IMG/VR virus record: IMGVR_UViG_3300030090_002704
Span: 1-38,617 of that record
Direction: 5' to 3' (one strand)
DNA: 38,617 nt
Origin: a virus
Position 1 is the first letter of the stretch, and each line of letters starts with the position of its first letter. Positions 1 to 38,617 of the stretch are shown here, piece by piece. The translations under genes were made by a program, and so were the position numbers. The notes beneath the pieces are model-generated. The model saw only the letters and a program-made list of their open reading frames with translations, was not told the origin of the DNA and ran no database searches.

Positions 1-38
1 GGACTACAAAAAACCCCACACAACAGAGGACGCGAGTC

Positions 39-317
39 ATGTTTGACAAGCAAATAATTAAAGAGGCCGTTGGCCGTAAGTTCTTTTCTGTAACCTTTAT
101 TAAAAAGGATAATTCACTTCGTAAGATGGTTTGCGTATTACCATCAGCCGAACGTTTCTTTTCGGGCGGTGAGTTACGCGGTAACCGTGAGCGGTTACTG
201 TCGGTGGTTGATATCAACCTACTTCGTAAAGGTGAAGACCCCAAAAAAGCGTGGAGGTCAATCAACCTCGACACTATCGTTGAGTTCAACTTCATGGGTC
301 GTGATTGGGTTAAATAA
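39..317 (+). CDS. small SH3-like beta-barrel phage protein (DUF2693-like)
   Basis: A 92-residue protein. The stretch GRKFFSVTFIKKDNSLRKM at residues 12-30 and the closing WRSINLDTIVEF segment match, from memory, small phage proteins annotated as SH3 beta-barrel fold-containing (DUF2693-like), in which a basic beta-strand core ends in an R-S-I-N-L-x-T motif. The molecular role of the family is not known to me. A GAGG site about 10 nt upstream supports the start. It is the first complete gene in the window and is followed at once by a strong terminator, so it ends a transcription unit whose beginning lies left of the window. The family assignment is recognition only; expression as a gene is well supported. 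Confidence 0.75.
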   Translation: MFDKQIIKEAVGRKFFSVTFIKKDNSLRKMVCVLPSAERFFSGGELRGNRERLLSVVDINLLRKGEDPKKAWRSINLDTIVEFNFMGRDWVK

Positions 318-323
318 AGGAGA

Positions 324-348
324 CGGGGCTGGCAACAGCCCCGATTTT
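324..348 (+). terminator. rho-independent terminator, GNRA-type loop
   Basis: An 8-bp perfect stem CGGGGCTG/CAGCCCCG (324-331 with 336-343) closes a GCAA loop and is followed by ATTTT. It lies directly after the stop codon of the first gene. The U-run is short, so some read-through into the next gene at 363 is likely. Confidence 0.7.
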
Positions 349-362
349 GAGAGGGCAGTAAA

Positions 363-566
363 ATGAGATGTAAAAACACAATTAAAAAGTATATTCCTCG
401 TGGCTATGACTTCCGCGAAATCGAATATCCGTGTGGCTCTACTGGGATTGATGGCGAAGCTATCTGGTGTAACGAATGTGAGGGATCTGATCGGGTTCGT
501 CGTATCGAGGCCAACAGCAAAGCAGATAATGCCTGGTGTCGTTCGGCTGGCTGGGGGGAAATGTAA
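363..566 (+). CDS. small cysteine-containing hypothetical protein
   Basis: A 67-residue product that I do not recognise. It has Cys3, then Cys24, a CNEC pair (CxxC) near residue 36 and a late Cys, so a metal-binding fold is possible but not shown. The start follows a purine-rich GAGAGGG site. The stop codon lies immediately before the next ATG (ATGTAAATGG), so the two genes are probably translated together. It lies just after the terminator at 324-348. Confidence 0.55.
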   Translation: MRCKNTIKKYIPRGYDFREIEYPCGSTGIDGEAIWCNECEGSDRVRRIEANSKADNAWCRSAGWGEM

Positions 567-824
567 ATGGCTAAAGAATATACTGCCGAGTTCCCATATC
601 GGGATAAAGACGAGTACGAGTTTACCGTTTGGCTCACTTTTTCAGAGACTATTGAAGAAGATGTAAACTACGAACAACGGGAGCTTTTGAGTATTGACAG
701 TTACCACGCGGTTAGCCGTGGCAGAACCTTGAACACTGAAGAAGGTTCCGACGTGTGGGAAAAAGTAAAGGAAGCCGTCGGCTGCCGAGACGTTTACGAT
801 ATTCAAGAAGTTGATTACAGCTAA
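567..824 (+). CDS. small acidic hypothetical protein
   Basis: An 85-residue, strongly acidic protein with an N-terminal beta-like segment (AEFPYRDKDEYEFTVWLTF). I do not recognise the family. It starts at the base after the preceding stop codon and relies on a GGGG-type site inside the previous gene. It is followed by a GGGGC hairpin at 835-850 and a fresh GGAGG site, the repeating layout of this arm. Small acidic early proteins of phages often act on host proteins; that is only a general inference here. Confidence 0.6.
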   Translation: MAKEYTAEFPYRDKDEYEFTVWLTFSETIEEDVNYEQRELLSIDSYHAVSRGRTLNTEEGSDVWEKVKEAVGCRDVYDIQEVDYS

Positions 825-834
825 CAACAACCGA

Positions 835-850
835 AGGGGCGAAAGCCCCT
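835..850 (+). terminator. intergenic GGGGC hairpin with GAAA loop (terminator-like, no U-run)
   Basis: AGGGGC (835-840) pairs with GCCCCT (845-850) around a GAAA tetraloop. No T-run follows; the sequence runs into TTGGAGG, the ribosome binding site of the next gene. It may be a weak terminator, an RNA processing or stability element, or a spacer that keeps the site unpaired. Confidence 0.45.
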
Positions 851-865
851 CCATTGGAGGACACA

Positions 866-1090
866 ATGAAATATTGGAAAGTTGAACATAACGGCGAGTG
901 CATTCGGATTGAATGGAACGAGAGCGCGACCTTTAATCTACAAACCCGAATTAATGATCAATGGGTAGATTATGAATGTTTTACCCGCTATGGCTTAGCT
1001 ACTGAGCAAGAAGCTTTAGAACATGCTCACGAATACCTAGCATTAACGTGCACATTCACAGGTGATTCAGACAATTGGAGGACACAATGA
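866..1090 (+). CDS. small hypothetical protein
   Basis: A 74-residue protein starting MKYWKVEHNGECIRIEW. I choose the ATG at 866 because GGAGG (856-860) sits 5 nt upstream; the in-frame TTG at 854 is part of the TTGGAGGACACAATG initiation cassette, not a start. The composition, with many aromatics and acidic residues and a beta-rich first half, suggests a small soluble domain. No family recognised. Its stop overlaps the next start as ATGA, and an identical initiation cassette lies inside its last codons for the next gene. Confidence 0.65.
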   Translation: MKYWKVEHNGECIRIEWNESATFNLQTRINDQWVDYECFTRYGLATEQEALEHAHEYLALTCTFTGDSDNWRTQ

Positions 1091-1266
1091 AAAATTTCAC
1101 AATCTCTTTGCATTTCTTCGCAGGATTTATCCTGATTTTGAGTGGAGTCGGATACATCGAAGACAATCCTTTGACAATCCTACACACACTAATCGGTTTC
1201 GGTTTGTCCCTAGCGGGGATCGCGCTCTGGATTCTAGGGCTGCTGCTTGGCTCTAGTAGAATATAA
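1087..1266 (+). CDS. small integral membrane protein, two TM helices
   Basis: A 59-residue hydrophobic protein. Two predicted membrane spans are visible, roughly residues 4-19 (ISLHFFAGFILILSGV) and 30-53 (LIGFGLSLAGIALWILGLLL), joined by a short acidic loop. The start at 1087 overlaps the previous stop (ATGA) and is served by TTGGAGGACACA. A small phage membrane protein in an early arm could be a superinfection-exclusion or host-modifying factor; holin function is less likely away from the lysozyme gene. Function unassigned. Confidence 0.65.
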   Translation: MKNFTISLHFFAGFILILSGVGYIEDNPLTILHTLIGFGLSLAGIALWILGLLLGSSRI

Positions 1267-1275
1267 AACCCAGGC

Positions 1276-1306
1276 TGTAGTGTAGTGTCATGTATACTAC
1301 ACTACA
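1276..1306 (+). promoter_or_regulatory. perfect 11-bp inverted repeat (operator or RNA hairpin)
   Basis: TGTAGTGTAGT (1276-1286) and ACTACACTACA (1296-1306) are exact reverse complements around a 9-nt spacer GTCATGTAT. No T-run follows, so it is not a standard terminator. It sits about 28 nt upstream of the ATG at 1334 and 15 nt before its GGAGGAC site, where it could be an operator for a dimeric repressor or an RNA stem controlling translation. Confidence 0.6.
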
Positions 1307-1333
1307 CTCTCGTTCACTAAGGAGGACACCACA

Positions 1334-1564
1334 ATGAATGACCAGTACAGAAAGCCTAATGTCTTTTTATCAGACCAAGACATCATCGCATTACAGAACA
1401 TCATCCATAATGGCTGCCATGTAGAGTATGTAGACGTGGTCGGTCACGCCGATATCAAAATGCCCATCGTACATGCTGCTTCAGAAGAAAACAGTACGCG
1501 GCTGCAAACCATACTCTTGAGACTAGATGAAGGTCTCGAGCACAAAGACACCATCCACGAATAA
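1334..1564 (+). CDS. small hypothetical protein
   Basis: A 76-residue protein. The AAGGAGGACACCACA leader gives a strong ribosome binding site. Residues 12-25 (LSDQDIIALQNIIH) and the C-terminal part look helical, with a central HVEYVDVVGH beta segment containing two histidines. No family recognised. It is preceded by the inverted repeat at 1276-1306 and closed by a textbook terminator, so it may be a single regulated gene or the last of the 866-1564 unit. Confidence 0.6.
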   Translation: MNDQYRKPNVFLSDQDIIALQNIIHNGCHVEYVDVVGHADIKMPIVHAASEENSTRLQTILLRLDEGLEHKDTIHE

Positions 1565-1570
1565 CTGGGA

Positions 1571-1591
1571 GGGGCCTCGAGCCCCTTTTTT
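1571..1591 (+). terminator. rho-independent terminator
   Basis: GGGGC (1571-1575), CTCGA loop, GCCCC (1581-1585), then TTTTTT. It lies 6 nt after the preceding stop codon. Confidence 0.85.
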
Positions 1592-1622
1592 ATTTCGGCT
1601 GCTACCCTTTAAAAAAAGTAGA

Positions 1623-1646
1623 ACCGCAGGGTCGCAGGGTCGCAGG
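1623..1646 (+). repeat. GTCGCAGG octamer array A (3 units)
   Basis: Three head-to-tail 8-bp units: ACCGCAGG (variant), GTCGCAGG, GTCGCAGG. The array ends about 44 bp before the -10 box of the promoter at 1690. The same unit forms arrays at 2895, 3524, 4279 and 4410. Confidence 0.85.
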
Positions 1647-1664
1647 ATAAAAAGATAAAAAAAC

Positions 1665-1695
1665 TTGTGTACTCTTGTGTTTTATGTGTTATAAT
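1665..1695 (+). promoter_or_regulatory. promoter P1 with extended -10 (TGTG-T-TATAAT)
   Basis: TATAAT at 1690-1695 is preceded by TGTG (1685-1688), an extended -10 element. A TTGTGT at 1665-1670 is the nearest -35-like hexamer, but its 19-bp spacing is long, so recognition probably depends on the extended -10. The same TGTG-N-TAYAAT block occurs at 3000-3010 and 3575-3585. The downstream leader is CTTGTCTTAAAACGGAGG. Confidence 0.7.
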
Positions 1696-1725
1696 TTACT
1701 TGTCTTAAAACGGAGGACAAAAGAT

Positions 1726-2010
1726 ATGAGTAATCCATTTGGTAAAAGACGCGACGTTGAGAATCCTTATGCAATCTATAAAGGTGCTAATGGTTTTGAA
1801 TGGCGTATCCTGAAAACCTACAAGAAGCCTGACAATGAAGATAGAGACCCCTATGCGCGGTGGTTCACTTCCGCTACATCTGATTTCATGCCTGAAGGCG
1901 AGTACGAATACGGTGACGAATACCGTGCCAACATTCTTGATCACGGACGGCTAGTGTACGCAGAGCCTGAGTGGAAAGAGCGGTTTAATCTTTTCGGGGA
2001 TTTGGCATAA
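1726..2010 (+). CDS. conserved small phage protein
   Basis: A 94-residue protein starting MSNPFGKRRDVENPYAIY. The layout (NPYAIY near residue 13, then EWRILKTYKKPD, then DPYARWF and a YGDEY segment) recalls a short conserved hypothetical family common in phages, with no known activity. The ATG at 1726 is chosen because CGGAGGAC lies 8 nt upstream; upstream in-frame codons overlap the promoter. It is the first gene after array A and promoter P1. It ends at a perfect terminator. Confidence 0.7.
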   Translation: MSNPFGKRRDVENPYAIYKGANGFEWRILKTYKKPDNEDRDPYARWFTSATSDFMPEGEYEYGDEYRANILDHGRLVYAEPEWKERFNLFGDLA

Positions 2011-2014
2011 TAAC

Positions 2015-2038
2015 AGAGGGGCGAATGCCCCTCTTTTT
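2015..2038 (+). terminator. rho-independent terminator abutting the next ribosome binding site
   Basis: AGAGGGGC (2015-2022) pairs with GCCCCTCT (2027-2034) around GAAT, and the 3' side continues into a T-run (2034-2038). The next two bases already begin the GGAGGAC site of the gene at 2051, so any transcript reaching that gene must read through. Confidence 0.85.
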
Positions 2039-2050
2039 GGAGGACTAAAA

Positions 2051-2347
2051 ATGGAACAAGCAACAAACAGAGAGATAGGTGGCTCACACTTGCAGGGCTA
2101 TACTACCTCTACTTTTCAAAACATCATCGACAAACTAGGTAACCCACACTCAAGCGGTGACACTTACAAAGTAGACGCTGAGTGGGCTTTCAAGTTTGAA
2201 GATGGCACAATCGCCACGCTTTACAATTGGAAGAATGGTAAAAACTATTGTGGTGCTAATGGTCTCAACGTTGAGGACATTACTGAATGGAACATCGGAG
2301 GCTTCAGCCCTGATGCGGTTTATAAGATTGAGGAGGCATTGAAATGA
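2051..2347 (+). CDS. conserved small phage protein (GSHLQGY family)
   Basis: A 98-residue protein. It has the pattern GGSHLQGYTTSTFQNII, then AEWAFKFEDGTIATLYNWKN and a final E-W-N-I-G-G segment. I recognise this as a widespread hypothetical family in marine and other phages, in which the predicted fold is a small alpha/beta domain; no function is established. The start has a TTGGAGGACTAAAA leader. The last codons overlap the next start (ATGA), so it is coupled to the gene at 2344. Confidence 0.7.
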   Translation: MEQATNREIGGSHLQGYTTSTFQNIIDKLGNPHSSGDTYKVDAEWAFKFEDGTIATLYNWKNGKNYCGANGLNVEDITEWNIGGFSPDAVYKIEEALK

Positions 2348-2751
2348 CAACACTAACCTTTAAGAGTAAAGAGTTTTCGCGCATGATGGAGTTCATGCGT
2401 AACCATGACCGTGCTATTCCCAACGGTAAGGGAGGAGAACCTACCAAAAAGTTTGGTTTACACCTAGTCAAAGATGACGGTATCTATCTAATGTCAGGAA
2501 CTTTTGAGTCCGATAAATTGAATGACAAAAGTTGTCACGTCATCTACGCACAAGGTTTTTCACCTAAGACAAAAGACGTTTGGGAGAAGTGTCGTGACGC
2601 TGTTGGCAGTGACGATTTCGCGGAGTGGATACCCCTCAACAAAGAAATGGTAGAAACTCTTGAGAAAAACGGGCATATGAAAATAAAATTTACACCTTCA
2701 AAGATAACCACGTCAGTCTACGTTAAAAACAGTAATGGTTTCTTCGTATAA
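2344..2751 (+). CDS. hypothetical protein, DUF3085-like
   Basis: A 135-residue protein. The segment KFGLHLVKDDGIYLMSGT (about residues 37-54) followed by CHVIYAQGFSPKTKDVWEKC resembles the DUF3085 family of phage and plasmid proteins (x-L-V-x-D-x-G-V-Y-L-M-S, then V-x-Y-A-x-G). The role of that family is unknown. It overlaps the preceding gene by ATGA; AGGAGG (2331-2336) just upstream provides the binding site. A strong terminator follows 18 nt after the stop. The family call is moderate; the gene itself is clear. Confidence 0.65.
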   Translation: MTTLTFKSKEFSRMMEFMRNHDRAIPNGKGGEPTKKFGLHLVKDDGIYLMSGTFESDKLNDKSCHVIYAQGFSPKTKDVWEKCRDAVGSDDFAEWIPLNKEMVETLEKNGHMKIKFTPSKITTSVYVKNSNGFFV

Positions 2752-2769
2752 CAGTGTCCTCTGTTATGT

Positions 2770-2792
2770 GCCCCTCCTCGGAGGGGCTTTTT
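2770..2792 (+). terminator. rho-independent terminator
   Basis: GCCCCTC (2770-2776) pairs with GAGGGGC (2781-2787) around CTCG, followed by TTTTT. It ends the 2051-2751 unit. From here to 3036 no gene is seen; the interval holds this terminator, octamer array B and promoter P2. Confidence 0.85.
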
Positions 2793-2894
2793 ATTGCCAA
2801 CTGGTAGTAGTACTTCGGATCGATCCATCAAACAGCAGCAAACTACTGCACCATTGAACAACTATCCTGGGCTCGAGTATTCACATATATAAAA

Positions 2895-2933
2895 GCAGGG
2901 TCGCAGGGTCGCAGGGTCGCAGGGTCGCAGGGT
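2895..2933 (+). repeat. GTCGCAGG octamer array B (4 full units plus a partial)
   Basis: A partial GCAGG is followed by four exact tandem GTCGCAGG units (2900-2931) and a GT remnant. It is the longest perfect array in the window. It lies in a non-coding gap upstream of promoter P2, about 70 bp before its -10 box. Confidence 0.9.
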
Positions 2934-2982
2934 GCTGCGGTTGTGGCTGCAGTTTAATTATTTAAAAGTCACTAGTTATTGC

Positions 2983-3010
2983 TTGTGTCTGCTTGTAACT
3001 GTGATACAAT
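2983..3010 (+). promoter_or_regulatory. promoter P2 with extended -10 (TGTG-A-TACAAT)
   Basis: TTGTGT at 2983-2988, a 16-bp spacer, and TACAAT at 3005-3010 preceded by TGTG. The downstream TTTACTTGTCTTAAA leader is nearly the same as that after P1, including its distance to GGAGGAC. Confidence 0.7.
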
Positions 3011-3036
3011 TTACTTGTCTTAAATTGGAGGACACA

Positions 3037-3288
3037 ATGGAAAACACATACAGTAGAACAGTAGACATACTCGCAATTAGCGAGAAAGCTTTAGAAATTG
3101 CAGTTAACCAAGAACGAGAAAAAGATTCTCAGTTTGAGAACAAAATGACTTATTACAATTTTCTTGTTGATGCCTTCTATAGCGTTTTGGATAGCTCACC
3201 TATGGAAATGGCAGAGAAAAATCCAGAACTTAACAATGAAATTAGCAAACTACTTAGCAAACTAATGGAAGAAAAATTCGGGGCATAA
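3037..3288 (+). CDS. small helical acidic hypothetical protein
   Basis: An 83-residue protein beginning MENTYSRTVDILAISEKALE. It is rich in Glu, Lys and Leu and probably all-helical. No family recognised. The ATG at 3037 follows TTGGAGGACACA; upstream in-frame codons would run through the promoter. The stop codon lies in the loop of a 12-bp hairpin (3274-3300), so the end of the gene forms the terminator stem. Confidence 0.65.
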   Translation: MENTYSRTVDILAISEKALEIAVNQEREKDSQFENKMTYYNFLVDAFYSVLDSSPMEMAEKNPELNNEISKLLSKLMEEKFGA

Positions 3289-3300
3289 TGCCCCGAATTT
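3274..3300 (+). terminator. hairpin overlapping the stop codon
   Basis: AAATTCGGGGCA (3274-3285) pairs perfectly with TGCCCCGAATTT (3289-3300); the three loop bases are TAA, the stop codon of the upstream gene. The T-run is only three bases, so it may be a weak terminator or an mRNA-end stabiliser. Confidence 0.65.
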
Positions 3301-3325
3301 CACGCCAGTTCTAATGGAGGACACA

Positions 3326-3469
3326 ATGAAAAATACAGATACTCAAAAAGATATTTTAATGGCGTACTATAATGAAATAAACGACGATGTGCGCTTGGAA
3401 AATATTAAGGAATCTATTTTAAACCTATTAGAAAATATCATAGGTCAACTCGAAGAGGACGAAATATGA
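3326..3469 (+). CDS. very small hypothetical protein (47 aa)
   Basis: An ATG preceded by AATGGAGGACACA opens a 47-codon frame, MKNTDTQKDILMAYYNEIND at its start. It is acidic and probably helical (NIKESILNLLENIIGQLEE). The strong initiation cassette, shared with 866, 1087 and 3037, is the main reason to accept it. It follows the hairpin at 3274-3300 and precedes octamer array C. No homologue recognised. Confidence 0.55.
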   Translation: MKNTDTQKDILMAYYNEINDDVRLENIKESILNLLENIIGQLEEDEI

Positions 3470-3523
3470 TTTACGCTAGAGAGTATTGGTTTAGCCCAAG
3501 GTTACATATCTCAAAAACATTGG

Positions 3524-3555
3524 ATCGCAGGGTCGCAGGGTCGCAGGACCGCAAG
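3524..3555 (+). repeat. GTCGCAGG octamer array C (4 units, 2 variant)
   Basis: ATCGCAGG, GTCGCAGG, GTCGCAGG, ACCGCAAG in tandem. The last unit ends only 3 bp before the -35-like TTGATT of promoter P3, the tightest repeat-to-promoter spacing in the window. Confidence 0.85.
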
Positions 3556-3557
3556 GT

Positions 3558-3585
3558 TTGATTACACTAGTTTTTGTGATATAAT
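3558..3585 (+). promoter_or_regulatory. promoter P3 with extended -10 (TGTG-A-TATAAT)
   Basis: TTGATT (3558-3563), a 16-bp spacer, and a perfect TATAAT (3580-3585) preceded by TGTG. It reads into the GP88-family gene at 3616 through a short leader with TTGGAGGAC. Confidence 0.75.
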
Positions 3586-3615
3586 ACATTTAGTTTTATT
3601 TGGAGGACTAAAACA

Positions 3616-4218
3616 ATGAAATCTAAAATACTTTCACACCCGTCAAAAATGCCATGTCCGGCTATATCGTTGGACGCTCGAGCATGCAAAACGGGATCGA
3701 AGCTCGCAGAGATCGAAGGCACAGTATGCCACGATTGCTATGCGCTCAAGGGTTTCTACCGCATGCCCAACACCAGAAACGCCATGCAACGGCGCATGGA
3801 TTTTATGACCAGTTTAGAGTTCGTGCCAAAAATGGTTGAGGAGTTGCGACAGTTTTGCACGAACGGATACTTTCGTTGGTTCGATTCTGGCGATGTGCAA
3901 AGCGTACAAATGGCAACTAATATTCTGGAGATATGCCGACAGACTCCAGAGATTAAACACTGGATACCGTCCAAAGAACCCGCCATTTGGAAAGACGCAC
4001 TCGCGCAAACGGAACAGCCTGATAATGTTGTTGTCCGCATGAGCGCAACCAAAATTGATTCGACTGCTTCCAACAAATGGGCGCATACTTCCACAGTTCA
4101 CAAGGATCGATCCCCGTTTGGCCAAGCTTGTCCTGCCAGTTCACAAGGTAATAAGTGTCTCGATTGCCGAAGCTGTTGGGATACGAACGTAGCGAATGTT
4201 TCCTACAGCTTTCACTAA
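3616..4218 (+). CDS. GP88-family protein (mycobacteriophage gene product 88-like)
   Basis: A 200-residue protein that I recognise as the phage GP88 family. The hallmarks are KMPCPAISLDARACKTGSK near the N-terminus, CHDCYALKGFY (CxxC), a central YFRWFDSGDVQS motif, HWIPSKEP and VVVRMSA. A late cysteine cluster has the pattern C-x7-C-x2-C-x2-C. The family has no proven activity; conserved cysteines and a barrel-like motif order hint at a metal- or Fe-S-containing enzyme, which is inference. Length looks complete. It has its own promoter P3 directly after array C and ends at a hairpin (4227-4245), so it is a single-gene unit. Confidence 0.8.
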   Translation: MKSKILSHPSKMPCPAISLDARACKTGSKLAEIEGTVCHDCYALKGFYRMPNTRNAMQRRMDFMTSLEFVPKMVEELRQFCTNGYFRWFDSGDVQSVQMATNILEICRQTPEIKHWIPSKEPAIWKDALAQTEQPDNVVVRMSATKIDSTASNKWAHTSTVHKDRSPFGQACPASSQGNKCLDCRSCWDTNVANVSYSFH

Positions 4219-4226
4219 TCCAACCC

Positions 4227-4245
4227 TAGGGGACATTGTCCCCTA
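4227..4245 (+). terminator. hairpin without U-run after the GP88 gene
   Basis: TAGGGGAC (4227-4234) and GTCCCCTA (4238-4245) form a perfect stem around ATT. No T-run follows. It is probably a weak terminator or 3'-end stabiliser; a stronger terminator follows at 4361. Confidence 0.5.
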
Positions 4246-4278
4246 CCCTGGGTCTCTGCTGCGAAGATCATATACAAG

Positions 4279-4322
4279 GGCGCAGGGTCGCAGGACTTGA
4301 CACGCAGGGTCGCAGGGCGCAG
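4279..4322 (+). repeat. GTCGCAGG octamer array D (split, 4 units plus a partial)
   Basis: GGCGCAGG, GTCGCAGG, a 6-bp interruption ACTTGA, then CACGCAGG, GTCGCAGG and a partial GCGCAG. The interruption together with the next unit spells TTGACA (4297-4302), a perfect -35 hexamer, but I find no convincing -10 after it. The array lies between two hairpins in the gap 4219-4382, where no gene is seen. Confidence 0.8.
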
Positions 4323-4360
4323 ACTCTTAACCAGTTTCTTAGTCCTCCAAACTGAGAACC

Positions 4361-4384
4361 AACCCCTCTTCGGAGGGGTTTTTT
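4361..4384 (+). terminator. rho-independent terminator with UUCG tetraloop
   Basis: AACCCCTC (4361-4368) pairs with GAGGGGTT (4373-4380) around TTCG and is followed by TTTT. It ends the rightward left arm exactly where the leftward nuclease gene stops (4383). Confidence 0.9.
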
Positions 4385-4817
4385 ATTGGGCAAAACCTTC
4401 ATAAGTAAGGGCGCAGGGTCGCAGGGTTTGGTCGGCTTGATCGCGGATCGCTTGGAACACGGACTCAATATCCTCTAGCCTAGAACCTTCAGTATGGAAC
4501 ACCCCCTCAGAGGCCAAGGTCCTCGCCTCACGGCTCTCAAATAAATATAGGCTACCAGACCCTTGGTGCTTGGCTAAGATGAAAGAGAGACCTCCTGCGT
4601 GGCTATGAGAGGTATGCCAAGCGATTTGTTGCGGACTTAAATTCACTTTATTACTTTTGATTACCTTTAGTTCTATCCAGAACGATATTGATTCCCAAAC
4701 GATATAAAGATCAGGCATCCCCGCTGAGACTCTGTTCTCTAGTCTCCAAGCGTAAGAATTTTTCGGTAGCTTCTTGCGAATCGCTGTCCAGAAATTCGCC
4801 TCCGGTCCTCGTGACAT
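4383..4817 (-). CDS. PD-(D/E)XK nuclease, Holliday-junction resolvase-like (VRR-NUC type)
   Basis: A 144-residue protein. The nuclease core is visible: Glu6 in an N-terminal helix (PEANFW), SAGMPDLYIV with Asp36, and FWIELKV giving Glu49-x-Lys51, followed by NLSPQQIAWH. This is the D...ExK arrangement of resolvase/VRR-NUC enzymes, which cut branched DNA; in a phage it would resolve replication junctions before packaging. I start at 4817 because GAGGGAGAG lies 7 nt upstream; an ATG 27 nt earlier lacks a site. It overlaps the end of terS by about 107 nt and shares its promoter. The C-terminus runs through octamer array E, so the last 12 or so residues may be a recent extension. Confidence 0.8.
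   Translation of the reverse strand: MSRGPEANFWTAIRKKLPKNSYAWRLENRVSAGMPDLYIVWESISFWIELKVIKSNKVNLSPQQIAWHTSHSHAGGLSFILAKHQGSGSLYLFESREARTLASEGVFHTEGSRLEDIESVFQAIRDQADQTLRPCALTYEGFAQ
4410..4425 (+). repeat. GTCGCAGG octamer array E (2 units, inside a gene end)
   Basis: GGCGCAGG followed by GTCGCAGG. Unlike the other arrays it lies within coding sequence, near the 3' end of the leftward nuclease gene. Confidence 0.75.
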
Positions 4818-5280
4818 CTTTGAACTCTCCCTCAATAAATGCATGCGGATATCTTTTCTGAAGATCAGCCAACCGACCCATGATTTCTTCTCTAGTCATA
4901 TCATCTATTCGGTTAACTGTTTCTCTTCTATCGATTGTCAATCCACCCAACGCGGATCGAATCTTTTCTGCATTGATTGCTGCTGAATACTGACCAACAT
5001 CCTCCGCACCTTTTGACAACTCAGATAATCTTTTCATTTGACCAATCAAAGTAACTCCGTACTGGCGTTCTCTTTCCTCCCTTAATTCTTTTATGTGATC
5101 TACTACATGAGGGTAATCCTTTCCGTTCAACAAGACGGAGGCTGTTTTCGGAGCCACATTTACAGAAAATCCTGCCTTCCTAGCACATTCGGCATTTGAA
5201 TAAATGCCCTCGACAATCAGTTTACAAAACTCTCTCTGACGGTTTGTCAGCTTTCGCTCTGTCGTAACACTCTTCGACAT
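4711..5280 (-). CDS. terS: terminase small subunit
   Basis: A 189-residue protein matching the Terminase_2 (small subunit) pattern: LTNRQREFCKLIVEGIYSN (about residues 11-29), NAECARKAGFSVN, then a long charged coiled-coil-like helix (HIKELREERERQYGVTL) and KLSELSKGAE-like helical repeats. The small subunit binds the packaging start site and hands DNA to the large subunit. The start has AAGGAAAG upstream and a good sigma-70 promoter at 5313-5341. It is followed by a resolvase-like gene rather than the large subunit, which is not in the window. The adjacent GTTACG-repeat region is therefore a natural candidate for its recognition site. Confidence 0.85.
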   Translation of the reverse strand: MSKSVTTERKLTNRQREFCKLIVEGIYSNAECARKAGFSVNVAPKTASVLLNGKDYPHVVDHIKELREERERQYGVTLIGQMKRLSELSKGAEDVGQYSAAINAEKIRSALGGLTIDRRETVNRIDDMTREEIMGRLADLQKRYPHAFIEGEFKDVTRTGGEFLDSDSQEATEKFLRLETREQSLSGDA

Positions 5281-5312
5281 AACTTTCCTTATAAGGGTTT
5301 ATTAGCCATTTA

Positions 5313-5341
5313 ATAATACAAATTTGGTTCATTTCGGTCAA
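5313..5341 (-). promoter_or_regulatory. sigma-70-type promoter for terS
   Basis: Read leftward: TTGACC (5341-5336), exactly 17 bp, then TATTAT (5318-5313). The start point would fall near 5306, about 25 nt before the terS start codon. It is the best consensus promoter in the window. Confidence 0.75.
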
Positions 5342-5410
5342 AAAACCAATCGTTTTGTTGCATAAATTTTGTACAGTGATTTTGAAACCATGGTTATTGA
5401 GCCAAGAAAC

Positions 5411-5585
5411 GTTACGGATGTTACGAAAATCAATCAAAACGTTACGAGTTGAATTTTTTTTTCTTCAATATTTTCAGTAACTTATTTTAATCCGTAACAT
5501 CCGTAATGCTCGTAACGCATCATTTCAAAAAAAAAAATAATTTTTTTCTCCATTTCGCTGTGCAACCTTTTAAACAAATGTTACG
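5411..5585. repeat. symmetric GTTACG repeat region (candidate origin, pac or operator)
   Basis: GTTACG occurs at 5411, 5420, 5441 and 5580. Its complement occurs at 5493 (CGTAAC), 5502 (CGTAAT, one base off) and 5511 (CGTAAC). The 15-mer GTTACGGATGTTACG (5411-5425) is matched 14/15 by its reverse complement at 5493-5507, and GTTACGAG (5441-5448) is matched by CTCGTAAC (5509-5516). The middle (5450-5490) and the flank (5527-5552) are A/T tracts. It sits in the non-coding gap 5281-5691, where I see no gene. The gap also has TACACATGT (5601-5609) and its complement ACATGTGTA (5646-5654). Confidence 0.75.
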
Positions 5586-5629
5586 ATGGCCCTGTTGCAC
5601 TACACATGTACACAGTACTACTGCTTTAA

Positions 5630-5658
5630 TTGCGTTAGTCGATAAACATGTGTATTGT
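5630..5658 (+). promoter_or_regulatory. possible rightward promoter for the 5692 gene string
   Basis: TTGCGT (5630-5635), 17 bp, TATTGT (5653-5658), ahead of a TTGGAGGACTAAAA leader. It is a moderate match to a sigma-70 promoter. It overlaps one arm of the ACATGTGTA inverted repeat, which could be an operator. Confidence 0.4.
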
Positions 5659-5691
5659 GGATGACTCATTAATTATTTGGAGGACTAAAAG

Positions 5692-6105
5692 ATGATTAAA
5701 GAATGCATAGGTACGAAGTACGAGGTCAAAGGAACATGGTCCAATAGCACCAGCACTTTGGATTGGCCTGTCGATACATTGGGCGAAGCCAAGGCATTCA
5801 TTGACGGATTTACTCTAGCCGATCCATCCAAAATCAAAGACTTCAAAATCGTAGAAATCAGAGAAGTTGTCGCGGTCATTTCTATTCACACTAAATATAA
5901 AAGAGATGTTGGCACGGCACCACAACCTATTGTTGGTTTCTTACGGTCATGTGACCGTGATGTGTGTTCACACACCTCAGAGGAAGAGGCAGTTAAACAC
6001 TTGGAATATCTCAAATCAGAAGATGGATTATTCAACGATGACCTTGACGATTATGATTGGCATCACGTAACCATAAAAACGGAACATGAGGTTAGCGATG
6101 ACTAA
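5692..6105 (+). CDS. hypothetical protein
   Basis: A 137-residue acidic protein, first gene of the rightward string to 10802. The N-terminal half looks beta-rich (YEVKGTWSNSTSTLDWPV) with an EAKAFIDGF helix; a second strand-helix unit with SEEEAVKHLEYL follows, ending in an Asp-rich tail. The two similar halves suggest two copies of a small alpha/beta domain, but I do not recognise a family. The start follows TTGGAGGACTAAAAG. Its stop overlaps the next gene's first codons. Confidence 0.6.
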   Translation: MIKECIGTKYEVKGTWSNSTSTLDWPVDTLGEAKAFIDGFTLADPSKIKDFKIVEIREVVAVISIHTKYKRDVGTAPQPIVGFLRSCDRDVCSHTSEEEAVKHLEYLKSEDGLFNDDLDDYDWHHVTIKTEHEVSDD

Positions 6106-6349
6106 GCGAATGAAAGCGATCCACACTGAATATATTAATCATGTGGATTATCGACATGAGTTGGAAAAGTCCTATGAAATTTACTACGAAGCGGATGAAG
6201 AGACCGGAGCCGTTCTCAACATCATTGAGATCATTGAACTGCCCCGCCAGACATTAGACGAGGTCAGGTATGACTCACTGCTTTGGCAACACCTTGTTAA
6301 GAAGTTTGAGCCTGACGGCTCTGAAGAAGAACAGGAGGATGAACTGTGA
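6098..6349 (+). CDS. small acidic hypothetical protein
   Basis: An 83-residue protein with a basic start (MTKRMKAIHTEYINHVDYRH) and a strongly acidic end. No family recognised. I choose the ATG at 6098 because GAGG lies 6 nt upstream; an in-frame ATG at 6086 is possible but has a poorer site. It overlaps the end of the previous gene by 8 nt, and its stop overlaps the GTG of the next gene. Confidence 0.5.
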   Translation: MTKRMKAIHTEYINHVDYRHELEKSYEIYYEADEETGAVLNIIEIIELPRQTLDEVRYDSLLWQHLVKKFEPDGSEEEQEDEL

Positions 6350-6474
6350 TTCACGAAGTCACGTTGTTTGAAACTACCGGATACTACCTGATCATGTCCG
6401 TGGTCGGGTGGTCACTGGTCATCGCACAGATCACATGTGTGGTTTGGTTCTATAAAAATTGGAGGAAAAAATGA
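6346..6474 (+). CDS. very small single-pass membrane protein (42 aa)
   Basis: A GTG start at 6346 overlaps the previous stop (GTGA), with AGGAGG 7 nt upstream. It encodes MIHEVTLFETTGYYLIMSVV, then GWSLVIAQITCVVWFY and a basic KNWRKK end. That is one clear TM helix with an N-out, positive-inside orientation. Its stop overlaps the next ATG (ATGA). Function unknown; both overlaps and the strong binding site argue that it is a real gene. Confidence 0.6.
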   Translation: MIHEVTLFETTGYYLIMSVVGWSLVIAQITCVVWFYKNWRKK

Positions 6475-6698
6475 TTTTAAATCAGAAAGAAGAAATGAGA
6501 ACAGCAATTGAGAAAGTTGAAGAAGGATATCAGGAGTTTTTAACTCAACGTAATCTTCCGCAAATGTGTGCTTACGAATTGTTGTGTGAGGATTTCTATG
6601 ACGAGTACGAACGGTTGGTAATTACCAAGTTCGTTGAGTTGTTTGAAGCGATTGATCGTGATCGCTTCAAAGCGATTGATTCGGAGGATAAGTCGTGA
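6471..6698 (+). CDS. small helical acidic hypothetical protein
   Basis: A 75-residue, probably all-helical acidic protein (EMRTAIEKVEEGYQEFL, then ELLCEDFYDEYERLV). The ATG at 6471 follows TTGGAGGAAAAA and overlaps the stop of the TM gene. The end contains a near-repeat, EAIDRDRFKAIDSED; in the DNA, GAAGCGATTGATCGTGATCG is followed by AAAGCGATTGATTCGG. No family recognised. Confidence 0.55.
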   Translation: MILNQKEEMRTAIEKVEEGYQEFLTQRNLPQMCAYELLCEDFYDEYERLVITKFVELFEAIDRDRFKAIDSEDKS

Positions 6699-6937
6699 GT
6701 GAACGATTGGCACTGAAAAAAGAAATTCTAGCCATGATTAAAAACGGACTTTGTTCCAAACAAAGTGGCATGAAAGCTTCAAACTGCATTCGGTTTATTG
6801 AAGACGATGAAATCGAAAGTATGAAAACACATGAGGCGGTTAATCTCGCATTTGAGATCTCAAAAACTAAAACACACCAACAAATTTTCGGAGCGGAAGA
6901 AGTTTTTGCTGATCTTGAAAAGAGGTATGGCAAGTGA
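6695..6937 (+). CDS. small hypothetical protein
   Basis: An 80-residue protein starting at GTG (GTGA overlap with the previous stop) with GGAGG 7 nt upstream. It looks helical, with MSERLALKKEILAMIKNGLC at the start. No family recognised. It ends by overlapping the GTG start of the methyltransferase, so the two are translationally coupled; it might accompany the enzyme. Confidence 0.55.
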   Translation: MSERLALKKEILAMIKNGLCSKQSGMKASNCIRFIEDDEIESMKTHEAVNLAFEISKTKTHQQIFGAEEVFADLEKRYGK

Positions 6938-8037
6938 AATACGCAACCGTCTGTTCGGGCGTTGAAGCCTGTTCCGTGGCGTGGGAGCCACTAGGTTGGC
7001 AACCAGTTTTCTTTTCTGAGATTGAGGACTTTCCGTCAGAGGTTCTCAGCACACATTATCCAAGCGTCCCCAACCATGGGGACATGACAAATTTTGAGGA
7101 GTGGGGTTATGAAAGAGGAGCAGTTGACATTATTTGCGGAGGAACACCTTGTCAGTCTTTCTCCGTCGCAGGACTCAGAAGAGGACTCAGCGACGACCGA
7201 GGCAATCTTGCTCTCACGTTTTGCAGAATGGTTGATCAGTTGCGCCCCAAATACTTCATCTGGGAAAACGTTGCCGGATGTTTGTCATCCAATGGAGGAC
7301 GGGACTTTGGTTCCATCACAGGGGCGATGGCAGAATTCGGGTATTCATTTGGATGGCGTGTGTTTGACGCACAACACTTCGGAGTCCCCCAAAGAAGGCG
7401 TAGAGTCTTTCTTGTTGGATGTTCTACAGGACAGCCAGAGCATATCCAACAAATATTGTTTGAGCCAGAAAGCCGCAGAGGGAATTCTGCGGAGAGCCAA
7501 GAGACGGGGCAAGACTCTGCCCGAAACACTAGAGACGGCACTGAGGTCTTTGATTTCCAACGAATTGGTCAGTACGGAACCAAGGGCATAGGATCGACTT
7601 GCATGGCGCGGGACTACAAGGACTCAAAAGACTTGGTCGTGTACGAATACCACGGCCACGATTACAGAGTCAAAGAGCTAGATCAGACCGTCACGTCGAG
7701 GTGGGACACAGGTGGCAACAATGTGCCATTGGTCTCGTTCAGTTCAAACATGTCTGAGCCTGATGTGCTTGAGAATGTAGCACCGACGGTCAAGGTTGGT
7801 GGCAGTGGGTGCAGTAATCCTCCTGCTGTTGCAACAGAAAAACTGGTGCGTCGATTGACCCCGATTGAAGTCGAACGGTTACAGGGTTTTCCAGACGACT
7901 ACACAAATATTCCGTGGCGCGGTAAGACCGCACCGGATAGCCGTCGCTATAAGGCGATGGGTAATAGCATGGCAGTCCCTGTCATGCGTTGGCTAGGTCA
8001 GCGTATTGCTGACATTGAGGAGGGTAACAATGAGTGA
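6934..8037 (+). CDS. DNA (cytosine-5) methyltransferase
   Basis: A 367-residue enzyme that transfers a methyl group from S-adenosylmethionine to C5 of cytosine in a specific DNA sequence. Motif I is TVCSGVEACSVAWE (5-18), motif IV is GGTPCQSFS with catalytic Cys73, motif VI is ENV (111-113), motif VIII is QRRRRV (153-158) and motif X is YKAMGNSMAVPV (339-350). All key motifs are intact. The target recognition region, about 165-310, gives no clue to the site. No restriction partner is visible, so it is probably an orphan enzyme protecting phage DNA from host restriction. The GTG start is coupled to the previous gene. The C-terminal EEGNNE comes from a 25-nt cassette that recurs 148 bp later. 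Confidence 0.92.
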   Translation: MKYATVCSGVEACSVAWEPLGWQPVFFSEIEDFPSEVLSTHYPSVPNHGDMTNFEEWGYERGAVDIICGGTPCQSFSVAGLRRGLSDDRGNLALTFCRMVDQLRPKYFIWENVAGCLSSNGGRDFGSITGAMAEFGYSFGWRVFDAQHFGVPQRRRRVFLVGCSTGQPEHIQQILFEPESRRGNSAESQETGQDSARNTRDGTEVFDFQRIGQYGTKGIGSTCMARDYKDSKDLVVYEYHGHDYRVKELDQTVTSRWDTGGNNVPLVSFSSNMSEPDVLENVAPTVKVGGSGCSNPPAVATEKLVRRLTPIEVERLQGFPDDYTNIPWRGKTAPDSRRYKAMGNSMAVPVMRWLGQRIADIEEGNNE

Positions 8038-8188
8038 AGAATGGATAAAAATATATAGTTACACACGGCCACACTGCTCCGAATGTGGGTATGAGTGGAG
8101 TGCGATGCTCGGCGACGATGAAGTGCTAACCAAGTGTGAGTGTGGCGGGGAAGTGACTATCAATGAGGAGGGTAACAATGAGTGAAGA
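8016..8188 (+). repeat. duplicated 25-nt translation-start cassette
   Basis: Positions 8016-8040 and 8164-8188 are identical for 25 nt: a TGAGGAGGGTAACA leader, then ATGAGTGAAGA. Similarity continues loosely (TGGAT, AAAA). Each copy gives the upstream gene the C-terminus EEGNNE and the downstream gene the N-terminus MSE(E/D)WIK. Confidence 0.85.
8030..8185 (+). CDS. small zinc-ribbon-like protein (51 aa)
   Basis: MSEEWIKIYSYTRPHCSECG begins a 51-residue protein with C-x2-C and, about 17 residues later, C-x-C spacing (HCSECG ... KCECGG). That suggests a small zinc ribbon. The start uses GAGGAGGG of the duplicated cassette; both ends overlap neighbouring genes. It is probably a small nucleic-acid or protein binding factor; no family recognised. 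Confidence 0.6.
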   Translation: MSEEWIKIYSYTRPHCSECGYEWSAMLGDDEVLTKCECGGEVTINEEGNNE

Positions 8189-8438
8189 TTGGATTAAAAC
8201 GTATAACGAAAATGCTAAGAAGCATAATAAGCGGGTGAAGTCGATCCGTGATACTCGGCTGCCAAAGGATTGTGTGGTGGCTCTTGATCAAGCAATCCGT
8301 GCAATGGATAGCCTACACTTCTCAATCAAAGAAAGTGTAGTAAACAACCACAACTGCATCACCATGGACGACATGATTCAGCTTGGCAGTGCGCTCGAAC
8401 GGATGAAAGAGGAATTCCAAGAGAAGGAGTTGAAGTGA
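8178..8438 (+). CDS. small hypothetical protein
   Basis: An 86-residue, mostly helical protein starting MSEDWIKTYNENAKKHNKRV. The start is the second copy of the duplicated cassette with GAGGAGGG; an in-frame ATG at 8163 lies upstream of that site and is not used. Its first seven residues copy those of the previous gene, but the rest is unrelated. It ends with a GTGA overlap to the next gene. Confidence 0.6.
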   Translation: MSEDWIKTYNENAKKHNKRVKSIRDTRLPKDCVVALDQAIRAMDSLHFSIKESVVNNHNCITMDDMIQLGSALERMKEEFQEKELK

Positions 8439-8635
8439 CAAAAGTTTACTGTGTCCATGATCCGATCAATCAGCGCAAGGATTATTTCCCTAAGTTAAAA
8501 GCGGCTTATGGACACAGAAACTTAGAACCCAATAGCAGAACGGTAGAGATACTTGAATATAACTATCAGTACCAAATAGCCGATCTGTTGCAACAAGCCT
8601 ATGAAAGAGGGAGAGAAGATGAGCGAAAAAGATAA
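8435..8635 (+). CDS. small hypothetical protein
   Basis: A 66-residue protein with GTG start overlapping the previous stop; AAGGAG lies 5 nt upstream. The second half (YQIADLLQQAYERGREDERK) is a charged helix of the kind that ends many small phage proteins. No family recognised. The next gene starts within its last codons. Confidence 0.55.
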   Translation: MTKVYCVHDPINQRKDYFPKLKAAYGHRNLEPNSRTVEILEYNYQYQIADLLQQAYERGREDERKR

Positions 8636-8969
8636 TGATCAATTTTTATGGCATCTCAGTATGTTGTCCGCAATCGCGGGTCCTATTGAAGCGGTTCTTG
8701 AAGGTGACACGGGCGTAGCCTGGGCAGTCGAAGAGGGTGGCGAATGGTGGATGCGATTATTTAGAAAAGAAGAACAGTTTTTAATTCACATGGATGATAG
8801 CTACGGGGATCGTTTAAAGATGATGACGGTCGCAGGGTACGCACGACACTGCGCGGACAACATGCAGTACACCATTGGTAGTTGGGATGAGTTTCTGGAG
8901 TACGCAGAGCAATTTGAAGAGGGATTGTCAGATGAGCTTGACCAGATGGCAAACAAGGTGAAGCACTAA
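8619..8969 (+). CDS. hypothetical protein
   Basis: A 116-residue acidic protein starting MSEKDNDQFLWHLSMLSAIA. The ATG at 8619 follows AGGGAGAGAAG within the previous gene. The centre contains EEGGEWWMRLF followed by helices (RLKMMTVAGYARHCADN). No family recognised. The stop overlaps the next ATG (TAATG). Confidence 0.55.
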   Translation: MSEKDNDQFLWHLSMLSAIAGPIEAVLEGDTGVAWAVEEGGEWWMRLFRKEEQFLIHMDDSYGDRLKMMTVAGYARHCADNMQYTIGSWDEFLEYAEQFEEGLSDELDQMANKVKH

Positions 8970-9952
8970 TGAAACTTACCACAATGAAAGCTTGGGTTGA
9001 GCGCAATAACTTTGTGCCTGAGTTTATTGAAGCAGGTGGCATGGATGGGGAATATTTTTATCTGACTCCCTCTGTTGGTGACACAATCTCCAAATTTGTT
9101 GATAAGTCAGTATGGGTAAACAAAGAAGAACTATTACAGTATGTATCAATAAAAGATTTAAAACTTCCATACGACAATTTTACAATAGAAAGAACAAGAC
9201 AACGTGAAGAACTTGACAAAGACGTGGTTTCTTTGCGGGATCGAATGCATGCTGAAAGTATCGCTTATCAGATTAAAAGACAAACATATCCCCTCGACTA
9301 CCTTGAGGTTATGATTTGTCACAAAATGATTCATTGGAAACGTGGGACTCATGTCTTTACGAAAGGTTTTGTCTTTATTATTGGAGACATAGAAACAGCA
9401 GAAGATCATAATTTTTTTTGGTTAGGCGATAAGCATTGGAACTTTGCGCGTATTGATGTGGTAGAGGCGGGAGAGATTGAGGGGTTTGAGCCAGTTTTTG
9501 GGGTTGCAGTCAGATCTTGGGATGAGAAAAATTCTCACTTTGTTGGACCAAACAGTTTGGACTTTGAAAACGATGATTTTTGGCACGAGGAAATGATTGA
9601 GAGTCAATTCACTAATGGCGCTTCTGACGCTATTCAAGGAATTATAATGGCTCAAGCCCTGAATTTTGTTAAGACAGGTATTAAACACACCAAGTCGCAA
9701 TGCTCAATCGTTCCAACAAAACGCCAAGCCAAGAAAAAAATATCTGGATCAAAGAAGCACTTCTTCACCACGATATCTTTAGATGCTGTAGAAACAATCA
9801 AAGAAAATAGGTTGATTAAACGTGAAGGTGTGAATGCACACACTGTTAGGGGGCATTTTAAACAACGTAAGAATGGACTCTTTTGGTGGAACCCATTTGT
9901 CAGGGGCAGCGGTCAGGTTAAAGAGCGAGATGCGTACGCAGTCAAAGAGTAA
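8969..9952 (+). CDS. hypothetical protein with conserved C-terminal HTVRGHFK motif
   Basis: A 327-residue protein, the largest unknown of this arm. Its C-terminus (VNAHTVRGHFKQRKNGLFWW, then NPFVRGSG) is a motif I recall from many phage hypothetical proteins, where R-x-H-x-V-R-G-H-F is followed by a basic segment and W-W. The central part is rich in aromatic and acidic residues. No catalytic motif is evident and the family's function is unknown. It overlaps the preceding gene by one base and is read with the string of small genes, so probably early or middle expressed. Confidence 0.7.
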   Translation: MKLTTMKAWVERNNFVPEFIEAGGMDGEYFYLTPSVGDTISKFVDKSVWVNKEELLQYVSIKDLKLPYDNFTIERTRQREELDKDVVSLRDRMHAESIAYQIKRQTYPLDYLEVMICHKMIHWKRGTHVFTKGFVFIIGDIETAEDHNFFWLGDKHWNFARIDVVEAGEIEGFEPVFGVAVRSWDEKNSHFVGPNSLDFENDDFWHEEMIESQFTNGASDAIQGIIMAQALNFVKTGIKHTKSQCSIVPTKRQAKKKISGSKKHFFTTISLDAVETIKENRLIKREGVNAHTVRGHFKQRKNGLFWWNPFVRGSGQVKERDAYAVKE

Positions 9953-9964
9953 GGAGAGACAACA

Positions 9965-10270
9965 ATGAAAAAAAACGAAATAAAACAACTGCAAAGTTCC
10001 TGTGGCGAACTTTGCAAAGAGCTAGATTTTCAGTATTACATTCTGAAAGATTTCATCGGGCCAACTTTACTCAGCGAAACTATCGAGTGGCGATCAGTTA
10101 ACGGACAATGTGTTAAGTCAAGCCCTGCTCGTTATCTTAATTATAAATACTGTATTTTCTTCTTAAAAAAGAAGTTAAACATAAGGAGTCTTGAGGAGTT
10201 CAGCACGAACGAACAAGCTAGGAACGAATTCATACAGATTAGGGAAGATTTTCTAATAGAAGGATGTTGA
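9965..10270 (+). CDS. small hypothetical protein
   Basis: A 101-residue basic/helical protein with AAGGAGAG upstream. It has four cysteines spread through the sequence (CGELC pair near residue 13) and a YKYCIFFLKKKLN segment. No family recognised. It lies 12 nt after the previous stop in the same operon. Confidence 0.55.
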   Translation: MKKNEIKQLQSSCGELCKELDFQYYILKDFIGPTLLSETIEWRSVNGQCVKSSPARYLNYKYCIFFLKKKLNIRSLEEFSTNEQARNEFIQIREDFLIEGC

Positions 10271-10276
10271 ACAACA

Positions 10277-10450
10277 ATGAGCAAGATGGGTGATTGGGTA
10301 ATTGAGCTTGAGATGGACAAGGTTCATCTGACAAGAGAGCAGTTTGCTGCCAAACACGGACACATGTTTGTGTACATTTACGATGAGCAACTTGGTGTTG
10401 TGCCACAAACTTGTGTAGAATACTTAGAAGAAACTAAAGGAGAAAATTAA
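10277..10450 (+). CDS. very small hypothetical protein (57 aa)
   Basis: Encodes MSKMGDWVIELEMDKVHLTR followed by an aromatic-rich second half. It begins 6 nt after the previous stop; the upstream site is a weak AGAAGG. Its stop overlaps the next ATG (TAATG). Tight packing with neighbours supports it; no family recognised. Confidence 0.5.
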   Translation: MSKMGDWVIELEMDKVHLTREQFAAKHGHMFVYIYDEQLGVVPQTCVEYLEETKGEN

Positions 10451-10629
10451 TGCCTAAGAAAGCACAGAAACCTGCGTTCGATAGGACGCAATTTACAACT
10501 ATTTCCATACCGAACGATATATATCTTAAACTAAAAGAACTGGCTGACGCAGAGGATCGTAAAATCAGCCGCCAGGTAACTAGGTATATACTCAAGGCGT
10601 ATGAAGAAAGAAGCACAACCACCGCATGA
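10450..10629 (+). CDS. ribbon-helix-helix (CopG/Arc-like) DNA-binding protein
   Basis: A 59-residue protein. QFTTISIPNDIYLKLKELA (residues 14-32) has the beta-strand then helix pattern of RHH proteins (alternating polar residues T-x-I-x-I-P), and the segment RKISRQVTRYILKAYEE supplies the second helix. RHH dimers insert the strand in the major groove, so this is a candidate repressor or activator of the phage. It overlaps both neighbours (TAATG and ATGA), so it is coupled to them. It is a natural candidate to bind one of the repeats or palindromes in this window; that is inference. Confidence 0.7.
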   Translation: MPKKAQKPAFDRTQFTTISIPNDIYLKLKELADAEDRKISRQVTRYILKAYEERSTTTA

Positions 10630-10802
10630 GCCAGATCATAATCGATCTGGCAAAGAAAGCAGGGATAGTCTACCTTCCTCAGATGGAAAAAATCGGAGGG
10701 AGGAGCTTCCTCGCAAACATGGAACAACTGACAATGTTCGCGAAGCTCGTTGCAAGGACAGCGAGAGAAGACGAAAGGAACAAATTGAAAGGCTCAACCT
10801 GA
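10626..10802 (+). CDS. small conserved phage-type hypothetical protein (58 aa)
   Basis: MSQIIIDLAKKAGIVYLPQM begins a 58-residue frame, ending in QLTMFAKLVARTAREDERNK. That end matches the frequent phage pattern of a short helix followed by F-A-x-L-V-x...R-E-x-E. The ATGA overlap with the RHH gene and the typical C-terminus make this frame more likely than a competing frame at 10601-10831. Last gene of the rightward string; 25 nt separate it from the convergent gene at 10828. Confidence 0.6.
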   Translation: MSQIIIDLAKKAGIVYLPQMEKIGGRSFLANMEQLTMFAKLVARTAREDERNKLKGST

Positions 10803-10827
10803 TGAACCGTATCTGGAACGGAGAAGA

Positions 10828-11067
10828 TTAGTCTTTAATTTTTGCCCAGGAACACATGCCTTTCTTTTCTCTGAAGTCTGTCACCTTAATCTGACGACGT
10901 TTGCTATCTCTTTTACTACCAATCAAGTCAAGCAGCAGAGCCTTGCACACTTGTTGATTAAGACCTGTAATCTTTTCCATGCCAACAAGTGTGCCATCCA
11001 AGGGGGCTCGACCCACAGAATAGTTATAAGCCAGTTCTAATACTTGCTTGGTGTTATTTTCAGCCAC
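10828..11067 (-). CDS. small basic hypothetical protein downstream of the SNF2 helicase
   Basis: A 79-residue protein with a helical first half (VLELAYNYSVGRAPLDGTLV, then a helix-turn-like ITGLNQQVCKALLLDLIG) and a basic C-terminus. The first part could be a winged-helix-like fold; not certain. It overlaps the helicase's last 31 nt, so the two are probably translated together. Its stop faces the stop of the rightward string. Confidence 0.55.
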   Translation of the reverse strand: MAENNTKQVLELAYNYSVGRAPLDGTLVGMEKITGLNQQVCKALLLDLIGSKRDSKRRQIKVTDFREKKGMCSWAKIKD

Positions 11068-12515
11068 TGTCGAGCTTCCTCTTTTAGGACTTTCGCGCCA
11101 AGGTCTATCTTGTTACGAAGAGCCTTGACGATAGTCTCATCAATCGTGTCATTCGTGATCAGGTCAATGTAGGTTACAGGATTCTTTTGCCCGATACGAT
11201 GACAGCGATCCTCCGATTGAATCCGTGTTTCCAGATTAAAGTCATTCGCATAGTAGATCACGGTGTTCGCTTCAGTCAGCGTCAAACCATATCCTGCTGT
11301 CTGTGGATTACCAATAAAGAACCGTAGTCTCGAATCGGGGTCTTGGAACTCAGTCACAATGTCCTGACGCTCAGAGTCTGGCGTGTCGCCATAGTAGCAA
11401 GCCACTTGATTAGGAAACTTTTTCGATAAACTTTCCTGTAATTGTTGAATGTCGTTCCTGAACCGTGACCAGATCAGCACCTTACCTTCAGTCTCATCAA
11501 TGATATCCAGTACAGCTTGAATACGTTTGGTATCTACCTGAACCAAGTCACCGTTGTCCGTGGTCAGGTGTCCTGACAACACCTGCTGCAGCCGAAGCAT
11601 CTGCGTCATTATGTTCTGAGCCGTGATCAGTTCTCCGTTGTCCAACATGGTCAGAGCCTCGTGTCTGATTTCGTTGTACATTTTGAGTTGCTGTTCGGTC
11701 ATCGACACGTAGCGCATGGTGTAGGATTTGTCGGGCAAATCAAGACAGTCCTTTTTCAACACTCTAAAACTAAACTGGTTGACCCTGTACGACAGTTCCT
11801 CGAGATTTCGGAAGCCAACAATTTCTTGAAAGGTGTGCGACCCCATACTGCGACGGTGTAAAATTGCAAAGTGGTTTTGATAAGCATAGAAACTTTCAAA
11901 GCCAAGAAGACTTGGAGCGAGGAACTCTGCTTGCGAATACAAGTCCATGGGTGAGCGGGTAACGGGCGATCCGGTCAACGCTCTGCGATACTTGAACTCG
12001 TGTGCAATCTTCAACAGAGCCTTGGTTCGTTTCGCCTGGTGGTTTTTGATCGTGGTGCTTTCGTCAATCACAATCATACCTTTGCTACCAAACCGTTGAG
12101 CCAACCACTTACCTGCTGCTTGACCTTTGGCGGTGGAGAACGCTTCAACGTTCATCACGAAGATTGTGAGCCCATCAAAGTCATCTTTGACTGACTGCAT
12201 TTCTTCCTTCTGCTTTTTGTTTGCACCAGCAACCCAACGAATTGTTCGGTACGGGATGTCTTCAGGTAGATGTTCGGGTATCTCTTTGGTGACCCAGTTG
12301 CGGTATACACCCTTGGGTGCGATGATCAGTGCAAAGTTGCACTTGTCTTCGACAGCCAACGTTCCGAGGTTATCGAGCAGTGTTTTACTTTTGCCCGTAC
12401 CCATTTCCATAAAGAAAGCGAACGCGGTACGATCACCTGCCATATCCATTGCATCTTTCTGATGCTTGTATGGCTTGGTCTTGAAGATATATTTTCTTTT
12501 TTTCTTGACAGACAT
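11037..12515 (-). CDS. SNF2-like superfamily 2 DNA translocase/helicase
   Basis: A 492-residue ATP-dependent DNA motor. Motif I is MEMGTGKSKT (36-45), motif II is VIDES (149-153; DES in place of DEAH), motif III is LTGSP (180-184). The C-terminal RecA-like domain carries SEDRCHRIGQ with Arg437 and Arg440 (motif VI). That Q-x-x-D-R-x-H-R-I-G-Q signature is typical of SNF2-type enzymes, common in phages beside replication genes. Likely roles are fork processing or recombination. It is read leftward from the divergent gap at 12516-12609, alone but for the small downstream gene. CCTCC on the top strand (GGAGG reading leftward) supports the start. Confidence 0.88.
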   Translation of the reverse strand: MSVKKKRKYIFKTKPYKHQKDAMDMAGDRTAFAFFMEMGTGKSKTLLDNLGTLAVEDKCNFALIIAPKGVYRNWVTKEIPEHLPEDIPYRTIRWVAGANKKQKEEMQSVKDDFDGLTIFVMNVEAFSTAKGQAAGKWLAQRFGSKGMIVIDESTTIKNHQAKRTKALLKIAHEFKYRRALTGSPVTRSPMDLYSQAEFLAPSLLGFESFYAYQNHFAILHRRSMGSHTFQEIVGFRNLEELSYRVNQFSFRVLKKDCLDLPDKSYTMRYVSMTEQQLKMYNEIRHEALTMLDNGELITAQNIMTQMLRLQQVLSGHLTTDNGDLVQVDTKRIQAVLDIIDETEGKVLIWSRFRNDIQQLQESLSKKFPNQVACYYGDTPDSERQDIVTEFQDPDSRLRFFIGNPQTAGYGLTLTEANTVIYYANDFNLETRIQSEDRCHRIGQKNPVTYIDLITNDTIDETIVKALRNKIDLGAKVLKEEARQWLKITPSKY

Positions 12516-12534
12516 TTTTCCTCCAGCTACTGTC

Positions 12535-12562
12535 TACTGTGTCAAATACAGTAACATATGTT
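12535..12562. promoter_or_regulatory. palindromic operator candidates in the divergent gap
   Basis: TACTGT (12535-12540) and ACAGTA (12548-12553) form an inverted repeat with a 7-bp spacer. It is overlapped by one base by the perfect 10-bp palindrome AACATATGTT (12553-12562). Both lie between the leftward helicase and the rightward replication operon, where they could control both. Promoter boxes here are not clear; a leftward TTGCAT, 16 bp, TACTGT is one possibility. Confidence 0.5.
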
Positions 12563-12609
12563 TTGATACATGCAAACTCATAACCGAAACCTGAAGAGGA
12601 GAAACTGTA

Positions 12610-13185
12610 ATGGATGAGTTTTTTGAAGGCTTGATGGAGGACAAAAATCCATTAGGCGAGGTCGATGAAGAAAAACTTCGAGAGCTATCAAAAAAAGTTC
12701 AAGAAGTTTGGGACGTTAACACTGAGATAGATAAACTTGAATCACAAGTTAAGTTTTTAAAACAGCAAAGGAATCGAATCACACAAGACGAAATACCGGC
12801 TCTCATGGATGAGGCAAATATGTTAATGGGACGGTTCTCAGTTGGAGAATCTGATGACCAAGTAGAACTGTCACTCAAGCCATTTGTGTCTGGGAAAATT
12901 CCAGAAGCAAATCGAGAGAAGGCGTATCAATGGTTACGTGATAATAACTTTGATTCGATTATTAAGAACGATATCACTCTATCTTTTCAAAAACATCAAG
13001 ATGCAACAGCACAAAACTTGATGTTGGAATTAGAAGAGAAGGGCTATCACCCTAAATTCCGAACACATATCCACGCTCAAACATACAAAGGATTCATTCG
13101 TGAATGCCAAGAAAAGGGTATTGGGATCGATTTAGATTTGTTCGGAGCTTTTGTTGGCCGAGTCGCTGAGATTAAGAGGAAATAA
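12610..13185 (+). CDS. conserved phage replication-cluster protein
   Basis: A 191-residue protein. Residues about 20-75 form a coiled coil (EVWDVNTEIDKLESQVKFLK) leading to ITQDEIPALMDEANM. A second domain has KAYQWLRDNNFDSIIKNDIT (about residues 104-123), and a third has HIHAQTYKGFIREC, then LFGAFVG. I recall this three-part layout from many marine and other phages, always near an SSB-like gene; no function is established. The start has GAGGAG 10 nt upstream. It heads the rightward replication operon, 2 nt before the next gene. Confidence 0.7.
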   Translation: MDEFFEGLMEDKNPLGEVDEEKLRELSKKVQEVWDVNTEIDKLESQVKFLKQQRNRITQDEIPALMDEANMLMGRFSVGESDDQVELSLKPFVSGKIPEANREKAYQWLRDNNFDSIIKNDITLSFQKHQDATAQNLMLELEEKGYHPKFRTHIHAQTYKGFIRECQEKGIGIDLDLFGAFVGRVAEIKRK

Positions 13186-13187
13186 AA

Positions 13188-14060
13188 ATGAGTAAAGAAG
13201 TAGCAAATACAAAAGAAGCATTGCCAGTGGTGTCCACGGTGTTTGATCAACTTATCGAGGAAGAAGATCTAGGTCTAGACTTCAAGATAGACGAGTTAAA
13301 AATACCGTACATAGGTCAAGTGCAAATGGCCAGTAAATGTTTAATCAAGAAAAACGAAAGATACATTGAAGGCATAGAGCTTGGTGACATTTACAACAAT
13401 ATTACTGGACAATTTTGGAAAGGTGACGAGGGAATCAAATTCGTTGTCTGTGCTCGAGAGCGTGTATATTTGGTAAAAAACACATCACCAGAAGGTGGAA
13501 CATTAGAGCAGCTACCAGAAACTGACGAGCGTGTCAGAAAATTAAAAAGCATGGGACCTAGGGGTGGCAATCAAATGCCATTGACTGAGGAGACAGAGTT
13601 ATGCAAGACAGATCGTTTCTACGTTTTGATATTAGATGAAAGCGGTGCTCGTATCCCAGGGCTTTTAGAGTGTAGTAAGTCAAAACTGGCCGCCTCTGAG
13701 CAAACGATGAGTATCATGGCTAATTTAGCAAAGCACAAACGTGAGTGGACAGATGAAGAAATTTCGTTTGCCAAGAAACATGGTAAGAAAATTGACAAAG
13801 GTCAAAAGCTCACACCAGCGATGTGGACATCTGTCTGGCATTACACATCTGTAGAAGCAGTAAATAAAGACGGACGACCATATCAAAACTACAAAGTAAA
13901 ATTCGATAGTCATATCCACATAACAGAGGAAAATACAGGACTTCTTAATGAGATTAAAGAGTTTGCATCCTCTGTGGTTTCTGGAGATGTTTCTTTAGCT
14001 GAAGATAATCCGACTGAAGATTCTTTACGAGAAGAGCCTGAGCAACACTCAGCGTTTTAA
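13188..14060 (+). CDS. conserved phage protein, SSB-like by layout
   Basis: A 290-residue protein. The N-terminal part IPYIGQVQMASKCLIKKNER and GDIYNNITGQFWKGDEGIKF precede a beta-rich core (IKFVVCARERVYLV). The C-terminus is a long acidic, flexible tail ending in Phe, similar in style to single-strand DNA-binding proteins such as T7 gp2.5, where the acidic tail recruits polymerase and helicase. I infer an SSB role from this tail, from the position before primase and polymerase, and from the lack of any other SSB gene; the family itself is usually left unnamed. The gene is followed by a strong terminator. Confidence 0.65.
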   Translation: MSKEVANTKEALPVVSTVFDQLIEEEDLGLDFKIDELKIPYIGQVQMASKCLIKKNERYIEGIELGDIYNNITGQFWKGDEGIKFVVCARERVYLVKNTSPEGGTLEQLPETDERVRKLKSMGPRGGNQMPLTEETELCKTDRFYVLILDESGARIPGLLECSKSKLAASEQTMSIMANLAKHKREWTDEEISFAKKHGKKIDKGQKLTPAMWTSVWHYTSVEAVNKDGRPYQNYKVKFDSHIHITEENTGLLNEIKEFASSVVSGDVSLAEDNPTEDSLREEPEQHSAF

Positions 14061-14064
14061 ATAT

Positions 14065-14110
14065 TAGGACACGGACAGGAAGCTTCCTTTCTTTTCGTGT
14101 CCTATTTTTT
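14065..14110 (+). terminator. rho-independent terminator with a nested hairpin
   Basis: TAGGACACG (14065-14073) pairs with CGTGTCCTA (14096-14104), followed by TTTTTT (14105-14110). The loop contains its own palindrome AGGAAGCTTCCT (14078-14089). It stands between the SSB-like gene and the primase, so it can lower expression of primase and polymerase relative to the binding protein. Confidence 0.85.
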
Positions 14111-14122
14111 ACGGAATTTTTT

Positions 14123-15649
14123 ATGTCGGATGTTGAGCAGTTTCTATCCCTGTTCCAAGGATCGAACACGGGATACGGCAAAACAATAATAGGAAACAAA
14201 AGACGCAACGGAAAACAAGAAGCCAAATGCCAGACAGTTCGAGAGAGCCTTACTGTTGAAGTTATGACAGAGCATCTAGAGGGAAAGACCAGTGTTGGTG
14301 CAATCCCAATAGATGAAAACAACAACTGTAAGTTTGGCGCGATAGACGTTGATGACTATCCAATTGACCATGGTGAACTGGTCAGGAAGGTGAAAAAGTT
14401 TAAGTTGCCGTTGGCCGTGTGCCGATCTAAATCGGGCGGTGCTCACCTATACATGTTCTTTGTTGAATGGTTTCCTGCCTCTGAGATACGTGAGTATCTA
14501 ACGGAGATTGCTGCGTTACTTGGACACTCTGGGTGTGAGGTCTTTCCTAAACAGGACAAGATTCTTTCGGATCGTGGTGATCTAGGCAACTTCATCAACC
14601 TGCCATACTTTGATGAGCAGAACACATTGCGTTACATGGTGAACGAAAAGGGTCAAGCAATATCGCTGAAAGGCTTTTTGCGGTGGACAGGCAAAAACAA
14701 AGTCAGACTGACTGATCTGGATAACCTGTTAGCTAGGCCAGAGCAGATGCCATTTGCTGATGCGCCCCCTTGCCTAGAGTGTATGTTAAACGACGGCATA
14801 CCAGAGGGTTGTCGTAACACAACCATGTTTCAAACGGGTGTGTATCTTAGAAAGAAGTTTCCAGAGGGCTGGCAAAAGGAGATGGAAGCTGTCAACCAAA
14901 CCACGTTTAACCCACCATTACCAGCTATCGAAGTTGTTCAAATACAAGAACAACATGAAAAGAAATCATACGGCTACCTTTGCACACAAGAGCCCTTCAA
15001 ATCGTATTGCAACAAGTCTCTTTGCAAAACCAAGAAGTACGGTATTGGCAGCAACGGTGAAAACGAAAAGCCACAGATTAGTGGACTGACGATCCTGTTG
15101 TCAGAGCCTCGACTGTATTTTCTGGACGTTGACGGACAACGCCTTGAGATATCCACGGAGCAATTACAAATTCAACTACAGTTCCAACGTCAGTGCATGG
15201 AACAACTTAACTACATGCCACCGGCACAGAAAGCAAACGAGTGGCAAACACTCGTCAACGATCTTTTACAAAACGCTACACAGATAGAGGTGCCTGAAGA
15301 ATTAACACTTGGAGGACAGTTTAAAGAACTAGTCAAACAGTTCTGCACGTCTAGGATTCGAGCGATGTCTCCCGAAGAGATGGAGATGGGCAGACCCTGG
15401 ACGGACAAAAACAAAACATATTTCAAACTCAAAGGACTACAGGACTATTTGGTAAACCAAGGGTTTTCAAAACTAAACCGACCACAGATACAGCAACGGC
15501 TCAAAGATTTGGGTGGGGACTTCCACGGAGTGTATCGATACAAAGATGACTCTGATAAATGGAAAGGTGTCCGAGTGTGGTGGGTGCCTGAGTTTGAATA
15601 CGAAGAAATTAAACTGCCAGAAGGAGAGAACTATGAAGCCCCGTTCTGA
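14123..15649 (+). CDS. archaeo-eukaryotic-type primase (TOTE-like AEP)
   Basis: A 508-residue protein. The AEP active site is visible: FGAIDVDD with Asp75 and Asp77, then SKSGGAHLYMF (102-112; the SxH-type nucleotide-binding segment), and LGNFINLPYF near 153-162. This arrangement fits primases of the TOTE/AEP group, which make primers and sometimes extend DNA. A CLEC near residue 218 and a later C-x4-C (CNKSLC) probably bind zinc, and a C-terminal segment (DYLVNQGFSKLNRPQIQQRL) looks like a winged-helix. No helicase domain is fused; separate SNF2- and UvrD-like genes are present. The start has a weak site (ACGGA), just after a terminator. Confidence 0.78.
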   Translation: MSDVEQFLSLFQGSNTGYGKTIIGNKRRNGKQEAKCQTVRESLTVEVMTEHLEGKTSVGAIPIDENNNCKFGAIDVDDYPIDHGELVRKVKKFKLPLAVCRSKSGGAHLYMFFVEWFPASEIREYLTEIAALLGHSGCEVFPKQDKILSDRGDLGNFINLPYFDEQNTLRYMVNEKGQAISLKGFLRWTGKNKVRLTDLDNLLARPEQMPFADAPPCLECMLNDGIPEGCRNTTMFQTGVYLRKKFPEGWQKEMEAVNQTTFNPPLPAIEVVQIQEQHEKKSYGYLCTQEPFKSYCNKSLCKTKKYGIGSNGENEKPQISGLTILLSEPRLYFLDVDGQRLEISTEQLQIQLQFQRQCMEQLNYMPPAQKANEWQTLVNDLLQNATQIEVPEELTLGGQFKELVKQFCTSRIRAMSPEEMEMGRPWTDKNKTYFKLKGLQDYLVNQGFSKLNRPQIQQRLKDLGGDFHGVYRYKDDSDKWKGVRVWWVPEFEYEEIKLPEGENYEAPF

Positions 15650-15821
15650 AGATCGAATGTTGAAGGTCACAGAACTAGCACAGTTTCTTGGAGTAGCACC
15701 ACCGACTATCTATAAGTGGGTAGACGAGGACAATCTTCCAAAGCCTTATCAGATCGGTGAGGCTGCGGTGCGATGGAGATTGAGTGAAATAGAAGCTTGG
15801 CTAGAAGAGAAGAAACGATGA
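15633..15821 (+). CDS. AlpA/excisionase-like helix-turn-helix protein
   Basis: A 62-residue protein. LKVTELAQFLGVAPPTIYKW (residues 10-29) is a MerR/excisionase-type HTH, followed by the wing DNLPKPYQIGEAAVRWRLSE and IEAWLEEK, the usual AlpA-like layout. The ATG at 15633 follows AAGGAGAG and lies within the primase's last codons. It overlaps the helicase start (ATGA). With no integrase in view, a regulatory or replication-linked role is more likely than excision. Confidence 0.8.
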   Translation: MKPRSEDRMLKVTELAQFLGVAPPTIYKWVDEDNLPKPYQIGEAAVRWRLSEIEAWLEEKKR

Positions 15822-17341
15822 CAGAGCAATTAATCTTTGGTCCTCCAGGATGTGGAAAAACACACACACTCATGGAGATTATTCGTGATGAACTCAATGC
15901 GGGGACCCCACCGGATAGGATCGGCTTTGTTTCTTTTTCCAGAAAAGCGGTTAATGAAGCAAGAGAACGTGCCGGTGCTGCTTTTAATCTGACTGAAAAA
16001 GATACGCCGTACTTCCGCACCTTGCACTCATTAGGATTTAAATGGCTAGGCATGAAGACAACTCAAATGATTAACGCCTATGATCTTGCAAAGATTGGTA
16101 CAGATATGGGTTTGTTTTTTGATAATAGAGATGTGTTTGATGAAGATGGTTTGATGATGCAGTCTGCCAGAGAAGGCAATAAGTACATGACTATAATTCA
16201 TCGTGCCGCTATGAGACGGGTCTCTTTGGATAAGGAGTTCAACTTAACTGGAGACCACAGACTACATTTTCCAATACTTGTAAAACTGTCTAAGTTGTAC
16301 AACTCGTACAAAGAAGAAACCGGTAAGCATGATTTTACAGACATGATTAAGTTGATGGTGGAGCAAGGCACGGCTCCGGTGTTGGACTTACTGATTGTTG
16401 ATGAAGCACAAGATCTTACCCCGTTGCAGTGGGAGCAGGTTAAATTACTGCGTAACAATGCCAAACGTGTCTATTACGCAGGTGACGATGACCAAGCAAT
16501 TTTTAAATACACGGGTGTAGATATTCGCTGTATGTTAAACGTCTGCGATGATTTAAAAATATTAGATCAATCTTATCGAGTGCCCAGAGCGGTGCATCAT
16601 TTAGCTAACAGAATCTCTTCAATGATAGGAACCCGTAAAGTTAAAAACTGGGAACCCACAAACCACGATGGATCTATTCGACACTACATTAATATCAATC
16701 AGATTGACATGGATGAAGGATCTTGGACAGTGATGGCAAGAACAACAAAAAACCTAAGAGCATTAGGGGATAACCTAAAAGCAATGGGTATCTTGTACAA
16801 AATCAACGACAGTCTATCCTTCAATGAAAAACTTTTAAGATCGATTAACCTCTGGAAAGAGCTACAGGCAGGTGAGTTTATTTCTGTAGAAGAGGCTGAA
16901 CTCTTGTACTCACACCTACCAAAACGGGGTAATGATGCAATGGTTAAGTATGGTATGGCTAAGACACTTAAAGAAGTAGACTCTGAGAAACCTCTGACAT
17001 ACAACGCCTTGGTTGAGGATCATGGGTTATTGGCAAGTAAAGAATTAATTGCAGAAAAATTATTGCGTATCTCAGAAGAGGACTTGAGATACCTTAATGC
17101 GATTCGTAGAAGAGGTAAAATATCCACAGACCCATCTATAAAACTGTCCACTATTCACAGGATGAAGGGTGGAGAGGATGACAATATTGTACTGTTAGAC
17201 GATATGGGTTATCTGCCATACAAAAATTATGTAGAGGGCAACCCAGATGACGAGCATCGAGTTTTTTACACAGCCGTAACTAGAACAAGACAGAACCTAC
17301 ATATCGTGCAAACGGGTTCTAATCACAGGTACCCACTATGA
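15818..17341 (+). CDS. UvrD/Rep-like superfamily 1 DNA helicase
   Basis: A 507-residue SF1 helicase. Motif I is GPPGCGKTHT (8-17), motif Ia is FVSFSRKAVNEA (37-48), motif II is VDEAQD (194-199), motif III is GDDDQAIF (222-229), motif IV region has QSYRVP, motif V has STIHRMKGGEDD, and motif VI is YTAVTRTRQNLHIV near the C-terminus. It is shorter than bacterial UvrD (about 720 aa) because the 1B/2B inserts are reduced, as is common in phages. It probably unwinds the fork ahead of the polymerase. Start at 15818 overlaps the HTH stop (ATGA). Its stop overlaps the PP-loop gene start. Confidence 0.88.
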   Translation: MTEQLIFGPPGCGKTHTLMEIIRDELNAGTPPDRIGFVSFSRKAVNEARERAGAAFNLTEKDTPYFRTLHSLGFKWLGMKTTQMINAYDLAKIGTDMGLFFDNRDVFDEDGLMMQSAREGNKYMTIIHRAAMRRVSLDKEFNLTGDHRLHFPILVKLSKLYNSYKEETGKHDFTDMIKLMVEQGTAPVLDLLIVDEAQDLTPLQWEQVKLLRNNAKRVYYAGDDDQAIFKYTGVDIRCMLNVCDDLKILDQSYRVPRAVHHLANRISSMIGTRKVKNWEPTNHDGSIRHYININQIDMDEGSWTVMARTTKNLRALGDNLKAMGILYKINDSLSFNEKLLRSINLWKELQAGEFISVEEAELLYSHLPKRGNDAMVKYGMAKTLKEVDSEKPLTYNALVEDHGLLASKELIAEKLLRISEEDLRYLNAIRRRGKISTDPSIKLSTIHRMKGGEDDNIVLLDDMGYLPYKNYVEGNPDDEHRVFYTAVTRTRQNLHIVQTGSNHRYPL

Positions 17342-18156
17342 AGTTTTTTCGTGAGCTAGAAAACCCACAACTAGTTGTAATCAGTTTAGGTGCTGGTGTT
17401 CAGTCCTCTGTACTGGCATTGATGGCAGAGGAAGGATGTTTCAGTAGAAAACCAGACTGTGCCATTTTTGCAGACACTGGGTGGGAACCAGAGGGAGTGT
17501 ATGAACATCTTGAGTGGTTAAAGACACAGTTAAGTTTTCCGGTGTACACGGTGCAGAAAGGCAACATCAGAGACGATTTGCTTAACGAAGACAAGAACAA
17601 GAACTATCGTAGTGCTCCTTTCTTTACAGAGAACGGAGGCATGAGCCGAAGACAATGCACCAGAGAGTACAAGATAGAGCCTATACGTAAAAAAGAAAGA
17701 GAGCTTATAGGTTTGAAACCAAGACAACGTGCTCCGAAAGAACCAGTTGTTGAAGTGTGGATCGGCATCAGCACAGACGAGATGCAGCGAATCAAAGAAA
17801 GTAAAGACACCTGGTCACATCATCGGTGGCCTTTGATAGAGAAACGAATGTCCAGATCAGACTGTCAACAGTGGTTTGCTGAACGTCACGAAAACCGTGT
17901 GCTACCACGGTCAGCTTGCATCGGTTGTCCTTATCACAATGACGATGAATGGCGGCACATGAGAGACAACGACTCCGTGTCTTGGCAAGACGCTATTCTT
18001 TTTGACAAGCAGTTAAGAACAATAGAAAGAAAGATGGAAAACAAGGAGTACGTTCATAGAAGTTTAAAACCACTAGACCAAGTTGACTTAACCACTCCAG
18101 CAGATCATGGACAGTTAAGTTTTCTTGATGAGTGTGACGGAATGTGTGGGATGTAA
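17338..18156 (+). CDS. phosphoadenosine phosphosulfate reductase-like PP-loop protein
   Basis: A 272-residue protein of the phage PAPS-reductase-like family. The PP-loop is VVISLGAGVQSSVLALM (about residues 13-29), followed by AIFADTGWEPEGVYEHLEWL. Cysteines lie in RRQCTREYK and CIGCPYH, which could bind a metal or Fe-S cluster. Real sulfate reduction is doubtful in a phage; the fold adenylates substrates, and relatives act in sulfur-based DNA modification (DndC) or tRNA modification. Position between helicase and DNA polymerase favours a nucleic-acid modification role, which is inference. Ends one base before the polymerase start. Complete by length. Confidence 0.82.
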   Translation: MKFFRELENPQLVVISLGAGVQSSVLALMAEEGCFSRKPDCAIFADTGWEPEGVYEHLEWLKTQLSFPVYTVQKGNIRDDLLNEDKNKNYRSAPFFTENGGMSRRQCTREYKIEPIRKKERELIGLKPRQRAPKEPVVEVWIGISTDEMQRIKESKDTWSHHRWPLIEKRMSRSDCQQWFAERHENRVLPRSACIGCPYHNDDEWRHMRDNDSVSWQDAILFDKQLRTIERKMENKEYVHRSLKPLDQVDLTTPADHGQLSFLDECDGMCGM

Positions 18157-20052
18157 ATGAAAGATACGAGCACGATTAATTATCTAGACAGAGAAGAACT
18201 CGACAACATGGAGGTTGATTGGTGTGCCCCAGAGATCTTTCCAGACCTGACATCCTGCAAAGATATTGCGGTTGACTTAGAGACCTGTGACCCGAACATC
18301 AAAACGTTGGGACCTGGATGGGCTCGAGGCGATGGGTACGTTGTGGGAATAGCTGTGGCTGCGGGGGATTTTGTGGGTTATTTTCCCATCCGTCACGAGA
18401 ACAACGGCAACATTGACCCAAAGATTGTATTCAAATGGTTACAAAAACAACTAGATACGCCACATATCAATAAAATTTTTCACAATGCAACCTACGATTT
18501 GGGTTGGTTAAGGCACGAGGGTATCGAAGTTAAAGGCAGGATCATAGACACGATGGTCGCTGCGCCTTTGTTGAATGAGAACAGGTTCAGTTACAGTCTG
18601 GATAGCGTAGGCCGTGAGTATACCGGCGAGCGTAAGAACGAAAAGTTATTAAGAACTGCTGCTAAGAACTGGGGCATTGATCCCAAGTCTGAGATGTGGA
18701 AACTACCGGCTAAGTTTGTTGGTCAGTATGCGGAGCAAGATGCCGCCATGACTTTGAGTCTTTGGAGGGTGTTTGAGAAAGAGTTGGTGCGCGAAGAGCT
18801 AACTTCTATCTTTGAGTTGGAGACAAGTCTGATACCCTTGATGTTGGACATGCGACAAAAAGGTGTATTGATTGATCTAGATAAGGCAGAACAAACCAAA
18901 AAACTTTTACATGAGCAAGAAGAGCAGATTAGAAAAGAGATCAAAAGGAGCACAGGCGTTTTGGTTGAGCCTTGGGTGGCGACTAGCGTTGCCTCTGTTC
19001 TTGAACACTATGGCATCGAATACAAAACAACAGATAAAACGAACCAGCCCTCGATTACAAAAGCGTATTTGCAATCAATACCGCACGAGGTCGCGGGGCA
19101 GATACTTAAACTAAGAGAATTGAACAAGGCGAACAGCACATTCATTGACTCGATCCTGCGTTATCAACACAACGGTAGGATTCATTGTGAGTTTCATCAG
19201 TTGCGTAGCGATGACGGTGGGACGATAACGGGACGTTTTAGTTCGAGCAACCCGAATCTACAACAGATTCCTGCCCGTGATCCTGATTTGAAGAAAGCAA
19301 TCCGTGGATTATTTATCCCAGAGCCCGGTGACCAGTGGGGCTCGTTTGATTACTCAAGCCAAGAGCCAAGATTGTTGGTTCACTACTGTCATGTTTTGTC
19401 TGGCAATGCGTCAGACTCTAATATTCAAACTATTGTTGATGCATACCAACAAGAGGATGTGGACTTTCATCAGATGGTTGCAGACATGGCAGGAATCGGA
19501 CGTAAAGAAGCAAAGACCGTGAACCTTGGCATCATGTATGGCATGGGTCGCGGCAAATTAGCCAACACTCTAAATATTAGTCAGGACGAAGCCAAAGAAC
19601 TGTTGAATACATACCATGACAAAGTGCCTTTTGTTAAAAACTTAGCTGATTCTGCGTCTACCAGAGCAGCCAAGTACGGCAGGATACGCACGTTGTTAGG
19701 ACGTAAATGTCGGTTTGATTTGTGGGAACCGACTACCTTTGAATACACCAAACCATTGCCACTAGAAGAAGCTAAGAAAGAGTATGGCCCAGGCATACGC
19801 AGGGCGTTTACATATAAAGCCCTTAACAAGCTCATACAAGGTTCTGCTGCGGATCAAACAAAGAAAGCAATGGCTGAGTGCTACAAAGAGGGATTGATCC
19901 CTCTACTGACCGTACACGACGAACTGTGCTTCAGCATCAGTTCCGAGGAGCAAGCATCGCGGATCAAAGAGATCATGGAGATGTGCGTTGATCTTCGTGT
20001 GCCAAGCAAAGTAGATCAGGAGTTGGGTGACAACTGGGGCGAGGTTGGATGA
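18157..20052 (+). CDS. polA: family-A DNA polymerase with 3'-5' exonuclease
   Basis: A 631-residue replicative polymerase. The DnaQ-like exonuclease is intact: VDLET (Asp40, Glu42), FHNATYD (Asn110, Asp114) and YAEQD (Tyr191, Asp195). The polymerase has motif A FDYSSQE (Asp398), motif B RKEAKTVNLGIMYG and motif C VHDEL (His587-Asp588-Glu589). There is no 5'-3' nuclease domain. The residue matching E. coli Phe762 is Leu457 (NLG in motif B); in viral surveys Leu at this place is linked with slower or temperate-like replication. No DnaJ-type insertion between domains, unlike HMO-2011-type phages. Starts right after the previous stop; ends with an ATGA overlap. Confidence 0.93.
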   Translation: MKDTSTINYLDREELDNMEVDWCAPEIFPDLTSCKDIAVDLETCDPNIKTLGPGWARGDGYVVGIAVAAGDFVGYFPIRHENNGNIDPKIVFKWLQKQLDTPHINKIFHNATYDLGWLRHEGIEVKGRIIDTMVAAPLLNENRFSYSLDSVGREYTGERKNEKLLRTAAKNWGIDPKSEMWKLPAKFVGQYAEQDAAMTLSLWRVFEKELVREELTSIFELETSLIPLMLDMRQKGVLIDLDKAEQTKKLLHEQEEQIRKEIKRSTGVLVEPWVATSVASVLEHYGIEYKTTDKTNQPSITKAYLQSIPHEVAGQILKLRELNKANSTFIDSILRYQHNGRIHCEFHQLRSDDGGTITGRFSSSNPNLQQIPARDPDLKKAIRGLFIPEPGDQWGSFDYSSQEPRLLVHYCHVLSGNASDSNIQTIVDAYQQEDVDFHQMVADMAGIGRKEAKTVNLGIMYGMGRGKLANTLNISQDEAKELLNTYHDKVPFVKNLADSASTRAAKYGRIRTLLGRKCRFDLWEPTTFEYTKPLPLEEAKKEYGPGIRRAFTYKALNKLIQGSAADQTKKAMAECYKEGLIPLLTVHDELCFSISSEEQASRIKEIMEMCVDLRVPSKVDQELGDNWGEVG

Positions 20053-20501
20053 ACCTTGAAGCTTGTCCGATCACAATTACTGAAGCCAATGACTTCGTTG
20101 CAGAGCATCATCGGCACAGCAAGAAAACACAGGGCGGTCGTTTTGCAATCGGTGCTATCTGCAACGGTCAGCTTGTAGCTGTAGCAATTGTAGCCAGACC
20201 GGTAGCGAGAAGAGCGGACGATAGGTATACGGCAGAGATCAGGAGACTGTGTGCCTGTCCTGACGCTCCAAAAAATACTTGCTCCTTTCTGTATGCAAGA
20301 TGCTGGAGGATCTGGCAGCAAATGGGTGGCACAAGAATGATCACGTTTACACTACAAAGTGAGAGCGGATCAAGTCTTCGTGGTGCCGGTTGGAAGATAA
20401 CTGGAGAGAATAAAGCACAGACCTGGGACGTTCCAAGCAGGAGCCGTGAACCCCAAGACGTATACTATCAGGACAAGTTTCGTTGGGAGCCTTCGGCCTA
20501 A
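20049..20501 (+). CDS. XF1762-like / GNAT-like protein
   Basis: A 150-residue protein. CPITITEANDFVAEHHRHSK, then GRFAIGAICNGQLVAVAIVA, EIRRLCACPDAPKNTCSFLY and MITFTLQSESGSSLRGAGWK follow, as I recall, the XF1762 family, which has a GNAT acyltransferase-like core. Phage Mu Mom, a DNA adenine modifier, is also GNAT-like, so DNA modification is a possible role; substrate unknown. It is the last gene of the replication operon, coupled to polymerase by ATGA. Its TAA overlaps the lysozyme's stop on the other strand at 20498-20501. Confidence 0.72.
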   Translation: MNLEACPITITEANDFVAEHHRHSKKTQGGRFAIGAICNGQLVAVAIVARPVARRADDRYTAEIRRLCACPDAPKNTCSFLYARCWRIWQQMGGTRMITFTLQSESGSSLRGAGWKITGENKAQTWDVPSRSREPQDVYYQDKFRWEPSA

Positions 20502-20926
20502 AAGTCTGACGAATCTTCGCCTGTTTCCATCATGTCCCTCAAACGCTCCGCTCGAGCACCCACCTGAGATGCCCAACGGCTGTCCATCATCTGGATTGAT
20601 GCTTCTTTGTAGTCCCCTTCATCCAGAGCTTGGATCATCTTTTTGAACTGTTGGAAGCGAGGCATTCCAAGGTTAAACACCATATCAATCACGACACGTT
20701 GACGCACTTCATCAAGATCAGGATACCAATCAAACGTTCTGACCAGTTCGTCGGTAGCGATGTTGACATCGTTGTTGAGGATATAATCGATCTCATCATC
20801 GGACAGTCCTCGTTCCTCGATGTTCCTACCCACGCCTATGGTTAAATATCCGGCTGTACATTGGTATGGTTTTCTCTCAACCCCCTCATGTAGCCTAAGC
20901 TGTGCAAAAAGTCTTTGTCTATCCAC
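20498..20926 (-). CDS. T4-type lysozyme (glycoside hydrolase family 24 endolysin)
   Basis: A 142-residue enzyme that cleaves the glycan chain of peptidoglycan to release progeny. The catalytic pattern E-8-(D/C)-5-T is present as Glu14, Cys23 and Thr29 in the segment LHEGVERKPYQCTAGYLTIG; Cys replaces the Asp of T4 lysozyme, an accepted variant in this family. Later segments (QRVVIDMVFNLGMPRFQQF and RWASQVGARAERL) match the helical lobe. No signal or anchor segment is visible, so a holin is needed. It is the last gene of the late operon, overlapping the preceding large virion gene by 8 nt. Confidence 0.9.
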   Translation of the reverse strand: MDRQRLFAQLRLHEGVERKPYQCTAGYLTIGVGRNIEERGLSDDEIDYILNNDVNIATDELVRTFDWYPDLDEVRQRVVIDMVFNLGMPRFQQFKKMIQALDEGDYKEASIQMMDSRWASQVGARAERLRDMMETGEDSSDF

Positions 20927-23900
20927 GTCTTGTCTCCAAGTCTTGTGCTAACTGCTGTGTCCGCAAATTAGGAATTAAAGTGGGTGAGGTTCTTGGTATG
21001 GCTGCCACTGCTTGTGCTGGTGCGGCCACTGGTGCTTGAACCGGGGCTGCTGCTTGTGGTTGTGCAGGTTGAGGTGTAACAGGCTGTGCAGGTGCAGGTG
21101 TCTGTATTGTAGTTTCAGGAACAAACAGGTTTTCTGGTATTTCTTCTGGTTCTTGAACAGTTAAATCTCTACCACGAAGCTCTTGAGCAATATCAAATAA
21201 TTCGGTGTTTGGCAGTCGAGTAACGATACGAGGCTGTTTTAAGTAGTTAGCTTCTCTGGCTATATCCTGTCTAACTTTTCCACTGACACGGAACGGTTCA
21301 AATTTTCCTCTCATCACAGCGTTAAGTTCTCTGTTACCCATGCCTGTTTGTTTCTTAAGAGCGAACCGTATTTTTTGATCGCTCATGCCTAGCTCTCTAG
21401 CGGCATCAACAACCTGTTTTAATTGTGCTTGTGCTCGGAACAAATCTTCGTTTGTTCTTCTGTAAGCGTTTACAATCTCTTCTTCCGTAGAATCATTTCG
21501 TTTAGCGATAGAGCTAAAATTACCCACGGCATCGGATCGTAAACCAGTGTATTCATATCCTCGGTAGAACAAGGTGTTTGGAAGGTCTACATCCATTCTT
21601 CTGAAGCCAGTAAATGCAGTTAAAAGTTCTTCTTTTCCAGTGCTCTCTTGTCCTTGTCTACCAGGTATGTTAGCCAGTGCTCTGGTCACTCTGCCTGGGA
21701 CAAACTCACCCCCTCTTTCCAACACAAACTGTTCGACCAAACCGGGGTTGAAACCGCCAAGAATATGATTAAAACTTTTTCTCAACTGCTCTCCAGAGTT
21801 TTCTGATATACCATATATTTCGGCTCCAAACCCTGTTTTTCCACCACGTCCAAAGTAGCTTTGCGGTAAAACGTCTTGCAGTCTTTCTGCTATCAGAGAC
21901 TCTCCTGCAAACGGTTCAAAAAATGTTTTTATACCTTGGAACAAACCAGCCGATAGGTTAGCAACCTCGTTCTCACTAACCTCTCCTTTCTCTCCATACA
22001 CACGGAGAGCTTGTCTTGCTGGAGCTAGAGCAAAGTCATACGGGTTCATGTAACTAAAATCAATGTATTGCATTTTACCGTCTTTAGACTTATCTAACGG
22101 TATTAATACGTGACCTCTCATGTACTCTGGAACCACTTTTTGTAAGGCATTCATCTCTTCTTCTGATGTGTCTGTGAGACGCATAGCAGATTTTTGTGCG
22201 GCTAGTGGAATAGCGTAAGCAGAACTCACATAAGCGGTCAGTCTTCCTGCACCAATTGCTCGGATTTCTTTTTCTAGTTGACGAGCGTTTTTTGGCCCTA
22301 TCTTTTTTATCATTTTGGGCGTTGCCTTAAACGATAACTCTTTAACACCTTGGTTAAATATGTTTGAGGTATTACGGATGATCTCAGCCGGGAAAGCGAT
22401 AAAGTTTCCTATGAAGGGCACTCTTCGTATTGCTTTAATTGATTCAGGCACACGAGAGTAAACAGGCATTGTCTTCTTAACAATGTCTGATGCAAATAAA
22501 TCTAAGAAAGAAGCGTCATCTAAGACCCCAGAAAGACCCGCTTTTCTAGGCGCAATGCCAGCAGCAACCAGACCATCGATTACCTCACTGTCCAACTTGT
22601 CTACGTTTAATTTTGATTTTTTGAACGCAGCGGCATATTTGGCTTTCTCTCCTAATAGTCCAGCAACTTTCCAGAACGTATCTGTTCCTGAGTAAACTTT
22701 TTGTAAGGCTCGTACCCCTGGAGTTTTATCAAGGATGGACTGAAGACCTGCGGCTGCTTTGCCTGAAAACTCTAAAGTTTTTCCTTCTTGCAGTAACTGT
22801 CTAAACTCATTGACCTGTATGTTTTGGTCTCTGATTCCTAACCGACCAGTTAAATTATAAAATTCCTTAAAGTCATCATCTGCTAAATCAGCCGCTTTAC
22901 CCCAAGTCAGCCGCCATGAGTCGTTGAGTTCCATGTTTCTAACGACGTTGGCGTTGGCACCAAGAAAGAACGATCCCGATAAAAAGTTACGCACTTGAGC
23001 CAGTGGGTTGAGAACGGTTTTAGCCATTTGTGAAAGACCTTTAGCTTGCAAGGAAACAGCCAAGGCTTCTTGCAATCCGTTCTGTGCTCGAATGGGCACT
23101 GTCAGTCCATTGTAAACTTCAGGAGCAACATAGCTGCCTGTAAGAGTGCCATACGCACCACCAAAAGCAGATTTTGAGTTGAAATCACCAAGTTTTTCGT
23201 AGCCTTGATCCTTTAATTGTTTTGCTTGTGCGGGAGATAGGTTAAATCCACTGACTACAAGTGGTCTGCCTCCCGCGTTTATCTTTGTCAGAGCACTGTC
23301 GATGTTTTCACGAAAGTTATTAGCGATGTTGGTATATAAGTTATTACCAGCAAAGAAGTTGCTCAGATCGCCCACAGTTCGTAGATAAATTTCTTTAGGG
23401 TCTGTGACCTGTTTTAGCATGGTTCTTAACGTGGGGGACTCATCAAGAAGCTTTATTCTATCTTGTAAAAGACCCTCAGAAATATTGTACAGTTTTCTTC
23501 TAGGTCCTTCTTGTAACTGTCTTGCCCCTGCGTCAAAACTTTCTTTTTGATTCCTAAGAGCTTGCAACGGATCAAGATCAAGGTTGATCATATCTCCCGT
23601 AAGCTGACGATCAACGAATAACTGAGCCTCCGCTCTAAGTTCTTCATCAGTTCTTGATTTCTTTTTTTTCTTACCTGTTTTTTTGGTAGGAGATTTCATA
23701 GCAGTAAGTACTTCTTCAACAGCTTGTTTGTACTCTGTTGTTTCTCGTATCGATCCGTCCACTACCTTTTTTGGATCTAATGCCCCTTCATAAATGCGTC
23801 GGACATACGACCCTCGATTTTTTGCAAACTCTGCTAATATTTTCTGTTTTTCTTTAGCGTTAACTAGCTGATCTGGTAACTCGTCTATTTGTCTAGCGAT

Positions 23901-25076
23901 TAGATCACTCAATCCATCTATCTGATCTCTCATCACTTGACCAGAAGATACGACCTCTTTTCCATACTCATCTAAAGCCTGTTCTTCTCCCTCTAAAAAA
24001 CGAAACAAGTCGTCATAAGCTTTATTTATTCCTTGTTTTCCTCTACCAAAAAGCCCTTGACCTTTAACAACTTTCTTCAGTTCTTTATCAAAGGTCGTAA
24101 AGTTTTTAGCAGCAATGTCTGTTAGCTCATCAATAAAGGCTTCTGTCGTTGTGACATCTTCATAGATGTCCTTTGGCACAAGACCGGCTGAAGTAAACCA
24201 TTTTTTTAGGTTTTTACTCTCGTTAAATTTATCACCAAGTTTGTCAAAGCCTTTGTTAACTATATTAGCTAAGGTGTTTACACCAGGTGTTTGTGAAAGA
24301 CCGCGCACGGTGCCGCCAACAACAGGAAAAATTGTTTCAAAAGCTCCTGCAAGTGCTGTTCCTTCTGCACCGACTCGTAGCTTATTCCGTAAACGTCGAG
24401 CGGCCTCATCCCTACCAAACAATCCAACGTCTTCTTCTGTCTTTAGATCCTCTGGCAGAGCATCAAAGCCATCAGAAATGGTGGCTTGCCCATCAGTGGC
24501 TACAAAAAAGTCTGCGGCTCCTGCTGCAACGCTTGTTGTTGCTGCCTGTCTTGGTCGGCTACCCAACAAAGTTTTACCAGTTTTGCTTTCGCCTAGTCTT
24601 TCAGCGGCACGTCCCAACCGACTTTTTGATTCAAGAACTTTGCCTCCTTGAGCTACACGACTTGCTCTGGAAAGCCAACCAATAACAGGGATCGCGGCAC
24701 CCGCAAAGTTAACGATGCTTTCGGTAACCTTACCTGCCGTGCCTTCGGGTTCTATACCTAGAGTATCCCTAAGTTCTTCAAAGGATTCAGTGACTTCGCG
24801 AGAGGTGTTCGTGTTAAATGCGGCATCAATACCAGATGCACCTAACTCTACGACACCTTGAGGTATTCGGGTAATACCAGAAAGGGCACCCCTAGCGATA
24901 TCTTCAAAAGTGCCGACCTCTTCTTCAGGTTGAGTTGGGGCTGGAACTGCTGTGTCTCCAAACATTGTTTGGGCTGGAACTGCTGTGTCTCCAAACATTG
25001 TCTGGGTTGTTACAGCCTCGTCCCCAAACATTGTTTGGGTTGTTACAGCCTCGTCCCCAAACATTGTCTTAGCCAT
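20919..25076 (-). CDS. very large internal/ejection-type virion protein
   Basis: A 1385-residue protein, the largest here. Residues 4-47 are four 11-residue repeats of the type TMFGD(E/T)AV(T/P)(T/A)Q. An amphipathic, Gly/Ala-rich part with possible membrane-active helices (ITRIPQGVVELGASGIDAAF and FAGAAIPVIGWLSRAS) follows, then a long, mostly helical body and a Pro/Ala/Gln-rich linker near the C-terminus. I find no recognised enzyme motif. Size, late position and coiled helices fit the internal or ejection proteins of short-tailed phages, which enter the host with the DNA. That role is inference. It starts in a TAATG overlap with the upstream gene. Confidence 0.7.
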   Translation of the reverse strand: MAKTMFGDEAVTTQTMFGDEAVTTQTMFGDTAVPAQTMFGDTAVPAPTQPEEEVGTFEDIARGALSGITRIPQGVVELGASGIDAAFNTNTSREVTESFEELRDTLGIEPEGTAGKVTESIVNFAGAAIPVIGWLSRASRVAQGGKVLESKSRLGRAAERLGESKTGKTLLGSRPRQAATTSVAAGAADFFVATDGQATISDGFDALPEDLKTEEDVGLFGRDEAARRLRNKLRVGAEGTALAGAFETIFPVVGGTVRGLSQTPGVNTLANIVNKGFDKLGDKFNESKNLKKWFTSAGLVPKDIYEDVTTTEAFIDELTDIAAKNFTTFDKELKKVVKGQGLFGRGKQGINKAYDDLFRFLEGEEQALDEYGKEVVSSGQVMRDQIDGLSDLIARQIDELPDQLVNAKEKQKILAEFAKNRGSYVRRIYEGALDPKKVVDGSIRETTEYKQAVEEVLTAMKSPTKKTGKKKKKSRTDEELRAEAQLFVDRQLTGDMINLDLDPLQALRNQKESFDAGARQLQEGPRRKLYNISEGLLQDRIKLLDESPTLRTMLKQVTDPKEIYLRTVGDLSNFFAGNNLYTNIANNFRENIDSALTKINAGGRPLVVSGFNLSPAQAKQLKDQGYEKLGDFNSKSAFGGAYGTLTGSYVAPEVYNGLTVPIRAQNGLQEALAVSLQAKGLSQMAKTVLNPLAQVRNFLSGSFFLGANANVVRNMELNDSWRLTWGKAADLADDDFKEFYNLTGRLGIRDQNIQVNEFRQLLQEGKTLEFSGKAAAGLQSILDKTPGVRALQKVYSGTDTFWKVAGLLGEKAKYAAAFKKSKLNVDKLDSEVIDGLVAAGIAPRKAGLSGVLDDASFLDLFASDIVKKTMPVYSRVPESIKAIRRVPFIGNFIAFPAEIIRNTSNIFNQGVKELSFKATPKMIKKIGPKNARQLEKEIRAIGAGRLTAYVSSAYAIPLAAQKSAMRLTDTSEEEMNALQKVVPEYMRGHVLIPLDKSKDGKMQYIDFSYMNPYDFALAPARQALRVYGEKGEVSENEVANLSAGLFQGIKTFFEPFAGESLIAERLQDVLPQSYFGRGGKTGFGAEIYGISENSGEQLRKSFNHILGGFNPGLVEQFVLERGGEFVPGRVTRALANIPGRQGQESTGKEELLTAFTGFRRMDVDLPNTLFYRGYEYTGLRSDAVGNFSSIAKRNDSTEEEIVNAYRRTNEDLFRAQAQLKQVVDAARELGMSDQKIRFALKKQTGMGNRELNAVMRGKFEPFRVSGKVRQDIAREANYLKQPRIVTRLPNTELFDIAQELRGRDLTVQEPEEIPENLFVPETTIQTPAPAQPVTPQPAQPQAAAPVQAPVAAPAQAVAAIPRTSPTLIPNLRTQQLAQDLETRRG
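24936..25067 (-). repeat. four tandem 33-bp repeats encoding TMFGD-type peptides
   Basis: Four exact-length 33-nt units encode residues 4-47 of the large virion protein. Units 1-2 share TMFGDEAVTTQ; units 3-4 share TMFGDTAVPA(Q/P). The pairing suggests successive duplications. Confidence 0.85.
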
Positions 25077-26917
25077 TACGGCTTGACACTCCGCACTCCA
25101 TTAGAGTCAACGTATGGTGTTCCAGAAGGTAAAGCGTCATACTCTTCCTTATTTGTTACAGTTTTAGGGCTCGCTGCATCTGCAGCAGGAGCAGGGATGT
25201 CTTGACCGGACACGACTGACTGAAATCCACCAAATAAATTTAACAGTTCAGGAGTAATGTTACCTTGTTCATCTGCAATCCGAATACCTAGATTTTCGAT
25301 TTGTCCTAATGTTTTGAGAAAAAGCTCTAAATTAGCACGCTCTTGAGTCCCCGCTTCATACGGCTTTGTGGATGATCCAAGTTGTTGAGATATCTTCAGG
25401 GCATTAGGAAGAATACTATTCTGCAACACTTCATTACTGGTTGTATCTAACCCCTCTGACTCTGCAAGAAGAAATGCGGCAGACATGGCATCGTCAAAAT
25501 TGTTGTATAACGATCTTCTTAAAATGGCATTTCTGTCTTTTGCACCCTCTTTTATATCGACAGCTAGTTTAGTCATTAGATTTGCTCTCGCTGCAGCAAT
25601 ATTAGCTGCGGCAATGTCTCGTTTGTCGCCAGACAGTTTTGTGGTTTTTAGCCAATCATACTGCAAACCTTTGTCGTATTTTTGCATTTCTCTTTCAAAC
25701 TGTTTTTCAGAGCGTTCGTCTGCAAAAGCTGTTTCTAAAGCAAATTTATCTATTAAATCTTTTCTTTTCTTTCTAGATTCAGCCGTATCCCTCATTCTTT
25801 CTGTGCCTTTAGCAAGACCTTTCTCAAGCCCATCTGTTGCTATAGCAAAACCCATAAAAGCAAGATTAAAACTATCAATTTTTCGGTCAGCTTCTGCGTC
25901 TTCAAACAGTCCTAGTTCTTTTGCAAGTTCTTTATTTTTAGCTATGCGTTGTTTTATTGTTAATTTTTCTTCCACATCCTTCTTATCTGCGGCTTCCAAA
26001 ATAACATCGTTTTTATCTGTTTCACTGGTTAAGCCTAGGAGCTCATTAACTATTGCATTAGTGTCTGTTTTGCCCTGCCCTAACTCTACTTCTAGATCTG
26101 TGGGAGTATTAGCTATCGTTGTTTGACGAACATCATCTTTTGTTTTCTTTGATGGTTTTCTAGGTATTTCTCCACCTTCTGTAATTACTTTTGCGTCCTC
26201 TATACGCTGTGGGGTAGTGTTTACAAAACGAACACCAGCGGTATTTAATAACCCTTCTTCAAACAAGCGTTGTTCAACTGCTTGACGATCTGCTTCTGCT
26301 TGCATGGCTGCTTTTTGATCTTCAAAGAAACCAGGTTTCTTTTGATCAAAACCTATTTCCCCTCTCTCAAAAGCTTTTGCTTTTTCAATTGCATCTCTAG
26401 TTGTGCCTATAAACCTTTCACGAAACGGTCTTTGCACAGTTCTTGGGGATTCTTCAGGAGCCGTTTGTTTTAAAGCAGCTATACCTATTTGATTTGGATC
26501 AATACTCGCGTCATCCCCAAAAGCAGCCTGACGAGAAAGAAATGGTCTATCGGGCATATCTGATATGGCTCTATCTGCCTCTGGTGTAGATGGTAAAAGA
26601 GATCTTGGAATATCTTCAGCAACAGGAACTTCATCCATATCTGCAAGTGGATCAAAACGTAAAGATCTTAAATAATTTTGAATATCAACTGATTTTTTTG
26701 CCCGTTCTAACGCTCTGGCATCTCTTGCTTGTTTATTAAATCCCAGAAGTCTCCCCAAGGGAGATTGTGAAAAAGGAACTTGTACCCCGCCACCTGTTTG
26801 AAATTTCTGCACGGACTGCATCAAAGGCACACTGGATGCCATAATACCGCCCATCTGATTTAGTTTTGCTCTAGCAGGGCGAGGCTTAAACAATCGTCTG
26901 TTATATATGTTGCTCAC
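25076..26917 (-). CDS. large structural protein, internal virion type
   Basis: A 613-residue protein from a GTG start overlapping the upstream TAG. The middle is a highly charged, helical stretch (about residues 150-480; e.g. KKDVEEKLTIKQRIAKNKEL). The C-terminus TVTNKEEYDALPSGTPYVDS is a small motif (x-Y-D-A-L-P-S-G-x-x-Y-x-D-x-x-G) that I recall from the ends of many marine-phage virion proteins. With the 1385- and 336-residue neighbours it forms a trio typical of podovirus internal core proteins. No enzyme motif seen. Confidence 0.65.
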   Translation of the reverse strand: MSNIYNRRLFKPRPARAKLNQMGGIMASSVPLMQSVQKFQTGGGVQVPFSQSPLGRLLGFNKQARDARALERAKKSVDIQNYLRSLRFDPLADMDEVPVAEDIPRSLLPSTPEADRAISDMPDRPFLSRQAAFGDDASIDPNQIGIAALKQTAPEESPRTVQRPFRERFIGTTRDAIEKAKAFERGEIGFDQKKPGFFEDQKAAMQAEADRQAVEQRLFEEGLLNTAGVRFVNTTPQRIEDAKVITEGGEIPRKPSKKTKDDVRQTTIANTPTDLEVELGQGKTDTNAIVNELLGLTSETDKNDVILEAADKKDVEEKLTIKQRIAKNKELAKELGLFEDAEADRKIDSFNLAFMGFAIATDGLEKGLAKGTERMRDTAESRKKRKDLIDKFALETAFADERSEKQFEREMQKYDKGLQYDWLKTTKLSGDKRDIAAANIAAARANLMTKLAVDIKEGAKDRNAILRRSLYNNFDDAMSAAFLLAESEGLDTTSNEVLQNSILPNALKISQQLGSSTKPYEAGTQERANLELFLKTLGQIENLGIRIADEQGNITPELLNLFGGFQSVVSGQDIPAPAADAASPKTVTNKEEYDALPSGTPYVDSNGVRSVKP

Positions 26918-27927
26918 TATGAACCGCCTCCAAATCCAAGCATACTAGGAATGTCAAAACCTGCTGATCCTGCTAGTCCTGCAAGACCTAGTCCAATTCC
27001 TCCAACCCGTTCAAGTGTAGATGGAGACGGTGCAGTTCGTGCTGTCAGTGTAGTTTGTGTGGACGGCACACCACGGAAGATATCAGACATAAAGCTTATT
27101 CTCTGGAAAGGTTCAGCTTGTCTTTCAAGATCCGTGGCACGTTGTGCCTCCAGTTGTGCTTGTGCCTGTTGTTGCTCAATACCACCAAGGCTTAACAGCG
27201 TGTTAATGTCTGCTTGCGACCCACGCTGTGCTGCTTCACCCAGTGCCGCCTGTGACAATCCGGTCTTTCCTAATGCAGAACCAAGTGTCCCGATCCCTTG
27301 TCCAAGTTGCCCAAACAACTGTGCAGCGGACTGTTGCCTAGCCATCTGATTGGCAAAAGCGTTTTGCGCTTGAGCCTGTGCTTGCTGAAACCCTGCTGAA
27401 CGGAGTTGTGCGCCAGTTCTTGCCATCTGATCGGCAAGATTACGCTGCAATTCCTGTTCAGCAACAGCCTGTCTTGATCCACCAAAGGCACCAGACCTTA
27501 CTGCCTGTGCTCCAATACCCTGTCTTTGAATATCACCCTGTCTTTGAATATCACGTTCTGCCTGTCGGATCACCTGTTCTGTAAATGGATCCATGAACGC
27601 TTGTGCTGACGCTGGGTCAAAGGCAGCGGTAGAGCCCATCAGTAGTGGTGCCCCGCTAAGTGCTGTGCCTATACCTTGTTGTATCGCACCTGCACCTGCA
27701 CCTAGTGTAGCTTCTCCCGCTTGTAGCATTGGCTGAAAAGCACCAATGCCACCGTAACCAAGTTGTATTGCTTGTAGCTGACCGGGAGAAAGAGCGGCAA
27801 CTTGACGCTCCGGTATGACAGTTGGATCGGCGGCTCTTGCTGTTGTTGAGGCAAGCAAGTCCTTGAGAAACTTTTCCTGATACTCCGGTAGTACACTGAC
27901 CTGTTCGGTGCGGACTGTTTCAACCAT
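26917..27927 (-). CDS. Ala/Gln-rich virion protein (internal core or tail type)
   Basis: A 336-residue protein unusually rich in Ala, Gln and Gly. The central part, RQAERDIQRQGDIQRQGIGA followed by AVRSGAFGGSRQAVAEQEL, is a pattern familiar in marine podo- and siphovirus structural proteins. A Gly-rich hydrophobic C-terminus (VGGIGLGLAGLAGSAGFDIP) could associate with membranes. It is coupled on both sides through TAATG and TAGTG overlaps. I regard it as a probable internal or ejection protein; function not shown. Confidence 0.65.
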   Translation of the reverse strand: MVETVRTEQVSVLPEYQEKFLKDLLASTTARAADPTVIPERQVAALSPGQLQAIQLGYGGIGAFQPMLQAGEATLGAGAGAIQQGIGTALSGAPLLMGSTAAFDPASAQAFMDPFTEQVIRQAERDIQRQGDIQRQGIGAQAVRSGAFGGSRQAVAEQELQRNLADQMARTGAQLRSAGFQQAQAQAQNAFANQMARQQSAAQLFGQLGQGIGTLGSALGKTGLSQAALGEAAQRGSQADINTLLSLGGIEQQQAQAQLEAQRATDLERQAEPFQRISFMSDIFRGVPSTQTTLTARTAPSPSTLERVGGIGLGLAGLAGSAGFDIPSMLGFGGGS

Positions 27928-28649
27928 TACGCAACCCTTTCATATTTTTTCATTATTTCATACATACGGGCGGCACCTTTTTCTCGATCACCGTTACCCA
28001 TACCACGCACAGCACGTTCTGTCATTACAAACTCACCGTCAGAAAGCCTTGCTTCCTGTACCTTCTGTCCGTTTTGAAAGATACCTGCGTCAATACTGTC
28101 GCTTCGTCCTGTACCAGGACCTTGAATATAGCCACCTTCAGCGGCAGCAAGTGGGTAATCAAACTCTTGTACGATGTTCCGACCGATATAATCAGGAACT
28201 CGTTCACCTGTAGCTAACTGTCGTCTCTGTAAGTCGGTTAACGTGTCTTCCTCTTCTCCACCAGCTAATAACGCGGCTAGTCCACCACCTGTTAGCATAC
28301 CTGTAGGAGTTTTTAAGAAATCAAGAAGCTTGGAGCCAATACCTTTTTCTGCAACCTGTTTACCTGCCTCAGTGGCGGCACTGTCCAATACGGCTTTTTC
28401 TGCTGCTGCTTTAGCTGCAGCCTCTTTCGCTAATACCTTTGCTTCTGGCCCAAACCCTGCGGCTGTAGCACCTGATCCTGCTAAACCAGATAAGGCGGCA
28501 TTCTTAATCGCGTCTTTAACATCACCACCTGCGAGTAGTGTGCCGATACCAGAGCCAAGAGCCGCGTTCACAGCAGCACTGGCAGCAGGTCCACCAAAGA
28601 ATCCTGCCACTCCTCCGATTATTGGTAAAAGACTTTTGAGACCCAACAC
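27927..28649 (-). CDS. virion protein with conserved LSDGEFVMT C-terminal domain
   Basis: A 240-residue protein. The N-terminal 110 residues are Ala/Gly-rich and hydrophobic (LLPIIGGVAGFFGGPAASAA), with possible membrane-interacting helices. The C-terminal domain GPGTGRSDSIDAGIFQNGQK, then ARLSDGEFVMTERAVRGMGN, and RMYEIMKKYE is a conserved late-protein module of many phages, function unknown. The start is GTG with AGGAG upstream at short spacing; TTG three bases on is an alternative. Stop overlaps the next ATG. Confidence 0.7.
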   Translation of the reverse strand: MLGLKSLLPIIGGVAGFFGGPAASAAVNAALGSGIGTLLAGGDVKDAIKNAALSGLAGSGATAAGFGPEAKVLAKEAAAKAAAEKAVLDSAATEAGKQVAEKGIGSKLLDFLKTPTGMLTGGGLAALLAGGEEEDTLTDLQRRQLATGERVPDYIGRNIVQEFDYPLAAAEGGYIQGPGTGRSDSIDAGIFQNGQKVQEARLSDGEFVMTERAVRGMGNGDREKGAARMYEIMKKYERVA

Positions 28650-28655
28650 CCGCTC

Positions 28656-28949
28656 CTATGTAGTGACACTAACTGTACCGACTGCGCCAGTTGCGGAGTT
28701 GCCAGCAACGTGCGGATTATGACTTTGCGTTATCTTAACAAAGCCGTCTACATTAAACAAAGCACCAACCTCTAATCCTTGGTCGTGCGTTTGTATGTTT
28801 GTTAACGTTAGTTCCGTGTGCCGTGCATCACCTGGATTCTGTACTTGTTGCAAAAACACAGAAAACGCTCGGATAACCTCCGTAAAATACACACTGTCAT
28901 ACTCCTGTGGTGGCACAGGAAAAAACGGTCTGGCTAATCGACGGCTCAT
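28656..28949 (-). CDS. conserved small virion protein
   Basis: A 97-residue protein. MSRRLARPFFPVPPQEYDSV, FTEVIRAFSVFLQQVQNPGD and ALFNVDGFVKITQSHNPHVA are conserved, in my memory, across marine phage structural clusters, with a helical start and a beta-rich end. It is tied to the large nozzle-like gene by an ATGA overlap and sits 6 nt before the next gene. Role unknown; probably a small tail or fibre component. Confidence 0.68.
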   Translation of the reverse strand: MSRRLARPFFPVPPQEYDSVYFTEVIRAFSVFLQQVQNPGDARHTELTLTNIQTHDQGLEVGALFNVDGFVKITQSHNPHVAGNSATGAVGTVSVTT

Positions 28950-30871
28950 CGTCTGCCATCCGGTCTAATATCAACACGCGGACTACCCAACCGCCAGCCA
29001 ACACCTTCTGCTGTACTTTCTACCCGCAAAGCAAAAGACCGTCCACGCAATCGCACATGCACCTGATCGGTAAACTGCTCAATTGGGCTGGTTGATGTCT
29101 GAGTCACACCGCCAGTTTCAGGATCACCATAATTTGTGCCGGGAAAATTACGAGCTTTTAAAATAAAATTAGCTGCTGGATTATCGCTACCGGCACCTGT
29201 AGAAGTTCGGAACGTCAAATCAGGCAATATCCGTCTTATAAACAGGAACCCGTCGCCATCCTGTATGTCCATCTGACTTGATTCAATGTGCGCGGATATT
29301 GCACCGTCAGTGCTACCGTCATCAAAACCAAACTCATGGTTGTATAAATAATTATCAGAGTGTGCTGCAATCGGAAAGTCGTTGATACCACGATCTAGCC
29401 AAGCTGTGCGTGTCAGACTACCGATATACCAGATCTGTTGTTCATAGTTATAGATAACGTATTTGTCGTTTTCGGTAGAATTTGCTGATGGATAGAACCA
29501 CCATATTTCGCCAAAACTGGAGTTAACTCCTGCGACTACTTTTTCTGCTTGGTCAGTGTTGAAGTCACTGAATACATGGTCTTTTACAGAACACGGTAGC
29601 TTTTTAACTGATCCGTTGTACACATAAAACTCTTGCACACCCATCCAAAAGACCGTGTCGTCTACAGCGACTGCGGCTTGTGGACTACGGATGGTAATAT
29701 TTTCAGAAATCATCTGCACACCAAAGGTGAACGGTGGGCCAAGGAACTGCATACTGTGAACAGATACGTCAGTAATTACCAGTATCTGCTGTCTGGTTTC
29801 TACGGCTGCTATAATCTCTGACCCAGAGCCTATGCGTAGATCACCGGCAGTATTTGTTGCTGATGGTATCCAAGTTGTTGGGTCTTCCTGACTGCTGAAT
29901 CGTATCAACAGTGGGTCTTGTGTGCCGATTGCGCCTACAGCGTCACAACCAAAACAAATGACGTGCCGGTCTACGTCAGAAACAATAACTTGCTTGGCTA
30001 TAGTAGGTGTGCCAGCATCTGCGTTTGTCCTGTCAGACAGTTTAACTGATCGGGTGCTGGTTCCTGCGCTGGTGTCCCAGTAAAAAATGTCGCCATCACG
30101 GACATTGATAATCAGGTCTTCACCAAAATTATCGTGTGTCCAAATACGAAGGATGGAGGATGTAACCGTAATGTCTGCATCACCGTTCCAAGTACTACGA
30201 CCCCATGTTCCTGCGCCCCAGCCCACACCCATGACACTGGTGTCCAGACCTGCATTAATTTGATATGTCGCAACAACAGAGCTACCACCGTTGCCAGAGT
30301 CAGAAGCATTTGCTGTGACAGCCGTTCGATTGATCGCACCGTCATCAGTAATTGAGGATATTGTTGTAGATTCTGATCGTGCTGTGATCGTGTAAACATT
30401 ACTGTCTGTAACCGTTTGTATTTCATACTCTTGGTTAAGTACGTTGGCTGTAATGTTACCACCAAGACTTGCGGCACCACTAAAAGTTACAAAATCACCA
30501 GCAATCGCTCCATGTCCGTTTTCAGTTACTGTGATAGTTGACGATCCGTTTGTAGCGGCAAAGGTTGCATCTCCAGCGGCAGTTGTTAAGCGAATCGGAG
30601 TGATATCGAAGAAAGCACCACCTTCGTGAACGTAATACTTTTTGTTTGTACCAACACCTAAGTAACGGCTCTTATCTAGCGCAACAAAAGCGTGTAATGC
30701 TCTGGCTGTGCCAAGATACGAGTTTGTCGCAAACTTCTGCCAGCCTCCTATTTTTTCAGCAAACCCTGCACGAAACCTGACCTTATCGCAGTCGTTCCAG
30801 CCTCCCTCGTTAGAGTACGAGGTAATCTCTTTCTGGATTCCTGGTCTGAAAGCAAGTTTAGTTAAGGGCAT
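28946..30871 (-). CDS. beta-rich tail nozzle / stabilisation-like protein
   Basis: A 641-residue protein. The N-terminal pattern LAFRPGIQKEITSYSNEGGW followed by DCDKVRFRAGFAEKIGGW is typical of a family found in podoviruses and related phages that resembles, in layout, the P22 gp10-like tail accessory (stabilisation) protein. The rest consists of repeated beta-strand motifs, such as ITVTENGHGAIAGDFVTF, and propeller-like segments (SGSEIIAAVETRQQILVITD). Such proteins form the lower tube or nozzle of short tails. The match is by pattern, not search. Ends overlap with neighbours. Confidence 0.72.
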   Translation of the reverse strand: MPLTKLAFRPGIQKEITSYSNEGGWNDCDKVRFRAGFAEKIGGWQKFATNSYLGTARALHAFVALDKSRYLGVGTNKKYYVHEGGAFFDITPIRLTTAAGDATFAATNGSSTITVTENGHGAIAGDFVTFSGAASLGGNITANVLNQEYEIQTVTDSNVYTITARSESTTISSITDDGAINRTAVTANASDSGNGGSSVVATYQINAGLDTSVMGVGWGAGTWGRSTWNGDADITVTSSILRIWTHDNFGEDLIINVRDGDIFYWDTSAGTSTRSVKLSDRTNADAGTPTIAKQVIVSDVDRHVICFGCDAVGAIGTQDPLLIRFSSQEDPTTWIPSATNTAGDLRIGSGSEIIAAVETRQQILVITDVSVHSMQFLGPPFTFGVQMISENITIRSPQAAVAVDDTVFWMGVQEFYVYNGSVKKLPCSVKDHVFSDFNTDQAEKVVAGVNSSFGEIWWFYPSANSTENDKYVIYNYEQQIWYIGSLTRTAWLDRGINDFPIAAHSDNYLYNHEFGFDDGSTDGAISAHIESSQMDIQDGDGFLFIRRILPDLTFRTSTGAGSDNPAANFILKARNFPGTNYGDPETGGVTQTSTSPIEQFTDQVHVRLRGRSFALRVESTAEGVGWRLGSPRVDIRPDGRR

Positions 30872-31049
30872 CAGATTTCATCCGGTTTTTTAGATTTGAA
30901 AGCCGATCTGTCAAAACTTGTGAAAGCTGGTATTTGTCTTTGTCTTTGTTTCTTTCTCGCAACCATGTTGTCAAATCTCTAAGGCTCTCTTCTCGTTTTT
31001 TCTTTTGACGCTCTTTTGAAGATATATTTAACTTGGCTTTGTGGGCCAC
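30858..31049 (-). CDS. small basic hypothetical protein (63 aa)
   Basis: A Lys/Arg-rich helical protein (NISSKERQKKKREESLRDLT). It begins at a GTG at 31049 inside the end of the preceding gene (22-nt overlap), without a clear ribosome binding site, and overlaps the following start by 14 nt. Both overlaps fit the dense operon, but the weak start leaves some doubt. No family recognised. Confidence 0.5.
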   Translation of the reverse strand: MAHKAKLNISSKERQKKKREESLRDLTTWLRERNKDKDKYQLSQVLTDRLSNLKNRMKSDALN

Positions 31050-31435
31050 GTTACATTAGTCAAAGCTCCGCTAGAATCTAAACTAGGAGAAGAATTAGCT
31101 GGTAAATCTCTTAGACTCTGCCGGTATGTTTTCCAAGCGTCACTCATGTTCACATCAGATAAAGCATAAAAATCCGTGGCAGCAATCTTTGCATCTCTTT
31201 GTCTGCGTAACTCTGCCATCGGTGCGGCGTTATTGAGTTCTGTCTGTTTGTCTGTAATCTGTGACCACGTTACGCCAAAGTCTGACGTAGTAGCAGACTC
31301 AACACCTCTTCCACTAGAATCTACACTGGTAATTTTGCGAAACATGGTATTGAACTCTGCTTCGCTTGTGGGTTCTCCACGGAGAACCCACTCTGTTATT
31401 CCTAAAGCAAATAAAGCGTCTTCAACACTTGCCAT
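31028..31435 (-). CDS. phage tail assembly chaperone-like protein
   Basis: A 135-residue protein. The C-terminal part LRRQRDAKIAATDFYALSDV, then WKTYRQSLRDLP and VTWPTKPS, follows the Phage_tail_APC pattern: a basic helix, x-T-D-x-x-A-L-x-D, Y-R-Q-x-L-R-D and a terminal W-P-x-K-P. These small proteins assist tail or fibre assembly. I place the start at 31435 because GGAGAAC lies 6 nt upstream; an ATG at 31447 overlapping the fibre gene's stop (TAATG) is possible. It follows the fibre gene, its likely client. Confidence 0.75.
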   Translation of the reverse strand: MASVEDALFALGITEWVLRGEPTSEAEFNTMFRKITSVDSSGRGVESATTSDFGVTWSQITDKQTELNNAAPMAELRRQRDAKIAATDFYALSDVNMSDAWKTYRQSLRDLPANSSPSLDSSGALTNVTWPTKPS

Positions 31436-31446
31436 AATGTTCTCCA

Positions 31447-33066
31447 TTATCCAGCAATTTCTGTACAAATGATTGAGTTTACTCCCCCACTCAGAAAAAA
31501 TATGCTGTTGTTTTGTGGGTCACCCCGTTTAGATTGGAAGGTGTAGTCAAGCTCAGAAGTCGAACTGGGTGAGTCTAGTATCTGTAGTGTCACCATGCCG
31601 AAAAAACCAAAACCATTGTTTGAATTATCAGTATCTCCATCGCCTCTTTGATTTAAGAACCTAGCCTCCGTCATTGTGGCTAAGTTAGTGCTGTCTCTAA
31701 ACAAGGTAATATCTGAATAGTTCTGAGATTGCGTATGCACATAGAAACTTGCTTGTACAAGTATCTTGGAACTCGATGCACTAGGAGTTATAGAACACGT
31801 AAGTCCTGTTACATTTGTATAGGACGTTGCGGAAGAACTTGCATTAGAACTACGCTGTTCAATAGCTTGAACCACTTGTAAAACTTTTCCAGTGGTCACT
31901 CCGCTAAGTGTTCCACCAACCGTCAGGTTGCCCACGACCTCAACATTAGTAGTTCCCGTTGGCACTTTAATAACATCTGCATCTGCATCGTTTTTAACAG
32001 TGACATCGTTGGTGGAACCCTGACCAGTAAGGATTAACCCCTCTGCTGATGTGAAGCCAATTGCTGCGTTGTCACCAGCGGCTGTGTCACCGCTTGGCTC
32101 AAAGGTCGTTGCTGCCATCAAGACGTTACAGGTCAAACTGGTATCAGCCGCATGGGTCAGAGTGACATCGCCATCTGCACCAAAAGACAACACGGCAGAG
32201 TCAGATTTAAGTTTTACGTCATCTGTAAATTCAACGTCATCTGTTCCTGTTGGTATAGCTATGACAGTAGTGTCAGCATCATTTTTGACACTAACATCGT
32301 TAGTTGACCCTTGACCTGTTATGACAATGCCATCTGCTGATGCAAATCCGATTGCGGCTGCATCTCCTGCCGCTGTATCGCCAGTGGCTAAAAGAGTTCC
32401 TGCCGCTGTAATATCTCCAGCGACAGTAACATTCGTTGTGCCTGTTGGTATTTCTAATACGTCAGCATCTGCGTCATTTTTAATGGTGACATCGTTAGTT
32501 GACCCTTGACCTGTCAGAATCAAGCCTTCTGTGGAAGTGAAGCCCATAGCGGCTCCATCTCCTGCTGCTGTGTCACCCGTTGCCTGTATTGTGCCAGCAG
32601 AAACAATGTCACTGGCTGCGTTGAAAGTACCAGCAATATTTAAATCAGTCAGTGCATCTACGACTGCTGCACCGCTACCAGCACCATCTAAATAAACAAT
32701 AGATGCCATGCCGTTTGGTATGGTGACGGTTGCTCCAGAACCTTGCTTAATAATTATATTCTGAGAGCCACTGGTTGCGTTTTCAATAATGTGTACGCGA
32801 CTTAAAGTGTTTGGAGCTATTGTGATAGTACACGCTGAATCTAACGTTCCGGTGTACTTAACGAACATCGCACGAACTGGATCAGTAGAGCCGTCTGCAA
32901 TTGTGCTTGTATGTGTGTCTGCGTTTGTAGTGATTGCTTCTGTGCCAAAGCCCAGTGCTTCACCGATTAACTCAAGGTTAGTGTTTGTCTTCGTACCCCA
33001 CGTCCCTGAGTTTTCGCCAGTTGCCATCTCCTCTAGTCGGAGATCATTTACAAAGGTACTAGCCAT
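31447..33066 (-). CDS. tail fibre / receptor-binding-type protein with three repeats
   Basis: A 539-residue protein. The N-terminus (VNDLRLEEMATGENSGTWGT) is a typical virion-attachment part of marine phage fibres. Three copies of a 53-residue repeat occur at residues 164-216, 229-281 and 326-378 (GDTAAGD, TGQGSTNDV, KNDAD, PTGT), the beta-helical kind common in fibres. The C-terminal 150 residues (LFRDSTNLATMTEARFL and DYTFQSKRGDPQNNS) look like a distinct globular tip, likely the receptor-binding part. The assembly chaperone-like gene lies just downstream. Confidence 0.8.
   Translation of the reverse strand: MASTFVNDLRLEEMATGENSGTWGTKTNTNLELIGEALGFGTEAITTNADTHTSTIADGSTDPVRAMFVKYTGTLDSACTITIAPNTLSRVHIIENATSGSQNIIIKQGSGATVTIPNGMASIVYLDGAGSGAAVVDALTDLNIAGTFNAASDIVSAGTIQATGDTAAGDGAAMGFTSTEGLILTGQGSTNDVTIKNDADADVLEIPTGTTNVTVAGDITAAGTLLATGDTAAGDAAAIGFASADGIVITGQGSTNDVSVKNDADTTVIAIPTGTDDVEFTDDVKLKSDSAVLSFGADGDVTLTHAADTSLTCNVLMAATTFEPSGDTAAGDNAAIGFTSAEGLILTGQGSTNDVTVKNDADADVIKVPTGTTNVEVVGNLTVGGTLSGVTTGKVLQVVQAIEQRSSNASSSATSYTNVTGLTCSITPSASSSKILVQASFYVHTQSQNYSDITLFRDSTNLATMTEARFLNQRGDGDTDNSNNGFGFFGMVTLQILDSPSSTSELDYTFQSKRGDPQNNSIFFLSGGVNSIICTEIAG
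31933..32577 (-). repeat. three dispersed 159-bp coding repeats in the fibre gene
   Basis: Units at 32419-32577, 32224-32382 and 31933-32091 encode the 53-residue repeat of the fibre protein. Units 1 and 3 are most alike in protein; unit 2 has diverged at the PTGT end. Confidence 0.75.
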
Positions 33067-33071
33067 CTAAA

Positions 33072-33524
33072 TCACCTTACTACTATTTCTGTATACGTTG
33101 TCCCCGGCGAAGGGACTATTGTGGTATACGTTGTCCCCGGCGCAGGTATTATTTCTCCCCATATTAAAACACCACGAGAAGAGATTGAACCTGTAGCGGC
33201 TAAACCTGTTACTGTGATGTTAGCATCGCCCGTCACACTGCTCGTGCCCAACGATGATGTCATTCCACCCATTGTGTTCGTGGTAAAGAAACTACCTAAA
33301 GTTGCTGTACCAGAAACACCGTTCTGTGTTTCAAAGACAATGCCTAAACTGGCTGTTGCCCCTAATCCGGTTGCGGTGATATTAGCATCACCTGTCGTTG
33401 TTACTGATCCAACAGATGCCGTGGCATTTGTTCCAATCGCTACATCGCTACCCCAGCCGCCTTCGCCCCAGCCGGTGGTGGACGAGTTCCACCCTAGTCC
33501 GAGCGAGACAACAACGCTGGTCAT
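33072..33524 (-). CDS. Gly/Thr-rich repeat virion protein
   Basis: A 150-residue protein of low complexity: after WNSSTTGWGEGGWGSDVAIG come three or four short beta repeats (SVGSVTTTGDANITATGLGA; SVTGDANITVTGLAATGSIS), then a C-terminal doublet PAPGTTYTTIV and PSPGTTYTEIV. This layout is common in marine phage structural clusters next to the fibre gene; it is probably a decoration or fibre-associated protein. It lies 5 nt from the fibre gene and overlaps the preceding gene's stop. Confidence 0.65.
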   Translation of the reverse strand: MTSVVVSLGLGWNSSTTGWGEGGWGSDVAIGTNATASVGSVTTTGDANITATGLGATASLGIVFETQNGVSGTATLGSFFTTNTMGGMTSSLGTSSVTGDANITVTGLAATGSISSRGVLIWGEIIPAPGTTYTTIVPSPGTTYTEIVVR

Positions 33525-33961
33525 TACGCGATCCTAATTATCGCGTTACTCGCATCTGCTGTTGGAAACACAATTGTAAAATCGCCAGAACTCGCTGCTT
33601 TATCGGCACCAAAATCCAAAACAGCCACAGATGGATCACCACTTGCACTGTCGTTAAATATTAAGCCCCCGCGAACAGAAGAAATAGTTACGTTAGAAAA
33701 CACTTCATCTGCAAAATCAACAAGAGCCGTTGTGCCACTCAAAGTAGGATTAACAGGATTTAAAGCCTGTCCTTTTGCAGAATAGTTCGTTCCACTAATT
33801 TCGTTACTGGTTGTATATGCTGTTGTAGCAGCATTAAAACTAGCACTGTTGTCATACAGAGCTATATTAAATGTATTGCCACCACTCGCTAAAAAGTTAT
33901 GCTTTCCCTCCAACAACTCTTGTTTGAAGGAACTACATAAAAAGTTTCCACTAAAAGCCAT
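33524..33961 (-). CDS. conserved virion protein (MAFSGNF family)
   Basis: A 145-residue beta-rich protein. MAFSGNFLCSSFKQELLEGK and a later TISSVRGGLIFNDS plus KAASSGDFTIVFP are familiar from marine phage structural operons; function is not established, perhaps a tail or head-completion component. I start at 33961 because AAGGAGA is 5 nt upstream; a GTG one codon earlier is weaker. It overlaps the preceding gene's TGA (TGATG). Confidence 0.65.
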   Translation of the reverse strand: MAFSGNFLCSSFKQELLEGKHNFLASGGNTFNIALYDNSASFNAATTAYTTSNEISGTNYSAKGQALNPVNPTLSGTTALVDFADEVFSNVTISSVRGGLIFNDSASGDPSVAVLDFGADKAASSGDFTIVFPTADASNAIIRIA

Positions 33962-34257
33962 CACAGTCTCCTTATGTATTCAGCCAACTTGTCATGGCCT
34001 GAATCTTTAATTGCATTATACACAGTCGTTCGATCTGAACGAATCGCCTGTTTCATGTACAAAACAATGATTTTTTCAAGATTCGCACGAAAAGCATGAG
34101 CTTGCTCTCTTACTTCTGGCGTGGCGTGGTCAGATATGCTGATAATTTTATTAACACACCGGGCCGTAACTTCTTCAGGGGTCTGACCTCTGTTATCAGT
34201 TGTTTGTATCTCAACCTGAAATGCCGGTCCAAAGTCCATGCTCATGCCATTCATCAT
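33961..34257 (-). CDS. small helical hypothetical protein
   Basis: A 98-residue, mostly helical protein (EVREQAHAFRANLEKIIVLY near the middle). It overlaps the adaptor gene's stop at its start and the next gene's start at its end, so it is co-translated. I recall similar small helical proteins between adaptor and virion genes in marine phages; role unknown. Confidence 0.6.
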   Translation of the reverse strand: MMNGMSMDFGPAFQVEIQTTDNRGQTPEEVTARCVNKIISISDHATPEVREQAHAFRANLEKIIVLYMKQAIRSDRTTVYNAIKDSGHDKLAEYIRRL

Positions 34258-34904
34258 TGTTTCTGCCTAACCACCTTACCTGCACGATACTCGTGTGTAA
34301 CTTCTTTCGCTTCGCCAAGCATCTTCAACGTGCTTATCGCTTCAACTAGTCGAGCGTTGTAATTTTGCAACACATCTGCTTCACCTTTCATAAAAGTGTA
34401 TGCCTCATAAAGAGAGCCGTACAAAAGAGCAAGCTCTGCGTTTTCCGAAAGCCATGTTGTGCCTGAATCTCCGCCTGTCGTTAAGCTTCCTGGTCGATAG
34501 TAGTAATGTAATTCAACAGCAAGCGCACTAGCAGGGGTTGGTGCAATAATAAAGTTGCTCACATCAAACACTGCATAGTATCTGGGAGTGCCTGTTGTAG
34601 CAGCATTAGGTGTAAATTCTTGTAAGAAGTTAACGTCTTTGAAATCTAAGAAGTTTTTATTACTACTGCTATCTGTAAACGACAAAGAAAACGGTGCTAG
34701 AAAATCACTTGGTATCGCCAGAAACTGATCTGACGCACTAAAGTTGGCTGTTACGTTTTTACGAAAAAACGATAGTTGAACGCTTTTTAGGATGCGTTCC
34801 TCTGCCGCTCTGATAAACAAAGGAAGATTGTTGACGAACGTTGTCTCTGTGTTTTCAGTGTAGTCTTGTATCGCTGTTTTTAACGTTGCAAGTGTAAAGC
34901 TCAT
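34254..34904 (-). CDS. phage adaptor / head-tail connector-like protein
   Basis: A 216-residue protein. The opening LATLKTAIQDYTENTETTFV, then FIRAAEERILKSV, IPSDFLAPFSL and VELHYYYRPGSL, and a helical end (ALLYGSLYEAYTFMKGEADV) match the family usually annotated as phage adaptor protein. These form the ring between portal and tail. Neighbouring connector-like genes support the call. Start overlaps the preceding stop (ATGA). Confidence 0.75.
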   Translation of the reverse strand: MSFTLATLKTAIQDYTENTETTFVNNLPLFIRAAEERILKSVQLSFFRKNVTANFSASDQFLAIPSDFLAPFSLSFTDSSSNKNFLDFKDVNFLQEFTPNAATTGTPRYYAVFDVSNFIIAPTPASALAVELHYYYRPGSLTTGGDSGTTWLSENAELALLYGSLYEAYTFMKGEADVLQNYNARLVEAISTLKMLGEAKEVTHEYRAGKVVRQKQ

Positions 34905-35200
34905 GTTGTCACCGTAACCTCACCCACCTGACCAAAAGATACTAGCCTTGCCGTGGGTAATCCGACTGAATCAGTAAGAGTAAAAACAGATACGGTCTCT
35001 GTTTGATCTGGACGCGGATCGCGGACAGCTTGTGGATCAGATACGTTGTTAGGTGCTTCTAGTTGTGGGTGCTTTGGCTCATACTCGTCCGGTCCAACAA
35101 TTAGCCCCGTCCACTCTTTACGCATCTCACGAAGACGGTAACGGAACCCAGACCTGTCTGAGATGCCGTATGTTTTTCTTGCAGAAGCATATCTAGCCAT
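34901..35200 (-). CDS. small conserved virion-cluster protein
   Basis: A 99-residue protein. A basic N-terminus (ASARKTYGISDRSGFRYRLR, then EMRKEWTGLIVGPDEYEPKH) precedes a beta-rich end ending in VGEVTVTT. I recall this as a conserved small protein between the two connector genes in marine phages; function not known. It is 1 nt from the preceding stop and overlaps the adaptor start. Confidence 0.62.
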   Translation of the reverse strand: MARYASARKTYGISDRSGFRYRLREMRKEWTGLIVGPDEYEPKHPQLEAPNNVSDPQAVRDPRPDQTETVSVFTLTDSVGLPTARLVSFGQVGEVTVTT

Positions 35201-35201
35201 A

Positions 35202-35879
35202 TCAGAACCTTATGTACTGGATATCTGGCTGAAGTTTCAAAGACACTCGATCCTCGTCTTCGTCTGCCGCACGTTGAAACTCTTCTTCATACACTACTTT
35301 TAATAACTGCACTCTTTCAGGCGCACGTTTTAGGGCCAGATAGTAAGCCAGACCAGCAACCATGCAAGGTAGAAAACGATACGGCAAATCTGTTGTGTTA
35401 ACCAAAGTGTCGGCATCTTCTATCCTAGTGATGTAGTAATACACAAGTATGTCAGAACTGTTCTCTGGTGTAGGCCAAAGCGTGATCTCAGGACTAATCT
35501 GACGGTTGAAGTAAAACTGTGACGGTCTTCCTGATGTGGTTTTGACAGGAATATTTAGAAACTCACTACGGCTTATACGATCAACACTAAAATCTGTGCC
35601 ACTGCGACGGATAGCAACCTCAAGAATATCACTCATAGGAGTGGCTAATCCGTTGCTTGACGTATAAGCAGCCGTGCCTGATGTCACAGTTAATGTGCCC
35701 TGACGAACTGTCCATAGGTTTACCCCACGGTTCGCCCACTCTGAGAACATGATGTTTAATGATCGACGTGCAGTTTTAGCGTCATAGCCTGTTCGTAATT
35801 CAAGCCCACATCTTTCGTAGGCTTCTTCAATTACATCTGCAACGTCAAGATCAAAGTCTGTTGATCCTGAAGTTGCCAT
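35202..35879 (-). CDS. head-to-tail connector-like protein (tail tubular A / gp4-type)
   Basis: A 225-residue protein. DVADVIEEAYERCGLELRTG, LNIMFSEWANRGVNLWTV, FYFNRQISPEITLWPTPENS and LPCMVAGLAYYLALKRAPER follow the pattern of short-tail connector proteins that contact the portal, like T7 gp11 or P22 gp4 in role. The match is by layout from memory. It starts right after the Lys-repeat gene's TAG and stops 1 nt before the next gene. Confidence 0.75.
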   Translation of the reverse strand: MATSGSTDFDLDVADVIEEAYERCGLELRTGYDAKTARRSLNIMFSEWANRGVNLWTVRQGTLTVTSGTAAYTSSNGLATPMSDILEVAIRRSGTDFSVDRISRSEFLNIPVKTTSGRPSQFYFNRQISPEITLWPTPENSSDILVYYYITRIEDADTLVNTTDLPYRFLPCMVAGLAYYLALKRAPERVQLLKVVYEEEFQRAADEDEDRVSLKLQPDIQYIRF

Positions 35880-36098
35880 CTAACGCTTCCGTTTAACCAT
35901 TCCACCCTTGGCTTTCTTGATCATTCCACCCTTGGCTTTCTTGATCATTCCACCCTTGGCTTTCTTAACCATAGATCCTTTTGAACGTCGCACAACGCCA
36001 CCGTTCATTTTCTTGATCATACCGCCTTTGGCTTTCTTGATCATTCCACCCTTGGCTTTCTTAACCATTTTACCTTTGGACTTCTTACGAACCGGCAT
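35880..36098 (-). CDS. lysine-rich octad-repeat protein (KKAKGGM repeats)
   Basis: A 72-residue protein with 24 lysines and no Asp or Glu. Residues 13-68 are seven octads, mostly KKAKGGM(I/V); two have diverged (KKMNGGVV and RRSKGSMV). It looks like the tails of histone H1 or small nucleoid proteins and should bind DNA or RNA without sequence preference. Role is not known; it may condense DNA in the capsid or on entry. AAGGAG lies 10 nt upstream. It sits two genes after the SET-domain gene, so its many lysines are candidate substrates. Confidence 0.75.
   Translation of the reverse strand: MPVRKKSKGKMVKKAKGGMIKKAKGGMIKKMNGGVVRRSKGSMVKKAKGGMIKKAKGGMIKKAKGGMVKRKR
35895..36062 (-). repeat. seven tandem 24-bp coding repeats
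   Basis: 24-nt units encode the KKAKGGM(I/V) octads at residues 13-68 of the basic protein. On the top strand the units read ATTCCACCCTTGGCTTTCTT and vary little at third positions, suggesting recent expansion. Confidence 0.85.
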
Positions 36099-36115
36099 CT
36101 TACATTACTCCTTAC

Positions 36116-36388
36116 TTACAGTTTTTTGGTCTTTCGACTTGTCTTTCGCTTTGTTCGCACCTTTGCTTTAGGTGTATTAGCGACTACAGTTTTACCTTTC
36201 GCTCCTGCTTTTTTCTTTTTTCGAGCGGTTGCTGCACGTTCGGAACGTGAAAGACTCCTGGCCTTTCCTGCTGGTAAGCAGCGATCAGGATTCTTCTTAT
36301 CTTTGCTTGTGCCACAGGGTCCTTTGATCTTCCCGTCTGTTCCGATCCGCACCCAGTTTTGTTTGAGCCATTTTTTTAACTCGCCCAT
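36116..36388 (-). CDS. basic protein with conserved WVRIGTDGKIKGPCGTSK segment
   Basis: A 90-residue protein. The N-terminal 45 residues (KWLKQNWVRIGTDGKIKGPC, then KDKKNPDRCLPAGKARSLS) are a conserved marine-phage and cyanophage module with two cysteines. The C-terminal half is a Lys/Arg/Ala-rich tail (ATARKKKKAGAKGKTVV, then KVRTKRKTSRKTKKL) like a histone tail. Family possibly DUF5872-like; unsure. It is the gene directly downstream of the SET-domain gene. Confidence 0.68.
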   Translation of the reverse strand: MGELKKWLKQNWVRIGTDGKIKGPCGTSKDKKNPDRCLPAGKARSLSRSERAATARKKKKAGAKGKTVVANTPKAKVRTKRKTSRKTKKL

Positions 36389-36403
36389 CGCACAACCCTT
36401 ATG

Positions 36404-36724
36404 TCACATATCGTAGTCTAGCACTATCTCTTCACCTTCTTCTATCTTGTGAAGAGTCACTAAGTTGTAGACTTTGTAATCATCCCAATCTTGAGACAAC
36501 GCTAAATAACAGTTGGGCTCCTCTGAATGGTTGATAAAACCACCCAGTGGAGTTCGTATATACCCAGCAATCATAGGCACTTTAATATGTGTGCTGCCCA
36601 AATCAAACGCTTCTTCTATACTTTGCGTAGCAAAAATACCTAACCCATCTATATCACTTTCACCCACCGTCACTTCTTCAGGTAACGGTTTGTAGTAAAA
36701 CCTGTCGTATCTAAGCCTTGCCAA
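36404..36724 (-). CDS. small SET-domain protein lysine methyltransferase
   Basis: A 106-residue protein with the SET signature. DGLGIFAT (26-33) is the G-x-G motif I, GGFINHSEEPN (61-71) carries N65-H66-S67 for S-adenosylmethionine binding, and EEGEEIVLDYDM (95-106) carries the final D-Y with Tyr104 as catalytic Tyr. It has no pre- or post-SET domain and is close in size to the viral vSET enzyme (about 119 aa) of chlorella virus, which methylates histone H3. SET enzymes methylate protein lysines. It lies amid seven very basic proteins in the late operon, so phage structural or DNA-binding proteins are its likely targets. Overlaps the upstream gene by 14 nt. Confidence 0.83.
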   Translation of the reverse strand: MARLRYDRFYYKPLPEEVTVGESDIDGLGIFATQSIEEAFDLGSTHIKVPMIAGYIRTPLGGFINHSEEPNCYLALSQDWDDYKVYNLVTLHKIEEGEEIVLDYDM

Positions 36725-37001
36725 ACTGTCTCCTGATTGCTTCTTTGCCCCGTTTGGCTATTCTAGCTTGTTCTTGTTTACCAGCTACTTTTGCTCTTTG
36801 TTCCATAACGGTCAATATCTGTATCTTTCTGGCAAACGGTTTCTTAACCTTTTTAACTTTTGCTACGGTGTCTCTAGCATCCTGAACCGTTGCATATTTT
36901 ATCCTAACAGTGTCTTTAGGATTTTCGTCTGTATACAAACGTCGTCCAGAGCCTTTAGGCTTTTTACCTGTTCCTTTTACCGGATCTTTTTTTCTTGCCA
37001 C
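36711..37001 (-). CDS. conserved basic marine-phage protein (MARKKDPVKGTGKKPKGSGR)
   Basis: A 96-residue protein, clearly basic. MARKKDPVKGTGKKPKGSGR, then RLYTDENPKDTV and VKKPFARKIQILTVMEQRAK form a pattern I recall from many marine phages and cyanophages; no function is known. Lys-rich N-terminus and helical Arg-rich end suggest nucleic acid binding. Overlaps both neighbours, including the SET-domain gene at its end. Confidence 0.7.
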   Translation of the reverse strand: MARKKDPVKGTGKKPKGSGRRLYTDENPKDTVRIKYATVQDARDTVAKVKKVKKPFARKIQILTVMEQRAKVAGKQEQARIAKRGKEAIRRQFGKA

Positions 37002-37107
37002 TGATTACACTCTGTAATGTTTTAGCTTGTCCAGCATGAGTCTTTGATGCTTTCTTCAAGGCACTAATGACTTTCTTCACTTTGCTTTTAGCACGTTTAG
37101 CAACCAT
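36964..37107 (-). CDS. very small basic protein (47 aa)
   Basis: MVAKRAKSKVKKVISALKKA begins a 47-residue frame that continues SKTHAGQAKTLQSVISGKKK and ends in RSGKRNR. It is a single amphipathic basic helix with a Lys/Arg tail. The start has only a weak AGG upstream. It overlaps the next gene by 38 nt, more than other pairs, but the ordered composition shared with its neighbours makes it likely. Confidence 0.6.
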   Translation of the reverse strand: MVAKRAKSKVKKVISALKKASKTHAGQAKTLQSVISGKKKRSGKRNR

Positions 37108-37115
37108 CTTAAAAC

Positions 37116-37400
37116 CTATACACTAACTGTTTTCTTTTTACGGTCAGGCATAACTGCTCCACAGCCTGTGGCAACAAACCCACCGTTCTTCATACCTTTA
37201 ACAGAAGTATTTATTAAACCGCCGTCCTTCCTGCCTTTACGTTTGCCACCTTTGGCTTTCTTGGCATAGTTAGGATCTTTACAGTATTTCGATGCAGCAA
37301 GGTTTGCATACGCTGACGGATAGGTATCAAAAGTTCGTTTAGCCCAAGCTTTGCCCTCTGGACAAATCTTACCGCCTTTTTTCTTAGCCTTTTTTGCCAC
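37116..37400 (-). CDS. basic conserved marine-phage protein with cysteines
   Basis: A 94-residue protein: AKKAKKKGGKICPEGKAWAK, then TFDTYPSAYANLAASKYCKD and PNYAKKAKGGKRKGRKDGG, ending in FVATGCGAVMPDRKKKTVSV. The KICPEGKAWAK...YPSAYAN...CKDPNYAK module and the G-C-G-A-V-M-x-x-R-x-K-K-T tail are recurrent in marine phages; role unknown. I choose the GTG at 37400, 8 nt after GGGAG, instead of the ATG at 37454, which lies deep in the preceding gene and has no site. Contains the KKAKGG unit of the 72-residue repeat protein. Confidence 0.7.
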   Translation of the reverse strand: MAKKAKKKGGKICPEGKAWAKRTFDTYPSAYANLAASKYCKDPNYAKKAKGGKRKGRKDGGLINTSVKGMKNGGFVATGCGAVMPDRKKKTVSV

Positions 37401-37545
37401 GCTTCTTTCTCCCTGCACAATATGCTCTTTCGGAAAAACCTTTTGGTCTGGCACAATTTACAGACCGCTTTCTTTTAGCACTCCACTTCTTCTTTTGCGG
37501 AGGCTTTGAAACCTGCTTGGACATACTGCTACGTCCCATAGCCAT
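37384..37545 (-). CDS. small basic protein with CARPKGFSERAYCAGRKKR motif
   Basis: A 53-residue protein. MAMGRSSMSKQVSKPPQKKK precedes WSAKRKRSVNCARPKGFSER and AYCAGRKKRGKKG, with two cysteines 14 residues apart. The start at 37545 overlaps the upstream stop as TAATG; later ATGs at 37539 and 37524 are possible. It is another member of the basic cluster; perhaps a small structural or DNA-binding protein. Confidence 0.62.
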   Translation of the reverse strand: MAMGRSSMSKQVSKPPQKKKWSAKRKRSVNCARPKGFSERAYCAGRKKRGKKG

Positions 37546-37724
37546 TAGACTAATTGCTCCGCTACTGCTGCCGCAACTATCAATACAGCTAGACCCCACA
37601 AGCGTTTGTCTAATTTGTCCAAGGTTTTTCTTTGTTCGTGCAATTGTTCTTCAATGCGTTCATAACGCATGTTGCACTCTGCACCATGTTGCTCAAGCTT
37701 TGCTAAGACTTCTTCTGCTTTCAC
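37545..37724 (-). CDS. XhlA-like / holin-like small coiled-coil membrane protein
   Basis: A 59-residue protein starting at GTG 1 nt after the upstream stop, in a TTAGC/GGAGAT context. Residues 1-42 form an acidic coiled coil (MKAEEVLAKLEQHGAECNMR, YERIEEQLHEQRKTLDKLDK), followed by one TM helix (LWGLAVLIVAAAVAEQLV) at the C-terminus. This soluble helix plus C-terminal TM layout recalls XhlA-type lysis-associated proteins. It may act as a holin or accessory lysis factor with the lysozyme at 20498; no other holin is visible. The only acidic member of the basic gene cluster. Confidence 0.65.
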   Translation of the reverse strand: MKAEEVLAKLEQHGAECNMRYERIEEQLHEQRKTLDKLDKRLWGLAVLIVAAAVAEQLV

Positions 37725-37725
37725 G

Positions 37726-38010
37726 TTAGCATCTCCATCTTCTTCGAGCTTGTCGCAAACGGCTATTAGGATCTTTTGCTGCTTTTGGAAACTTCTTCAT
37801 CTGACCTGCGGATCGGGCGCAGAAGGACTTTCTTCGAGCTTTTTCTTTTGCTGTCAGGTTCTTTTTCTTAGTAACGGCAGTTTTAAGCTTGCTACCAGGA
37901 TTGTCCCGTCGGTATTTAGCAACCCCCGCCTTGGTCATACCCGCACCGGCTTTAGTCGGACGAAAGTATTTTTTCGTCTTAGGGGGTTGCTTGTCCCTCT
38001 TTCTAGGCAT
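37726..38010 (-). CDS. basic marine-phage protein, DUF6321-like
   Basis: A 94-residue protein: GAGMTKAGVAKYRRDNPGSK, LKTAVTKKKN and AKEKARRKSFCARSAGQMKK, then NSRLRQARRRWRC. The G-A-G-x-T-x-A-G-V-x-x-Y-R-x-x-N-P-G-S-K-L-x-T-A-V pattern followed by a K-S-F-C-A-R-S-x-G motif matches DUF6321 as I recall it; function unknown, often found in cyanophage and other marine phages. Strongly basic. The ATG overlaps the preceding gene by 8 nt. Confidence 0.75.
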   Translation of the reverse strand: MPRKRDKQPPKTKKYFRPTKAGAGMTKAGVAKYRRDNPGSKLKTAVTKKKNLTAKEKARRKSFCARSAGQMKKFPKAAKDPNSRLRQARRRWRC

Positions 38011-38605
38011 GGAAAAAGGTCATCATGTCAATGGTTCCAACGGTGTACTGAACCGACATACCATTATCAAACAAAATACCTTGTTCTGGTATTGTTCGAT
38101 CAAGGGTAGTGTTATCAGTGCCTATTGTCCTTGACTTGAATAAGGCTGTGCCAGACTCTGGTGTCCCATTAAAATATTGGATAACACCCGGCGTTCCTCC
38201 TGAAACAACAGAAAAGCCTTTCAACCTTATTCTTTCCGAACCTAGAATTGCCTCCGCGCACAGCGTACCCGATCCCACCTTGATATTCGCAGCATACTGG
38301 GCTGAACAAACTACAGACGATACCGTAAGAAAAAGCTTTGTCCCTGCAACCGCTTCTGCACTACCTGTAGAAGTGATGGTTTCAGTCAACGTATCTCCGA
38401 AAACATCCGTGCCAGTGATGGTCGTTGTTTTCTCGTTATCGCCTGTGCCTGTTGTGGTGACAATTATATTTCTAGCCCCACCACCGGCAAACGTGGTATT
38501 AGCCAGTGTTGCCGTTGTGTTGGGTCTAGCAGCAGTGACAATGCGATCATCATCAGATGCATTTTCGTCACTGATAAACTTTGCCTTTACATCTGAACCA
38601 GACAT
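38003..38605 (-). CDS. virion structural protein, beta-rich
   Basis: A 200-residue, Thr/Ser/Gly-rich beta protein, e.g. ARNIIVTTTGTGDNEKTTTI, TGTDVFGDTLTETITSTGSA and TIGTDNTTLDRTIPEQGILF. It has the look of head decoration, fibre-associated or other coat proteins of marine phages; I cannot place it more closely. The start has GAGGAG 6 nt upstream (38602-38617), so it is fully inside the window. It is the first visible gene of the leftward operon, whose promoter and head genes lie to the right. Confidence 0.65.
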   Translation of the reverse strand: MSGSDVKAKFISDENASDDDRIVTAARPNTTATLANTTFAGGGARNIIVTTTGTGDNEKTTTITGTDVFGDTLTETITSTGSAEAVAGTKLFLTVSSVVCSAQYAANIKVGSGTLCAEAILGSERIRLKGFSVVSGGTPGVIQYFNGTPESGTALFKSRTIGTDNTTLDRTIPEQGILFDNGMSVQYTVGTIDMMTFFHA

Positions 38606-38617
38606 ATAAAACTCCTC

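Follow-up and report, generated by a model that had tools for sequence, protein, structure and literature searches.

A SET-domain protein, probably an accessory lysine methyltransferase, in a late basic-gene cassette of a marine phage

The window, meaning the whole stretch of 38,617 nucleotides analysed here (IMG/VR record IMGVR_UViG_3300030090_002704), contains a small SET-domain gene among genes for small lysine- and arginine-rich proteins. The favoured reading, to which we give a probability of roughly 0.65, is that this gene encodes a working accessory protein-lysine methyltransferase, placed in a variable late cassette of basic genes whose presence does not depend on it. This reading is based on the predicted fold, the conserved motifs, purifying selection, the patchy distribution of SET, and the persistence of the basic array where SET is absent.

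The locus and the SET protein

The window comes from a podovirus-like marine phage, of which the record is incomplete. The right end of the window falls inside the late region, just upstream of 38605, and further late genes are missing. For the late gene T216 (34254-34904), distant relatives are found in Pelagibacter phages HTVC023P and HTVC027P. This kinship to Pelagibacter podoviruses suggests a bacterial host, in which histones are not expected.

Two other features of the window may be recorded here. A 1385-aa protein (ORF 20919-25076, minus strand) has an N-terminal 33-bp tandem repeat at 24934-25067, in about 4 copies, which encodes TMFGDEAVTTQ-like units. On the plus strand there are genes for a Mom-like DNA modification protein (20049-20501), a DNA methyltransferase (6934-8037) and a PAPS-reductase-like protein (17338-18156), which judging by their sequences suggests that the phage DNA is modified.

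Nine ORFs, all on the minus strand, occupy positions 35880-38010; the same nine are picked by an independent gene caller based on codon usage. A preliminary description of this DNA had reported nine consecutive genes, and its positions and sizes agree with the following:

35880..36098, minus strand: B72, KKAKGG repeat protein, 72 aa, with a 24-bp (8-aa) tandem repeat
36116..36388, minus strand: B90, basic protein, 90 aa, of the conserved phage family phrog_23735
36404..36724, minus strand: stand-alone SET-domain protein, 106 aa, TTG start, RTPLGGFINHS signature
36711..37001, minus strand: B96, helical and basic, 96 aa, immediately upstream of SET
36964..37107, minus strand: B47, basic protein, 47 aa, supported by ORF and gene caller
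37116..37400, minus strand: B112/94, basic protein, 94 aa from an internal GTG (the ORF has 112 aa and extends to 37454), of the conserved phage family phrog_27331
37384..37545, minus strand: B71/53, basic Cys-containing protein, 53 aa (the ORF has 71 aa and extends to 37599)
37545..37724, minus strand: C59, acidic coiled-coil protein with a hydrophobic C-terminus, 59 aa, pI 5.6
37726..38010, minus strand: B94, basic protein, 94 aa, Pfam DUF6321 (1.9e-14)

The seven small Lys/Arg-rich proteins described earlier do flank SET, with a pI of 10.2-12.0 and a K+R content of 27-40%. Basic genes make up 7 of the 9 at the locus, versus one or two among the roughly 50 genes called elsewhere in the window. 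The ninth ORF, the acidic C59, stands outside these seven; it has weak similarity (E=0.004) to phrog_1193, a family of phage hemolysins. DUF6321, the family of B94, has matches in 251 phage records, mainly of cyanophages and pelagiphages.

The label ‘histone-tail-like’, earlier given to all seven, fits only the 72-aa KKAKGG protein, which is the sole low-complexity lysine repeat among them. B94, B90, B112 and B96 belong to conserved families or are helical. The genes were also said to overlap. This is the case for B96 and SET (14 bp) and for B96 and B47 (38 bp), while others are separated by gaps of 8-17 bp.

The SET gene has an AGGAG upstream of its TTG start. An intact SET domain had been proposed for its 106-aa product, with structure prediction as a check, and both hold up. 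The protein belongs to the Pfam SET family PF00856 (3.8e-9, 37.3 bits against a cut-off of 22.4), and it matches phrog_28741 at 4e-22. An AlphaFold (AF2) model has a pLDDT of 91 and takes the SET fold, with structural Z scores of 12.4 for MLL1 and 11.9 for vSET.

The GxG, NH and Tyr motifs are present, and G27, G29, N65, H66 and Y104 are invariant in an alignment of 29 phage homologues. From what is generally known of the family, we take these to be the SAM-binding and catalytic positions. Their conservation makes it likely that the enzyme is active. Where it can be measured, dN/dS against relatives is 0.02-0.12, which indicates purifying selection. Judged by sequence and model, the window SET protein probably methylates lysine in proteins.

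In a tree, it lies inside a phage-only clade (100/99), apart from a group of bacteria and cyanophages. NCBIfam returned nothing specific, and neither did literature searches on phage SET, DUF6321 and lysine-rich phage proteins; no description of a phage SET enzyme was found in the limited library searched. This SET family is genuine and, in phages, seems not to have been described before.

Distribution of SET and of the basic array

At least 579 IMG/VR stretches are confirmed to encode the SET family. The best 80 of these at least 579 loci, 4 from isolates or single cells, and 2 more, were grouped into 30 clusters at 90% identity. The samples for SET, B96 and the lineages are all top-80 lists by identity, and many of the contigs are fragments.

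Among the clusters at least 71% identical to the window, 9 of 10 have an adjoining basic gene. Below that (about 70%), 17 of 20 have no basic gene within three genes. The neighbours of these distant SET genes, named from sequence, are glycosyltransferase-, terminase-, primase- and DNA-methyltransferase-like genes or tail genes. Myo-, sipho- and podoviruses all have homologues, and the genes around these vary. Kolga EXVC016S, P-SSM7 and Rhodoferax phage P26218 have SET without a basic array, and in P-RSM6 a single 45-aa basic ORF adjoins it.

In freshwater podoviruses (L086:4455-5330, which is Rhodoferax phage P26218, L087 and L088) the SET domain lies within a protein of 250-294 aa, adjoining DNA-ejection and stabilisation proteins.

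A scan of bacterial genomes also found SET relatives in apparently true chromosomes of Flavobacteria and Porticoccaceae; the remaining matches on bacterial contigs resemble phage sequence. The bacterial homologues examined sit in unrelated chromosomal contexts, and no basic genes accompany them. In Flavobacteria (L260:2486-6870, L262, L273) SET is part of an arginine/proline biosynthesis run, argG-argC-SET-proC-argD. In Porticoccaceae/HTCC2207-like bacteria (L250, L254, L255, L256, L258, L276, L277) it has a conserved place between a fabB-like ketoacyl synthase and a peroxiredoxin, followed by ssb. The best reading of this distribution is that SET is a mobile accessory lysine methyltransferase carried by marine bacteria and phages alike.

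The array was also looked at from the other side, in phages that share the window gene T225 (35202-35879) and were sampled regardless of SET. This T225 lineage has 5 SET-bearing and 35 SET-free phages (dereplicated), and the array occurs in both groups. Of the eight genes upstream, on average 5.2 are basic in the SET-bearing phages and 3.9 in the SET-free phages; 34 of the 35 SET-free phages have at least one.

All this bears on the proposal of the preliminary description, taken here as a chromatin-like system in which SET would methylate the array's basic proteins and these would pack the phage DNA. SET is indeed physically linked to basic genes and overlaps one, nearly all close SET clusters adjoin such genes, and there are precedents in cpnSET-Hc1 and Go1-SET-MC1-alpha (PMC3980110). 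But the co-occurrence check that came with the proposal turns out against it: related phages keep the array without SET, while most divergent phages, isolates and bacteria carry SET without the array. The proposal is now highly improbable.

The array as an obligate partner of SET was likewise considered and rejected, since each is common without the other. Because the array is kept without SET and B96 has varied neighbours, the array looks like a general, shuffled feature, and SET like an occasional insertion. The pairing appears mostly coincidental. The 9 of 10 close clusters with a basic neighbour do make a lineage-specific functional pairing possible. The K-rich arrays of these phages are a general feature of their own standing, and are no evidence for a methylation system.

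B96 and the possible substrates

One neighbour stands somewhat apart. B96 is strongly conserved and helical, with a fairly confident model, for which Foldseek finds no match at E<1. No other family neighbours SET as often; it is present within 4 kb in 14 of the 30 clusters. In another lineage, for which a gene unrelated to these served as the marker, B96 occurs in 11/12 SET-bearing versus 11/30 SET-free loci.

On contigs of at least 28 kb, B96 is present in 19/22 with SET versus 4/21 without (Fisher 1.2e-5, relatedness not removed), the SET-free contigs being a non-random sample from three lineages. For DUF6321 the same comparison gives 16/22 versus 9/21 (p=0.07, relatedness not removed). Some SET contigs, such as L055, have B96 at a distance from SET. 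It is at least suggestive, on these counts, that B96 is the only neighbour family that tracks SET, and B96 is a candidate substrate or partner.

These associations are the case for a second explanation, in which B96 is the sole partner of SET and becomes methylated by it late in infection. That explanation remains doubtful. The association was counted without removing phylogeny, and a test of SET against B96 on independent pairs had one or two informative pairs and thus low power. Among the best 80 loci by identity to B96, SET is present in 3 and absent in 77. For the isolate phages with SET, the phage collection gives no match to B96. Among the SET-linked B96 examined, no SET-specific lysine was found; the ARK lysine, K59, was considered as such a site and rejected, being replaced by Leu in 23% of them.

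The marine phage loci selected by B96 (L165-L244) show shuffled arrays of many small basic families (for example MALKKSQRSLKSWTKQKW, DUF6321 and PSAYAN types) whose order varies, and across these loci the genes next to B96 differ widely. A lineage chosen by a tail gene (L357-L436) has no SET at all.

In a third explanation, SET serves host takeover by methylating a protein of the host, such as one of the nucleoid, the ribosome or the translation machinery. That homologues occur in phages of all three types (myo-, sipho- and podoviruses), amid differing genes, is consistent with this, and the closest characterised viral analogue, vSET, targets host histone H3 (PMC7019647). The late-gene position, here and in many relatives, would however be easier to reconcile with a target that is late or in the virion than with takeover early on. 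Host takeover is a tentative explanation.

For the favoured reading, that of an accessory methyltransferase, the following course of events is inferred. SET would be expressed late in infection, would bind SAM, and would methylate one or a few specific lysines, not the whole array. The likeliest substrates are B96 or a host protein. Taken singly, each candidate is less likely than not: a host protein comes first, the co-encoded helical B96 slightly behind it, and another late or virion protein slightly behind B96. Given that most related phages are without this methylation, it would be a fine-tuning step. The more ambitious claim, that phage SET specifically methylates late basic B96, acting on phage DNA or the virion, as a switch spread across marine phages, is distinctly less probable.

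Protein-lysine methylation by phages is apparently unexplored in the literature searched. With SET relatives in cultured phages and in at least 579 IMG/VR stretches, the substrate can be sought now. If B96 were the target, phages would offer a parallel to the control of chromatin-type proteins by SET; if a host protein were, it would be a new route of takeover.

Comparison with known systems

PBCV-1 vSET (A612L) is an H3K27 methyltransferase of a chlorella virus that is packaged and acts on host histone (PMC7019647). The window protein resembles it in being a small stand-alone viral SET of similar length, with a Z of 11.9 and 2.4 A over 89 residues. The two are however only 27% identical, and the target of vSET is a eukaryotic host histone, versus a presumed bacterial host here.

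Among prokaryotes, Chlamydia pneumoniae cpnSET has been reported to methylate Hc1, a small basic DNA-binding protein, and Methanosarcina mazei Go1-SET methylates the small chromosomal protein MC1-alpha in vitro (PMC3980110). By these two examples, a small basic protein that binds DNA can be a substrate of a SET enzyme in prokaryotes. The window protein shares with cpnSET that it is a prokaryotic SET enzyme, and its own substrate is putative. Go1-SET differs in being archaeal, cellular and non-phage, and in lacking a basic-gene array. In C. trachomatis, Hc1 was not methylated by NUE (PMC2904774). This makes the cpnSET-Hc1 precedent a mixed one, and shows that such expectations can mislead.

The phage relatives, all annotated as hypothetical, are the SET homologues of Pelagibacter phage Kolga EXVC016S and cyanophages P-SSM7 and P-RSM6, at 42-49% identity, and that of Rhodoferax phage P26218, at 33%, where a 291-aa protein contains the domain. 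These four differ from the window in having other neighbours and no adjoining basic array.

The stand-alone SET proteins of marine Flavobacteria and Porticoccaceae have the same RTPLGGFINHS signature and a Pfam SET match. They differ in being chromosomal, in the argG-argC-SET-proC-argD or fabB-SET-peroxiredoxin order given above, and in the absence of basic genes.
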